A stretch of 44,513 bases of DNA from Cryobacterium sp. (GTDB lineage: Bacteria > Actinomycetota > Actinomycetes > Actinomycetales > Microbacteriaceae): the NCBI GenBank assembly GCA_019638935.1, contig JAHBSW010000018.1, positions 1 to 44,513 of the forward strand, written 5' to 3'. The notes under the pieces are model-generated. The model was not told where the DNA came from. It searched no databases and was given only the letters and a program-made list of their open reading frames with translations. A program made the translations under genes and the position numbers. Of this stretch, positions 1-44,513 are shown piece by piece. How positions within the stretch are numbered: the stretch's first letter is position 1; each line of letters starts with the position of its first letter.

Positions 1-1
1 C

Positions 2-1747
2 GAGCTCGCGTGGTGGCGTTCCGCGCTCGACAGCCTGCTCGAGCAGGAGCGCGCTCTGCTCGGCGCCAACACCTCGGTGCTCGATCGACTCGAGGCCGAC
101 TTCCGACTGGTCGATGAGGCGCACGCGGCCGGCAGCGCCCAGCTGCTCGCATGGCAGCTCGCCGAGAGCTGGAGCATCGGACTCGTCGACTGGCCCGAGG
201 AGGCGGCGGCGCTCAAGAAGTCCCTGCGTCGCGACACGATCAACTCGCGCGAGCTGCACGAGAGCGCTCCGCACCTCGCCCGTGCGATCGCGCCCGTCTG
301 GCTGGCCTCGCCCTACGAGGTTCACGAGGTGAGCGATGCGGTGCGATTCGACACGGTCATCCTCGTCGATGCGGGCGCGACGACCCTCGCGGAGAACGCC
401 GCAGCCATCAAGCGCGCCAAACAGGTCGTCGCCTTCGGCGACCCGGTCGCGCAGACGCCGGCGCCCTTCGCGATCGGGCTGGGTCAGCATCCGCGGTTCG
501 ATGACGACGCGGAGGCCCTCGAGGCCCGTCACGCGGAGTCGGCCCTCGCCAGACTCGACACCCTGCTGCCGACGCTGACACTCACTCGCAGCTACCGCGC
601 CGGCGGCGAGGATCTCGCCGAGCTCGTCAACCGTCGCTTCTACGGTGGCCGCATCGAGTCGCTGCCGTGGGCCGGCAGCTTTCTCGGGCACAACAGCATT
701 CGCATCGACTATGTCGAAGACGGCGCGGGGATGCCCGATGAGCACTCCGGCGCGGTGGAGAGCGTCGATGCTGAGGTGGATCGCGTCGTCGAGCTCGTGC
801 TCGAGCATGCCGAGCAGCGACCCAAGGAGTCGCTCATGGTCATCACGGCGAGCCAGCGCCACGCGGCTCGCGTGCACCGCGCGGTGCTGGGCGCGGTCGC
901 GGGCCGCCCCGGCGCGCTGCAGCAGTTCGTCGTCGGCGATCGCGCGGAGCCGTTCGCGGTCATGACGATCGACAAGGCCGTTGCCGAGAGCCGCGACCGC
1001 GTCATCTTCTCGATCGGGTACGGTCGCACCCCGCACGGTCGGGTGCTCTCGGACTTCGGCGCACTCGGTCGGCCCGGTGGCGACCGCCTGCTCGCGGTCG
1101 CCATGACGCGCGCCCGCCGCGCCATGGTCGTCGTGTCCTGCTTCACGGCGGAGGATCTCGACGAGGAGCGCATGGAGCACGGCGCGCTCGCGCTCGCCGA
1201 ACTGCTCTCCGACGTGACGGCACGCACTCGGATCGAGAGCGTTCCGGATGACAGCGACCCACTGCTCGTGGATCTTGCTCGCCGCCTCGAGGCGCGGGGG
1301 CTGCGCGTCGCGCTCGGCCATCGAGGCAAGCTCGGCCTCGTCACCTCGCACGGCGGAATGTGCCTGACCATCGAGACCGACACCGCGCTGCAGACGAGTC
1401 TTCGGGAGTCGCTGCGCCTGCGCCCCTCGCTGCTGCGGCGCCTCGGCTGGCACTACCTGCGTGTGCACGCGTTCGAACTGTTCAGCAATCCGGATGCTGT
1501 CGCCGACTCGGTCGTCGCCATGCTCGGCGCCGCGCCACCGCCGCCACCCCCCGTGGCTCCTGTGCCTGCCGTGCCGACCGAGCCGATCGACATCGTTCCC
1601 GTCTCGCCGAGTCCGGCGGCGCCACGGCGAGTGCGCACCGAGCCGGTGCCGGGCAGCGACCCGCACCCGACACCCGAGCCCGCGCGGCACGAGCCGCACG
1701 AGAACGACGAGCGCCTGCGCGGCGACAAGCCGCCGCACTGGAGCTGA
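2..1747 (+). CDS. SF1 DNA/RNA helicase, C-terminal part (5' end outside window)
   Basis: The reading frame is open from the first bases of the window, so the gene starts upstream; the GTG at 77 is internal. What is visible is the second half of a UPF1/DUF4011-type superfamily 1 helicase: a Walker B-like stretch VILVDAGA (about 351-377), a motif III GDPVAQTP (about 438-462), a motif IV SYR near 591, and a motif VI VAMTRARRAMVVVS (about 1096-1137). A C-terminal region of about 100 residues (LLVDLARRLEARGLRV onward) resembles the degenerate restriction-endonuclease-like domain often fused to such helicases in Microbacteriaceae, and the protein ends in a Pro-rich tail. Oddity: motif II reads VDAGA instead of the usual DEAxQ, so the catalytic Glu appears to be absent. 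The role (nucleic-acid unwinding in repair or defence) is inferred from the family. Confidence 0.8.
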   Translation, partial: ELAWWRSALDSLLEQERALLGANTSVLDRLEADFRLVDEAHAAGSAQLLAWQLAESWSIGLVDWPEEAAALKKSLRRDTINSRELHESAPHLARAIAPVWLASPYEVHEVSDAVRFDTVILVDAGATTLAENAAAIKRAKQVVAFGDPVAQTPAPFAIGLGQHPRFDDDAEALEARHAESALARLDTLLPTLTLTRSYRAGGEDLAELVNRRFYGGRIESLPWAGSFLGHNSIRIDYVEDGAGMPDEHSGAVESVDAEVDRVVELVLEHAEQRPKESLMVITASQRHAARVHRAVLGAVAGRPGALQQFVVGDRAEPFAVMTIDKAVAESRDRVIFSIGYGRTPHGRVLSDFGALGRPGGDRLLAVAMTRARRAMVVVSCFTAEDLDEERMEHGALALAELLSDVTARTRIESVPDDSDPLLVDLARRLEARGLRVALGHRGKLGLVTSHGGMCLTIETDTALQTSLRESLRLRPSLLRRLGWHYLRVHAFELFSNPDAVADSVVAMLGAAPPPPPPVAPVPAVPTEPIDIVPVSPSPAAPRRVRTEPVPGSDPHPTPEPARHEPHENDERLRGDKPPHWS

Positions 1748-1790
1748 GGAGCGCACCCCCTCCCGGTGATCGCAACCGGCCCCTGTTTCC

Positions 1791-1905
1791 GGTGATCGAG
1801 TAACGGCGAAGCCGCGTATCTTCCGGTGGTCGAGTAGCGGCGACGCCGCGTATCGAGATCTGGTGGGCGGGTCTCGATACACCGCCTGCGGCGGCACTCG
1901 ACCAG
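1791..1905. repeat. Cluster of three REP-like extragenic repeats
   Basis: Two direct copies of a GGTnnTCGAGTA(G/A)CGGCGA element occur at 1791-1822 and 1825-1860, both continuing into GCCGCGTATC. One inverted copy lies at 1870-1905 (GGTCTCGATAC ... CTCGACC). Each copy holds a GC-rich short hairpin. The cluster sits between convergent genes, the usual place for such elements. A close relative lies at 31855-31887. The mobility mechanism is not visible here. Confidence 0.75.
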
Positions 1906-1923
1906 CGCGCTGGAGCTTGGAGC

Positions 1924-1943
1924 GAAGGCCATTTCTGGCCTTC
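1924..1943. terminator. Hairpin, possible bidirectional terminator
   Basis: A perfect 8-bp stem, GAAGGCCA / TGGCCTTC, with a 4-base loop. It lies between the converging helicase and mscL genes. There is no U tract, as is common for actinobacterial terminators. Confidence 0.5.
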
Positions 1944-1958
1944 GTGGCGACGCCAGCG

Positions 1959-1981
1959 CCGAGGCCCGTCTCGGGCCTCGG
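1959..1981. terminator. Hairpin, probable terminator downstream of mscL
   Basis: A perfect 9-bp stem, CCGAGGCCC / GGGCCTCGG, with a 5-base loop, 11 bases past the mscL stop codon on the minus strand. It could also stop transcription coming from the helicase gene. Confidence 0.55.
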
Positions 1982-1992
1982 TAACGGCCTAC

Positions 1993-2409
1993 TTACTCCT
2001 TGCGCGCCGCCAGCAGGTCGCGAATCTCGGTGAGCAGCGACAGCTCGTCGGGTGCGACCTCGGCCTCGGTGGCGCCTGCCGCGCGACGTGCCTCTGCGCG
2101 CTCGCGCATCTTGTTCATGGGGAAGACGAGCACGAAGTAGACGGCGGCAGCGACGAGCAGGAACTGGATCGCCGCGGCCACGACGGCACCGAACGCGAGC
2201 ACTGCCGGCTCACCACCCGAGAGCGAGGGGATCTCGACCGTCCACGCGGCCTTGAGGTTGTCTGCGCTGAAGAGCGCACCGAGCGCGGGGTTGAGCAGTC
2301 CCTCCACCAGTGCGTTGACGACAGCGGTGAACGCCGCGCCGATGACGACCGCGACGGCGAGGTCGATCACATTGCCGCGCATGACGAATTCTTTGAAGCC
2401 CTTGAGCAT
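1993..2409 (-). CDS. mscL: Large-conductance mechanosensitive channel MscL
   Basis: A 138-residue inner-membrane channel that opens under membrane tension and protects against hypo-osmotic shock. The N-terminus MLKGFKEFVMRGNVIDLAVA followed by VVIGAAFTAVV is the MscL signature and first transmembrane helix. The second helix is about residues 68-92 (AAIQFLLVAAAVYFVLVFPM), followed by a charged cytoplasmic helix (ELSLLTEIRDLL) that forms the C-terminal bundle. The length is normal for the family. The ATG at 2409 is chosen because GGGAGGGG lies just upstream; an in-frame TTG at 2439 would add ten residues without family similarity. It is convergent with the helicase gene and probably monocistronic. 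Confidence 0.95.
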   Translation of the reverse strand: MLKGFKEFVMRGNVIDLAVAVVIGAAFTAVVNALVEGLLNPALGALFSADNLKAAWTVEIPSLSGGEPAVLAFGAVVAAAIQFLLVAAAVYFVLVFPMNKMRERAEARRAAGATEAEVAPDELSLLTEIRDLLAARKE

Positions 2410-2466
2410 GGCCCCTCCCGGTTCTCGTGGTGACATCAACCTAAACGGTTCGCCGGGCAGATTCCA

Positions 2467-2796
2467 TCATTGCGAGGCGGCCGGTGTCTTGTTCGAGGTC
2501 GTGGCGGCAGAACTCGACGAGTCGGACTTGGCGGGAGCGCTCGACGCACCCCCGGCATCCTTGACACTGCCCGTCGAGGCCTCCGACGGCTTCTTCGCAT
2601 CACTCGATGTCGACTTCGACTCGCGCGAGTCGGTGCGGTAGAACCCGCTGCCGCTGAAGGTCACACCGACGTTGCCGAAGACTTTGCGCAGGGTGCCGCC
2701 GCATTCGGGGCAGACGGTGAGCGAGTCATCGGTGAAGGCCTGCTGGATGTCGAAGGCATGGGCGCAGTCGGCACAACGGTAGGAGTAGGTGGGCAC
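2467..2796 (-). CDS. FmdB-family zinc ribbon protein
   Basis: A 109-residue protein beginning MPTYSYRCADCAHAF. Cys8, Cys11, Cys29 and Cys32 form the two CxxC knuckles of an FmdB-type zinc ribbon (residues 1-50, ending in VTFSGSGFYRTDSR). The rest is a low-complexity Ser/Ala/Lys-rich tail typical of actinobacterial members. The family was named after a putative formamidase regulator, but the molecular role is not established. It is encoded 30 bases downstream of the 5-formyltetrahydrofolate cyclo-ligase gene on the same strand, a very common pairing in Actinobacteria, so the two are probably co-transcribed. Confidence 0.88.
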   Translation of the reverse strand: MPTYSYRCADCAHAFDIQQAFTDDSLTVCPECGGTLRKVFGNVGVTFSGSGFYRTDSRESKSTSSDAKKPSEASTGSVKDAGGASSAPAKSDSSSSAATTSNKTPAASQ

Positions 2797-2826
2797 GTCG
2801 GTTCTCTCGTCGGTATCGGGTTGCGG

Positions 2827-3411
2827 CTACGGCTGGTCGAAGGTGGTGATGCCGGAGGGGGTGATCACTCCGTCCACCGCCTTGTCGTGCAACTCGGTCG
2901 GAACGCGCTCGACGAGTTCGCCGTCGAAGATGACAGCATAGACCGGCGGACGCACTTCCATCGAACCGAGCAATCGGTCGAAGTAGCCGCGGCCCCAACC
3001 GAGGCGCATCCCTGTGGCGTCGACCGCTGCCGCCGGGATGATCATGAGGTCGACCTCGTCCACCGCCATCGGCCCCAGAAGCTCACCGACCGGTTCGGGC
3101 ACACCGTACTCCCCGACCACCTCGTCGTCGATGTCGACCACCCAGTCGAGCAAGCCGTCCTCGCGCGACACCGGCATCAGGGTGCGCACGCCGTTCTCGC
3201 TCGCCCAGTTCAGGAAGGGTCGAATGTCGGGCTCGTCCTGTGCGGGCAGGTATGCGGCGATCGACGTGGCGCCCGTGTTCTGCACCAGGCTCGTGAGCTG
3301 CTCGGCGAACGCGGCCGTCGCATTGTCGCGCTCGGGTGCCGTGAGGTTGCGCCGTCGTGCGCGCAGCTCCGCGCGCAGGGCACGCTTCTGGCGGCTCTCG
3401 TCACCCGTCAT
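2827..3411 (-). CDS. 5-formyltetrahydrofolate cyclo-ligase
   Basis: A 194-residue enzyme that converts 5-formyl-THF to 5,10-methenyl-THF with ATP, returning the storage form of folate to one-carbon metabolism in the cytoplasm. The N-terminal basic helix (RQKRALRAELRARRRNL), the central YLPAQDEPDI block and the C-terminal LGWGRGYFDRLL signature (substrate/Mg-ATP loop) are all present. The length matches the family. The ATG at 3411 gives the family N-terminus; the same frame runs open far upstream, but only as antisense of galU. It is divergent from galU with 36 bases between the starts, so the promoters must overlap or lie inside the coding regions. Confidence 0.93.
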   Translation of the reverse strand: MTGDESRQKRALRAELRARRRNLTAPERDNATAAFAEQLTSLVQNTGATSIAAYLPAQDEPDIRPFLNWASENGVRTLMPVSREDGLLDWVVDIDDEVVGEYGVPEPVGELLGPMAVDEVDLMIIPAAAVDATGMRLGWGRGYFDRLLGSMEVRPPVYAVIFDGELVERVPTELHDKAVDGVITPSGITTFDQP

Positions 3412-3447
3412 GACAGCCAGTCTAGGTGTTGCCGGTAGCCTTGCCCC

Positions 3448-4341
3448 ATGGCGAATCGGATTACCAAGGCGGTCATTCCCGCGGCAGGCCTCGGCACGAG
3501 GTTCCTTCCTGCGACGAAGGCGATGCCGAAGGAGATGCTGCCCGTCGTCGACAAGCCGGCCATCCAGTACGTCGTCGAAGAAGCGGTCGAAGCCGGACTC
3601 ACCGACGTGCTCATGATCACGGGCCGTAACAAGAGCGCCCTGGAGAATCACTTCGACCGCGTGGGCGAGCTCGAGGCCGTTCTCGAGCGCAAGGGAGACA
3701 TCGACCGGCTGCGCAAGGTCAACGAGTCGACCCGGCTCGCCGAGATGCACTACACCCGGCAGGGTGACCCACTCGGGCTCGGGCACGCCGTGCTGCGGGC
3801 CAAGATGCACGTCGGACGGGAGCCCTTCGCGGTTCTGCTCGGCGATGACCTCATCGATGAGCGCGATGAGCTGCTCTCGCGCATGCTCGAGGTGCAGGGC
3901 GAGCGCGACGCGAGTGTCGTCGCGCTGCTGGAGGTCGAGCCGTCGCAGACTCACCTCTACGGAATCGCGACCGTCGAACCCACCGGCGATGACGACGTCG
4001 TGCGCGTGACGGGGCTCGTCGAGAAGCCCGCTCCGGGCGAGCAGCCCTCGAACTTCGCCGTCATCGGGCGCTACGTGCTGCGCCCCGAAGTCTTCGAGGT
4101 TCTGGAGCACACCCAGCCCGGCAAGGGCGGCGAGATTCAACTGACGGATGCGCTGCAGGTGCTCGCCGCCGAGTCCGAGCGTGCGGGCGGTGTCTACGGT
4201 GTCGTCTTCCGTGGTCGTCGCTACGACACCGGCGATCGGCTCGACTACATCAAGGCGATCATCCAGCTCGCTGCCGACCGCGACGACCTCGGACCCGAGC
4301 TTCGCCCGTGGCTCGCATCGTTCGTCGAGACGCTCGACTAG
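3448..4341 (+). CDS. galU: UTP-glucose-1-phosphate uridylyltransferase GalU
   Basis: A 297-residue cytoplasmic enzyme making UDP-glucose from UTP and glucose-1-phosphate, the precursor for cell-wall and capsular glycans. The nucleotide-binding signature PAAGLGTRFLPATKAMPKEM (residues 11-30) and MLPVVDKPAIQYVVEEA are canonical. GDD (about 132) and VEKP (about 193) mark the metal and sugar sites. The length is normal. It is followed after 19 bases by the RimJ-type acetyltransferase and then sepX. In mycobacteria and corynebacteria a moeA/glp gene lies between galU and rimJ; it is missing here. Confidence 0.97.
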   Translation: MANRITKAVIPAAGLGTRFLPATKAMPKEMLPVVDKPAIQYVVEEAVEAGLTDVLMITGRNKSALENHFDRVGELEAVLERKGDIDRLRKVNESTRLAEMHYTRQGDPLGLGHAVLRAKMHVGREPFAVLLGDDLIDERDELLSRMLEVQGERDASVVALLEVEPSQTHLYGIATVEPTGDDDVVRVTGLVEKPAPGEQPSNFAVIGRYVLRPEVFEVLEHTQPGKGGEIQLTDALQVLAAESERAGGVYGVVFRGRRYDTGDRLDYIKAIIQLAADRDDLGPELRPWLASFVETLD

Positions 4342-4360
4342 GCACACGGGGACGACGGCC

Positions 4361-4978
4361 GTGCAGATCCCGACCCTGACCGAGGGCGCGGTCACGATCC
4401 GTCCCCTTCGCGTGAGGGATGCGCGCAGACTCGACCGCGAACTGCGCGACAACCGCGGCTGGTTGCGGCAGTGGGAGGCGACCAACCCGGGCGGACCGGC
4501 TCCGTACGACCTGAGGGGCAGCATCCGGAACCTGCTCGTGCGCGCCCGTGCGGGCGAGGGTCTGCCCTTCGCGATGGAACACGACGGCGACTTCGCGGGG
4601 CAGCTCAACGTGTCGAGCATCCAGTGGGGGTCGGTGTCGTCGGCAACGATCGGCTACTGGGTGTCGCAGCGGTTCGCGGGCAAGAGCGTGACACCCACCG
4701 CTGTCGCACTGGCGACCGACTACTGCTTCTTCAGTCTGCAGCTGCACCGCATGGAGATCTGCATTCGACCCGAGAACAAGCCGAGCCTGCGGGTCGTCGA
4801 GAAGCTGGGGTTCCGCTATGAGGGCCTGCGTCGCCGATACATCCACATCGACGGTGACTGGCGCGACCACTACTGCTTCGCGTTGACGAACGACGAGGTG
4901 CCGACGGGTGTGCTGCGGCGGTGGCTCGACGGCCGGGCACCCGAATCGGCGGCGGCCCGCCCGCCGGCGCTCGACTAG
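4361..4978 (+). CDS. rimJ: GNAT N-acetyltransferase, RimJ/RimL type
   Basis: A 205-residue GNAT-fold acetyltransferase of the RimJ/RimL group (acetyl-CoA to a protein N-terminal amine; the true substrate in Actinobacteria is not established). Visible parts are the start VTIRPLRVRDARRLDREL, the acetyl-CoA-binding core (IGYWVSQRFAGKSVTPTAVA), the LHRMEICIRPENKPSLRVVE block, and the end GFRYEGLRRRYIHIDGDWRDH. The GTG at 4361 is chosen because the family N-terminus begins there; the open frame upstream lies antiphase inside galU. It shares an actinobacterial gene neighbourhood with galU and sepX. Confidence 0.9.
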   Translation: MQIPTLTEGAVTIRPLRVRDARRLDRELRDNRGWLRQWEATNPGGPAPYDLRGSIRNLLVRARAGEGLPFAMEHDGDFAGQLNVSSIQWGSVSSATIGYWVSQRFAGKSVTPTAVALATDYCFFSLQLHRMEICIRPENKPSLRVVEKLGFRYEGLRRRYIHIDGDWRDHYCFALTNDEVPTGVLRRWLDGRAPESAAARPPALD

Positions 4979-5148
4979 AGGTCGCCCACCCACAAACCGG
5001 CTCCCACACCCACATACTTCGGGGTGCCGGAGACGGCAACGGGGTGTGCGAAGCGCGCGAGCATGCGGCGGGTGCGCAGCCTGTCAGCACGCGGAGTGCG
5101 CGGCGCGCCAACGTCGCCCGCGCGCGCTGCCGCTTTACGGTTGTGGGC

Positions 5149-6126
5149 ATGGGAATTGACGGCGTCGGCTCGAGCGTGATCATCGCGTTCGCGGCGCTGC
5201 TGTGGTTCATCTACCTCGTTCCCACCTGGCTGCGCCGCCGCGAGTACCTGTCGACCGAGCGCAACGCCGTGCGCCTGCAGCAGACGCTGCGCATCATGGC
5301 GGAGACCGCGCAGGTGCCGGATGCCGTGCGCATCGAAACCCAGGCGCGCGCCATCGCGGCGCAGCAGCGTGCCCTGCGGGCGCGACGCGCGGCGCTCGGC
5401 GAGACCGGGCCCGTCGCGCCGGTCACCGAGTTCGAGGGGGTCGAATCGGGCGCGTCACGGACTGCGACCGAGAGCCGGGTCGCGCGCGGGGTCGTGCACG
5501 CAGGATCTGCGGCGAGCTCCTCCGCGTCGCGCAGGCTGCGGCGCTCGCGCGGTGTGACGGCACTCGTGCTGTTCGCCGCGGTGACGGGGCTCGGTTTCGG
5601 GGTCGCCGAGGCCGTGACGACGGGAGCATGGGTGCTGCTGGCGGCATCCGTCGTCGTCGCCCTCGGTGCGATCGCTCTGCTCAACCAGATGGCGGCGGTC
5701 GCGAGGATGCGACGCGAGGGCAGTGCGGTGCGACGCACACCCGCGCGCACCGTGCTCTACGACGACGCAGAGCACGACGAGGTCGAGGCGGATCGAGGAT
5801 GGATGCCGCAGCCGATTCCGAAACCCCTCTACCTGCAGGCGCGGGAGCAGGCCGAGGCGGCAGCATCGATCGCCCAAGCGGCACCGGTGCCTGCTGCGGA
5901 TCACAGCAACCGGGCGGCTCCGCACGACGAACTGCTCGCGGCCGCGGCGGCGGCCACGCAAGCGCTGCGGGCTGCGCACGCCGAGGTCACGCGCGTCAGC
6001 GCACCTGCTCGCCCGGTGCGCGCCGAGGAACCCAACCGCTTCGCGCGCATGGGCGTCATCGATGAGACGGATGCCGCTCCCGCCAACCTCGATGAGATCC
6101 TCGCGCGCCGTCGGGCGGTCGGCTGA
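5149..6126 (+). CDS. sepX: SepX/GlpR-like division membrane protein
   Basis: A 325-residue membrane protein. The N-terminal helix (about residues 8-25) runs into LVPTWLRRREYLSTERNAVR, the family hallmark of the actinobacterial SepX/GlpR proteins. These are known in Streptomyces as a Z-ring component and in Corynebacterium as the receptor for the gephyrin-like protein Glp. Two further membrane segments lie at about 140-190 (VTALVLFAAVTGLGFGV and WVLLAASVVVALGAIALL). The C-terminal half is cytoplasmic and Ala/Glu-rich and ends ANLDEILARRRAVG. The gene order galU-rimJ-sepX supports the call. The start is the ATG at 5149 (GTG at 5143 is an alternative); no strong ribosome-binding site is seen. 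The 170 bases before it probably hold its own promoter, but no clear -10/-35 pair is visible. Confidence 0.8.
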   Translation: MGIDGVGSSVIIAFAALLWFIYLVPTWLRRREYLSTERNAVRLQQTLRIMAETAQVPDAVRIETQARAIAAQQRALRARRAALGETGPVAPVTEFEGVESGASRTATESRVARGVVHAGSAASSSASRRLRRSRGVTALVLFAAVTGLGFGVAEAVTTGAWVLLAASVVVALGAIALLNQMAAVARMRREGSAVRRTPARTVLYDDAEHDEVEADRGWMPQPIPKPLYLQAREQAEAAASIAQAAPVPAADHSNRAAPHDELLAAAAAATQALRAAHAEVTRVSAPARPVRAEEPNRFARMGVIDETDAAPANLDEILARRRAVG

Positions 6127-6165
6127 CAGCCCGCCCGGTAGCGCGGGTCCGTTTGCCATGCAGGG

Positions 6166-7089
6166 TCACTTGAGCAACCGCGACAGCACACGGTCGGCGA
6201 GAGGCTTGCCGCCGGTCTGGCACGTCGGGCAGTACTGGAACGTCGAGTCAGCGTGGATCACCTGCCGCACGGTGTCGCCGCACACGGGACAGGGCTCGCC
6301 GGTGCGCCCGTGCACCCGCAGGTTCGACCTCTTCTCGCGCTTGAGCTCGGCCGCGGCGAGCCCGTCGGCACGCGCGATCGCGTCGCGCAGGGTCGACTGC
6401 ATCGCGTCGAAGAGCCGTTCGGCGTCATCCGCACTCATCACCGCCGGCTTGAAGGGCGACATCCTGGCCGCGTGCAGGATCTCGTCGGAGTACGCGTTTC
6501 CGATGCCCGCGATCGTCGACTGGTCGCGCAGCAGACCCTTGATCTGCTTGCGGCCGGCCGCGTCGAGGATGCGCCGGAAGCGGTCGAGGGTGAAGGCCGG
6601 ATCGAGGGGGTCGGGTCCGAGTCGCGCGATGCCCGGCACCTCGCGCGGGTTGCGGACGATGTGGATCGCGAGGCTCTTCTTCGTGCCGGCCTCGGTCACG
6701 TCGAAACCGGAGCCCTTGGCGAGGGTCGTGCCGTCGTGCCCTGTTCGGACTGGCCCTGCGCCATCATCGAGCACGAGCCGGGCGGCGAGCGGAGTCTTAC
6801 CCGGCCGGCCCGAGCGCTGCGGCGCCGCCTCGCGCCAGCGCACCCAGCCGGCACGCGCGAGGTGCATCACGAGGTGCAGCTCGTGGGGACCGGCGTCGTC
6901 GAACCGCAGGTCGAGGAACTTTCCATGCCTCGTGACGTCGGCGACCGTGCGACCGGCGAGTGCAGAGACGGGAGGATCGAAGGTCTTGAGCGCCGCGAAG
7001 GCGACGATCTCGAGCCGCTCCACGGTCCGGCCGCGCAGGCGCGAGCCGAGATCGGTCGCGAGGGCGTGCACCTCGGGCAGTTCCGGCAT
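6166..7089 (-). CDS. Fpg/Nei-family DNA glycosylase/AP lyase
   Basis: A 307-residue base-excision repair enzyme expected to remove oxidised bases. After Met1 it has PELPEV (catalytic Pro2/Glu3) and Lys57 in RHGKFLDL, the conserved DNA-phosphate contact. The helix-two-turn-helix region contains LLRDQSTIAGIGNAYSDEIL. A C-terminal zinc finger has Cys267, Cys270, Cys287 and Cys290. In canonical Fpg/Nei the finger carries an Arg-Ser/Thr pair before the last CxxC; here it reads HADSTFQYC, so that Arg is replaced. This fits the divergent actinobacterial subgroup (MHLARAGW in place of the usual MHLxMSG) whose lesion preference is uncertain. The ATG at 7089 gives the catalytic N-terminus; an upstream extension would run antisense through the tRNA gene. 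Confidence 0.88.
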   Translation of the reverse strand: MPELPEVHALATDLGSRLRGRTVERLEIVAFAALKTFDPPVSALAGRTVADVTRHGKFLDLRFDDAGPHELHLVMHLARAGWVRWREAAPQRSGRPGKTPLAARLVLDDGAGPVRTGHDGTTLAKGSGFDVTEAGTKKSLAIHIVRNPREVPGIARLGPDPLDPAFTLDRFRRILDAAGRKQIKGLLRDQSTIAGIGNAYSDEILHAARMSPFKPAVMSADDAERLFDAMQSTLRDAIARADGLAAAELKREKRSNLRVHGRTGEPCPVCGDTVRQVIHADSTFQYCPTCQTGGKPLADRVLSRLLK

Positions 7090-7170
7090 GCCTCCAGTCT
7101 CCACCGGGCCAGCGCGCTGCGCCAGCGATCCGCGGACCATGCCGGTCGTGATAATCTGACTAACGCACTT

Positions 7171-7243
7171 GGGGCTATGGCGCAGTTGGTAGCGCGCTTC
7201 GTTCGCATCGAAGAGGTCAGGAGTTCGAATCTCCTTAGCTCCA
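7171..7243 (+). tRNA. tRNA-Ala (anticodon CGC)
   Basis: A full cloverleaf can be folded: acceptor GGGGCTA / TAGCTCC including the alanine identity pair G3:U70; D stem GCGC/GCGC with loop AGTTGGTA; anticodon stem CTTCG/CGAAG with loop TTCGCAT (anticodon CGC); T stem AGGAG/CTCCT with loop TTCGAAT; discriminator A. CCA is not encoded (ACCCA follows). It reads alanine codon GCG. A TAATCT at 7152-7157 is a possible -10 element. Confidence 0.97.
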
Positions 7244-7280
7244 CCCAAGAGAGAAGATGCGCGCGCGGGTGACTGTTTGG

Positions 7281-9251
7281 TCAGGCTTCGGTCGGCGTAC
7301 GCCCGACACTGTGCGCGAGCTCCACGGCGTCGAAGATGGCGGCGTCGATGTTGCGCGGGTAGACCCTGTCTCCGATCTCCACCACGCGTACCGATGGCGG
7401 CGCGGTGAAGGGCTCGGCGACGGGTTCACGCGGGGTGGAGGACACGACAACGTCCACGTCCCCGAGTTCGGTGATCTCTCCGGTGAGGGTGTCGCGCAAG
7501 GTCAGCGCGCGACCGCGGCGTGCCGTCGCGACCGTGGACTCGTAGCGGTGCAGTGTGCCGTGGGAGAGCCGCTCCAGCAGCAGGGGCCGATCGTAGCCGG
7601 CACGCACATGCGGGAACAGATTCTCGAAGACGGTCACCACGTGCAGCTCCACGCCCGCCGCAGCGAGAGCGAGCGCCGCCGCGGCGCCGTAGTTCGATCC
7701 GTCGTCGTCGATGACGACGGCGCGCGGCCCTGTGGGGTTCAGTACCGCCTCCGCCACCGACACGGTTCTGCCCAAAACGCCCGGGGCTGTAGCCGCGAAG
7801 GAGAGCGAGGTCACCGCGGGTGCGCGTGAGCCGGTGGCGAGCACCACACCCTCCGGGTCCAGCGCCGCCACCGTTGCCGAGTCGCCGTCGACGCCGAGCC
7901 GCACATCCACCTTTAGACGGTTCAGGTCTCGCGTGAGGTCGTCGATGAGCAGTTGGATGCTCTCCCTGCCCGGCACCCGGCGCGCGACGAGCAGCTGACC
8001 GCCGAGCTGTGCCGACCTCTCGAACAGCGTGACGCGGTGGCCGCTCTCCGCCAGTTCGACCGCGGCCCGCATCCCCGCCGGGCCACCGCCGACCACCACC
8101 CAGCGCTGCACGCCGGTCGCCGCGCGCTCACCGCGATCAGCCTCACGGCCCGCAACCGGGTTCACCGTGCACGACATCGGCAGTCCGGTGCTGCCACGAC
8201 CCAGGCACCCCTGGTTGAGGCGGATGCAGTGCCGCACCCGATCGGTTTGGCCGGTGCGCAGCTTCAGCGCCAGGTCGGGGTCGGCGATCTGGGCCCGCGT
8301 CAACGCCACCATGTCGGCGATGCCGGAGGTGATCACTTCCTCGGCATCCTCGACAGAGAGCGCCGAACCGACGCCGAACACCGCGATGTCGGGGTTCTCG
8401 GCCTTCACCGCCGCGGTCTGCTCCCGCAGCCACGCCGTCGGCATCGGTGAGGACGGGAACACGTAGTGCACGTTGTGGTAGCCGCCCGCGGCCAGGTCGA
8501 GGAAGTCGAGGCGTGTCTCCGCGCGCAGCCGTGCGATGACCTCGCGCAGTTCGGCCGGACCGAGCCCGCCGGGGTGAGCCTCGTCGGCGACGATGCGAAT
8601 CCCCACCGTGTAGTCGTCCCCCACCGCCGCGCGCACCGCGCGCAGCACCTCGCGCGGAAACCGGGTGCGGCCCTCCAGATCGCCCCCGTATTCGTCGGTG
8701 CGGGCGTTGTAGAGGGGGGAGAGGAACTCGTGCAGGAGATAGCTGTGCGCCATGTGCACCTCGACCCCGTCGAACCCCGCCTCGCGGGCCAGCTCGGCCG
8801 ATCGCGCCCACGCATCCACGAAGGAGCGGATGTCTGCGGCGGACGCCGCACGCGTCGCGTGCCCGGTCGAGGGCGACAGCAGGCGTGACGCCGAGAAGAC
8901 CGGCCGTGGCCCCTCAGGGCCGTCCGGCCCGGCCTGGGCACCATGGTGATTGAGCTGCACGAGGATTCGCGCACCCTCACCGTGAACCGCTTCCGTCAAC
9001 GCGCGCCCGTGCTCGACCGACTCGGTGCGGTAGGCATCCTGGAACCAGCGCACCGAACTGGTCGGGTGCACGAGGTGGTTGCCCGCGACGAACAGCCCGC
9101 ACCCGCCGCGCGCCCGGCGCACGAAATAGTCGATCTCGCGCTGCGACTCCGTCCGGTCCGAGTACCCCTTCGAGTGCGCGGTCTGCATGATGCGATTGGG
9201 GACGGTCACGGTGCCGAACGCGAGCGGACTGAACAGTGCGGGGCCGACCAT
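7281..9251 (-). CDS. Old-yellow-enzyme/2,4-dienoyl-CoA reductase-type flavoprotein
   Basis: A 656-residue fusion enzyme. Residues 1-335 form the FMN-binding TIM barrel (ALFSPLAFGTVTVPNRIMQT at the start; HSYLLHEFLSPLYNARTDEY and GRTRFPREVL in the middle). Residues 385-656 form a dinucleotide-binding reductase module with VVVGGGPAGMRAAVELAES near 387. Family members (FadH, trimethylamine dehydrogenase, NADH:flavin oxidoreductases) carry a 4Fe-4S cluster between the two parts. The spacing is preserved here (Cys342, position 345, Cys349, Cys361), but residue 345 is Leu, so one cysteine ligand is missing. The substrate is unknown; reduction of an enone or oxidative N-demethylation are family possibilities. 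The ATG at 9251 is the natural start. It appears monocistronic and diverges from the giant surface-protein gene. Confidence 0.87.
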   Translation of the reverse strand: MVGPALFSPLAFGTVTVPNRIMQTAHSKGYSDRTESQREIDYFVRRARGGCGLFVAGNHLVHPTSSVRWFQDAYRTESVEHGRALTEAVHGEGARILVQLNHHGAQAGPDGPEGPRPVFSASRLLSPSTGHATRAASAADIRSFVDAWARSAELAREAGFDGVEVHMAHSYLLHEFLSPLYNARTDEYGGDLEGRTRFPREVLRAVRAAVGDDYTVGIRIVADEAHPGGLGPAELREVIARLRAETRLDFLDLAAGGYHNVHYVFPSSPMPTAWLREQTAAVKAENPDIAVFGVGSALSVEDAEEVITSGIADMVALTRAQIADPDLALKLRTGQTDRVRHCIRLNQGCLGRGSTGLPMSCTVNPVAGREADRGERAATGVQRWVVVGGGPAGMRAAVELAESGHRVTLFERSAQLGGQLLVARRVPGRESIQLLIDDLTRDLNRLKVDVRLGVDGDSATVAALDPEGVVLATGSRAPAVTSLSFAATAPGVLGRTVSVAEAVLNPTGPRAVVIDDDGSNYGAAAALALAAAGVELHVVTVFENLFPHVRAGYDRPLLLERLSHGTLHRYESTVATARRGRALTLRDTLTGEITELGDVDVVVSSTPREPVAEPFTAPPSVRVVEIGDRVYPRNIDAAIFDAVELAHSVGRTPTEA

Positions 9252-9467
9252 GGACGCAGTCTAGGGGAGCGCAGAAGCGTCAGCGCCGAGACCGCCGACG
9301 GCGAGGTCGCTGCGAAAGTACCTGCACGCCGCTCATCGCGCGCCTCGAAAGGGGGGTGTATCGGCCGCGGTCAGTTGAGGCCATTGGCCGCTCCTGTCCA
9401 CGCACTCGTCGCTATCGTGAGCCTGTCTGCTCCTAGTGAGCGATAGGAAACCTCGCGAAGGAGCGCC

Positions 9468-12400
9468 GTGGCGGAGAGCCAGAACACCCCAACGAACCCG
9501 TCCGCGACCGCATCGACCCGGGCAGCTCTGGGCCGCACGGTCGCCGAGGCCGGCCGACGATTCGTGCACGGATGGCTGCCCGTCACCCTGCTGCTCACGG
9601 TGTTCTCATTCCTTGCCGGCCTGGTCGCCACGGCGGCGCTCGCCGCCGTGCAGCCGGTCGCTCTCGCCCAGGTGCCGATCCTGTTCAATCCGGACGGTTC
9701 CGGAATCAGCACCTGGGGGATGGTGCTGCTCGCGATTCAGATCGGGCTGCCCGCATTCCTCATCATCGCCTGGATCGCCGCCATCGCCTTCGGAACCTCT
9801 CTGCGGCTCTTCGATTCGGTGCGCGACGGTGGCCGCCCACTGTTCGGGCGCACCCTGCTTCAGGCGGTGCGCCGCTCTCCCGCCCTGCTGATCGCACTCG
9901 CGCTCCACCTCGTCATGATCGTGCTGTCGCTCGTGCTGACACCGTTCTTCATGGTTGTGGGGCTCATCGGTCTCATCGTTACCGGGGTTCAGCGTGCGCG
10001 GGGCCGCACCGCGCGGGTTCCGGTCGGCTACTTCGTGGCGGCGCTCATACCCCTGGGCGCTCTCGCTGTCGTCATCGTACGATTCGCCCTCGCAGCCACG
10101 CTGACCGTGCTCGAGGGTGGCGGACCACTGCGCGCGCTCCGCCGCAGCTGGGCGGCTACCGGCCGTTCGATGCTGCCCGCGGCTCTTGCGATCATCCTCA
10201 GCTTCGTCGCCTACTTCGCGCTGCAGTTCGGCATCAGCCTGCTGCTGGGCGAGCTCGCCGACGACCCCCTGATCATGGTGGGCGTCGTCATCGTGCAGTC
10301 GTTCACGTTCGGCTATCCGCTCGCCGTGCTCGCGGTTCTCGGCCGGGAGCTTCGCGACGACGACGTGGCGATCGAGCCGTTGCCTCACGCCTGGCGCCGC
10401 GGGCTTGTGGCGGCCACGGCGACCGCACTGTCGCTCGTCATGTTCGTCACCTCGGGTGCCGTGACGCCCGCGTATGCGGGTGAGGATGCCGCGTCCGGGG
10501 TCGAGTGGAGCGAGCCGCCCGCCGACACTGGTACCGAGACCTCGCCCACGGATGGCCCGCTCGGTCTCGTCAACGCACTGAGCGGCGAGGGCGGCGCCGA
10601 GGGTGAGGACACCGAGGGTGGCACCGAGGAGGGCGGCTCCGGCGAGGGCTCCGAGGAGCCCGGTGGTTCGGGCGAGCAGGGACCGTCGCGAGTGGCGGTC
10701 GATGATCCTCGCTTCGAGGCGACGCTGATCGTTCGCGAGGGCTCGTCGACGGTCCACGGCGACCCGGTCACGCTGTGGGTGACGGCCACGAGCACCGACG
10801 CGACTCCCGTTGTCTCCAACTTCTCCGTCACCTACTTCCTACTGGGTGCCGACGAGCAGTGGCGGGAGCTCGGCACCAACCAGTACTCGGGCTGGTACGG
10901 GGCTTCCTCGTTCGAGATCGACCTGCTGGAGCATCCGCTGCCCCCTGGCTCGTACCGTTTCGGTGCCCAGGTGCTCGGTGAACTCCCGTCCGAGGGCGTT
11001 CCGCCGTCGAATCTTGGGCCGTGGCTCGAGGTAGCCCACACGGTCGCGGCGGGCGTCTCCTCGACGGTGACGACCCTGGTCGCTCCGCAGCAGGTTCGAG
11101 TGGATGCGCCGATTCCTGTGGAGGTGTCGGTCACGTCCGGAGGCGAGCCGGTGACGAAGGGGTGGGTGCGGGTGCGGTTGAACAACCTCGTCAGTGTGCC
11201 GGACCTGTGGCTTCCGCTCGGAACGGACGGTGTCGCCAGCGGTGACTTCATGGTGCCCGCCGTGGGGTCTGCCCAGCTCGAGGCGAGCTACTTCGGAGCA
11301 CCCCCGCTGCTGAGCTCCACCTCGCCCGCGGTCACGGTCGACATCGCCAAGATTCCGGTGGCGGTCGGGTTGACGCAGTCAGCGACGACCACGAGCTTCG
11401 GCGACCCGGTGACGTTCGATGTCACGCTCGTCGCGGGGGATGGCGGCAGCCTCGGTTCGGGGGTGCCGGTGCAGCTGCGTCTCGACGACCCCGATTCCGG
11501 CGCGGTGCTCGAAACGGCGTGGCCCGACATCAACGGTCTGGTCAGCATCACCACGACCGCTCTGCCCGCGGGGTCCTCGCTGATCTACGCCGTCTACAAC
11601 CCGAGCGGTGGCGACTCGCCGCGGTACGCGCGCTCCGTCTCGGCCCCGGTTGCTCACGGCACCGGTGTCGTTCCCGTCACCTTCACGATCGAGTCGGCCG
11701 AGGGCGACTCGCTGTATCGGGGCGAGAGGACCGACCTGCTCATCGACGCGGTGGTGCCCGCGGGGTCGCCCGGGTTGACGGACGGCGTCATCACGGTGAT
11801 CATCGGCACCGAGGAGTACATCCTCGACGACTACCTGCTCCCCCTGGGATTCCAGGCCACCATGACCGGTGACAGCGTCGACGTCACAGTGTCGCTGCAG
11901 GGCTCCTCCTCGCACGCCGCGGCGACGGATGCGCAGCTCACCCTCACCCGGCGCGCGTCCGCGACCACCGTGTCGATCATGCCGCCGCAGGCCGCCCTCC
12001 CGGGAACCGCGCATACCGTTGCGTTCGGAGTGGCGGGAGAGAACCCTTACCTCAACCCCACGACGGGAGCGTTCGAGTACCGCGTCGACGGCGGCGCGTG
12101 GAGCACGGTCGCGGCGCAAGGTGCGGGAGCCAGCATCCAGCTCGTGCTCGACCTCGGCCGCCACACCATCGACGCGCGCTACCTCACCGACGACGCGACC
12201 GAGTTCGAGTCGTCGCCGATCGCGTCGCGGGAGCTGGAGGTGGGACTCGTACCCACCACCGTGAGCGGCACCGCTCCCGGCGTTCGCGTGGGCGAGTCGA
12301 TCGACGTCGCCGTCGAGGTGTCGGCGGCGGCCTGGCTCGGCGCCCCCACGACGGGCAGCATCAGCCTCGAGGATGCCGCCGGCACCGTGCTCGGCACAGC

Positions 12401-15400
12401 AGCACTGAACGGCACCTCCGTGGCGTTGGTGAGCATCCCGGCGCGGTCCGCCGGCGCGCACGAGCTCACGGCCAGGTTCAGCGGAAACGACCAGTATGCG
12501 GCGTCGTCGTCGCCCGTTACGGTCGCCGTGGGCCTCTGGCCGACGACCCTCACCCTCGTCGGGCCGGGCGAGACCACCGCCTACGCGCCCACGACCTACA
12601 CCGCAACCGTGGGAGCGGATGCCGCGGCTCCGGTCCCGCTCGCCGGCGGCCTCGTCACCTTCACCACGAACGGCGGCCTTGAACTGGGCACCGCAACGCT
12701 CGACGCGAACGGGGTCGCGACGCACGAGGCCCTGCTGCCGTTCTCGAGCTCAGTCCAGCAGGTCTTCGCCACCTACACGGATCCCGCGGGGGTCTTCGCC
12801 TCCTCGAGCGACATGAAGCTCACCCTCGCGCTGAAGGCATCCACCAGCCTCACCCTCGAGTACCTGCCGACGAATCCCGCGCCGGGGCAGGAGGTGCAGA
12901 TTCGTGTCACCGTCTCCGTCGACAGCCCCAGCCGGGCGCCGCTCGGCAACGGGTACCTGATCTTCTCGGGCGACTTCTTCCCCACCGGATTCAACCTGCA
13001 GCCGGGCGCGGACGGCGTGGCCACCTACACGGTCGCCGCCCCGCCCCCCGGTGGTCCCAACCCGTACACCGCGGTGCAGTTCACCGGGTCGGATCACGTC
13101 AGCGCGTCGTACGCGAGCGGGTACCTGACCTCGCGCAAGGCGAACGTCAGCGTCGTGGTCACCCCTCCGGCGGGTGAGGTGAATGCGGGCGTCAACCCCG
13201 TCGTGCGGGTCTCGGTCATCTCCGAGGCGGGGGCCACCGCACCCAACCACGGCACCGTCACCCTGAGGTCGGGTTCGACGGTTCTCGGAACCCAGACCCT
13301 CAGCGCCTCGACGGCGATGCCCCTCGACTTCACCGTGGACGCCACCGCACTCGGCCTCGGAACCCACAGCCTCGTCGCCGAGTACACGGGCGGCCCGCAC
13401 TTCGAAGCCGGTGCATCGGATGCCGCCCAGCTCGTGCTCGTCGGCTACGAGACCGGCGTGCTGCTCACCGCGACGCCGCAGCACAGCTCCACACTCGGCG
13501 ACACCGTCATCGTGACGGCAAGCGTCGACGCGCTCGGCTACGAGCACGTGCCCGTCGGGCAGGTGCGGTTCGAGGTCGACGGCGTTGTCGTCGGGACGGA
13601 GCCCCTCGTGCCCGTCGGCGGCACCGGGCCCGGAAGCGACCGGGCCGCGGCAACTCTCACCGTGCCGCCGCTCGCCATCGGGGAGCACAGCATCCGTGCC
13701 GTGTACGTGCCGAGCAGCACCGCCTTCGCGGGCTCGACCTCCGCGCCGCTGACGCACACCGTCGAGGGCAAGGAGGCCTCGGTATGGCCGCAGGTTCCTC
13801 AGCTCATCACCGGCAGGCAGGCCGCGATCGGCGTGACCGTGTCCAGCCTGAGCGGCACGGGGTATCCTCTCGGAACCGTGGAACTGTGGCTCGACGGCAC
13901 CCCCACCGGCATCACCGCGACACTGCTGCCGGACTCGCCCAACACCACCACGTCCACCCTCACCGTGCCGGGAACCGCACTCCAGGTCGGCGATCGGCAA
14001 CTGAGCGTTCGCTACACACCCGACGACGGAGTCCACTCGCCCGCCCAGTTCGGCGGACTCACCACCGTCTACCCCAACACGCCCGCCATCGCCGTCAACA
14101 GCACCTCGCCCGCCGAAGTGCTGTGGGGCACCGAGGTCTTCGTCACCGTCACGGTCGGTCGCGACGCCACCGACACCCTCGCCCAGGTTCCCTTGCCCAC
14201 CGGTGCCCCCACCGTCGCGCTGCTCGGGGGACCCGAATGCACCAACATATCCGGGCCTCTCTACAGCTGCACGGCTGACCGCGTTGGACCCATGACACTG
14301 AGTGTCAGCTACCCGGGCGACACACGGTACACCGCCGCCAGTCGCGACGAGGTCATCGCCCAGGCCATCGTCCGCACGCCACTGCTCACCGTCACCCTGT
14401 CGACGAGTGCACCCGAAACCGGCGCACTGGTGACCCTCGACTGGAGCCTCGTCGGCCCCGGCGTGCGCCCCCAGATCTCCGGGCTGCCCGCAGGGGCGCA
14501 GTGCACCGGTGACGCCGTCGGATCCTGCGAGTTCCGCTACACCCTCGCCGACGCGTCCAGCGCCCAGCCCATCACGGTCGAGTACGCCCGAACCGCGCTC
14601 TGGGCCGAGGCCCGGTGGAGTCAGCAGGTCAACCCCATCGCCTGCTACCCCGTGGCGCGCAACGTCAGCCCCACGGGCGCAGGAGCCGTCGCCATCGAGA
14701 CCGCAGCCAACTGCGTCGACGGCGGTTACCGCGCAGGAACCCCGATCGTGGTTCGCGTCACCGCCGCCGACACGGGCAGCCCCGCGCAGCGCTGGCGACT
14801 CATCGACATCGGTGGCCGCCTCGTCGCCGACCCGGCACCCGCACTCCACTTCTTCGAGGTCGGCCCCGCCGCGAACCAGACCCAGTCGGTGTCGGCGATC
14901 TTCGAGCTGCGCGCCGAGTGCGTCACCGTCACCAACGTCATGAGCAACATGCGGCACAACTATGGCGGTCAGATGTTCGTCGGGGGGATGCCGAACTGCC
15001 CCGGCGACGACGCCTGGTCGGTCACCAGCGCCCCTAACGCGCACGGAGGCCGCGATGTGAGCTGGACCGGGAGATTCCTCGTCGGCACGGCCGTCTCCTC
15101 AGACCGGCCGACCGCCATCAGCGGTTACGAGTACTACGGCGTCACCGTCGACGGCGGTGCCTACCAGCCGAAGGGCGCGGTCACGCGCACCCTCGACCGC
15201 GACCTGCGCGTGGTCTCCCTCTTCGGCCCCGTCTGCTACCCGATCGACGTCGAGTTTCGCGGACCGGGAACCGCATACGTCACAGGCCCGACGCAAGCAT
15301 CCCGCTGCCCCGACCCCGCCCGCGCTGATCAGTTCGCGGTGGGCGGCACCGTCCTCGTGCTCATGACGCCGGACCCGAGCGTTCCGCTCGCGTACCCGAG

Positions 15401-17477
15401 CAGCGTCGAAGGGCTGCACCGAGCAGCGGTCAGCCTCGTCGGCGAGAACATCGGTCGCCTGGGCAGCGGCACCACGGAGCGCAGCTTCGTCGTCGAGAGC
15501 GCCGGGCGCATCACGGTCGAGTTCGCCACCTGCGCGGTGCTCACCGTCGTGCCGCAGTTCAAGGGCTACGCCTCGGGCACCGTGACCACCTCGGCGAAGT
15601 CGAACTGCCCTGTCGGCCCGACCTCGACCCCGGCGAGCACGTGGCATCTCACCCCGGGCACCTCGGTGAACCTCAGCGCCGTGCCGGAGCAGGTCGCGGG
15701 CTTCGGCGCGCGGTTCGCCAAGTGGAACATCCCGGGCATCGGCGACAACGCCACACTCGCCTTCCGCAACACCTTCGAGCACCTGTCGCTGCAGATCAAT
15801 GAGGACACCGTTCTTCGCCCCTCCTTCGTGCAGGACTTCGCCTGCTCGGAGTTCCGCTCGCAGGTTCACAACTCCGAGATCGAGCTGCGCCTGGAGTTCA
15901 GCGCGGATGCACTCGGCTTCTGCGACGAAGGCATCCTGGGCGTGGGCGAGTGGAGTCAGAACCCGCAGTGGGGCAAGGTCACCTCGGGAACCGTGACGGG
16001 GCACGTGCGTGCGGTCAGCGGCGACCCGCTGCTCGGATGGCGACTGAAGCATCCCGATCTCGGCACCTACGGGGTGCCCGGCTCGGAGGTCACCATGTCG
16101 CTGCGCGACCGCGCGGGCTACGCCGGCGCGCTGCGCCTCGACGCCTTCGCCTGTCAGCGGGTGCTGCCGTTCGTCACGATCGTCGACGTGGCGGGCAACC
16201 CGCACACGGCACTGCAGCAGACCGGGGACTACATTCAGATCTCTCCGGCCCCCAACTGCCCCTACGACTCCACGGCCTGGATCGTCGGCACCGATCTCAC
16301 CTTCACTGCGGGGGCGGATGCGCGCGGCTACGCCTTCGCGAACTGGGAGGGCGTGGCGGGCGGCGGAACCGAGAAGGTCGGCGAGAGCTACCGCGTCAAC
16401 GCCGCTGCACCCGAGGCCGCCGTCATGGCCGTCTACGACCTCATCTGCGACACGCTCACCATCACCGGCAAACCGCACCGGGTGACCCGCCTGCCCGAGG
16501 CGAACTGCAACGGAGCGGCCGCGCCGACCAGCAAGGACGACGTCTGGACGGGCTCCTACATCGGCGGAACGAGCGTGGCCCTGTTCGGCGAGGTTCCCGG
16601 CGGCAACGTCTGGCAGGGCTGGGCTGGCGATGTCGAGAAGACGGGCAAGGTCGACGTCGCCGTCGTCGTCATGGATGGGGACAAGACGGTGGCCCACCGC
16701 TACCGGGAGAAGTCGTGGGACGAGAAGGCCGCCGACTTCTTCAGCGAGGCCGGCAACCAGCTCGCGATCGCCGCGAAGAAGGTGGTCGGGGTGGCCGGGT
16801 TCGCCGCCAATCAGGCGTTCTCCTACGTGCCCCCGTTCAATGCGGTGGGCCCGGTGCTCGGAGGACTCTCGAAGGTCGGCGACGTGCTCGAGGAGCTCGG
16901 AGTTTCGGAGTCGGTCACCAAGTACTTCTCGTACCCCGGAGACACGTTCAAGTGGGTCACCGATCAGTACCTCTGCGTTGCCGCATGGGGTCTCTCGGGG
17001 GGCTCGGCAAGCGTCTATCTCGGCGACTACACCGCCCCGATCGAAGACTGGATGATGGACAACGTCGGTGAGGGCATCGGCGCGGTCGGCGGAGTGGCTC
17101 CAATCGGCGCGATCGGGGGGCCGATGAACCCGATCGGCGATATCGATCCCGATAATCCGGGCGAGGGCCTCGATGACGCCTGGGGCGATATCGGCGACGG
17201 TGCCGGCCTCGCCGAGCTCGGGGGAGCCGACCTGGGCAAGGTGGGAAGCGGCCTCGGCTACCTCGACACGGCGCTCACCGGCTACAAGCTGCTCACCAAC
17301 CCGCAGGGCCTCGGCTGGGACAACAACGCGAGCGACGCCTGGTCGTACGACAACTTCAACGAGCGGATGTCGGGCTGCTCCAGCGCCGCGATGCCCGACT
17401 TCCTTCGCGAGGAGATCTATCCCGATCGCACCGAGGAAGAGTGGGCCGAGATCGAGAAGAAGTACGGGGGGCTGTGA
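9468..17477 (+). CDS. Giant membrane-anchored Ig-like repeat surface protein (2669 aa)
   Basis: The N-terminus (1-335) has about seven hydrophobic segments, e.g. 36-60, 82-108, 135-170, 180-207 and 222-285, with the last at 310-330 ending TPAYAG. It resembles the polytopic membrane domains of uncharacterised actinobacterial proteins. A Gly/Glu-rich linker (372-408) leads to about 13 tandem beta-rich Ig-like repeats of about 100 residues (roughly 416-1720; recurrent pattern T-S-(V/L)-T-x(8)-G-x(6)-V-x-V followed by GxVxxxxxG). Next come seven cysteine-bounded modules of about 100 residues (Cys pairs starting near 1725, 1818, 1923, 2023, 2126, 2229 and 2328), with InlB-like FANWEG/WQGWAG motifs. 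A 250-residue non-repetitive C-terminus ends the protein. GTG at 9468 follows GAAGGAG. The role is unknown; surface adhesion or cell-envelope scaffolding is an inference. The stop overlaps the start of the downstream lipoprotein gene. Confidence 0.8.
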   Translation: MAESQNTPTNPSATASTRAALGRTVAEAGRRFVHGWLPVTLLLTVFSFLAGLVATAALAAVQPVALAQVPILFNPDGSGISTWGMVLLAIQIGLPAFLIIAWIAAIAFGTSLRLFDSVRDGGRPLFGRTLLQAVRRSPALLIALALHLVMIVLSLVLTPFFMVVGLIGLIVTGVQRARGRTARVPVGYFVAALIPLGALAVVIVRFALAATLTVLEGGGPLRALRRSWAATGRSMLPAALAIILSFVAYFALQFGISLLLGELADDPLIMVGVVIVQSFTFGYPLAVLAVLGRELRDDDVAIEPLPHAWRRGLVAATATALSLVMFVTSGAVTPAYAGEDAASGVEWSEPPADTGTETSPTDGPLGLVNALSGEGGAEGEDTEGGTEEGGSGEGSEEPGGSGEQGPSRVAVDDPRFEATLIVREGSSTVHGDPVTLWVTATSTDATPVVSNFSVTYFLLGADEQWRELGTNQYSGWYGASSFEIDLLEHPLPPGSYRFGAQVLGELPSEGVPPSNLGPWLEVAHTVAAGVSSTVTTLVAPQQVRVDAPIPVEVSVTSGGEPVTKGWVRVRLNNLVSVPDLWLPLGTDGVASGDFMVPAVGSAQLEASYFGAPPLLSSTSPAVTVDIAKIPVAVGLTQSATTTSFGDPVTFDVTLVAGDGGSLGSGVPVQLRLDDPDSGAVLETAWPDINGLVSITTTALPAGSSLIYAVYNPSGGDSPRYARSVSAPVAHGTGVVPVTFTIESAEGDSLYRGERTDLLIDAVVPAGSPGLTDGVITVIIGTEEYILDDYLLPLGFQATMTGDSVDVTVSLQGSSSHAAATDAQLTLTRRASATTVSIMPPQAALPGTAHTVAFGVAGENPYLNPTTGAFEYRVDGGAWSTVAAQGAGASIQLVLDLGRHTIDARYLTDDATEFESSPIASRELEVGLVPTTVSGTAPGVRVGESIDVAVEVSAAAWLGAPTTGSISLEDAAGTVLGTAALNGTSVALVSIPARSAGAHELTARFSGNDQYAASSSPVTVAVGLWPTTLTLVGPGETTAYAPTTYTATVGADAAAPVPLAGGLVTFTTNGGLELGTATLDANGVATHEALLPFSSSVQQVFATYTDPAGVFASSSDMKLTLALKASTSLTLEYLPTNPAPGQEVQIRVTVSVDSPSRAPLGNGYLIFSGDFFPTGFNLQPGADGVATYTVAAPPPGGPNPYTAVQFTGSDHVSASYASGYLTSRKANVSVVVTPPAGEVNAGVNPVVRVSVISEAGATAPNHGTVTLRSGSTVLGTQTLSASTAMPLDFTVDATALGLGTHSLVAEYTGGPHFEAGASDAAQLVLVGYETGVLLTATPQHSSTLGDTVIVTASVDALGYEHVPVGQVRFEVDGVVVGTEPLVPVGGTGPGSDRAAATLTVPPLAIGEHSIRAVYVPSSTAFAGSTSAPLTHTVEGKEASVWPQVPQLITGRQAAIGVTVSSLSGTGYPLGTVELWLDGTPTGITATLLPDSPNTTTSTLTVPGTALQVGDRQLSVRYTPDDGVHSPAQFGGLTTVYPNTPAIAVNSTSPAEVLWGTEVFVTVTVGRDATDTLAQVPLPTGAPTVALLGGPECTNISGPLYSCTADRVGPMTLSVSYPGDTRYTAASRDEVIAQAIVRTPLLTVTLSTSAPETGALVTLDWSLVGPGVRPQISGLPAGAQCTGDAVGSCEFRYTLADASSAQPITVEYARTALWAEARWSQQVNPIACYPVARNVSPTGAGAVAIETAANCVDGGYRAGTPIVVRVTAADTGSPAQRWRLIDIGGRLVADPAPALHFFEVGPAANQTQSVSAIFELRAECVTVTNVMSNMRHNYGGQMFVGGMPNCPGDDAWSVTSAPNAHGGRDVSWTGRFLVGTAVSSDRPTAISGYEYYGVTVDGGAYQPKGAVTRTLDRDLRVVSLFGPVCYPIDVEFRGPGTAYVTGPTQASRCPDPARADQFAVGGTVLVLMTPDPSVPLAYPSSVEGLHRAAVSLVGENIGRLGSGTTERSFVVESAGRITVEFATCAVLTVVPQFKGYASGTVTTSAKSNCPVGPTSTPASTWHLTPGTSVNLSAVPEQVAGFGARFAKWNIPGIGDNATLAFRNTFEHLSLQINEDTVLRPSFVQDFACSEFRSQVHNSEIELRLEFSADALGFCDEGILGVGEWSQNPQWGKVTSGTVTGHVRAVSGDPLLGWRLKHPDLGTYGVPGSEVTMSLRDRAGYAGALRLDAFACQRVLPFVTIVDVAGNPHTALQQTGDYIQISPAPNCPYDSTAWIVGTDLTFTAGADARGYAFANWEGVAGGGTEKVGESYRVNAAAPEAAVMAVYDLICDTLTITGKPHRVTRLPEANCNGAAAPTSKDDVWTGSYIGGTSVALFGEVPGGNVWQGWAGDVEKTGKVDVAVVVMDGDKTVAHRYREKSWDEKAADFFSEAGNQLAIAAKKVVGVAGFAANQAFSYVPPFNAVGPVLGGLSKVGDVLEELGVSESVTKYFSYPGDTFKWVTDQYLCVAAWGLSGGSASVYLGDYTAPIEDWMMDNVGEGIGAVGGVAPIGAIGGPMNPIGDIDPDNPGEGLDDAWGDIGDGAGLAELGGADLGKVGSGLGYLDTALTGYKLLTNPQGLGWDNNASDAWSYDNFNERMSGCSSAAMPDFLREEIYPDRTEEEWAEIEKKYGGL

Positions 17478-18124
17478 TGCGTGCACGCATCCTGATGATC
17501 GCGACGCTTGGCACCCTCGTGCTGAGCGGATGCTCGGCCGGCCTCGCACAGGCGATCGGCGACGCCGATGCATGCCGGGCGGCAGCAGCGGTGAGCGCCG
17601 TGCCCGTCGCCGATCCCGCGCGGCTGGTTGACGTGCTCGACACGTTCAGCGCCGAAGCCCCCGAGCCGCTGCACGCGCCGATCGCGGTGCTGAGACTCGT
17701 GCCGCAGGCCGCGCTCGCCGCCGCAGGGCAGGATCAGTCGGCACCTGCTGTCCCCGTCGACCTGTCTGCCGAGCTCGAGGAGTCGGCCACGCACGCAGCC
17801 GCGCTGCGTGAGGTTCGTGCCTGGGTGGCGGAGCGCTGCGACAGCCGCTTCTTCATGGGCAGCCTGCCCGAGGCGGTGACGGATGCCGCGCTCGCCACAC
17901 TCGACGACTTCGAGGTTATCGTCGGTCGCGATCGTGACGCCGTCAGTGTTGCGGTGGCGGGGGCCACGCGCACCGACGTCGCCGTGGCGCTCTGCGAGCA
18001 GGCGGAAGCAGCGCACGGGGCGGGCGTCGATGCGGTCTCCGTGCGGGTCTTCGGCGCATCCAGCAGGATGCTCGCGTCCAACGACAGCGGAGCGTGCGCG
18101 CCGACAGCAACGCCGAACGGTTAG
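17477..18124 (+). CDS. Predicted lipoprotein of unknown function
   Basis: A 215-residue protein with a signal peptide (MRARILMIATLGTLV) and lipobox LSGC, predicting lipid attachment at Cys19 outside the membrane. The mature part is Ala-rich and contains four more Cys residues (DACRA, AERCDSR, ALCEQ, GACAP), possibly two disulfides. I recognise no domain. The ATG at 17477 shares bases with the TGA of the giant surface-protein gene (TGATG), so translation is probably coupled and the two products are likely to act together in the envelope. An earlier in-frame start at 17441 would put extra residues in front of the signal peptide and is less likely. Confidence 0.75.
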   Translation: MRARILMIATLGTLVLSGCSAGLAQAIGDADACRAAAAVSAVPVADPARLVDVLDTFSAEAPEPLHAPIAVLRLVPQAALAAAGQDQSAPAVPVDLSAELEESATHAAALREVRAWVAERCDSRFFMGSLPEAVTDAALATLDDFEVIVGRDRDAVSVAVAGATRTDVAVALCEQAEAAHGAGVDAVSVRVFGASSRMLASNDSGACAPTATPNG

Positions 18125-18216
18125 CCGCGCCACCGCGCGCCACCGCATCCACCACCGCAGCGGTGTTCACGACACAATGGGTGCACTGTAGTTATCGCTG
18201 AAGAGGAAACGGAAGA

Positions 18217-19218
18217 GTGAGCCAAGCGCCCGAACTGAGTCAACTTGCCGAGCTCATCCCCGTGCTCGGCGTCGCCCTGCGCACCAGGGCGCAGACCCCT
18301 GCCGAGCTCGCCCGCATCGTCGGCCAGCCCGAGGACGGCGTGCGGTCCCAGCTCGAGCAGCTCGAGAGCCTCGGGTTCGTCAGCGTCACCAACGATGTCA
18401 TCACCTATCGGCGGCCCGAGGCCGCCGTGGCCGGAATCGCCGAAGGGGTGGCCGACGTGCTCGGACGCACGGTCACCGGTGCACTCGCCGGGCTCCAGGG
18501 AGCCTTCGGCGCGGTGCCGGGGATGCTCGACGCCTGGGCCGAGGGCAACGCCGACGCCGCTCTGCACACCGATGTACTGCACGGCCCCTGGGCAGCGGCG
18601 GACATGTGGCGACTTCAGTTCACGCGACGCGTCCCCGAGGTCTCCGACGTATGCATGCCCGATACGACCGCGCTGTTCTCGTCCCAGGATGAGTACCTCG
18701 CCTCGTTCTGGGCGGCTCGCGCCGGTCAAGACATCAAGGTGCGCTTGCTCATGAGCGTGAGCGATGCGACCCACCCCTTGGCGCGGGAGCGCATTCAGGG
18801 CGAGCTCGACTCGGGTGTGCGAATCAGGATGCACCCCAACCTCCCCAGTTTCTTCTGGATCACCGACAGTGACACCGTCGGCTTCCCGCTCATCTGGGGG
18901 CAGCACTGGCCGACGAGCGTCATGGCGGTGCAGTCCTCCGCGTTCGCGGCCGTGATGAGCTGGATGTACGAGCGGCTGTGGAGCGAGGCGGTTCCGGTCG
19001 ACCGCACCGAGGATCCCTGGAATCCGATGCTGACACTCATGGGAAAGGGCATGACGATGAACGCGGCAGCCTCGGCACTCGGCATCGCGCCCCGCACGGG
19101 ACGGCGTCGGGTCGAGGCGGCGATGGCCCACTACGGGGCCATCAGCCAGTTCTCGCTCGGCGCGGCCTGGGCACAAGCGCAAACGGGAGCTGGTGCTGAG
19201 CCGTCGTCGACATCCTGA
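18217..19218 (+). CDS. TrmB-like transcriptional regulator with two HTH regions
   Basis: A 333-residue protein. The N-terminal winged helix (about 15-70: AELARIVGQPEDGVRSQLEQ ... LGFVSVTNDVITY) resembles TrmB/ArsR-type readers. The middle (about 140-270) resembles the PLD-like effector domain of TrmB proteins (IKVRLLMSVS, SGVRIRMHPNLPSFFWITDS). The C-terminus (about 275-315: LTLMGKGMTMNAAASALGIA followed by RTGRRRVEAAMAHYG) is a LuxR-type helix-turn-helix. GTG at 18217 is preceded by GAGGAAACGGAAGA. It lies 92 bases after the lipoprotein gene on the same strand and may regulate the surface-protein operon, which is an inference from position only. The ligand is unknown. Confidence 0.7.
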   Translation: MSQAPELSQLAELIPVLGVALRTRAQTPAELARIVGQPEDGVRSQLEQLESLGFVSVTNDVITYRRPEAAVAGIAEGVADVLGRTVTGALAGLQGAFGAVPGMLDAWAEGNADAALHTDVLHGPWAAADMWRLQFTRRVPEVSDVCMPDTTALFSSQDEYLASFWAARAGQDIKVRLLMSVSDATHPLARERIQGELDSGVRIRMHPNLPSFFWITDSDTVGFPLIWGQHWPTSVMAVQSSAFAAVMSWMYERLWSEAVPVDRTEDPWNPMLTLMGKGMTMNAAASALGIAPRTGRRRVEAAMAHYGAISQFSLGAAWAQAQTGAGAEPSSTS

Positions 19219-19310
19219 CGGCGGATTCTCAGCCAAGGGTGTCGGCGAGAGCGTGACGACCGTGTACTCTGGAGGGCTGCCGTTTCCGCGCTCCTTCGCC
19301 GAAAGTACCC

Positions 19311-20696
19311 ATGACGCACCACGACCTAGGCACTCCTGTGCCCGAAGACTCGGCTCCTGCCGACATCCTTGACCCTGCTGACGCCACCGCGCAGGGCGCC
19401 GACGCGCGCCCGCACTGGGTGCGCAACGCCATCCTCTTCCTCGGCGGGCAGACCGCCTCGCTGTTCGGATCGATGCTCGTGCAGTACGCCATCATGTGGC
19501 ACCTCACGCTCGAGACGAAGTCGGGGCTCGTGCTGGGGCTCGCCGCCGTCTTCGGCTTCCTGCCGCAGGCGCTCATCTCGATCTTCGCCGGCGTGTGGGC
19601 CGACCGCATGAACCGCAAGGTGCTCATCATCGCGGCGGATGCCTCGATCGCCCTCACGACGCTCGCCCTCGCCCTCTACATGCTCAGCGGTCACGACGAC
19701 CTCTGGCTCATCTACCTCACGCTCGCCATCCGCTCGGTGGGCGCCGGCATCCAGATGCCCGCGGTGGCGGCGATCATCCCGCAGATCGTGCCCATGAACC
19801 AGCTCATGCGCATCAACGGCATCAACGGATCGATCCAGTCGGCGATGGCGCTGCTCGCGCCCGCCGCGGCGATGCTCGTCTACGTCAACTTCTCGATCAT
19901 CGCCATCTTCTTCATCGATGTCGTCACCGCCGCCATCGGCATCGGGCTGCTCCTCCTCATTCCCGTGCCGACGATCCGCAAGGCGAGCGACGTCGCGCTC
20001 AACTACTTCGAAGACCTCGTCGAGGGCGTGCGCTACGTGTGGACCCACTCCTTCGTGCGCTGGCTGCTCATGCTCTTCGGCGTCGTCTTCCTGCTCGCGG
20101 CCGGTCCCTCCTATCTCACACCCCTCATGCTCGTGCGGTCGTTCGGCGAGGAGGCGTGGATGCTCGCGGTGCTCGAGATCTCCTTCAGCGTCGGGATGAT
20201 GCTCGCCGGCATCCTCATCGCCATCTGGGCGGGAACGAAGAACCGTGTCGCCATGATCGTCATCACCGCGATGTCGTTCGCGGTCCTGACCCTCGGCATG
20301 GGGCTCACGACCAACCTCTGGGTGTTCTTCGGGCTCATGTTCCTCTTCGGCCTCGCCGTGCCGTACTTCTCGACCCCCTCGATGACGCTCCTGCAGGAGA
20401 AGGTCGAGCCCGAGCGTCACGGTCGCGTCTTCAGCATCATGGGGATCGTCATGGCGATCGCCATGCCGCTCGGCATGGTCGTGCTCGGTCCGCTGGCCGA
20501 CATCTACACCGTCGAGTCGCTGCTCTTCGTGTGCGGCGGGCTCATGATCATCGCGGTCACCATCGCCATCGCCGTTCCCGCCGGCCGCAGGGCGATGGCC
20601 GCGGCGAATGCGCCGACCGTGCCTGAGACTGCGGCCGATCCCGCGCCCGAGAGCGCGGCCGAGCCTGCCGCCCAGGACTCGCCTCACGTAGGTTAG
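19311..20696 (+). CDS. MFS transporter (MefA/EntS-like exporter)
   Basis: A 461-residue, 12-helix major facilitator protein of the drug/siderophore exporter type. After a 35-residue hydrophilic N-terminus it begins WVRNAILFLGGQTASLFGSM. The motif A-like loop is AGVWADRMNRKVLII (about 95-110), and QMPAVAAIIPQIVP follows in helices 4-5. The C-terminal tail is acidic and Ala/Pro-rich. Proton-driven export of a small molecule is the family role; the substrate cannot be read from the sequence. It is followed after 27 bases by an LLM-class oxidoreductase gene on the same strand, possibly one transcript. Confidence 0.88.
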   Translation: MTHHDLGTPVPEDSAPADILDPADATAQGADARPHWVRNAILFLGGQTASLFGSMLVQYAIMWHLTLETKSGLVLGLAAVFGFLPQALISIFAGVWADRMNRKVLIIAADASIALTTLALALYMLSGHDDLWLIYLTLAIRSVGAGIQMPAVAAIIPQIVPMNQLMRINGINGSIQSAMALLAPAAAMLVYVNFSIIAIFFIDVVTAAIGIGLLLLIPVPTIRKASDVALNYFEDLVEGVRYVWTHSFVRWLLMLFGVVFLLAAGPSYLTPLMLVRSFGEEAWMLAVLEISFSVGMMLAGILIAIWAGTKNRVAMIVITAMSFAVLTLGMGLTTNLWVFFGLMFLFGLAVPYFSTPSMTLLQEKVEPERHGRVFSIMGIVMAIAMPLGMVVLGPLADIYTVESLLFVCGGLMIIAVTIAIAVPAGRRAMAAANAPTVPETAADPAPESAAEPAAQDSPHVG

Positions 20697-20723
20697 GAGA
20701 AAACCTGCGGAAGGCGGCATCCG

Positions 20724-21614
20724 GTGGACTACGGACACGTGCTCGAGTTCGGCACCTTCATCACACCGCTGAACGACCCGCCCCGGCACGCGGTCGACCT
20801 CGCGGTGCTCGCGGAGCGACTCGGCTTCGACCTCGTCACCCTGCAGGACCACCCGTATCAGCCGCGGTTCCACGACACGCTGACCCTGCTCACCTGGATC
20901 GCGGCGCGCACCGAGCGGGTTCGGCTCATGGCGAACGTGCACAACCTGCCGCTGCGCCCGCCCGCGGTGCTCGCGCGCGCTGCGGCGAGCCTTGACCTGC
21001 TGAGCGGCGGGAGGTTCGATCTCGGCCTCGGCGCGGGTGGGTTCTGGGACGCCATCGAGGCCATGGGCGGCCGGCGCCTGACACCCGGTCAGGCCGTCGA
21101 CGCGCTCGGCGAGGCGATCGATATCGTGCGCGGGCTGTGGCATGCCGACAGCCCTGAGGCGTTCCGCGTCGACGGAGAGTTCTACAGCGTCGACGGCGCC
21201 AAGCGCGGCCCCGCGCCCGCCCACGACATCCCCATCGTGCTCGGCGCCTACAAGCCGCGCATGCTGCGACTGCTCGGCGCGAAGGCCGACGGCTGGCTCC
21301 CCTCCTTCGGTTACCTGCAGCCGGGCGATATTCCGAAGGCCAACGCGGTGATCGACGCGGCGGCGACGGATGCCGGGCGCACCCCCGCAGACATCCGTCG
21401 CCTCCTCAACATCGGCGGCCGGTTCTCTGCGCGCAGCGGCGGCCCCTTCGACGGGCCGGCGAGCGACTGGGCTGAGCAGATCGCCCGTCTGGCGCTCGAG
21501 GATGGCTTCGGCACGTTCATCCTCGCCTCCGACGACGCGGAGACCATGCGCGAGTTCGCCGAGAGCGTCGTGCCCGCGGTTTGCGAAGCGGTCTCCGCGG
21601 CCCGTCGCGCATAA
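20724..21614 (+). CDS. LLM-class flavin-dependent oxidoreductase
   Basis: A 296-residue luciferase-like (LLM) TIM-barrel enzyme using FMN or F420. Visible hallmarks are HAVDLAVLAERLGFDLVTLQ near the N-terminus, RLMANVHNLPLRPPAVLARA (strand 4 region), LDLLSGGRFDLGLGAGGF and the ending DGFGTFILASDD. The length is on the short side of the family but complete. GTG at 20724 gives a sensible N-terminus (MDYGHVLEFGTFI). Cofactor and substrate are not determinable from the sequence. Confidence 0.87.
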   Translation: MDYGHVLEFGTFITPLNDPPRHAVDLAVLAERLGFDLVTLQDHPYQPRFHDTLTLLTWIAARTERVRLMANVHNLPLRPPAVLARAAASLDLLSGGRFDLGLGAGGFWDAIEAMGGRRLTPGQAVDALGEAIDIVRGLWHADSPEAFRVDGEFYSVDGAKRGPAPAHDIPIVLGAYKPRMLRLLGAKADGWLPSFGYLQPGDIPKANAVIDAAATDAGRTPADIRRLLNIGGRFSARSGGPFDGPASDWAEQIARLALEDGFGTFILASDDAETMREFAESVVPAVCEAVSAARRA

Positions 21615-21621
21615 TCGAAGG

Positions 21622-22029
21622 GTGACCGCCGACGAGAGCCCAGCCGAGGGGAGCCCCGCCGAGGGTGCCGAGACGCCCGACGACGCTCTCGCGAACCTGG
21701 GTCGGGAGATCGAGCTGCTGGCGGCATCCGCGAGCCTTGCCCGCCGCGACGGTGCCGCCCGGAGCAGCGCCGACGAGCTCTTCGACCGCGCGGCGGTGCT
21801 GCGCGACAACGCGATGGGCATAATCTACGACGGCGACGGCTCGACCGAGCAGGAGCGCATCGGGCGGCTCATCGCGCTCGTGCCGGCCCTGCTCACCGTC
21901 GTGGACGAAGCCCGCGACACCATCGAGCGGCTGCGCGAGGCCGCGGCAGAGAAGGATCCGCCCAAGCTCGTGAGCCCCTACGACGCGGCGGGAAAGGGCG
22001 AGCCCAGTCGTCCCTCCTGGAACTCCTGA
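21622..22029 (+). CDS. Small acidic protein of unknown function
   Basis: A 135-residue protein starting GTG at 21622, eight bases after the LLM oxidoreductase stop, so co-transcribed. An acidic Pro/Ala/Glu-rich N-terminus is followed by helical segments (LANLGREIELLAASASLARR and RIGRLIALVPALLTVVDEAR, then DTIERLREAAAEKD) with heptad character, then a short basic/polar tail. I see no transmembrane segment and recognise no family. Confidence 0.65.
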   Translation: MTADESPAEGSPAEGAETPDDALANLGREIELLAASASLARRDGAARSSADELFDRAAVLRDNAMGIIYDGDGSTEQERIGRLIALVPALLTVVDEARDTIERLREAAAEKDPPKLVSPYDAAGKGEPSRPSWNS

Positions 22030-22056
22030 GCTCGTACCTGAGTTCCGCGCGGGGCT

Positions 22057-22935
22057 CTACTCGGTCTTCGGAGCGCTCGACCCGCGGCTCGCGCGCTTCA
22101 CGATCAGAACGACCCCGAGCACGATGAGCCCGATGAGCACCAGCCACGGAGCGAGCACGCCCAGTGCGACGAGCATGCCGGCCCAGAATGCGACGAAGGC
22201 GTCCCAGCCTGTCTGCAGGCCGGTCCAGAAGTTGTCGGGCTCGTCGATCGGCGCGTCGCGCTCGGCGACGAGGTAGACGGCGATCGTGCTCATCGCGACC
22301 TGGTCGTCGAGGTAGCGCTTCTGCGCCTTGAGACCCTCGAGCTCGGCCTGACGCTGCGAGAGCTCCCGCTCGATCGTGATGAGGGTGTCGGTGTCGTCGG
22401 CGCGCTCGAGCAGCGCGAGCAGGCGGTCGACGGATGTCTCCAGCGCCGTGATCCGTGCGCTGATGTCCTGCGACTGCTGCGTGACGTCCGTGGACGAGAT
22501 CGTCGTATCGCGCGCCTCGCCGAGCTCCTTGAGGCTCGTCAGCACGGCGTCAAGACGGTTCGAGGGGATGCGCAGCGTGAGGTCGGCGCGGCCCGGGTTG
22601 CCCGGCGTGCCGACGTACTCGTTGCGGGACTCGACGTGACCGCCCGCGGCCGCGACGATGCGGGTCACCTCATCGGCGGTCCCGACCGGGTCGGCGACCG
22701 TGACACTCAGGGAGCCGTGGGTGATGACCTGCTGGCCGCCCGGTCTCGCGACGTCGCCGTCAGCACCGTAGGCGGTCTCGCCTATTGCCTCCCGGTATGC
22801 GTCACCCCCGCCCGGCATCGTGGCGGGTGCCGGTGCGCCCATGTCAACGGTCGGCATGTTGTAGCCCGCTGAAGAGCATCCGACAAGGCCGAACGCGGTC
22901 GCGGCCACCAGTGTGGAGATCAGAATTCGCCTCAT
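22057..22935 (-). CDS. DUF4349-domain lipoprotein
   Basis: A 292-residue envelope protein. The signal peptide ends in lipobox LVGC (Cys20). Residues 65-260 form a DUF4349 domain: a beta-rich part (GSLSVTVADPVGTADEVTRI, GGHVESRNEY, DLTLRIPSNRLDAVLTSLKE) and then a long coiled-coil region (about 155-215, ISARITALETSVDRLLALLE and ERELSQRQAELEGLKAQKRY). A C-terminal transmembrane helix (about 248-280) and a short basic tail follow. The family is common in bacteria but its function is unknown. The combination of lipid anchor and C-terminal helix implies both ends sit at the membrane. It is convergent with the small acidic protein gene. Confidence 0.88.
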   Translation of the reverse strand: MRRILISTLVAATAFGLVGCSSAGYNMPTVDMGAPAPATMPGGGDAYREAIGETAYGADGDVARPGGQQVITHGSLSVTVADPVGTADEVTRIVAAAGGHVESRNEYVGTPGNPGRADLTLRIPSNRLDAVLTSLKELGEARDTTISSTDVTQQSQDISARITALETSVDRLLALLERADDTDTLITIERELSQRQAELEGLKAQKRYLDDQVAMSTIAVYLVAERDAPIDEPDNFWTGLQTGWDAFVAFWAGMLVALGVLAPWLVLIGLIVLGVVLIVKRASRGSSAPKTE

Positions 22936-23079
22936 GCGAGAAACGGTACTGGCAAGGGCGCCTCGAGCACACCCAACGTTTCGCAGAAGTTACTCGTCTG
23001 GCGCGCAAACGTTACCTCGTGGCATCCGCCGGTCTCTGCCCCCGGCCGCGCCTGCGCTCGCGTGGCCCATAATTGACGC

Positions 23080-23865
23080 ATGCGGCTCTTCGACCGGTGG
23101 CGACGTCGCAAGGCACCCCTCCTCACGGTAACCGGCGATGTCGGTTCCGGCCCTGTCGTGGTGCTCATCCACGGGATCGCCTCGTCGTCGGTGACCTTCG
23201 AGAACCTCGTGCCCCTGATCTCCGAGACGCACCGCGTCGTGTCGATCGACCTGCTCGGCTTCGGCCAGTCTCCGGCTCCGGATGCCGCGACCTTCACCAT
23301 CGAGGAGCACGTCGACTCCCTTGCCCGCACTCTCGACTCGCTGAAGCTCGAGCAGGAGTTCGTGCTCGTCGGCCACTCCATGGGGAGCCTCATCGCGACG
23401 CGGTACGCGGCTGCCGAGTCCCGCAGGCTCAGCAAGCTCGTGCTCGTGAGCCCGCCCGTCTATGTCACGCCCTCCGCGGTCGCCGACCCCCTCGATCGCA
23501 CGGCCCTCGGGCTCTACCTCAGGGCATACGAGTTCCTGCGGCTCAACAAGGACTTCACGATCGCCGCTGCCGCCGGGCTGGCGCGCCTGGCGCCGATCAA
23601 GGGGGTTCTCGACGTGTCCGAGGCGAACTGGCGCGCGTTCGTCGAGTCGCTCAAGAACCTCATCGAGACGCAGACGACCATCAGCGACCTCGCGGCGGTG
23701 ACGGTTCCCGTGGAGGTCGTCTACGGGGCGCTCGACCCCTTCCTGGCGCCGGCGGGGCTGCGCATCGTCGAGCAGCTGCGCGGCGTGACCGTGCACCGTG
23801 TCGAGGCCGTCGATCATGTGGTGCGCAAGCGTCTCGCGCGTGTCGTCGCCGCTGCGATCGGGTGA
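23080..23865 (+). CDS. Alpha/beta hydrolase
   Basis: A 261-residue alpha/beta-fold hydrolase. The oxyanion motif LIHGIASS lies near residue 29. The nucleophile elbow GHSMGS places Ser100, and the acid and base are most likely Asp219 (YGALDP) and His246 (VEAVDHVVRK). The N-terminus MRLFDRWRRRK is basic and not a signal peptide, so it is cytoplasmic. Substrate unknown; related enzymes act on esters, lactones or C-C bonds. It is divergent from the DUF4349 gene with 144 bases between, in which no clear promoter motif was recognised. Confidence 0.88.
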   Translation: MRLFDRWRRRKAPLLTVTGDVGSGPVVVLIHGIASSSVTFENLVPLISETHRVVSIDLLGFGQSPAPDAATFTIEEHVDSLARTLDSLKLEQEFVLVGHSMGSLIATRYAAAESRRLSKLVLVSPPVYVTPSAVADPLDRTALGLYLRAYEFLRLNKDFTIAAAAGLARLAPIKGVLDVSEANWRAFVESLKNLIETQTTISDLAAVTVPVEVVYGALDPFLAPAGLRIVEQLRGVTVHRVEAVDHVVRKRLARVVAAAIG

Positions 23866-23973
23866 CGCGGCTTTCGCAGTGGAATGTCGATCGCGTAGCC
23901 GAGCTCGATTCTCCCGCATCGACACAGGGCTCCTCACGGGAGCGGCGAGGGCGGACTTGCGCGACGGCAAAAC

Positions 23974-24009
23974 GCGATATATCTTGAATGAGGCATCGAG
24001 CTATATCGT
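23974..24009. promoter_or_regulatory. Possible operator upstream of MFS exporter gene
   Basis: A perfect 7-bp inverted repeat, CGATATA / TATATCG, separated by 20 bases. The left half is itself part of the palindrome GATATATC. These AT-rich words stand out in a GC-rich background and end 21 bases before the MFS start codon. GATATATC-type sites are typical of PadR-like repressors, but no regulator gene is adjacent, so the factor is not identified. Confidence 0.35.
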
Positions 24010-24030
24010 GACTGACCGATCGGGGAGACC

Positions 24031-25347
24031 ATGACCGCGAAGACCAGAGTGCCGCTCGGAGCGGCGTTCGCCAACGTCTTCACCGCGAACATCGCGAGCA
24101 GCCTCGGCGACGGCATCGCCCGCACGGCCATCCCCCTGCTCGCGGTCCGGATCACGGATGACGCACTCTTCATCTCGGGAATCGCCGCCCTCGCCATGCT
24201 CCCCTGGCTGCTCTTCGCCATCCCCGCCGGCATCCTCATCGACCGCATCGACCGCCGCGTCGCCCTCGCCACCGCCAACACCGTGCGAACCGGCCTCGCG
24301 ATCACCCTCTTCGTCGTCACCGCGACCGGCAACCTCACCATCTGGTGGCTCTACGCCATCATCTTCATCTACGGCATCTTCGAGACCGTGTACGACGGGG
24401 CGATCCGCGCGGTCGTACCCAGCCTCCTGCCCAAGGCCCAGCTGCCCCGCGCCAACTCGCTCATCGAGGCGGGGGAGCAGGTCATCCAGAGCTTCGTATC
24501 CGGGCCGGCGACCTCGCTGCTCTTCGCCGTGTCGGCGCTCATCCCACTCGGGACGAACGCCGCCGTGTACGCGATCGCGGTCGTGCTCGCCCTGTTCCTG
24601 CCCGCGGTCGCATCCGGTCGTCAGTATGCGGCGGCGCACGCACGCACGGGAGGGGCCGCGGAAGGGCCCTGGTACAAGCAGTTCGTCGACGGCTGGAACT
24701 TCATCATGACGAGCAGGCTGCTCAAGACGCTGTGGTTGCTGAGCACCCTCACGGGCATGGCGATCTCCTTCGCGACCGCGAGCTTCGTGCTCTACCTCAT
24801 CGGTCAGCTCGGGCTGCCGGAGGAGCTCTTCGGAATCTTCATGCTCACGGGCGCGGTCGGTGCGATCGCCGCCTCGGTCGTCACCCAGCAGCTCAAGGTG
24901 CGGTTCGGCACCGGGCCGACGGTTGCCGCGGTGAACGTGCTCGCCGGACTCGGCGTGGTCATGGTCGGCCTCATCCACAACCTCTGGGCGATCGCGATCG
25001 GCTGGTTCGTCGTGAGCGGGTCGATTACGGTGTGGAACATCCTCATCATGTCGCTGCGGCAGAGCATCATCCCCGGCCGCCTGCTCGGTCGCGTTCACGG
25101 CACCTGGCGCACCCTGCTGTGGGGGAGCATGCCCCTCGGCTCGCTGCTCGGCGGCCTCGTCGGACGCATCGACCTCACGCTGCCGTTCGTCATCGGCGGC
25201 GGTGCCTCAGTGCTCATCGGACTCGTCTGGTATCGCTTCCTCATGCGGCTGCCCAACCCCGAGGACGTCGACAACGGCGATGAGGCGGCGCTCGCCGCAC
25301 CGTCCGAGGCGGCACCCGCGCCGCCGACGCCGATCCCGCCCACATAA
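24031..25347 (+). CDS. MFS transporter
   Basis: A 438-residue, 12-helix MFS exporter. The N-terminal domain starts AFANVFTANIASSLGDGIAR, with the cytoplasmic loop AGILIDRIDRRVALATANTV (motif A position, about 65-85) and VVPSLLPKAQLPRANSLIEA in the helix 4-5 region. The C-terminal half is complete and ends in a Pro/Ala-rich tail. It belongs to the same broad macrolide-efflux-like group as the protein at 19311 but is not a close duplicate. The start ATG follows GGGGAGACC. An AT-rich inverted repeat lies just upstream and a hairpin just downstream, so it is probably monocistronic. Confidence 0.88.
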   Translation: MTAKTRVPLGAAFANVFTANIASSLGDGIARTAIPLLAVRITDDALFISGIAALAMLPWLLFAIPAGILIDRIDRRVALATANTVRTGLAITLFVVTATGNLTIWWLYAIIFIYGIFETVYDGAIRAVVPSLLPKAQLPRANSLIEAGEQVIQSFVSGPATSLLFAVSALIPLGTNAAVYAIAVVLALFLPAVASGRQYAAAHARTGGAAEGPWYKQFVDGWNFIMTSRLLKTLWLLSTLTGMAISFATASFVLYLIGQLGLPEELFGIFMLTGAVGAIAASVVTQQLKVRFGTGPTVAAVNVLAGLGVVMVGLIHNLWAIAIGWFVVSGSITVWNILIMSLRQSIIPGRLLGRVHGTWRTLLWGSMPLGSLLGGLVGRIDLTLPFVIGGGASVLIGLVWYRFLMRLPNPEDVDNGDEAALAAPSEAAPAPPTPIPPT

Positions 25348-25372
25348 CCCCGCACCTCAACCCGGCCATCCC

Positions 25373-25424
25373 ACGGTTTGTGGCAACTTCAACCGAACGT
25401 TCGGGCGAACTTGCCACAAACCGT
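25373..25424. terminator. Imperfect 52-bp palindrome, copy 1 (likely bidirectional terminator)
   Basis: Inverted repeat centred at 25398/25399 with 26-base arms and three mismatched pairs. The outer arm is GTTTGTGGCAACTTCAACCG. It lies between the convergent MFS gene and AbiEi-like gene. The same sequence recurs as a perfect, longer palindrome at 26527-26590 on the other side of the AbiEi-like gene. Confidence 0.65.
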
Positions 25425-25440
25425 TGAAGGGTTCGGCCGA

Positions 25441-26481
25441 TCACGCCTGCAAGCCCGCGTCGAGCAGGTGTCGGCGCAACTGCGCCGGCGATCGAGCCAT
25501 ACCCCACCCCCACCGGGCGAAGCCATAGTTCGCAGCCCTGAGGTCGTCTTCGCGAAACTTCTCGTCGAGGAGGATGCGCTTCGGCGTGCGTTCGTTGGCG
25601 AACTCGGGGTTGGTGTACTTCCACTCACCATCGAACTCTCCGATGAGCCGGTTCCCGGGCCAATAGAAGTCAACGCGCCACTCTCTCCCGCTTCGCCCTC
25701 GTAGCGGCGCCTGCAGTTGCGGCGCCGGCAGCCGAGCCCGGAGCATGCTGACGCGACTGAGCGATTCACCGGGCCGGTCGGCTTGGGGGTCGGCGAAGGC
25801 GATCACGTTCCGAGCCTTCACCGCACCACGATTCACTGGCACTCGGGCAAGTTCGTGCTGAAGATCATGCCGCGAAAGCGTTGTTGCCGGGAGCCCGCCG
25901 AGCGGATGTGCCGTCCGTCGCAGCGCGGCATCCGCGATCGTGACCGCTCGTTCGAACGTCAGCGCGCACGCGAGGTCGACGACCGTCCGGGCGAGTGATG
26001 TGACTGTCAGGCCGTCGATCACCTCGACACTCGGGGGAACACCCGTCGTGTGCCGTGTGATCGCTGGCGTCGAGAGGCGACCCGCGTCGGCTTGCTCCGC
26101 TAGGTGGATGCGATGCGGCCAGGGTCCGATCCACGGAAGCCTCCACATCGCTGCGGCAGAGTGATGCGAGAACACGAACCCCGGTCGGTCTGACGCTGCG
26201 ACGACGACTCGGTACTGTGCATCGGGGCCTAGTTCGTTCCAGGTCGTTGTCGGAAGATAGGCGCCTCGAACGACACGCGTGAACTCGCCTGCCCTGACGC
26301 GCCGATAGAAGTCGCTTCGTTCGCCCGGGATCGTGAGGTCGCGGGTGCGCACGATGCCGTTGAGCTGATGGGTGAGGTGAAGATCCCGGATGTCGTGGTC
26401 GAGCATCCGGTAATCGTCGCGTCGTGTGCTCTGCCGATTTGCTGCATGGGCCGACCAATGTGGGAACGCTCGGTCAACCAC
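25441..26481 (-). CDS. AbiEi-like/DUF559 endonuclease-fold protein
   Basis: A 346-residue protein of a type common in Actinobacteria. The N-terminal winged-helix region (about 28-75: HQLNGIVRTRDLTIPGERSD, then RVRAGEFTRVVRGAYLP) resembles the AbiEi antitoxin/transcriptional regulator domain. The C-terminal region (about 265-345) has a Vsr/DUF559-like nuclease pattern: VDFYWPGNRLIGEFDGEWKY with Asp, Glu, Asp and Lys in PD-(D/E)xK order, followed by RILLDEKFREDDLRAANY. No AbiEii toxin gene is adjacent, so it is an orphan. GTG at 26481 gives the longest form; ATG at 26406 (MLDHDIRDLHLTHQL) fits the domain start better, and neither has a clear ribosome-binding site. Codon bias is slightly weaker than in its neighbours. 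The function is unproven; defence or regulation are possible. Confidence 0.75.
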   Translation of the reverse strand: MVDRAFPHWSAHAANRQSTRRDDYRMLDHDIRDLHLTHQLNGIVRTRDLTIPGERSDFYRRVRAGEFTRVVRGAYLPTTTWNELGPDAQYRVVVAASDRPGFVFSHHSAAAMWRLPWIGPWPHRIHLAEQADAGRLSTPAITRHTTGVPPSVEVIDGLTVTSLARTVVDLACALTFERAVTIADAALRRTAHPLGGLPATTLSRHDLQHELARVPVNRGAVKARNVIAFADPQADRPGESLSRVSMLRARLPAPQLQAPLRGRSGREWRVDFYWPGNRLIGEFDGEWKYTNPEFANERTPKRILLDEKFREDDLRAANYGFARWGWGMARSPAQLRRHLLDAGLQA

Positions 26482-26526
26482 GTGGGTGTGGAGGACGGGA
26501 GAGGCATTTCGCGGGCCAGCCGCCGC

Positions 26527-26590
26527 CCCTCAGCGGTTTGTGGCAACTTCAACCGAACGTTCGGTTGAAGTTGCCACAAACCGCTGAGGG
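26527..26590. repeat. Perfect 64-bp palindrome, copy 2
   Basis: All 32 base pairs match around the centre 26558/26559, with no loop. The arm reads CCCTCAGCGGTTTGTGGCAA and continues CTTCAACCGAAC. It is related to the imperfect copy at 25373-25424. It lies 25 bases downstream of the MFS gene stop (minus strand), so it can act as terminator for that gene, and just upstream of the AbiEi-like gene. Such a long perfect palindrome could also extrude as a cruciform. Confidence 0.85.
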
Positions 26591-26615
26591 ATTGGGTGGG
26601 CAAGGGTGCGTCGCG

Positions 26616-27830
26616 CTACGGGCGCAGCGTCTGAACCGGCTCGGTGTCGGGCAGCGGGCTCGCATCGCGTCCGCGCAGGTCGGGGTGCGCGCGGCGGAAG
26701 ACGGTCGGCACGATGAACCCCGCGAGCGCGAACGCGATCGCGACCCAGATGGCCCCCGGGGCGTCGTAGGCGTCGATCATGAAGCCCGCCACGGCAGACC
26801 CGATCGCGGCGCCGATGAGCTGGCCGGTGCCGACCCATCCATAGGCCTCCGCGGTCTCCGAGAACTTCACGCTCGCCGAGATGATGGCGAACATGACGGC
26901 GAGGGCGGGGGCGATGCCGATTCCGGCGATGAACAGCGCAAGCGAGAGCCACCAGAAGTCGAGCGAGGCCGCGGCGAGAGCCATGCCGCCGAAGACGATG
27001 AGCATGCGACGCGCGAGCGCCCACGGCCCGATGGGCACGTGCCCGAGGGCCAGGCCGCCGATGAGCGAGCCGACCGAGAAGATGGCGAGCACGATCCCCG
27101 AGTTTGGGCTGTCATGACCGAAGGATGCGACGACCCCCGCCTCGATCGCCGCGCAGGCTCCGACGAGCAGGAACCCGGTCGCGGTGGCGAGCAGCACGGG
27201 CGGCCGGAACAGGATGGCGCCGAAGCGCCGCTTGCTGCGCGGGATGCGCACCCTGCCGAGCTCGGGCGAGGACAGGAACCACACGCCACCGACCGCGAGG
27301 CACACGATCGCGACGGCGATCGCGAGCATGGTGCTGATCTGGGTGGCGACGAAGGTCGCGACGACGGGCCCGACGACCCAGATGATCTCCTGGGCGGAGG
27401 CGTCGAGCGAGAAGAGCGGCGTCAGCTGCCTGGAGTTGACCATCTTGGGGTAGATGGTGCGCACCGCCGGTTGGATCGGCGGGGTCGAGATCCCGCCGAC
27501 GAACCCGACCGCCATGTAGACGGGCACGGGCAGGGTCGGTGCGAAGGCGATGACGCTGAGCGATGCGACGCACACGATGAGCGTGAGCACGATGACGGGG
27601 CGCATCCCCCACACCCCCATCCACCGGCTCGTCATCGGCCCCGCGATGGCCTGCCCGATGCTCGTCGCGGCGAGCACGAGACCCGCCGCGCCGTAGGAGT
27701 CGTGCAGGCGCTCGATGTGCAGCAGGAACGCGAGCGAGATCATCCCGAACGGAAAGCGCGCCAGCAGCTGCGCCGACATGATGCGCGCGACACCCCTGAC
27801 TCGGAGGATCTCGACGTAACTGCGCACCAC
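26616..27830 (-). CDS. MFS transporter
   Basis: A 404-residue, 12-helix MFS protein. The N-terminus is MVRSYVEILRVRGVARIMSA and the first helices include ARFPFGMISLAFLLHIERLH. QPAVRTIYPKMVNSRQLTPL lies in the helix 4-5 region, and a helix 6-7 cytoplasmic linker (GRVRIPRSKRRFG) splits the two halves. The substrate is unknown; related actinobacterial proteins are annotated only as MFS. It is divergent from the ribonucleotide reductase locus, sharing the 322-base intergenic region. Confidence 0.87.
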   Translation of the reverse strand: MVRSYVEILRVRGVARIMSAQLLARFPFGMISLAFLLHIERLHDSYGAAGLVLAATSIGQAIAGPMTSRWMGVWGMRPVIVLTLIVCVASLSVIAFAPTLPVPVYMAVGFVGGISTPPIQPAVRTIYPKMVNSRQLTPLFSLDASAQEIIWVVGPVVATFVATQISTMLAIAVAIVCLAVGGVWFLSSPELGRVRIPRSKRRFGAILFRPPVLLATATGFLLVGACAAIEAGVVASFGHDSPNSGIVLAIFSVGSLIGGLALGHVPIGPWALARRMLIVFGGMALAAASLDFWWLSLALFIAGIGIAPALAVMFAIISASVKFSETAEAYGWVGTGQLIGAAIGSAVAGFMIDAYDAPGAIWVAIAFALAGFIVPTVFRRAHPDLRGRDASPLPDTEPVQTLRP

Positions 27831-27895
27831 TCGATTCTCTCACCTCGGAAATGGTGGCCTCGCACCACAATCGACCCGAAAACTCGCTCACAGGC

Positions 27896-27934
27896 TGTGG
27901 AGAACTCGCACAACTTTTGCACAATTGTGGACGA
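27896..27934. promoter_or_regulatory. Two DnaA-box-like sites upstream of nrdA
   Basis: TGTGGAGAA at 27896-27904 and TGTGGACGA at 27926-27934, 30 bases apart and in the same orientation. Each differs from TGTGGACAA, the complement of the high-GC DnaA box TTGTCCACA, by one base. DnaA acts at the nrdAB promoter in Escherichia coli; the same role here is inference. Confidence 0.4.
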
Positions 27935-27939
27935 CACGC

Positions 27940-27987
27940 CCACAACATGTAGCGATTCAGCATCCGGAATAACCCGCTATATAGTGA
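27940..27987. promoter_or_regulatory. Pair of NrdR-like boxes
   Basis: Box 1 at 27940-27955 (core CAACATGTAG) and box 2 at 27972-27987 (core CTATATAGTG) resemble the 16-bp NrdR consensus. Their centres are 32 bases apart, the three-turn spacing seen for NrdR repressor sites. Box 2 overlaps a -10-like TATAGT, which suits repression of RNR when dATP/ATP levels signal sufficiency. Confidence 0.65.
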
Positions 27988-28152
27988 TGTGACTGAAGAA
28001 GCGCGAGAACCCCCCAGATCTCGTTTCGGGACGTTTCTTGCTCTCTCCAGCGCCTCGCTGCCACGGCGAGATGAGGACCCGCGAGGGCCCACGCAAACAC
28101 GGGAATCGCTGGTCGGAGCGGGGATTCCCCGGACCCATCAGGAGAAAAGCCA

Positions 28153-30624
28153 GTGAGCATCACGGTTGTCAAGCGCAACGGCCAGCGGGAAGCGTACGAC
28201 GCGAACAAGATCAACCTCGCCATCGAGAAGGCGAGCGAGGGACTCGACGAGAACATCACCTGGGTCACCCAGATCGCGAGCGAGCTCGAGCTCACGCTCT
28301 TCGATGGCATCACGACGCAGCAGCTCGACGAGGCCGTCATCCAGGTGGCGCTGCAGAACGTCAAGGACGACCCCGCGTTCGACACTGTCGCCGCTCGCCT
28401 CCTGCTCAAGACGATCTACAAGCGCGTTCTCGGCGATTACGAGACCGACGAGGAGCTCGCACGGCTTCACCTCGAGCACTTCGAGCCCAATCTCCGCCGC
28501 GGCGTCGAGGAGGGTCTGCTCGACACGCGTCTCATCGAGCTCTTCGACATTCCGCGACTCGCCGCTGCCCTCAACCATGAGCGCGACGATCTGCTCAAGT
28601 ACATCGGCGTCGTCACCCTCAACAACCGCTACGGCATCAAGGGGCGCAACGGAGACGCGCTCGAGGTTCCCCAGTACTTCTGGATGCGGGTCGCCATGGG
28701 CCTCAGCCTCAACGAAGACGACCCCACGACGCAGGCTCTGGGGTTCTACGAGAAGATGTCGAAGCTCGAGTACCTTGCCGCGGGCTCGACCCTCGTCAAC
28801 GCGGGCACCAGCTACCCTCAGCTCGCGAACTGCTTCGTCATGGAGATGCAGGACGACATCGAGCACATCGCCAAGACCGTGCGCGACGTCATGTGGCTCA
28901 CGAAGGGCACCGGCGGCATCGGGCTCTCGGTGACGAAGCTGCGCTCCATGGGCTCGCCCATCCGTTCGAACAACACGACCTCGACCGGGCCGATCCCGTT
29001 CATGCACACGATCGACTCGGTGCTGCGCGCGGTGAGCCGCGGCGGCAAGAAGTTCGGCGCGCTCGCGTTCTACATGGAGAACTGGCACCTCGACTTTCCC
29101 GAGTTCCTCGACCTGCGCCAGAACTCGGGCGACCCGTACCGTCGCACTCGCACGGCGAACACCGCGGTCTGGGTGAGCGACGAGTTCATGAAGCGCGTGC
29201 AGAGCGACGCCGACTGGTACCTCTTCGACCCGCTCGAGGTGAGCGAGCTCAACGAGCTCTACGGTGCCGAGTTCTCGGCGCGCTACAACGAGTACGTCGC
29301 GGATGCCGAGGCCGGCAAGCTGCGGATGTTCAAGAAGATCAAGGCACGCGAGCAGTTCAAGGCGATGCTCATGTCGCTGCAGGCGTCGGCGCACCCCTGG
29401 TTGACCTGGAAGGACACCATCAACCTCCGCGCCCTCAACAACAACACGGGCACCATCCACCTGTCGAACCTGTGCACCGAGATCACCCTGCCGCAGGACG
29501 AGGACAACGTCTCGGTCTGCAACCTGGCCTCGATCAACCTGTCCCGTCACATCGTCCCTTCGACAGGCTCAGGACAAGCGAGGTTCACGGTCGACTTCGC
29601 CCGGCTTGAGGAGAGCGCCCGCACGGCGGTGCGTCAGCTCGACAACCTCATCGACATCACCAAGTCGAGTGTGAAGGAGGCGGACTTCTCGAACCAGCAG
29701 AACCGCGCCGTCGGTCTCGGGGTGATGGGCTTCACAGACGCGATCGAGCAGCTCGGCTTCGCCTACGACAGCGAGCAGGCCTATGACTTCATCGACGAGG
29801 TCATGGAGCACATCTCCTACGCCGCGATCGATGAGTCCACCGAGCTCGCCAAGGAGCGCGGCGCCTACCCCAACTTCGAGGGCTCGGGCTGGTCGAACGG
29901 GCTCGTTCCGCTCGACACCATCGACCGCAACGAGGCAGATCGCGGGGTGCCGATCACGGTGTCGCGAAAGTCGACGCTCGACTGGGATTCCATGCGCGAG
30001 AAGGTCAAGAAGGGCATGCGCAACGCGACCCTCATGGCGATCGCGCCCACGGCATCCATCGGCCTTGTCGCCGGCACCACGCCGGGACTCGACCCGCAGT
30101 TCACGCAGATCTTCAGCCGCAACACGTCGTCGGGCAAGTTCCTCGAGGTCAACCGCAACCTCGTCGCCGATCTGCAGAAGCTCGGGATGTGGGAGCAGGT
30201 GCGCGAGTCGATTCTGCGCAGCCAGGGCGACGTGCAGGGCATCGCCGCCCTGCCCGACCACATCAAGGAGGTGTACAAGACGAGCTTCCAGATCTCGCCG
30301 TACGCGTTCCTCGAGGTCGCCGCGCGCGCCCAGAAGTGGATCGACCAGGCCATCAGCCGCAACATGTACCTCGAGTCGCGCGACCTCGGCGACATGATGG
30401 ATGTCTACATCGGCGCCTGGGAGCGCGGGGTCAAGACCACCTATTACCTGCACATGAAGCCGCGCCATCAGGCGGAGCAGTCGACGGTCAAGGTCAACAA
30501 GGCGGAGGAGCTCTCGGATGCCGCGTCGGCTCGCGCGGCGGGCGAGGGCGAGAAGGTGGGGGCCGGCGCTGCGCCCGCTCGTCGCGGTTTCGGCTTCTCC
30601 GGGCTCGCGACGAAGGGGGAGTAG
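28153..30624 (+). CDS. nrdA: Ribonucleoside-diphosphate reductase alpha subunit, lacking its C-terminal redox tail
   Basis: An 823-residue class I RNR catalytic subunit that reduces NDPs to dNDPs with NrdB. It has an N-terminal ATP-cone (about 1-95, VVKRNGQREAYDANKINLAI) for allosteric control. Active-site residues are Cys227 (PQLANC), the thiyl Cys441 with Asn439 and Glu443 (NLCTE), and Cys456 (SVCNLA). The radical-transfer pair is Tyr764-Tyr765 (TYYLH). Residues 468-476 (VPSTGSGQA) come from an inserted dispersed repeat. The protein stops at FSGLATKGE without the CxxC tail that re-reduces the active site; that tail is encoded just downstream in another frame. GTG at 28153 follows AGGAG. No nrdI or nrdH is nearby, so it is not a class Ib operon. 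Confidence 0.95.
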   Translation: MSITVVKRNGQREAYDANKINLAIEKASEGLDENITWVTQIASELELTLFDGITTQQLDEAVIQVALQNVKDDPAFDTVAARLLLKTIYKRVLGDYETDEELARLHLEHFEPNLRRGVEEGLLDTRLIELFDIPRLAAALNHERDDLLKYIGVVTLNNRYGIKGRNGDALEVPQYFWMRVAMGLSLNEDDPTTQALGFYEKMSKLEYLAAGSTLVNAGTSYPQLANCFVMEMQDDIEHIAKTVRDVMWLTKGTGGIGLSVTKLRSMGSPIRSNNTTSTGPIPFMHTIDSVLRAVSRGGKKFGALAFYMENWHLDFPEFLDLRQNSGDPYRRTRTANTAVWVSDEFMKRVQSDADWYLFDPLEVSELNELYGAEFSARYNEYVADAEAGKLRMFKKIKAREQFKAMLMSLQASAHPWLTWKDTINLRALNNNTGTIHLSNLCTEITLPQDEDNVSVCNLASINLSRHIVPSTGSGQARFTVDFARLEESARTAVRQLDNLIDITKSSVKEADFSNQQNRAVGLGVMGFTDAIEQLGFAYDSEQAYDFIDEVMEHISYAAIDESTELAKERGAYPNFEGSGWSNGLVPLDTIDRNEADRGVPITVSRKSTLDWDSMREKVKKGMRNATLMAIAPTASIGLVAGTTPGLDPQFTQIFSRNTSSGKFLEVNRNLVADLQKLGMWEQVRESILRSQGDVQGIAALPDHIKEVYKTSFQISPYAFLEVAARAQKWIDQAISRNMYLESRDLGDMMDVYIGAWERGVKTTYYLHMKPRHQAEQSTVKVNKAEELSDAASARAAGEGEKVGAGAAPARRGFGFSGLATKGE
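29555..29580. repeat. Dispersed repeat inserted in frame within nrdA
   Basis: The stretch containing CCTTCGACAGGCTCAGGACA matches a widespread bacterial extragenic repeat word, CTTCGACAGGCTCAGG, that is usually found between genes. Here it encodes residues 468-476 (VPSTGSGQA), between SINLSRHI and RFTVDFARLEES, where other alpha subunits have a short loop. The frame is preserved. Confidence 0.75.
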
Positions 30625-30628
30625 TCAC

Positions 30629-30706
30629 ATGAATCCGGAGAGCGCGAACGAGTACTACGTTCCGGTCGACCCCATGGACGACCTGCAGTGCGACAGCTGT
30701 CAGTAA
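30629..30706 (+). CDS. Separately encoded C-terminal redox tail of NrdA (25 aa)
   Basis: A 25-residue reading frame, NEYYVPVDPMDDLQCDSCQ preceded by MNPESA. The ending CxxCQ is the swinging-tail dithiol of class I RNR alpha subunits, which passes electrons from thioredoxin or glutaredoxin to the active-site cysteines. It is +1 relative to nrdA, and its ATG lies four bases after the nrdA TAG. GGGGGAG (30615-30621) stands seven bases upstream as a good ribosome-binding site. Removing one G from the run of five (30615-30619) would fuse it to nrdA as ...ATKGSSHMNPES. It may therefore be a real split gene, a +1 frameshift product, a frameshift mutation or a sequence error. Its conservation as tail sequence argues that it is functional. 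Confidence 0.75.
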   Translation: MNPESANEYYVPVDPMDDLQCDSCQ

Positions 30707-30719
30707 TGCGGCGGATGGT

Positions 30720-30816
30720 GGTTTCGAGACGGTCAGCTGACGCCGACCTCCTCAACCACCAAGTAGACGCAGAACTTGTTGGTTGAGGGATCGCCGTAGG
30801 CGATCGTCTCGAAACC
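30720..30816. repeat. Nested inverted-repeat element between alpha and beta RNR genes
   Basis: The outer arms GGTTTCGAGACG (30720-30731) and CGTCTCGAAACC (30805-30816) are perfect complements. An inner pair, CTCAACCACCAAGT / ACTTGTTGGTTGAG, has one mismatch. The whole can fold into a long two-part hairpin. It resembles the extragenic repeats of Microbacteriaceae, lies inside the presumed operon and ends 25 bases before the nrdB start. It may attenuate or stabilise the transcript. Confidence 0.75.
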
Positions 30817-30841
30817 AACCGACCAGAAAGAAGGATCAGCG

Positions 30842-31843
30842 ATGTCAGGCATTCTCGGCACCGGTGTACAAGAGGGCCTGCTGCTCAAGCCCGTGAAGTA
30901 CCAGTGGGCGATGGACCTCTACGACCAGGCGGTCGCGAACACGTGGTTCCCGAACGAGATCCAGCTCGATCAGGACATCGCCGACTTCAAGCGCATGACC
31001 GATGAGGAGCGTCACGCGATCACCTACCTCATGAGCTACTTCAACCCGAACGAGCTGCTGGTGAACAAGGCGCTCGCGTTCGGCGTGTACCCCTACGTCA
31101 ACGCCGCCGAGGCGCACCTCTACCTGGCGAAGCAGATGTGGGAGGAGGCCAATCACTGCATGAGCTTCGAGTACGTGCTGGAGACCTTCCCCATCGACCG
31201 CGATGAGGCGTACAACGCCCACGTCGACGTGCCGTCGATGGCGCGCAAGGAGGAGTTTCAGGTCAACTTCATCAAGCGCATGACCGAGCAGACCCTCGAC
31301 ATCACGACGACGGAGGGCAAGCAGGACTTCGTGCGCAACCTCGTCGCCTACAACATCGTGCTCGAGGGAATCTGGTTCTACTCGGGGTTCATGGTCGCCC
31401 TGTCGTTCCGGCAGCGCAACCTGCTGCGCAACTTCGGCGGACTCATCGACTGGGTGGTGCGCGACGAGTCGCTGCACCTCAAGTTCGGCATCAACCTCAT
31501 CCTCACGGTGCTCGAGGAGAACCCCGACCTGCAGACGCCCGAGTTCGCGGCCGAGATCAAGCAGATGATTCTGGATGCCGTGGAGATGGAGGAGGAGTAC
31601 AACCGCGACCTGCTCCCCAGCGGCATCCTGGGGCTCAACGCCAACTACATCAACCAGTACGTGAAGTACCTCGCCGATCGTCGCCTGGAGGAGCTCGGCT
31701 TCGAGCCCGAGTACAAGGTGTCGAACCCGGCGAAGTGGATGGCGACGGCGAACGACACCTACGAGCTGGTGAACTTCTTCGAGTCGACGAACACGTCCTA
31801 CGAGACGAACGCGAAGTCGGTGACGGGCTCGAAGTCGGAGTAA
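30842..31843 (+). CDS. nrdB: Ribonucleotide reductase beta subunit, class Ic type (Mn/Fe)
   Basis: A 333-residue ferritin-fold metallo-cofactor subunit. The predicted metal ligands are Glu71, Glu102, His105, Glu175, Glu209 and His212. The radical-tyrosine position (His105+4) is Phe109 and the first ligand is Glu rather than Asp. Both are diagnostic of class Ic R2 proteins such as that of Chlamydia trachomatis, and the ligand spacings 31, 3, 73, 34 and 3 equal those recalled for the chlamydial protein (E89, E120, H123, E193, E227, H230). Tyr111 matches chlamydial Tyr129, Trp35 fits the radical path, and a C-terminal Tyr (NTSYETN) is present. A Mn(IV)/Fe(III) cofactor instead of a tyrosyl radical is inferred. 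The ATG at 30842 follows AAGGA. Confidence 0.95.
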   Translation: MSGILGTGVQEGLLLKPVKYQWAMDLYDQAVANTWFPNEIQLDQDIADFKRMTDEERHAITYLMSYFNPNELLVNKALAFGVYPYVNAAEAHLYLAKQMWEEANHCMSFEYVLETFPIDRDEAYNAHVDVPSMARKEEFQVNFIKRMTEQTLDITTTEGKQDFVRNLVAYNIVLEGIWFYSGFMVALSFRQRNLLRNFGGLIDWVVRDESLHLKFGINLILTVLEENPDLQTPEFAAEIKQMILDAVEMEEEYNRDLLPSGILGLNANYINQYVKYLADRRLEELGFEPEYKVSNPAKWMATANDTYELVNFFESTNTSYETNAKSVTGSKSE

Positions 31844-31854
31844 GCGATCCCGCT

Positions 31855-31887
31855 GGTCGAGTGGCCGCGCAGCGGCGTATCGAGACC
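31855..31887. repeat. REP-like element, possible terminator after nrdB
   Basis: GGTCGAGTGGCCGCGCAGCG followed by GCGTATCGAGACC, a single copy of the family seen three times at 1791-1905. The core CCGC-GCA-GCGG forms a hairpin and the ends GGTC/GACC also pair. It fills the space between the convergent nrdB and glycosyltransferase genes. Confidence 0.7.
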
Positions 31888-31889
31888 GG

Positions 31890-33239
31890 CTACCTCGAAA
31901 GCAGTTCTCCGAGCAGCGTCACCCAGCGCTCCATGACCGCGGCGGGCCCGAGGCGGTCGCCGGTGGCGTGCGCACCCGCGGCGAGGCGCGCGCGGAGTTC
32001 GACGTTTTCGAGAACCTGGCCGATCGCATCCGTCAGCGCCTCGACATCGCCGGGGGGAACGAGCAGTCCGTTGACGCCGTGCTCGATCATGTCGCGCGGG
32101 CCGTAGTTGATGTCGTAGCTCACGACCGGGGTTCCCTGCATGAGAGCCTCGAGAATGGCGAGTGGCTGACCCTCGTAGGTGCTCGTGAGTGCGGATACCG
32201 CGGCGCGACCGACGCGTACGGCGGGATCGGGAACGTGGCCGAGGAGCGTCACGGCGTCCGCAACATCGAGCTCGGCGATGAGCGCCTCGAGCTCGCCGCG
32301 CGTCGGCCCATCGCCGTACACCTCGAGGCGCACCGGCGTTCCTCGCGAGCGAAGGGCGGCAACCGCCCGGATGACGTGGTCGACCCGCTTGAGCGGTACG
32401 AGCCGCGTGATCATCGCCACGAGCTGCGGATCGCGCACCGGGTCGTCGGTCGGGGTTGCCTCGAGCGCGTGCGGAACCACCTCGAGCCGCGTCTGCTCCC
32501 CGAACCGGCGGGCAACGTCATCGCGCTGCCCCGTGGTCGGAAAGACGACGGCGTCGTAGCGGTCGAGGTGCTCGAGCCAGCCGCCCCAGAGATCGTCGAC
32601 GGGGGAGTCCCAGTGGTGCGGCGGCATGGTGTGGGCGCTGTGCACCGTGTGCACGAGGCGAACACGATCGGAGCGCAGTGGCCACAGCAGTTCGCCGACC
32701 TGGCGCGACTCGGCGATGATCACGGTCGGTTTCGACGCGGTTTCGGGGCTTGCGTCGAGTCCGGCCAAGACGTGGCTCACCCAGGCCCGGTACAGCGCTC
32801 CGAAACCCTCGAAACCGCCCACCACCCGACCCTCACGAAAGGCGAGCACCGGCTCGCCGGCTCGATGCCAATCGGGGCGGGGAATCCTCGGCGTGCGAAG
32901 CACGGGGTTGCCCGCGGCATCCTCGTGATCGTCATACTCGGCCGTCGTCTCGGTGAGGTGCGGGTCGGCCGCGGACCACAGCCACTCGGGGTCGCTGATC
33001 GCCTCTTCGAAGAGGTTGCGGATGACGGTCGAGTCGTCGGCGAGGCCGAGCTCGCGAAAGCCTGCGCGATGCTCCTCATAGCTGGGCGTGAGGTCGACGG
33101 TGAGCAGGAGTGGCCTTGCGCCACCGACCGCGGCGAACTGCTGCGCTCGTCGCAGCACCGAGACGGTGTAGCCGCCGTCCCGCCCCGGGTGCAGGCGGCT
33201 CGTCGCGAAGAGGTAGTGGGCGTCGGGGAGGCGGGTCAT
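31890..33239 (-). CDS. GT4-family glycosyltransferase (TagE-like)
   Basis: A 449-residue GT-B-fold transferase resembling poly(glycerol-phosphate) alpha-glucosyltransferases. The N-terminal half is of the acceptor-binding type (HYLFATSRLHPGRDGGYTVS ... TVHSAHTMPPHHWDSP). The C-terminal half has the donor site: MITRLVPLKRVDHVIRA, VYGDGPTRGELEALI, and the EX7E-type motif STYEGQPLAILEALMQGTPV (Glu pair). It probably glycosylates wall teichoic acid or another envelope polymer; the acceptor is uncertain. The ATG at 33239 overlaps the stop of the upstream MBL-fold gene by four bases (ATGA), so the two are translationally coupled. Confidence 0.85.
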   Translation of the reverse strand: MTRLPDAHYLFATSRLHPGRDGGYTVSVLRRAQQFAAVGGARPLLLTVDLTPSYEEHRAGFRELGLADDSTVIRNLFEEAISDPEWLWSAADPHLTETTAEYDDHEDAAGNPVLRTPRIPRPDWHRAGEPVLAFREGRVVGGFEGFGALYRAWVSHVLAGLDASPETASKPTVIIAESRQVGELLWPLRSDRVRLVHTVHSAHTMPPHHWDSPVDDLWGGWLEHLDRYDAVVFPTTGQRDDVARRFGEQTRLEVVPHALEATPTDDPVRDPQLVAMITRLVPLKRVDHVIRAVAALRSRGTPVRLEVYGDGPTRGELEALIAELDVADAVTLLGHVPDPAVRVGRAAVSALTSTYEGQPLAILEALMQGTPVVSYDINYGPRDMIEHGVNGLLVPPGDVEALTDAIGQVLENVELRARLAAGAHATGDRLGPAAVMERWVTLLGELLSR

Positions 33240-34078
33240 GAGGCGGCGGCATCCGCGGCATGTTGCGGCTGCTCCTCGAAGTACGCGAGCTGGGCGCGCA
33301 CCGAGGCCTCCGCGGCGAATCGCACGTCGGCGGGGGTGTCGTGGTAGACAGCGTCGGTGACGGCGGCCACGGTTGCGGCATCGGTCGACGCCGACAGCCC
33401 CGCCCGCTCGAGCGCGTCGCGAACGTGACCGAGTCGAGTGGCGCGGTGCGCGAGGTAGCTGTCGCTCGCGTCGGCGAGGTTCGGCAGTGAGGGCCCGTGC
33501 GCGGGCAGCACCGTCGCGGGCCCGAGCGCGCGCAGCGTCGTGAGGGAGTCGAGGTAGTCGCGCAGTGTGCCCTCGGGATGCACGATGACGGTCGTGCCGC
33601 GCCCCAGCATCGTGTCGCCCGTGATGACGCTGCCGCGGGCTGTGCCACCGTGCGGCTCGTCGTCGGGCAGGTGGAAGCACACCGAATCGGCGGTGTGGCC
33701 CGGAGTCGCGATGACCCGGATGCGCACGCCCGCCGCCGTGAACTCCTCGCCGTCTGCGAGGGGTTCGGCGTTGATGCAGAAGGCGGGGTCGAGCGCGCGC
33801 ACCGGTGCGCCCGTGCGGTGGGCGAACTCGACGCTTGCCTCCGTGTGGTCTGCGTGGTGGTGGGTGATGAGCACGAGTTCGACGGGGCGTTCGGCGAGCG
33901 CGGCAAGGTGAGTGTCATCGAGAGGGCCGGGGTCGACCACGACGGTCGGCGCTGCGGGGTCGTCGTTGGCGCTGAGCACGTAGGAGTTCGTGCCGTCGAG
34001 GGTCATCGGACCCGCGTTGGGAGCGAGCACCCGGCGAGCGAGCGGCGTCCAGACTTCACCCGAGAGCTTCTGCGGCAT
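33236..34078 (-). CDS. MBL-fold metallo-hydrolase
   Basis: A 280-residue metallo-beta-lactamase-fold hydrolase of the LACTB2/glyoxalase II-like group. The zinc motif HxHxDH is His73, His75, Asp77, His78 (THHHADHT). ATPGHTADS and GDTMLG supply the third His and bridging Asp, and LPAHGP the last ligand. The N-terminus NAGPMTLDGTNSYVL and a C-terminal helical winged region are family-typical. It may act on RNA or a thioester; the substrate is not known. It heads a two-gene unit with the glycosyltransferase and is divergent from the NUDIX gene, with 75 bases between. Confidence 0.9.
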   Translation of the reverse strand: MPQKLSGEVWTPLARRVLAPNAGPMTLDGTNSYVLSANDDPAAPTVVVDPGPLDDTHLAALAERPVELVLITHHHADHTEASVEFAHRTGAPVRALDPAFCINAEPLADGEEFTAAGVRIRVIATPGHTADSVCFHLPDDEPHGGTARGSVITGDTMLGRGTTVIVHPEGTLRDYLDSLTTLRALGPATVLPAHGPSLPNLADASDSYLAHRATRLGHVRDALERAGLSASTDAATVAAVTDAVYHDTPADVRFAAEASVRAQLAYFEEQPQHAADAAAS

Positions 34079-34153
34079 GATGCCAGCGTATCCGGGCCTG
34101 CAAGCGAGTTCGCACCGACCTGGCTAGTGTTTTGGTAGGGAGAGGGGATCTAC

Positions 34154-34879
34154 GTGGCAGCGGAGGGCGACGGGTCGCCGGTGGAGTACGGCGTTGGTGG
34201 CGATCGTCCTCTCGACGGAATCGCGGCAACGGTCGTGCTGCTGCGCGACGGCGTGGAGGGGCTCGAGATCCTGCTGCTCGAGCGTCCCCACGACCGCGGG
34301 TCATTCGCGGGAGCCTGGGTGTTCCCCGGCGGAGTGGTGGAGGCCGCCGACCACGAGGGTGCGACAGGCGACAGCGTGGTCGACGACGCCGCAGCGCTTC
34401 GCCGTGCGGGCGCACGGGAGACGTTCGAGGAGACCGCGCTCGTCGTGGAACCCGACGACCTCGTGCACCTGTCGACGTGGCACCCGCCGCAGCACCCCGG
34501 AAGGCGCTACCTCACCACGTTCTTCATCGCGGCGGCGCCTGCTGGCGCAATCGTGCCCTCCCCCGACGAGGTAGCCGACTACCAGTGGGCGCGACCCGCG
34601 GATGCGATCGACCGCCACACCGAGAAACGGTTGCTGCTGTTCCCACCCACCTGGGTGACGCTGCGGAGCTTCGCGGGGGATGCCACGGTCGCCGAAGCAT
34701 TGGCTCGAGTGGCAGCGAGCGAGCCTGCCCATTTCGCGACACGCTTCGCGAGCGACCGCAGTGCGATCTTCTTCGAGGGCGATGTCGCCTACGACGACGA
34801 GTCGCTCCTCGATGCGACCGGACCCCGGCACAGGGTCAGCCTGGCCTCACGCCCGTGGGTCTACTCGCGCTCGGCGTGA
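34154..34879 (+). CDS. NUDIX hydrolase
   Basis: A 241-residue NUDIX enzyme resembling the NUDT19/NudL-like group. The Nudix box is extended: GGVVEAAD begins near residue 59 and RETFEE (Arg88, Glu89, Glu92, Glu93) lies after an insertion of about 15 residues, as in that group. PERs such as VFPGG and QHPGRRYLTTFF follow the usual fold. The likely role is hydrolysis of a nucleoside diphosphate-X or CoA derivative; the substrate is unassigned. GTG at 34154 follows GAGGGG with good spacing. Confidence 0.88.
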   Translation: MAAEGDGSPVEYGVGGDRPLDGIAATVVLLRDGVEGLEILLLERPHDRGSFAGAWVFPGGVVEAADHEGATGDSVVDDAAALRRAGARETFEETALVVEPDDLVHLSTWHPPQHPGRRYLTTFFIAAAPAGAIVPSPDEVADYQWARPADAIDRHTEKRLLLFPPTWVTLRSFAGDATVAEALARVAASEPAHFATRFASDRSAIFFEGDVAYDDESLLDATGPRHRVSLASRPWVYSRSA

Positions 34880-34889
34880 TGCCGCGGCC

Positions 34890-36017
34890 TCAACCGCAGT
34901 TGAGGTCTTGACCTATTCCGGTTGCTATGTCGAACGTCGCGTCACTCATGATGTATTGGGGCGTCGGCGAGTGGGCGCTGTGCTGCAGTTCTGACCCGTC
35001 TGCGCCAAGGAACACGACGGCGTAGGAGCTGGTTACCGCTTCGGCGAGTTCGCCGGCGACGACCGGCTGGGTGGTTCTGCAGATCTGGCCGATCCGGTGG
35101 TGCGCGATCTCGTGCTTGATGGCGTCGATGAAGCCGGGGTCGCTCTGAAAGCCGGGGTAGCCCCAGAAGCCGGTGTTGATCCACACCACGTGTGGGTGCA
35201 CTATGCAGTAGGCCGCGATGGTGTTGTTCGACGTGGTGCGTCGAGTGCAGTAGTCGTAGGCGCGTTCGAAGTCCCGGCTGAGTTCGAGGCCGAACATGTG
35301 AGCGAGTTCGGTGGCCGATTCGACGTAGGTGCCGTTGGCGTCGAGGTGGGGCACGAACGATCGGGCTGCGGCTTCCGCCTCCCTGGGGGTGAGGATGGCG
35401 GACCTGTTCGACCCGTCGGACTCGTACACGCTGCCGTCGGCACGTTCCACGCGGATGGTGACATTGAAGTCTTCGCCGGCGTGGAGTTTGCGCTCCAGAT
35501 CGAGGGCATAGCCGATTTTGCTGTCGATGATGTCGTCGAGTTCGCCGGGGTCGGTGCTCGAGGTGAGCACCCCGAAACGGATGCCGCCCACTTCGTCGAG
35601 GAGAATTCTGAGGAAGTCGTGGAAGTAGTGGGCACCGTTGACGGTGGTTCCGACGATTTCTGTGTAGCTGCCGTCGTCGAGCATGCGATTGTAGTCGTCG
35701 TACATGCCCGCGACGACGGTGACCATTTCGTCGTAGCGCGGGCGCTCCGTGATCCAGTACTCCGCGGATTCACTCGTGGCGGAAGCGTTGTCACCGTTGT
35801 TGAGGGCGTCTCGCAGGTCCTGGCTGGCCTGCTGAAACGGCGTCAGGATGGCGTTGAGGATGAGCGCAATGACTCCGACGACCGCACCGATCACGGCGAG
35901 CACGCCGACGATGATGCCGATGACGAGACCCGCCCGGCTCTTCCTGCGCGGAGGCGGGGGCGCCGTGTACTGCTGGTGCTGCCGCTGATAGGGCGGGGGC
36001 GGGGGGATGTGCGTCAT
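34890..36017 (-). CDS. Membrane-anchored putative zinc metalloprotease of the T7SS operon
   Basis: A 375-residue protein: a Pro-rich cytoplasmic N-terminus (THIPPPPPYQR ... APPPPRRK), one transmembrane helix (about 28-55, AGLVIGIIVGVLAVIGAVVG) and an extracellular domain. HEIAHH (His302, Glu303, His306) is an HExxH zincin motif in a helix (IDAIKHEIAHHRIGQ). Glu323 or Glu326 (AGELAEAV) is a plausible third ligand. Four extracellular Cys (YDYC, AYCI, QICR, LNCG) may form two disulfides. No named family is recognised. AGGAGG before the ATG overlaps the eccC stop region, so it is the last gene of the secretion operon. It could process secreted substrates or machinery parts, an inference; ESX systems normally use the subtilisin-like mycosin instead. 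Confidence 0.7.
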   Translation of the reverse strand: MTHIPPPPPYQRQHQQYTAPPPPRRKSRAGLVIGIIVGVLAVIGAVVGVIALILNAILTPFQQASQDLRDALNNGDNASATSESAEYWITERPRYDEMVTVVAGMYDDYNRMLDDGSYTEIVGTTVNGAHYFHDFLRILLDEVGGIRFGVLTSSTDPGELDDIIDSKIGYALDLERKLHAGEDFNVTIRVERADGSVYESDGSNRSAILTPREAEAAARSFVPHLDANGTYVESATELAHMFGLELSRDFERAYDYCTRRTTSNNTIAAYCIVHPHVVWINTGFWGYPGFQSDPGFIDAIKHEIAHHRIGQICRTTQPVVAGELAEAVTSSYAVVFLGADGSELQHSAHSPTPQYIMSDATFDIATGIGQDLNCG

Positions 36018-36027
36018 CCTGGCCCTC

Positions 36028-39000
36028 CTATTCGTGTGTGGGCAAGACGTAGGCGAGCTGTGCGCTGACGAGGCCGCGGTCGCGGCTGACGATCTGTGCC
36101 CGGCCGGGGGCGGCAGGCACGGCTTTGACCTTGCCGATGAGCTGTCCTTCGTCGGGGCTTCCGCTGAGCAGGATGCCGGTCGTTCCGAGGTCGGTCATCC
36201 TCTGGATGACGGGGTCGTACGATGCGCGTCCCGCTCCGCCGGTGCGTCGGGTGAGGATGACGTGCAGGCCGAGGTCGGCGGCTTGCGCGAGTAGCGGCAC
36301 CAGGGGGGCGAGGGGGTTGCCCTGGGAGGTGGAGACGAGGTCGTAGTCGTCGACGAGCACGAATCCTTCTGCTCCCTGCCACCAGGAGCGGTTGCGCAAC
36401 TGCTCGGGGGTCACGTCGGGGCCGGGGATGCGTCCTTGGAAGAACGATGCGAGTTCGGCGATGCCGCTTGTGGCGAGCTCGTGGGAGGTGTGGTAGCCGC
36501 CCAGGTAGTCTTCGGGGATCTCGCCGAGGAGTGCGCGCCGGTAGTCGACCATGAAGATGCGCGCCTGCTTGGGCGGGTAGAGCCGCATGATTTCGTGAAC
36601 ATAGGCGCGCAGCATCGAGGACTTGCCGGAGTCGGCGTCACCGTAGAGGTAGAGGTGCGGCTCGGCCAGAGGGTCGATCCCGAACGGGGCGAGGTTTGCT
36701 TCGTCGACGCCGAGCAGCACCTGCCGTGTGTCGGCGGGGGCGGTGGCGCGCAGTTCGTCGAGCGTGATGAGGTCGGGCAGCAGCCGAAGTTTGGGGCCGG
36801 GGGCACCGGTCCACGCCTCGGTCGTGCGGCGGACGAGATCGTCGACGCCCGCGGAGAGCGAGTTGGCATCGTCACTCCCGTCGATGCGGGGCAGCGCCGT
36901 GAGCATGTGCAGCTTGCGCTCGCTGATGCCGCGGCCGGGCATGCCCGCGGGAATGTTGCCCGCCGCCTTTCGGTCGAATTCCGAGTCGGATGGGTCACCG
37001 AGCCGCAGTTCGAGGCGGGTGCCGAGAAGGTCTTTCAGGTTCGCGCGAATATCGAGCCATCGGTTCGCGGTGACGATCACGTGCACCCCGTAGGTGAGGC
37101 CACGCGCGGCGATCGCCTGAATCTGGGGTTCGAGCGTGTCGAACTCGCTGCGCAGGGTTGCCCAGCCGTCGATGATGAGAAAGACGTCGCCGTAGCCGTC
37201 GTCGGTGCGTCCTTCTGCTCGGCGCTGGCGGTAGGTCTGGATCGAGTCGATGCCGTTCTCGCGAAAGTACACTTCGCGCGAGTCGATGATGCTGGTGACT
37301 TCGGCGACGGTGCGGCGCACGACGTCGGGTTCTGAGCGGGTCGCGAGCCCCGACAGGTGGGGAAAGTTGGCGAGTCCGGCGAAGCTTCCCCCGCCGAAGT
37401 CGATCACGTAGAACTGAATCTCGGCGGGCGTCTGGGTGAGTGAGAGCGCCACCATGGTGCTGCGGGCGAGGGTGCTCTTTCCGCTCATGGGGCCGCCGAC
37501 GATGGCCATGTGTCCCGCGGCACCGCCGAGTGACACGGTGAGCGGCTCGCGCCGCTGTTCGAGCGGGATGTCGACGATTCCGAGTGGAACGGTGAGTGAG
37601 CCTGCCTGACGCCACAGCGCCGACACCAGGCCCAGTTCTGGATCGACGGCGAGATCGTGCATGAGCTCGTCGAGCGAGGGGGGAACCTCGAGTGGGGGCA
37701 GCCACACCTGGTGGGCCGGCGACCCGGCCCCGCTCATCCGCTCAACCGCGATCTCGAACGTGCTGCGTTTCTCTTGGGGTTCGTCGACGAATTCGACTGC
37801 GACGACCTCGGGCTCGTCGTCGACCTTGCGGACGGGAGCGGCCGTGAACAACTCGATCCGCGCACCGGAGTCAGCCCCCGAGGCCTGAGTCGCTGCGCTG
37901 CGCTTGCGTCGCGGCGGCGGCCCGGAGACGTAGGCCGCACGGAACTGCGTCATCGTCTCGGTATCCGACTTCAGGATGCCGACACCGGGGCTGGTGGGGA
38001 GCGTGTAGGCGTCGGGTACGCCGAGCACGGAGCGCGACTCGGCGGCAGAGAAGGTGCGCAGTCCGATGCGGTACGACAGGTGGGAGTCGAGGCCCCGCAG
38101 TTTGCCCTCTTCGAGCCGCTGCGACGACATGAGCAGGTGAACCTGCAGCGAGCGACCGAGCCGGCCGATGGCGACGAAGGTATCGGCGAACTCGGGTTTG
38201 GCGGTGAGGAGCTCGGAGAACTCGTCGGCGACGATGAGCAGTGCAGGCAGGGGTGCGAGGTCGGTTCGGCCTCCGCGGCGAGCCTTTTCGTACTCGGAGA
38301 CGTTGACGAAGTTGCCCGCCGATCTCAGCAGTTCCTGGCGGCGCGTCATTTCGCCCTGGAGGGCATCCTGCATCCGGTCGACGAGCGTGAGCTCTTCGCC
38401 GAGGTTGGTGATGATGGCCGACACGTGCGGCATCCCTTGCATCCCGGCGAAGGTTGCGCCGCCCTTGAAGTCGACGAGCACGAAGTTGAGTTGGTCGGGA
38501 GAGTGTGTGAGAGCGAGGGAGAGCACGAGGGTGCGCAGCACCTCGGACTTGCCGGAGCCGGTCGCGCCGATGATGAGACCGTGCGGTCCCATCCCCTGCT
38601 GGGCGGATTCCTTGATGTCGAGCACGAGGGGGGCTCCGTCGACGCCTTGACCGATCGGCACACGCAACCGGTCTCGTTCGAGCCGCCCGTGCCATGACAC
38701 CGAGAAGTCGATGTCGCGCACGTCGGGCAGGCCGAGCAGGTCGACGAGCTCGAGTTGCTCGGTGCTCGTCGCTCGCGCACTCGAGACCTCCGAGGCTCCC
38801 GAGTAGAGGGGCATGAGGCGCCGAGCGGTTGCCTCTGCTTCGACGGTGCTGACGGTGTCGGCCACGAAGCCGATCGCGGGTGAGTGCGTCGTGATGAGCT
38901 CGCCGGGAGTCTCGGTGCTTGGTGTGCCCTGCTTCAGGGCGATTCGCAGCCAGCCCGAGTGCTCGAGTTCGCTCCATCGCGCGGGCAGGTCGATGATCGT

Positions 39001-39990
39001 CACTCCCTGAACGCCGTCTTCGGTGATGATCGAGCTGGTCGCCGGAATGCGGATGCCGTCGGTGATGATGACCACGTGCGGCAGCTGTCGTGATGCTTCG
39101 CGACCGAATCGCGGCCGTTCCTTGAGGTCTGCGGGCAGGAGTTGTTCGAGGTCGTCGAGCGAGGAGCCGATCATTCGCGCGGCACCGATGCCGTCGTAGG
39201 TTCGTTTCGAGTGGGTGTGGGGCAGCCACTTCGCCCACTCCCATTGCGGCAGCACCGAGTCGTCGGCGAGCACCGCGACCTGCAGATGATCGGGATGGTG
39301 GAGTGACACGAGGTGCAGCAGCATGGCTCGCGCGAGCGACCGCACCTCGAGTTCGTCGCCGATGACTTCGACTCGAGCGTGGGCGTTGAGCGAGAACGCC
39401 GTGGGCAGATTGGGTTGGATCTCGTGGGTGAGCAAGAATCGGTGGGCTGCGGATGCCGCAACCGGGTCGAGTTGGGCGAGCGGGGGAAGCTCGGGAACCT
39501 CGAGCTCGATGCACAGCGGCTGGTCGCTGGTGCCGACGCGTACGGCCAAGAAGTCCGCGTCGTCGGGGGATCTTTCCCACACGCGGGTGCGCTCCTCGGT
39601 GAGGAAGGGGAGTGTTGACGGTGCGGGATACTGCCAGTTCGCGGCTCGGCGTTGCTGTTTCGCGGCGACTCGAACGCTCTGTCTCAGTTCGCCGAGGTAG
39701 GCGAGGTACTCGCGGCGAGCTGCGAGTGTCGCGGATTGGCGCTGTGAGCGTTGGCGCCACCCGTTGACGGCGACGAAGCCGAGCGAGGAGACCAGGAACA
39801 TCCCGCCGGTGATGAGACCGGAGATGCCTGCGCTCGATACCGCCATGACGATGGCGCCGATGCTTCCCACCATCGGGATGAGCATGGTGAGCATGTTGCC
39901 GCCGCCGTCGCTGGGGCTCAGCTCGGGCGGTGGCTGCACCGCGATGCGCCCGGAGGGCACGCGGGGAGGGGAGAGTCGAGTGCTTGCCAC
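36028..39990 (-). CDS. eccC: Type VII secretion ATPase EccC (FtsK/SpoIIIE family)
   Basis: A 1320-residue motor of the ESX/type VII secretion system with both halves (EccCa and EccCb) in one chain. After a basic N-terminus, two transmembrane helices (about 35-80, MLTMLIPMVGSIGAIVMAVS and GLITGGMFLVSSLGFVAV) anchor it. Three FtsK-like ATPase modules follow. Walker A loops are GATGSGKSE (near 475), GGPMSGKST (near 835) and GDADSGKSS (near 1121), with Walker B FVLVDFKGG in the first. The first module is the essential one in known EccC; the others bind WXG substrate signals. It starts GTG two bases after the FHA-protein stop and is followed ten bases later by the metalloprotease gene. Confidence 0.96.
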   Translation of the reverse strand: MASTRLSPPRVPSGRIAVQPPPELSPSDGGGNMLTMLIPMVGSIGAIVMAVSSAGISGLITGGMFLVSSLGFVAVNGWRQRSQRQSATLAARREYLAYLGELRQSVRVAAKQQRRAANWQYPAPSTLPFLTEERTRVWERSPDDADFLAVRVGTSDQPLCIELEVPELPPLAQLDPVAASAAHRFLLTHEIQPNLPTAFSLNAHARVEVIGDELEVRSLARAMLLHLVSLHHPDHLQVAVLADDSVLPQWEWAKWLPHTHSKRTYDGIGAARMIGSSLDDLEQLLPADLKERPRFGREASRQLPHVVIITDGIRIPATSSIITEDGVQGVTIIDLPARWSELEHSGWLRIALKQGTPSTETPGELITTHSPAIGFVADTVSTVEAEATARRLMPLYSGASEVSSARATSTEQLELVDLLGLPDVRDIDFSVSWHGRLERDRLRVPIGQGVDGAPLVLDIKESAQQGMGPHGLIIGATGSGKSEVLRTLVLSLALTHSPDQLNFVLVDFKGGATFAGMQGMPHVSAIITNLGEELTLVDRMQDALQGEMTRRQELLRSAGNFVNVSEYEKARRGGRTDLAPLPALLIVADEFSELLTAKPEFADTFVAIGRLGRSLQVHLLMSSQRLEEGKLRGLDSHLSYRIGLRTFSAAESRSVLGVPDAYTLPTSPGVGILKSDTETMTQFRAAYVSGPPPRRKRSAATQASGADSGARIELFTAAPVRKVDDEPEVVAVEFVDEPQEKRSTFEIAVERMSGAGSPAHQVWLPPLEVPPSLDELMHDLAVDPELGLVSALWRQAGSLTVPLGIVDIPLEQRREPLTVSLGGAAGHMAIVGGPMSGKSTLARSTMVALSLTQTPAEIQFYVIDFGGGSFAGLANFPHLSGLATRSEPDVVRRTVAEVTSIIDSREVYFRENGIDSIQTYRQRRAEGRTDDGYGDVFLIIDGWATLRSEFDTLEPQIQAIAARGLTYGVHVIVTANRWLDIRANLKDLLGTRLELRLGDPSDSEFDRKAAGNIPAGMPGRGISERKLHMLTALPRIDGSDDANSLSAGVDDLVRRTTEAWTGAPGPKLRLLPDLITLDELRATAPADTRQVLLGVDEANLAPFGIDPLAEPHLYLYGDADSGKSSMLRAYVHEIMRLYPPKQARIFMVDYRRALLGEIPEDYLGGYHTSHELATSGIAELASFFQGRIPGPDVTPEQLRNRSWWQGAEGFVLVDDYDLVSTSQGNPLAPLVPLLAQAADLGLHVILTRRTGGAGRASYDPVIQRMTDLGTTGILLSGSPDEGQLIGKVKAVPAAPGRAQIVSRDRGLVSAQLAYVLPTHE

Positions 39991-39992
39991 GG

Positions 39993-41477
39993 CTACCGTT
40001 CACCGCCCAGCATGAGGCTCACGGTAAAGGCACGGTTTCCGATCCGCACTCGTGTTCCTTCCTCTAGCAGCACGCGCTCGTTGGCGGCGAGCGTGATGAC
40101 ACTGCCGTCATCGTCGAGCAGGTCGGTGCCGTTGGTCGACCCGCGGTCGGTGACCCAGGTGCGTCCGCGTGAGTGCTCCAAGCGAAGGTGGGTTTTCGAC
40201 ACGCTCGATTCGGGGTCGTTCACGGTCACGAGGTGGTCGCTGGCTTCGTCGCGGGAGGGGTTGCGGCCGAGGTTGATCGACGCGGGGGAGGCGAACTGCT
40301 CGCGTTGGCCGGTGTCGAATATGAGCAGCACGTTTCCGGCGACGGGCTCGGCGGCGTCGCGGTCGAGGTCGTTCGAAACCGTGGTCTGCTCGGGTGCGGG
40401 TGCGGTTCTCGGGGCGGGGCTCGGCAGCTGTGGCACGGGCTCGGCCTGGACGGGCACTGGGGTGCTGGACGGCGATTGTGCGCCGGTCTGGGTTCCCGTC
40501 TGCGACCGGTTCACTGAGTCGTCGAGGGCAGAACCGTGCTGCGCGAGGGTGCTGACGACGACGGGCGCTGAGAGCACGACGGGTGCGGCCGAAATGGCGG
40601 GGATTCCGGCGGGCCGACTCGGTGTCGGTGCCGAGTGATCGACTCCGACACCGGTCACGGTGACGTTCATGGGCGAGTTCGTTGCGGAGCGAGCGCGCGC
40701 GGCTCGCGGCGGCACTGCGATCGACACGGTGCGGGCGGCCACGTCGGGCCAGCCCCTGCCGCCGTTGCCCCACGCCGCCGAACCGACCACGACCCACGCG
40801 CCGACGCCGCCAGCCAGTGCACCCAGGCCGGTCACGAGTCGGCGCACGAGGGAGCGCCCGACTCCGGGCGACTTCGGGGCGTCTGCCGTCGCCACGCGTA
40901 CCCCTACGAGCCACAGTCCGAGGGTCGCCCCGGTGCGCGCCTCGAGAACCCACAGGGCCACCGCGATTTCGAAGAGTGCCAGCCCGGCGTAGACAAGGCT
41001 GTGGGTTGCCAGCCACACGAGCAGGGCTATGCCGACCGTGAGGATGACATCGAGGGTGAACCCTGCGAGGAGTTTGCCTGCCCCTGCGACGCTACCGGCG
41101 AAACTGTCTCCGAGGTGGGTGGAGAGTCGTGGGGCGCGAGGCGCGTGCAGGCCTGGACCGAGCCCTGAGCCCGCGTACCCTGCCGGTGGAGTGGCGGAGG
41201 GTGGAGTCGCGGGCAGTGGAGTTTTGTGCGCGCGGCCTTTGCCTTGCTTTCTTCCCAGTGGCGGCCGGCTCGCCGCCTGAATCGTTGGCGGCTGGCTGAG
41301 GGGTGACTGACTCGGGGTCGAGCCATCCGGTCGACCGGTGGCGAGTGGTGTCATCCCGGTGGGGGGAACCAGGTACTGCACGGGCTGGGCGTACTGGTCG
41401 ACGCCGCAGTAGACGCAGCGAGCGCTGCCCGCTTTCAGTGATTGGCCACAGTTGTGGCATCTCAGGGCCTCGGTCAT
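39993..41477 (-). CDS. Zinc ribbon-RDD-FHA membrane protein of the T7SS operon
   Basis: A 494-residue three-part protein. An N-terminal zinc ribbon has Cys7, Cys10, Cys21 and Cys24 (CHNC and CVYC). A Pro-rich linker leads to an RDD-type membrane domain (about 145-250: AGFTLDVILTVGIALLVWLA, ARTGATLGLWLVGVRV). A long Pro/Ser linker then precedes a C-terminal FHA domain (about 410-490: INLGRNPSRDE, SVSKTHLRLEH, DRGSTNGTDLL) with all phosphothreonine-binding landmarks. It probably couples Ser/Thr-kinase signals to the secretion complex, an inference. The ATG at 41477 overlaps the eccD stop by four bases. Confidence 0.88.
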   Translation of the reverse strand: MTEALRCHNCGQSLKAGSARCVYCGVDQYAQPVQYLVPPTGMTPLATGRPDGSTPSQSPLSQPPTIQAASRPPLGRKQGKGRAHKTPLPATPPSATPPAGYAGSGLGPGLHAPRAPRLSTHLGDSFAGSVAGAGKLLAGFTLDVILTVGIALLVWLATHSLVYAGLALFEIAVALWVLEARTGATLGLWLVGVRVATADAPKSPGVGRSLVRRLVTGLGALAGGVGAWVVVGSAAWGNGGRGWPDVAARTVSIAVPPRAARARSATNSPMNVTVTGVGVDHSAPTPSRPAGIPAISAAPVVLSAPVVVSTLAQHGSALDDSVNRSQTGTQTGAQSPSSTPVPVQAEPVPQLPSPAPRTAPAPEQTTVSNDLDRDAAEPVAGNVLLIFDTGQREQFASPASINLGRNPSRDEASDHLVTVNDPESSVSKTHLRLEHSRGRTWVTDRGSTNGTDLLDDDGSVITLAANERVLLEEGTRVRIGNRAFTVSLMLGGER

Positions 41478-42844
41478 GCCATCACTCCGCGCAGAATGGT
41501 GAGCACGTCGCCGGCGAGCAGGGCCGCGGGTATCGACAGGGCGATGGCAAGCAGTTCGGTTCCGTCGGCGACCCGTGACCAGATGAGTGATGCTGCACCG
41601 CGCGCGATGAGTGTGAGCACGTACACGGTGACGAGGCTCAGGATGAGCAGTCCGCCGGCGGTGGCCAGAACAACGATGTCGCCAAGGTCGCCGCTGATGG
41701 TGATGATGGTGTGGAGCACGATGACGGCGGCCGAGGCGCGGGTTGCCCAGCGAAGCGGAGCTGACACGTAGTGCCGTGCTGCGAGGACGAGGGCGAGGAC
41801 GAGGCAGAGGGGGAGCAAGACTGCTCCGAGGGTGACGAATACGTCGACGTGGCCTCGCGGTGGCGGAGCAAAGGGGTAGAACAGCGCCGCGGTGGCACTG
41901 AGTGCGACGATTCCGGTGGCGAGTTTCGCGGTGGAGGTTTCGACGATGTCGCGAACTTCGGCGGTGTCGACTCGGTCTATGGTTTCGGGGATCGTGCCGC
42001 GCACGGTCCACCGGCTGCTCATGAAGTGTTTGAAGTCGATGTGGTGGCCGTCGGCGACATTGACGAGCGTTGTCGGCACGTAGCGCAGGGCAACGGGAAC
42101 GATTCCCGCCGAGAGCGCCGCTGCGGCCGCGGGGGTGGCGTTGGCGAGCAGGGTGATGCCCCAGATCGTGGCGAGCGTGAGCGCGAGGGCGGTGATGGTT
42201 GCGGTAGCGGCAGAGTAGCGATCGTCGCGGGCCATGGCGGTGTGGAGCGCGGAGAGCACACCCGTTGCGAGCAGGCCCGAGGTCACGGCAAGGTGCACCG
42301 TGCCGGCCGGTGTGGCGCTGACGGCGAGGGTTCCTGCGGCGAACGCGAGGCTGAGCGGTGCGGCGAGCACGGCCGTGTCGTGAGCGGTTGGGGGCGAGGC
42401 ATGCCGTGTTCGCAGTAGTGAGCATCCGACTGCCGCTGCGGCGAGCACGAGTGCGGCGATGAGCTGACCGGTGTCGATCTGCGTGCGGTCGGTCGTTGCT
42501 ACGGCGATGACGGATGCGATCACTCCGGCGACGGTGAGGGCCCACCAGGCCGTCTGGCGGTGTGGTCGCGCGGTCACCTCATCGGTCGCGTGCTCGGCGC
42601 GGGGCAGGTGCGCGCCCAGATCGACGACGGAGTACAGCGCTCCGTCTTCGAGTTGTGACGCTGTGAGTGCCGCATCGACCTGTGCGCCGCTGCGGTCGAC
42701 TATGGCGTGGCTGCCGTTCTCGAAGGCGACACCGAGCCCCCGCAGCACACTGCCGAGGGTCTCGTCGGGGGGTATGGCGAGATCGACGCGGCGCTCGTCG
42801 CTGAGCACGACTACCCTGCGTCGGTCGGGTGCCTCGACAGTCAT
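41474..42844 (-). CDS. eccD: Type VII secretion membrane protein EccD
   Basis: A 456-residue channel component of ESX/type VII secretion. Residues 1-80 form the ubiquitin-like (YukD) domain (RRVVVLSDERRVDLAIPPDE ... ALYSVVDLG). About eleven transmembrane helices follow from residue 97 onward, consistent with EccD. An extracytosolic or cytosolic loop near 250-290 (LVNVADGHHIDFKHFMSSRW) separates the two helix groups. It is encoded three bases after the helical protein and overlaps the RDD-FHA gene by four bases. Confidence 0.93.
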   Translation of the reverse strand: MTVEAPDRRRVVVLSDERRVDLAIPPDETLGSVLRGLGVAFENGSHAIVDRSGAQVDAALTASQLEDGALYSVVDLGAHLPRAEHATDEVTARPHRQTAWWALTVAGVIASVIAVATTDRTQIDTGQLIAALVLAAAAVGCSLLRTRHASPPTAHDTAVLAAPLSLAFAAGTLAVSATPAGTVHLAVTSGLLATGVLSALHTAMARDDRYSAATATITALALTLATIWGITLLANATPAAAAALSAGIVPVALRYVPTTLVNVADGHHIDFKHFMSSRWTVRGTIPETIDRVDTAEVRDIVETSTAKLATGIVALSATAALFYPFAPPPRGHVDVFVTLGAVLLPLCLVLALVLAARHYVSAPLRWATRASAAVIVLHTIITISGDLGDIVVLATAGGLLILSLVTVYVLTLIARGAASLIWSRVADGTELLAIALSIPAALLAGDVLTILRGVMA

Positions 42845-42847
42845 CGG

Positions 42848-43264
42848 TCAGAGACTACCGTGGAAGTCGCGCAACGACTTCGCGGTGCGGGCGAGTTGCT
42901 CTTGGGCGTGCCGCAGTTCTGCGAATTCGGCCTTGCTGTCGTCGAGGATGTCGGGAACTTCAGACTTCGCCTTGGCGAGGTTGGTGCCGACGACGCGGCG
43001 AACGGATTGGGCTTCCGGTGAAGTGTCGACGCCGTTGAGGATGTCGGCCTGTGTCGTCTTCTTGAGGTCGATGCGTTCTTGCAGCACCTGCCAGTCGCGA
43101 CCGTGTTCTCCGTCACGGCGTTCGGCTTCGAGGCCTTCGCGCTCTTCGGCATTCTCTGCGCGTTCTCGAGCGGCTTCGTCTTGGGTTGCCCGAGTGGTGG
43201 AGCGGATCTGGGCTGTTGCCGCGCGAATCTGATCGAGAAGGTCCTGGATGTCGTCATCGTCCAC
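42848..43264 (-). CDS. Helical protein of the T7SS operon
   Basis: A charged protein of about 138 residues with no membrane segment, predicted to be almost all alpha-helix (DDIQDLLDQIRAATAQIRST, RAENAEEREGLEAERRDGEH, QLARTAKSLRDFHGSL) with coiled-coil character. It may be a partner or chaperone for the WXG-type protein encoded just upstream. GTG at 43264 is preferred because GGGGGAGG lies eight bases upstream; GTG at 43273 is an alternative. Either start overlaps the end of the WXG-protein gene, whose glycine codons supply the ribosome-binding site. Confidence 0.7.
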   Translation of the reverse strand: MDDDDIQDLLDQIRAATAQIRSTTRATQDEAARERAENAEEREGLEAERRDGEHGRDWQVLQERIDLKKTTQADILNGVDTSPEAQSVRRVVGTNLAKAKSEVPDILDDSKAEFAELRHAQEQLARTAKSLRDFHGSL

Positions 43265-44162
43265 CGCCGCCACCTCCCCCTCCTCCGCCGCCGGAGTACC
43301 CGCTACCGCCTAGCCCGCTGCCCGAGCTGCTGTCAGCGCCGACGGGGATGCGGCTCGGCCCGGCGAGGGTATCGATATTCTGGCGCTCGTTGTCGAAGTA
43401 GCGGGTGGCCTCATCGACCTGGCGTGCCGCCTCATCGACCGCACGCTGGGTCTGGTCGAGCTGGCTCGACACGGTCATGAGCAGTTCAGCGATCGCTTTG
43501 AGTTTGGCGAAGACCTTTTTGAAGATCTCCATGAAGCCGGCGATCTTGCCGACGAATCCGAAGAAGGTGTTGATCATGCCGATGAGCTTCGGGGTCCAGA
43601 TGCCCAGTTTGGTCACGAGTTTGGTGATCCATACGGGTGTGGTGACCCCGCCGACGACGGTGGCCAGCGCGATGGTGAGTTCGAGAATGAACTCGGCGAG
43701 CGCGTTCGCGATGGCGAGCACGAACTCGGTGATTGCCTGGGCCATGTCGGCGAGTGCCGTGCACAGCTCGGACATGGCGTCGCATCCGCCCACGAGGGGT
43801 GTGGCGGCGCGTGCGAGCTTGAGTTGCGATTCCTGGAAGGTCACCGCGGCGCTGCCCTGCCAGGAATCGCCGATCTGGCCGGGGAGTGCCTCGATGTTCT
43901 CGAGCAGGTCTCCTACGGCTTTGCCGGCGTTCTTCCAGGCCACGGCGCCGCGGTCGAGCGCGCCCCAGTCGCCGCCGAGTGGTTTGGCTACCCACTCCTG
44001 CAGGGGGCTGAAACCGCTGAGCCAACTCACTACGGTGTCTATTCCACCGAGCACGACCCCGGCCGATTCGCGCAGTGCCCAGATGCGGTCGCCGGAGCCG
44101 GGCGCGCTGGGGTCTTGCAGCCAGTAGGCGGGGTCTGCCGGGGGGTTCAGTACGAGGCTCAT
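43254..44162 (-). CDS. WXG-type T7SS substrate/partner with polyglycine tail
   Basis: A 302-residue protein. The helical N-terminal half contains IGDSWQGSAAVTFQESQLKL (WxG turn near residue 100) in the helix-turn-helix hairpin pattern of the WXG100 superfamily. A hydrophobic middle (about 140-215, ITEFVLAIANALAEFILELT) and a helical stretch (LLMTVSSQLDQTQRAVDEAA) precede a Ser/Gly tail ending in eleven or more Gly residues and Arg. It is much longer than a classical WXG100 (about 100 residues), like the large single-chain ESX proteins of Actinobacteria. The ATG at 44162 overlaps the upstream gene by four bases. It is probably secreted by, or a scaffold for, the EccC/EccD machine. Confidence 0.75.
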   Translation of the reverse strand: MSLVLNPPADPAYWLQDPSAPGSGDRIWALRESAGVVLGGIDTVVSWLSGFSPLQEWVAKPLGGDWGALDRGAVAWKNAGKAVGDLLENIEALPGQIGDSWQGSAAVTFQESQLKLARAATPLVGGCDAMSELCTALADMAQAITEFVLAIANALAEFILELTIALATVVGGVTTPVWITKLVTKLGIWTPKLIGMINTFFGFVGKIAGFMEIFKKVFAKLKAIAELLMTVSSQLDQTQRAVDEAARQVDEATRYFDNERQNIDTLAGPSRIPVGADSSSGSGLGGSGYSGGGGGGGGGGGR

Positions 44163-44513
44163 CGGGTTGCTCCGCTCGGCTGCAGCATGCTGTCGGGAAC
44201 GAAGATCTCGAAGCGGATCGTGCTGCCCTGGCGCGGCGCATCGGAGTAGCCGAGGGTGGTTTCTCCCGGTAGGGCTTCTTCGAGCGGAACCGGCTCGCGC
44301 GCCTCCCACGCTGCGCGCAGTTCCGCGGCGGAGCGACCGAGGGGGTCCTCTGCGGCGCGTTCTTCCCACATGCGTTCGTAGAACTCTTCGAGGCGGGACT
44401 GGTCGGCGGCGTCGTGTGGAAGAGCTTGCGCAGGGTCGACCACGATGGTGTTGTTGTCGCCGATTGCGGTGGTGATGATGTTGCCGTCGCCAGCTTCGAT
44501 GACGACCGTGTTG
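44159..44513 (-). CDS. Protein of unknown function, 5' end outside window
   Basis: The frame stays open to the right edge, so the gene begins beyond the window; the GTG at 44443 looks internal. The visible 117 residues start with a beta-like stretch (NTVVIEAGDGNIITTAIGDN, then NTIVVD), continue with a charged helical region (SRLEEFYERMWEERAAEDPL, AAELRAAWEAREPVPL) and end FEIFVPDSMLQPSGATR. No family is recognised. A four-base overlap with the WXG-type gene places it in the same secretion operon. Confidence 0.6.
   Translation of the reverse strand, partial: NTVVIEAGDGNIITTAIGDNNTIVVDPAQALPHDAADQSRLEEFYERMWEERAAEDPLGRSAAELRAAWEAREPVPLEEALPGETTLGYSDAPRQGSTIRFEIFVPDSMLQPSGATR

Follow-up and report, generated by a model that had tools for sequence, protein, structure and literature searches.

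Class I ribonucleotide reductases (RNRs) are regarded as having a tethered, swinging tail that belongs to the enzyme itself. The locus described here lies in a window of 44,513 nucleotides (the whole stretch of DNA analysed), which is contig C10 of a Cryobacterium sp. assembly of 75 contigs (2.41 Mb, 94.86% complete), and it raises the question of whether that tail can exist as a gene of its own. PMC5704485 describes the canonical arrangement as a conserved C-terminal cysteine pair on a flexible tail; re-reduction of the active site is believed to be the task of this pair, and thioredoxin or glutaredoxin is believed to reduce the pair in turn. According to the same paper, TCEP acts specifically on the C-terminal cysteines of class I RNRs, whereas DTT is able to reduce the active site without them. 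In the window, nrdA stops short of such a pair, and a very small reading frame downstream encodes one. The most probable answer, in which we place considerable confidence, is that a class I RNR has here had its re-reducing tail split off once, and that this tail now acts in trans, as a micropeptide of which phages are a further source. No earlier report of such a split class I RNR tail was found among open-licence papers.

The window gene nrdA (Table 1) starts at a GTG (28153) and stops at a TAG (30622-30624), and its encoded end, ...APARRGFGFSGLATKGE, carries no C-terminal CxxC on the same chain. The tail gene opens at ATG 30629, in the +1 frame relative to nrdA, and runs for 25 codons to a TAA (30704-30706), its product being MNPESANEYYVPVDPMDDLQCDSCQ. 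Both observations, together with the upstream GGGGGAG, had been made in an earlier note on this DNA and are correct in coordinates and sequence. The NrdA product retains the ATP-cone, all-alpha and barrel domains (Pfam PF02867, PF00317 and PF03477). It matches NCBIfam NF005101 over profile positions 1-785 of 822 (score 1575.4) and the alpha-subunit model TIGR02506 (695.7), both above cut-off, and falls under the cut-off of the class II model TIGR02504 (392.4 against 399.95). Its NCFVMEM, NLCTEI and VCNLASINL motifs align with SCYLTTV, NLCTEI and VCNLGSINL of the solved NrdA 5im3, and we take these to hold the active-site redox cysteine pair and the radical cysteine. No Pfam or NCBIfam model matched the 25-residue peptide. 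The palindrome that follows the tail gene has matches on several other contigs of the same genome, on both strands, and the segment 30707-30841 is predicted to form a stable hairpin (z -6.31).

Table 1. Features of the nrdA-tail-nrdB locus in the window
Feature	Position	Strand	Basis
NrdR-box-like 16-mer, first of tandem pair upstream of nrdA, CCACAACATGTAGCGA	27940..27955	+	10/16 against consensus
NrdR-box-like 16-mer, second of pair, ACCCGCTATATAGTGA	27972..27987	+	12/16 against consensus
nrdA, class I RNR alpha subunit, 823 aa, without C-terminal dithiol	28153..30624	+	Pfam and NCBIfam matches
RRGFGF motif near NrdA C-terminus, candidate docking site (inferred)	30580..30597	+	C-terminus comparison
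GGGGGAG, Shine-Dalgarno-like, within nrdA end	30615..30621	+	Sequence reading; 7 nt upstream of tail ATG
Free-standing redox-tail gene, 25 aa, core VPVDPMDDLQCDSCQ	30629..30706	+	ORF reading; conserved in relatives
Palindrome between tail gene and nrdB	30719..30817	none	Repeat-family matches genome-wide
nrdB, RNR beta subunit, 333 aa	30842..31843	+	PF00268, NF007186; operon partner of nrdA

The arrangement is shared across the family. Among 153 Microbacteriaceae nrdA 3' ends, 152 run to a stop and none of these (0/152) carries a fused tail or a C-terminal CxxC, many of the split ends coming from single-contig genomes. A separate tail gene adjoins nrdA in 146 of the 153 genomes (one of these tails being cut by a contig end), two further ends are cut by contig ends, and the remaining five are without an adjacent tail; all five genomes carry the tail motif elsewhere, and four of these five loci were read. 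A strict scan of 150 ends found no adjacent tail at 11, and each of these was then read individually, revealing variant tails ending HCEGCQ (G067) and QCEACQ (G220). The tail of G363 is cut by a contig end and that of G009 stands beside an nrdA frame that continues; the contig of G183 ends right after the nrdA stop and that of G254 inside nrdA. Three loci without the nrdA motif used (G041, G008 and G034) were read separately and have adjacent tails. The peptide consensus is Y-x-V-P-x-D-P-M-[DE]-x-L-Q-C-[DE]-S-C-Q, with a length of mostly 21-41 residues that depends on the start assignment made here.

Across the 15-codon core of 142 nrdA-linked tails, in a scan that fixed P, D, P, C and C beforehand, codon positions 1, 2 and 3 show pairwise differences of 0.103, 0.074 and 0.381; third positions vary most, so that the tail is more than a chance reading frame and shows coding selection. 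Tail and enzyme also occur together: in 398 sampled Microbacteriaceae genomes, whose counts are not independent of phylogeny, the motif is present in 170/170 NrdA-positive genomes, six have the motif only and 222 have neither. The six motif-only genomes, in which no NrdA match was obtained, are 77, 83, 84, 89, 93 and 94% complete.

Outside the family the tail is fused. Homologous fused tails, for example ACPVDPQERLQCESCQ, were found in 13 of the 14 out-of-family loci read. Of seven distant NrdA loci, all but L079 were read. The fused tails of two neighbouring families end in LQC[DE]SCQ, as the free peptide does. A first tree, with one close fused relative on a long branch, gave weak support (72/37); adding fused relatives resolved the placement, and in the resulting 47-row tree split versus fused is a single change with support 100/100. 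This fits a single fission of the tail in an ancestor of the Microbacteriaceae that have this NrdA. The [RK]GF[GA] motif, found by a scripted check in 150/150 split NrdA C-termini, also occurs in the fused relatives, and the RRGFGF-type candidate docking site is therefore not specific to the split form.

The rival that survives best accepts the tail as a genuine gene linked to this RNR but sees in its product a redox-sensitive regulator or inhibitor, with a redoxin reducing the tail-less NrdA directly and the mobile copies being regulators or decoys. In its favour, the free peptide has an aromatic residue (Y/F), V and M, and a VPxDPM segment, all lacking from the fused tails in the two nearest families, as would be expected of a dedicated binding peptide, and no RNR lies near the phage copies on the stretches read. 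Yet the peptide core is homologous to the fused tails down to the C-terminal residues, and both cysteines stand in 145/145 complete adjacent tails; the tail scans preset some conserved residues including these cysteines, and the ends they missed, read by eye, yielded no cysteine-less tail. The window's genome, with four tail copies, and a second Microbacteriaceae genome (G236) moreover keep the tail with one RNR large subunit detected in each. We consider the regulator explanation unlikely.

Far less credible is a continuous working enzyme, made by programmed frameshifting or by readthrough of the nrdA stop into the tail. The close spacing speaks for it, since only a few bases separate the nrdA stop from the start of the tail in most genomes, and the window has a G5 run at the junction (30615-30619). 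The tails nevertheless have their own start codons and lie in all three frames relative to nrdA (frame 2 in 120/142, frame 0 in 14/142 and frame 1 in 8/142, those in frame 0 being in frame with nrdA beyond a stop), and stand-alone copies occur on other contigs, plasmids and phages. Since no end is fused and the frames differ, the split is explained neither by a G5 run of variable length nor by a conserved frameshift; a variable run and frameshifting had both been entertained in the earlier note. That note had also allowed for a single-base sequencing or assembly error in the window contig, an idea to which the 75-contig assembly and the homopolymer lend some colour; the same split recurs in the 152 other ends, or in their readable part, and the chance of an error is negligible. 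The lack of fused ends, the abundance of separate tails, their three frames and the five genomes with the motif only at a distance thus exclude error, frameshifting and readthrough as general explanations. The comparison of nrdA 3' ends proposed in the earlier note hence came out in favour of the reading it preferred, a real two-piece alpha subunit, in that the relatives are not continuous across this point. Joining of NrdA and tail after transcription or translation, by trans-splicing or protein ligation, would restore the ancestral protein, but no positive support for it was found, a Pfam scan detected no intein-like domain in NrdA, and such joining would have to work for remote copies and those of phages too, so that it hardly deserves consideration.

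With a free tail peptide as the preferred reading, a working cycle can be proposed. The translated peptide would bind the tail-less NrdA, probably through the aromatic residue and the VPxDPM segment, its CxxC dithiol would reach and re-reduce the active-site disulfide, and a thioredoxin- or NrdH-type protein would in turn re-reduce the peptide. The placement of the tail gene beside nrdA would mostly suit translational coupling, the assigned start overlapping the nrdA stop in 94 of 141 cases (ATGA in 36, TGATG in 58). If the family does work with an untethered tail, the re-reduction step could be studied by simple peptide titration, and a catalytic tail would be seen to be able to become an independent, mobile gene.

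The closest precedent is the class II pair NrdJa/NrdJb. According to PMC5704485, a gene separate from that of the catalytic subunit, nrdJb, encodes the C-terminal cysteine-rich module there, and no similarity between this module of 150-220 residues and the C-terminus of class I enzymes has been detected. The window RNR likewise has its C-terminal cysteine module encoded separately, but by its profile scores and the presence of nrdB it is class I, and its piece is a 25-residue linear dithiol peptide found in several copies, on phages and plasmids too. In Aeromonas phage Aeh1, nrdA is divided into two genes, nrdA-a and nrdA-b, and is still functional, the split in this one phage being due to an inserted homing endonuclease (PMC3653736). 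Like that of Aeh1 and like further phage RNR genes that are split, the Microbacteriaceae nrdA is in two genes; in contrast to Aeh1, the split characterizes a bacterial family, the redox tail alone has been detached and further tails occur elsewhere. Compared with the canonical class I tail, the free peptide shares its terminal motif with the fused tails of neighbouring families but is not covalently attached. An RNR reductant is also unusually arranged in Facklamia ignava, where it is fused onto NrdB in an NrdB-glutaredoxin protein (PMC6187632), the opposite of tail fission from NrdA.

Remote tail copies often stand behind sites resembling NrdR boxes. Matches to the palindromic consensus used for scoring are imperfect (10-13 of 16). 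Upstream of the window nrdA, the second putative box is the sole position on the forward strand of the window scoring at least 12, and a 16-bp spacer separates it from the first, in agreement with the paired 16-bp palindromes and 14-17 bp spacers given for NrdR regulons in PMC12051234. An NrdR-box-like pair also lies upstream of 59 of 91 distinct bacterial tail copies classed as unlinked, whereas random segments have one in 2.55% of cases; of the 32 copies without a pair at the threshold used, two (L114 and L121) proved to be nrdA-linked, which makes the proportion 59/89, and 11 of the 32 came from loci picked out of genomes with extra copies. A second copy behind such tandem sites would allow the peptide to be raised together with the enzyme. 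A scan at the order level gave one match in 198 genomes; it is silent on stand-alone copies (PMDLLQC) because its pattern allowed no leucine codon after PMD.

Mobile elements carry the tail as well. Plasmid copies are present in 19 records from Clavibacter, Leifsonia and Gryllotalpicola, free copies occur in prophage-like loci, and at least 120 viral stretches have one. A strict but crude test for nrdA-like and nrdB-like motifs found neither in 120 viral stretches with a tail (0/120); with a looser motif, a single locus (L174) among 80 viral ones had appeared nrdA-like. Phages are described as carrying ribonucleotide reduction genes as auxiliary metabolic genes (PMC3653736), and the present case differs in that the redox tail travels alone, with no RNR subunit on the viral stretches read. 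The phage and plasmid copies probably serve to sustain turnover of the host's RNR. More broadly, we lean towards regarding the dithiol peptide of about 25 residues as a diffusible and interchangeable class I RNR subunit, dosed remotely by NrdR, which phages and plasmids carry by itself to hijack the host RNR without an RNR of their own. If so, this phage strategy would consist of one tiny gene, missed by surveys of whole RNR genes. An NrdR-box-like pair was found at 0/103 viral copies, which leaves room for the view that the phage copies may be decoys, not helpers. Pontimonas phage phiPsal1 is among the phages that have a tail gene. The Pan2 phage peptide, ACPNDPADLVSCESCQ, is without the V and M found in the others. 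At the tail gene, three of four named phages have no annotated feature, and the record of one plasmid calls its copy 'ribonucleotide-diphosphate reductase subunit beta'; such a gene is thus easily overlooked.

The arrangement that the earlier note had described, in which nrdA of a class I ribonucleotide reductase (RNR) stops and an ATG in the +1 frame opens 25 codons carrying the C-terminal dithiol, is present in the window, one of the 75 contigs of its assembly, as listed in the table together with the further tail copies of the same genome.

Features of the window and tail copies elsewhere in its genome
Feature	Position	Strand	Details
NrdR-box-like 16-mer 1	27940-27955		upstream of nrdA
NrdR-box-like 16-mer 2	27972-27987		upstream of nrdA; 16 bp spacer to the first
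nrdA	28153 (GTG) to 30622-30624 (TAG)	+	823 aa, C-terminus ...APARRGFGFSGLATKGE
tail gene	ATG 30629, stop 30704-30706	+	25 codons, MNPESANEYYVPVDPMDDLQCDSCQ; +1 frame, four bases past nrdA
nrdB	30842-31843	+	downstream of tail gene
tail copy	C24:1007		MENESETIGGYAVPVDPMDLLQCDSCQ; preceded by box pair
tail copy (L125)	C19:22182		MNEEIDGYEVPVDPLELLQCDSCQ; integrase alongside (PHROGs)
tail copy	C19:20410		closes a longer frame

Pfam models detect the ATP-cone, all-alpha and barrel domains in the window NrdA, its best fit is NCBIfam NF005101 (positions 1-785 of 822 matched) and its active-site cysteines align with those of a solved NrdA. Neither Pfam nor NCBIfam has a model that matches the tail peptide. 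An in-frame nrdA stretch at 29559-29574 containing TTCGACAGGCTCAGGA (around PSTGSGQAR) falls at a gap in two solved NrdA relatives; it is the sole match within the window and looks like a repeat inserted into nrdA. A long palindrome (30716-30817; hairpin -65 kcal/mol, z -6.31) lies between the tail gene and nrdB, and a short repeat (31849-31891) lies 3′ of nrdB; both repeat families match many other places in the genome.

By PF02867, no other RNR large subunit was found in the incomplete assemblies of the window's genome and G236, a second genome, and the tail-less NrdA must therefore serve there, unless another lies outside these assemblies; in four further members of the genus, an additional large-subunit match of full length is present. 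A free dithiol peptide that would act in trans as the tethered tail does in cis is the economical account, and we hold it to be very probable; that the tail is a regulatory peptide seems to us improbable. The tail of yeast R1 can reportedly act on the neighbouring subunit.

Among 398 sampled genomes of the Microbacteriaceae, 176 had an NrdA match at E <= 1e-50, of which six weak ones (E about 1e-51 to 1e-54) were put aside, leaving 170 NrdA-positive genomes. The nrdA 3′ end was examined in 153 genomes, 150 by script (with 11 misses read by eye) and three with a differing motif. None of the 152 ends that reach a stop has a C-terminal CxxC on NrdA (in G254, the 153rd, the contig ends inside nrdA), and a complete separate tail gene lies 3′ of nrdA in 145 genomes (142 + 3). 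The contig ends inside the adjacent tail gene in G363 and just past the nrdA stop codon in G183, and in five genomes (G053, G123, G138, G276 and G308) no tail was present beside nrdA in the stretch read. The frame of the tail relative to nrdA is 2, 0 and 1 in 120, 14 and 8 genomes, respectively (142 scripted copies). Since relative frames thus differ between species, a conserved frameshift or readthrough is ruled out, and so, as general explanations, are the frameshifting and length-variable run that the earlier note had proposed. A sequencing or assembly error in this contig is excluded because relatives have the same split.

The separate tail has the features of a gene. With starts assigned by rule (ATG first, then Shine-Dalgarno match), 118 copies begin with ATG and 23 with GTG, one of the 142 having no start in range. 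Assigned start and nrdA stop share bases as ATGA in 36/141 and as TGATG in 58/141; such overlaps are the usual mark of translational coupling. Over the 15-codon core of the 142 scripted copies, mean pairwise differences at codon positions 1, 2 and 3 are 0.103, 0.074 and 0.381. Five residues (P, D, P, C and C) were set in advance by the scan, and at free positions M and the final Q are found in 142/142 and the first V in 141/142; the residue two before this V is Y in 139/142 and F in 3/142. A wider scan, requiring only CxSC near a stop, gave 139 matches, all with the same core.

A 24-base pattern covering the last seven codons and the stop was found in 176/398 family genomes, including all 170 NrdA-positive ones, and its reversed control matched two genomes, once each. 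Six genomes (77 to 94% complete) have the motif without an NrdA match, and 222 have neither, counting the six weak NrdA matches. The Fisher value for this co-occurrence is not a probability of chance, because the genomes are related.

Copies also lie away from nrdA. Each of the other seven genomes in the genus has the motif and a stand-alone-type copy, as in MENDTDTVGGYAVPVDPMDLLQCDSCQ (peptide sequences given for six of the seven); in G311, nrdA was not found. Among the genomes with no adjacent tail, a stand-alone-type copy is the only motif in G138 (a single-contig genome) and in G276; G123 and G053 (another genus) likewise have one motif each, a remote MDYE.NDTVGGYAVPVDPMDLLQCDSCQ, and G308 has one match by pattern count. 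The window's genome has four copies, one of them beside nrdA; L124 and L125 on C19 lie 1.8 kb apart and are probably the two tail genes of a single mobile element. At L131, L133, L515 and L522 the tail forms the C-terminus of another small protein (e.g. ...MWLDAHAHGDEPGDQHYQPAPELYLVPIDPMEDLQCDSCQ), as though it had been joined to a carrier; L337, L342, L377 and L397 resemble them, and the set includes a Leifsonia plasmid. A genome pattern scan found at least 118 stretches with the tail pattern; the 80 titles among the matches listed are mostly Microbacteriaceae (Leifsonia, Cryobacterium, Salinibacterium, Microcella, Naasia, Schumannella, Aurantimicrobium and others), alongside some MAGs whose labels are wider or different, including one Acidobacteria and one Cellulomonadaceae.

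Box-like sites were scored against what we take to be the NrdR box consensus. Box pairs at a distance of up to 280 bp, for the most part spaced by 17 bp, accompany 59 of the 91 distinct bacterial tails classed by script as unlinked to nrdA (one of the 59, L137, scored on a box other than the likely one), against 2.55% of 20,000 random segments from the same loci and none of 103 distinct viral tails. Two of the 32 pairless tails are in fact nrdA-linked and 11 come from loci chosen for extra copies, so for ordinary stand-alone copies the true share, if different, would be higher. One study reports NrdR binding at box spacers of 14-17 bp (PMC12051234).

Phage records, searched with a permissive E limit of 10 on account of the short query, gave matches at E 0.01 to 3 in Clavibacter phages CMP1 (QCDSCQ) and CN1A (ICEGCQ), two records each, Pontimonas phage phiPsal1 (QCTSCQ) and Pseudanabaena phage Pan2 (SCESCQ), the frame ends being given in brackets. 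The tail gene follows a holin gene in CMP1 and phiPsal1. Three of the four phages have no annotation for it, and Pan2 lists it as a hypothetical protein of 27 aa. At least 120 IMG/VR stretches matched, yielding 120 tails, 103 of them distinct, and crude motifs found nothing nrdA-like or nrdB-like in the 970,360 bases of these stretches, which are not whole contigs. Variation in the distinct viral tails is highest at codon position 3 (0.129, 0.049 and 0.556 for positions 1 to 3), and methionine stands in 102/103 where the pattern accepted any T-middle codon. Ten neighbour proteins from six loci were run against PHROGs, which names a holin in L182, a tape-measure-like piece in L151, the integrase in L125 and, in each of L203, L205 and L216, an endolysin or peptidase; another four belong to no family or to one lacking an assigned function. 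Nineteen plasmid records match the tail (E 8e-4 to 0.6), from Clavibacter (15), which we take to be Microbacteriaceae, and from Leifsonia (3) and Gryllotalpicola (1), recorded as such; three opened tails end QCESCQ, QCDSCQ and NCDSCQ. On a Leifsonia sp. ZF2019 plasmid (L521), a 33-aa free tail is recorded as 'ribonucleotide-diphosphate reductase subunit beta', apparently a misannotation.

A class I RNR whose tail is a free micropeptide, retained across a bacterial family, duplicated at a second locus bearing NrdR-box-like sites and present alone on phages and plasmids, has no earlier description in the open-licence literature searched; its known parallels are class II RNR NrdJb, similar in its separately encoded redox module, and phage Aeh1, similar in its split nrdA.

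Outside the family, the tails read in these genome samples are almost all fused. In a phylum sample of 296 genomes, G611 (another family) has an NrdA at 69% identity with the fused tail ...SACPIDPQERLQCESCQ, and seven further genomes have NrdA at 43-46%, the six read all ending in fused CESCQ or CEACQ. In a class sample of 394 genomes, the motif occurs once each in 16 outside the family, and 13 of the 14 loci read are fused in frame to NrdA; in L504 the tail lies in a short frame that has a linker of the same type and lacks the scripted nrdA motif. A 47-row tree, built on the 316-480 residues immediately preceding the tail and comprising 30 split and 17 fused sequences, separates the two forms by one change (100/100 support, 100% of 200 bootstrap trees), though a single change is, as the tree tool cautions, no proof of a single origin. 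Because all flanking lineages are fused, the plain reading would be a single fission of the tail, kept thereafter. Where fused tails in the two nearest families have ACP[VI]DPQER or the like, Y/F, V and M stand in the split tails; they may form a docking segment that takes the place of the tether. The Pan2 peptide, ACPNDPADLVSCESCQ, is without the V and M present in the other phage tails; at this locus (L270, ON968453, recorded from a cyanobacterium) the ACP.DP part of the free peptide MDDFDTIDGFACPNDPADLVSCESCQ is nearer to fused tails; the host label may be wrong, or the copy may belong to another, separate lineage of free tails.
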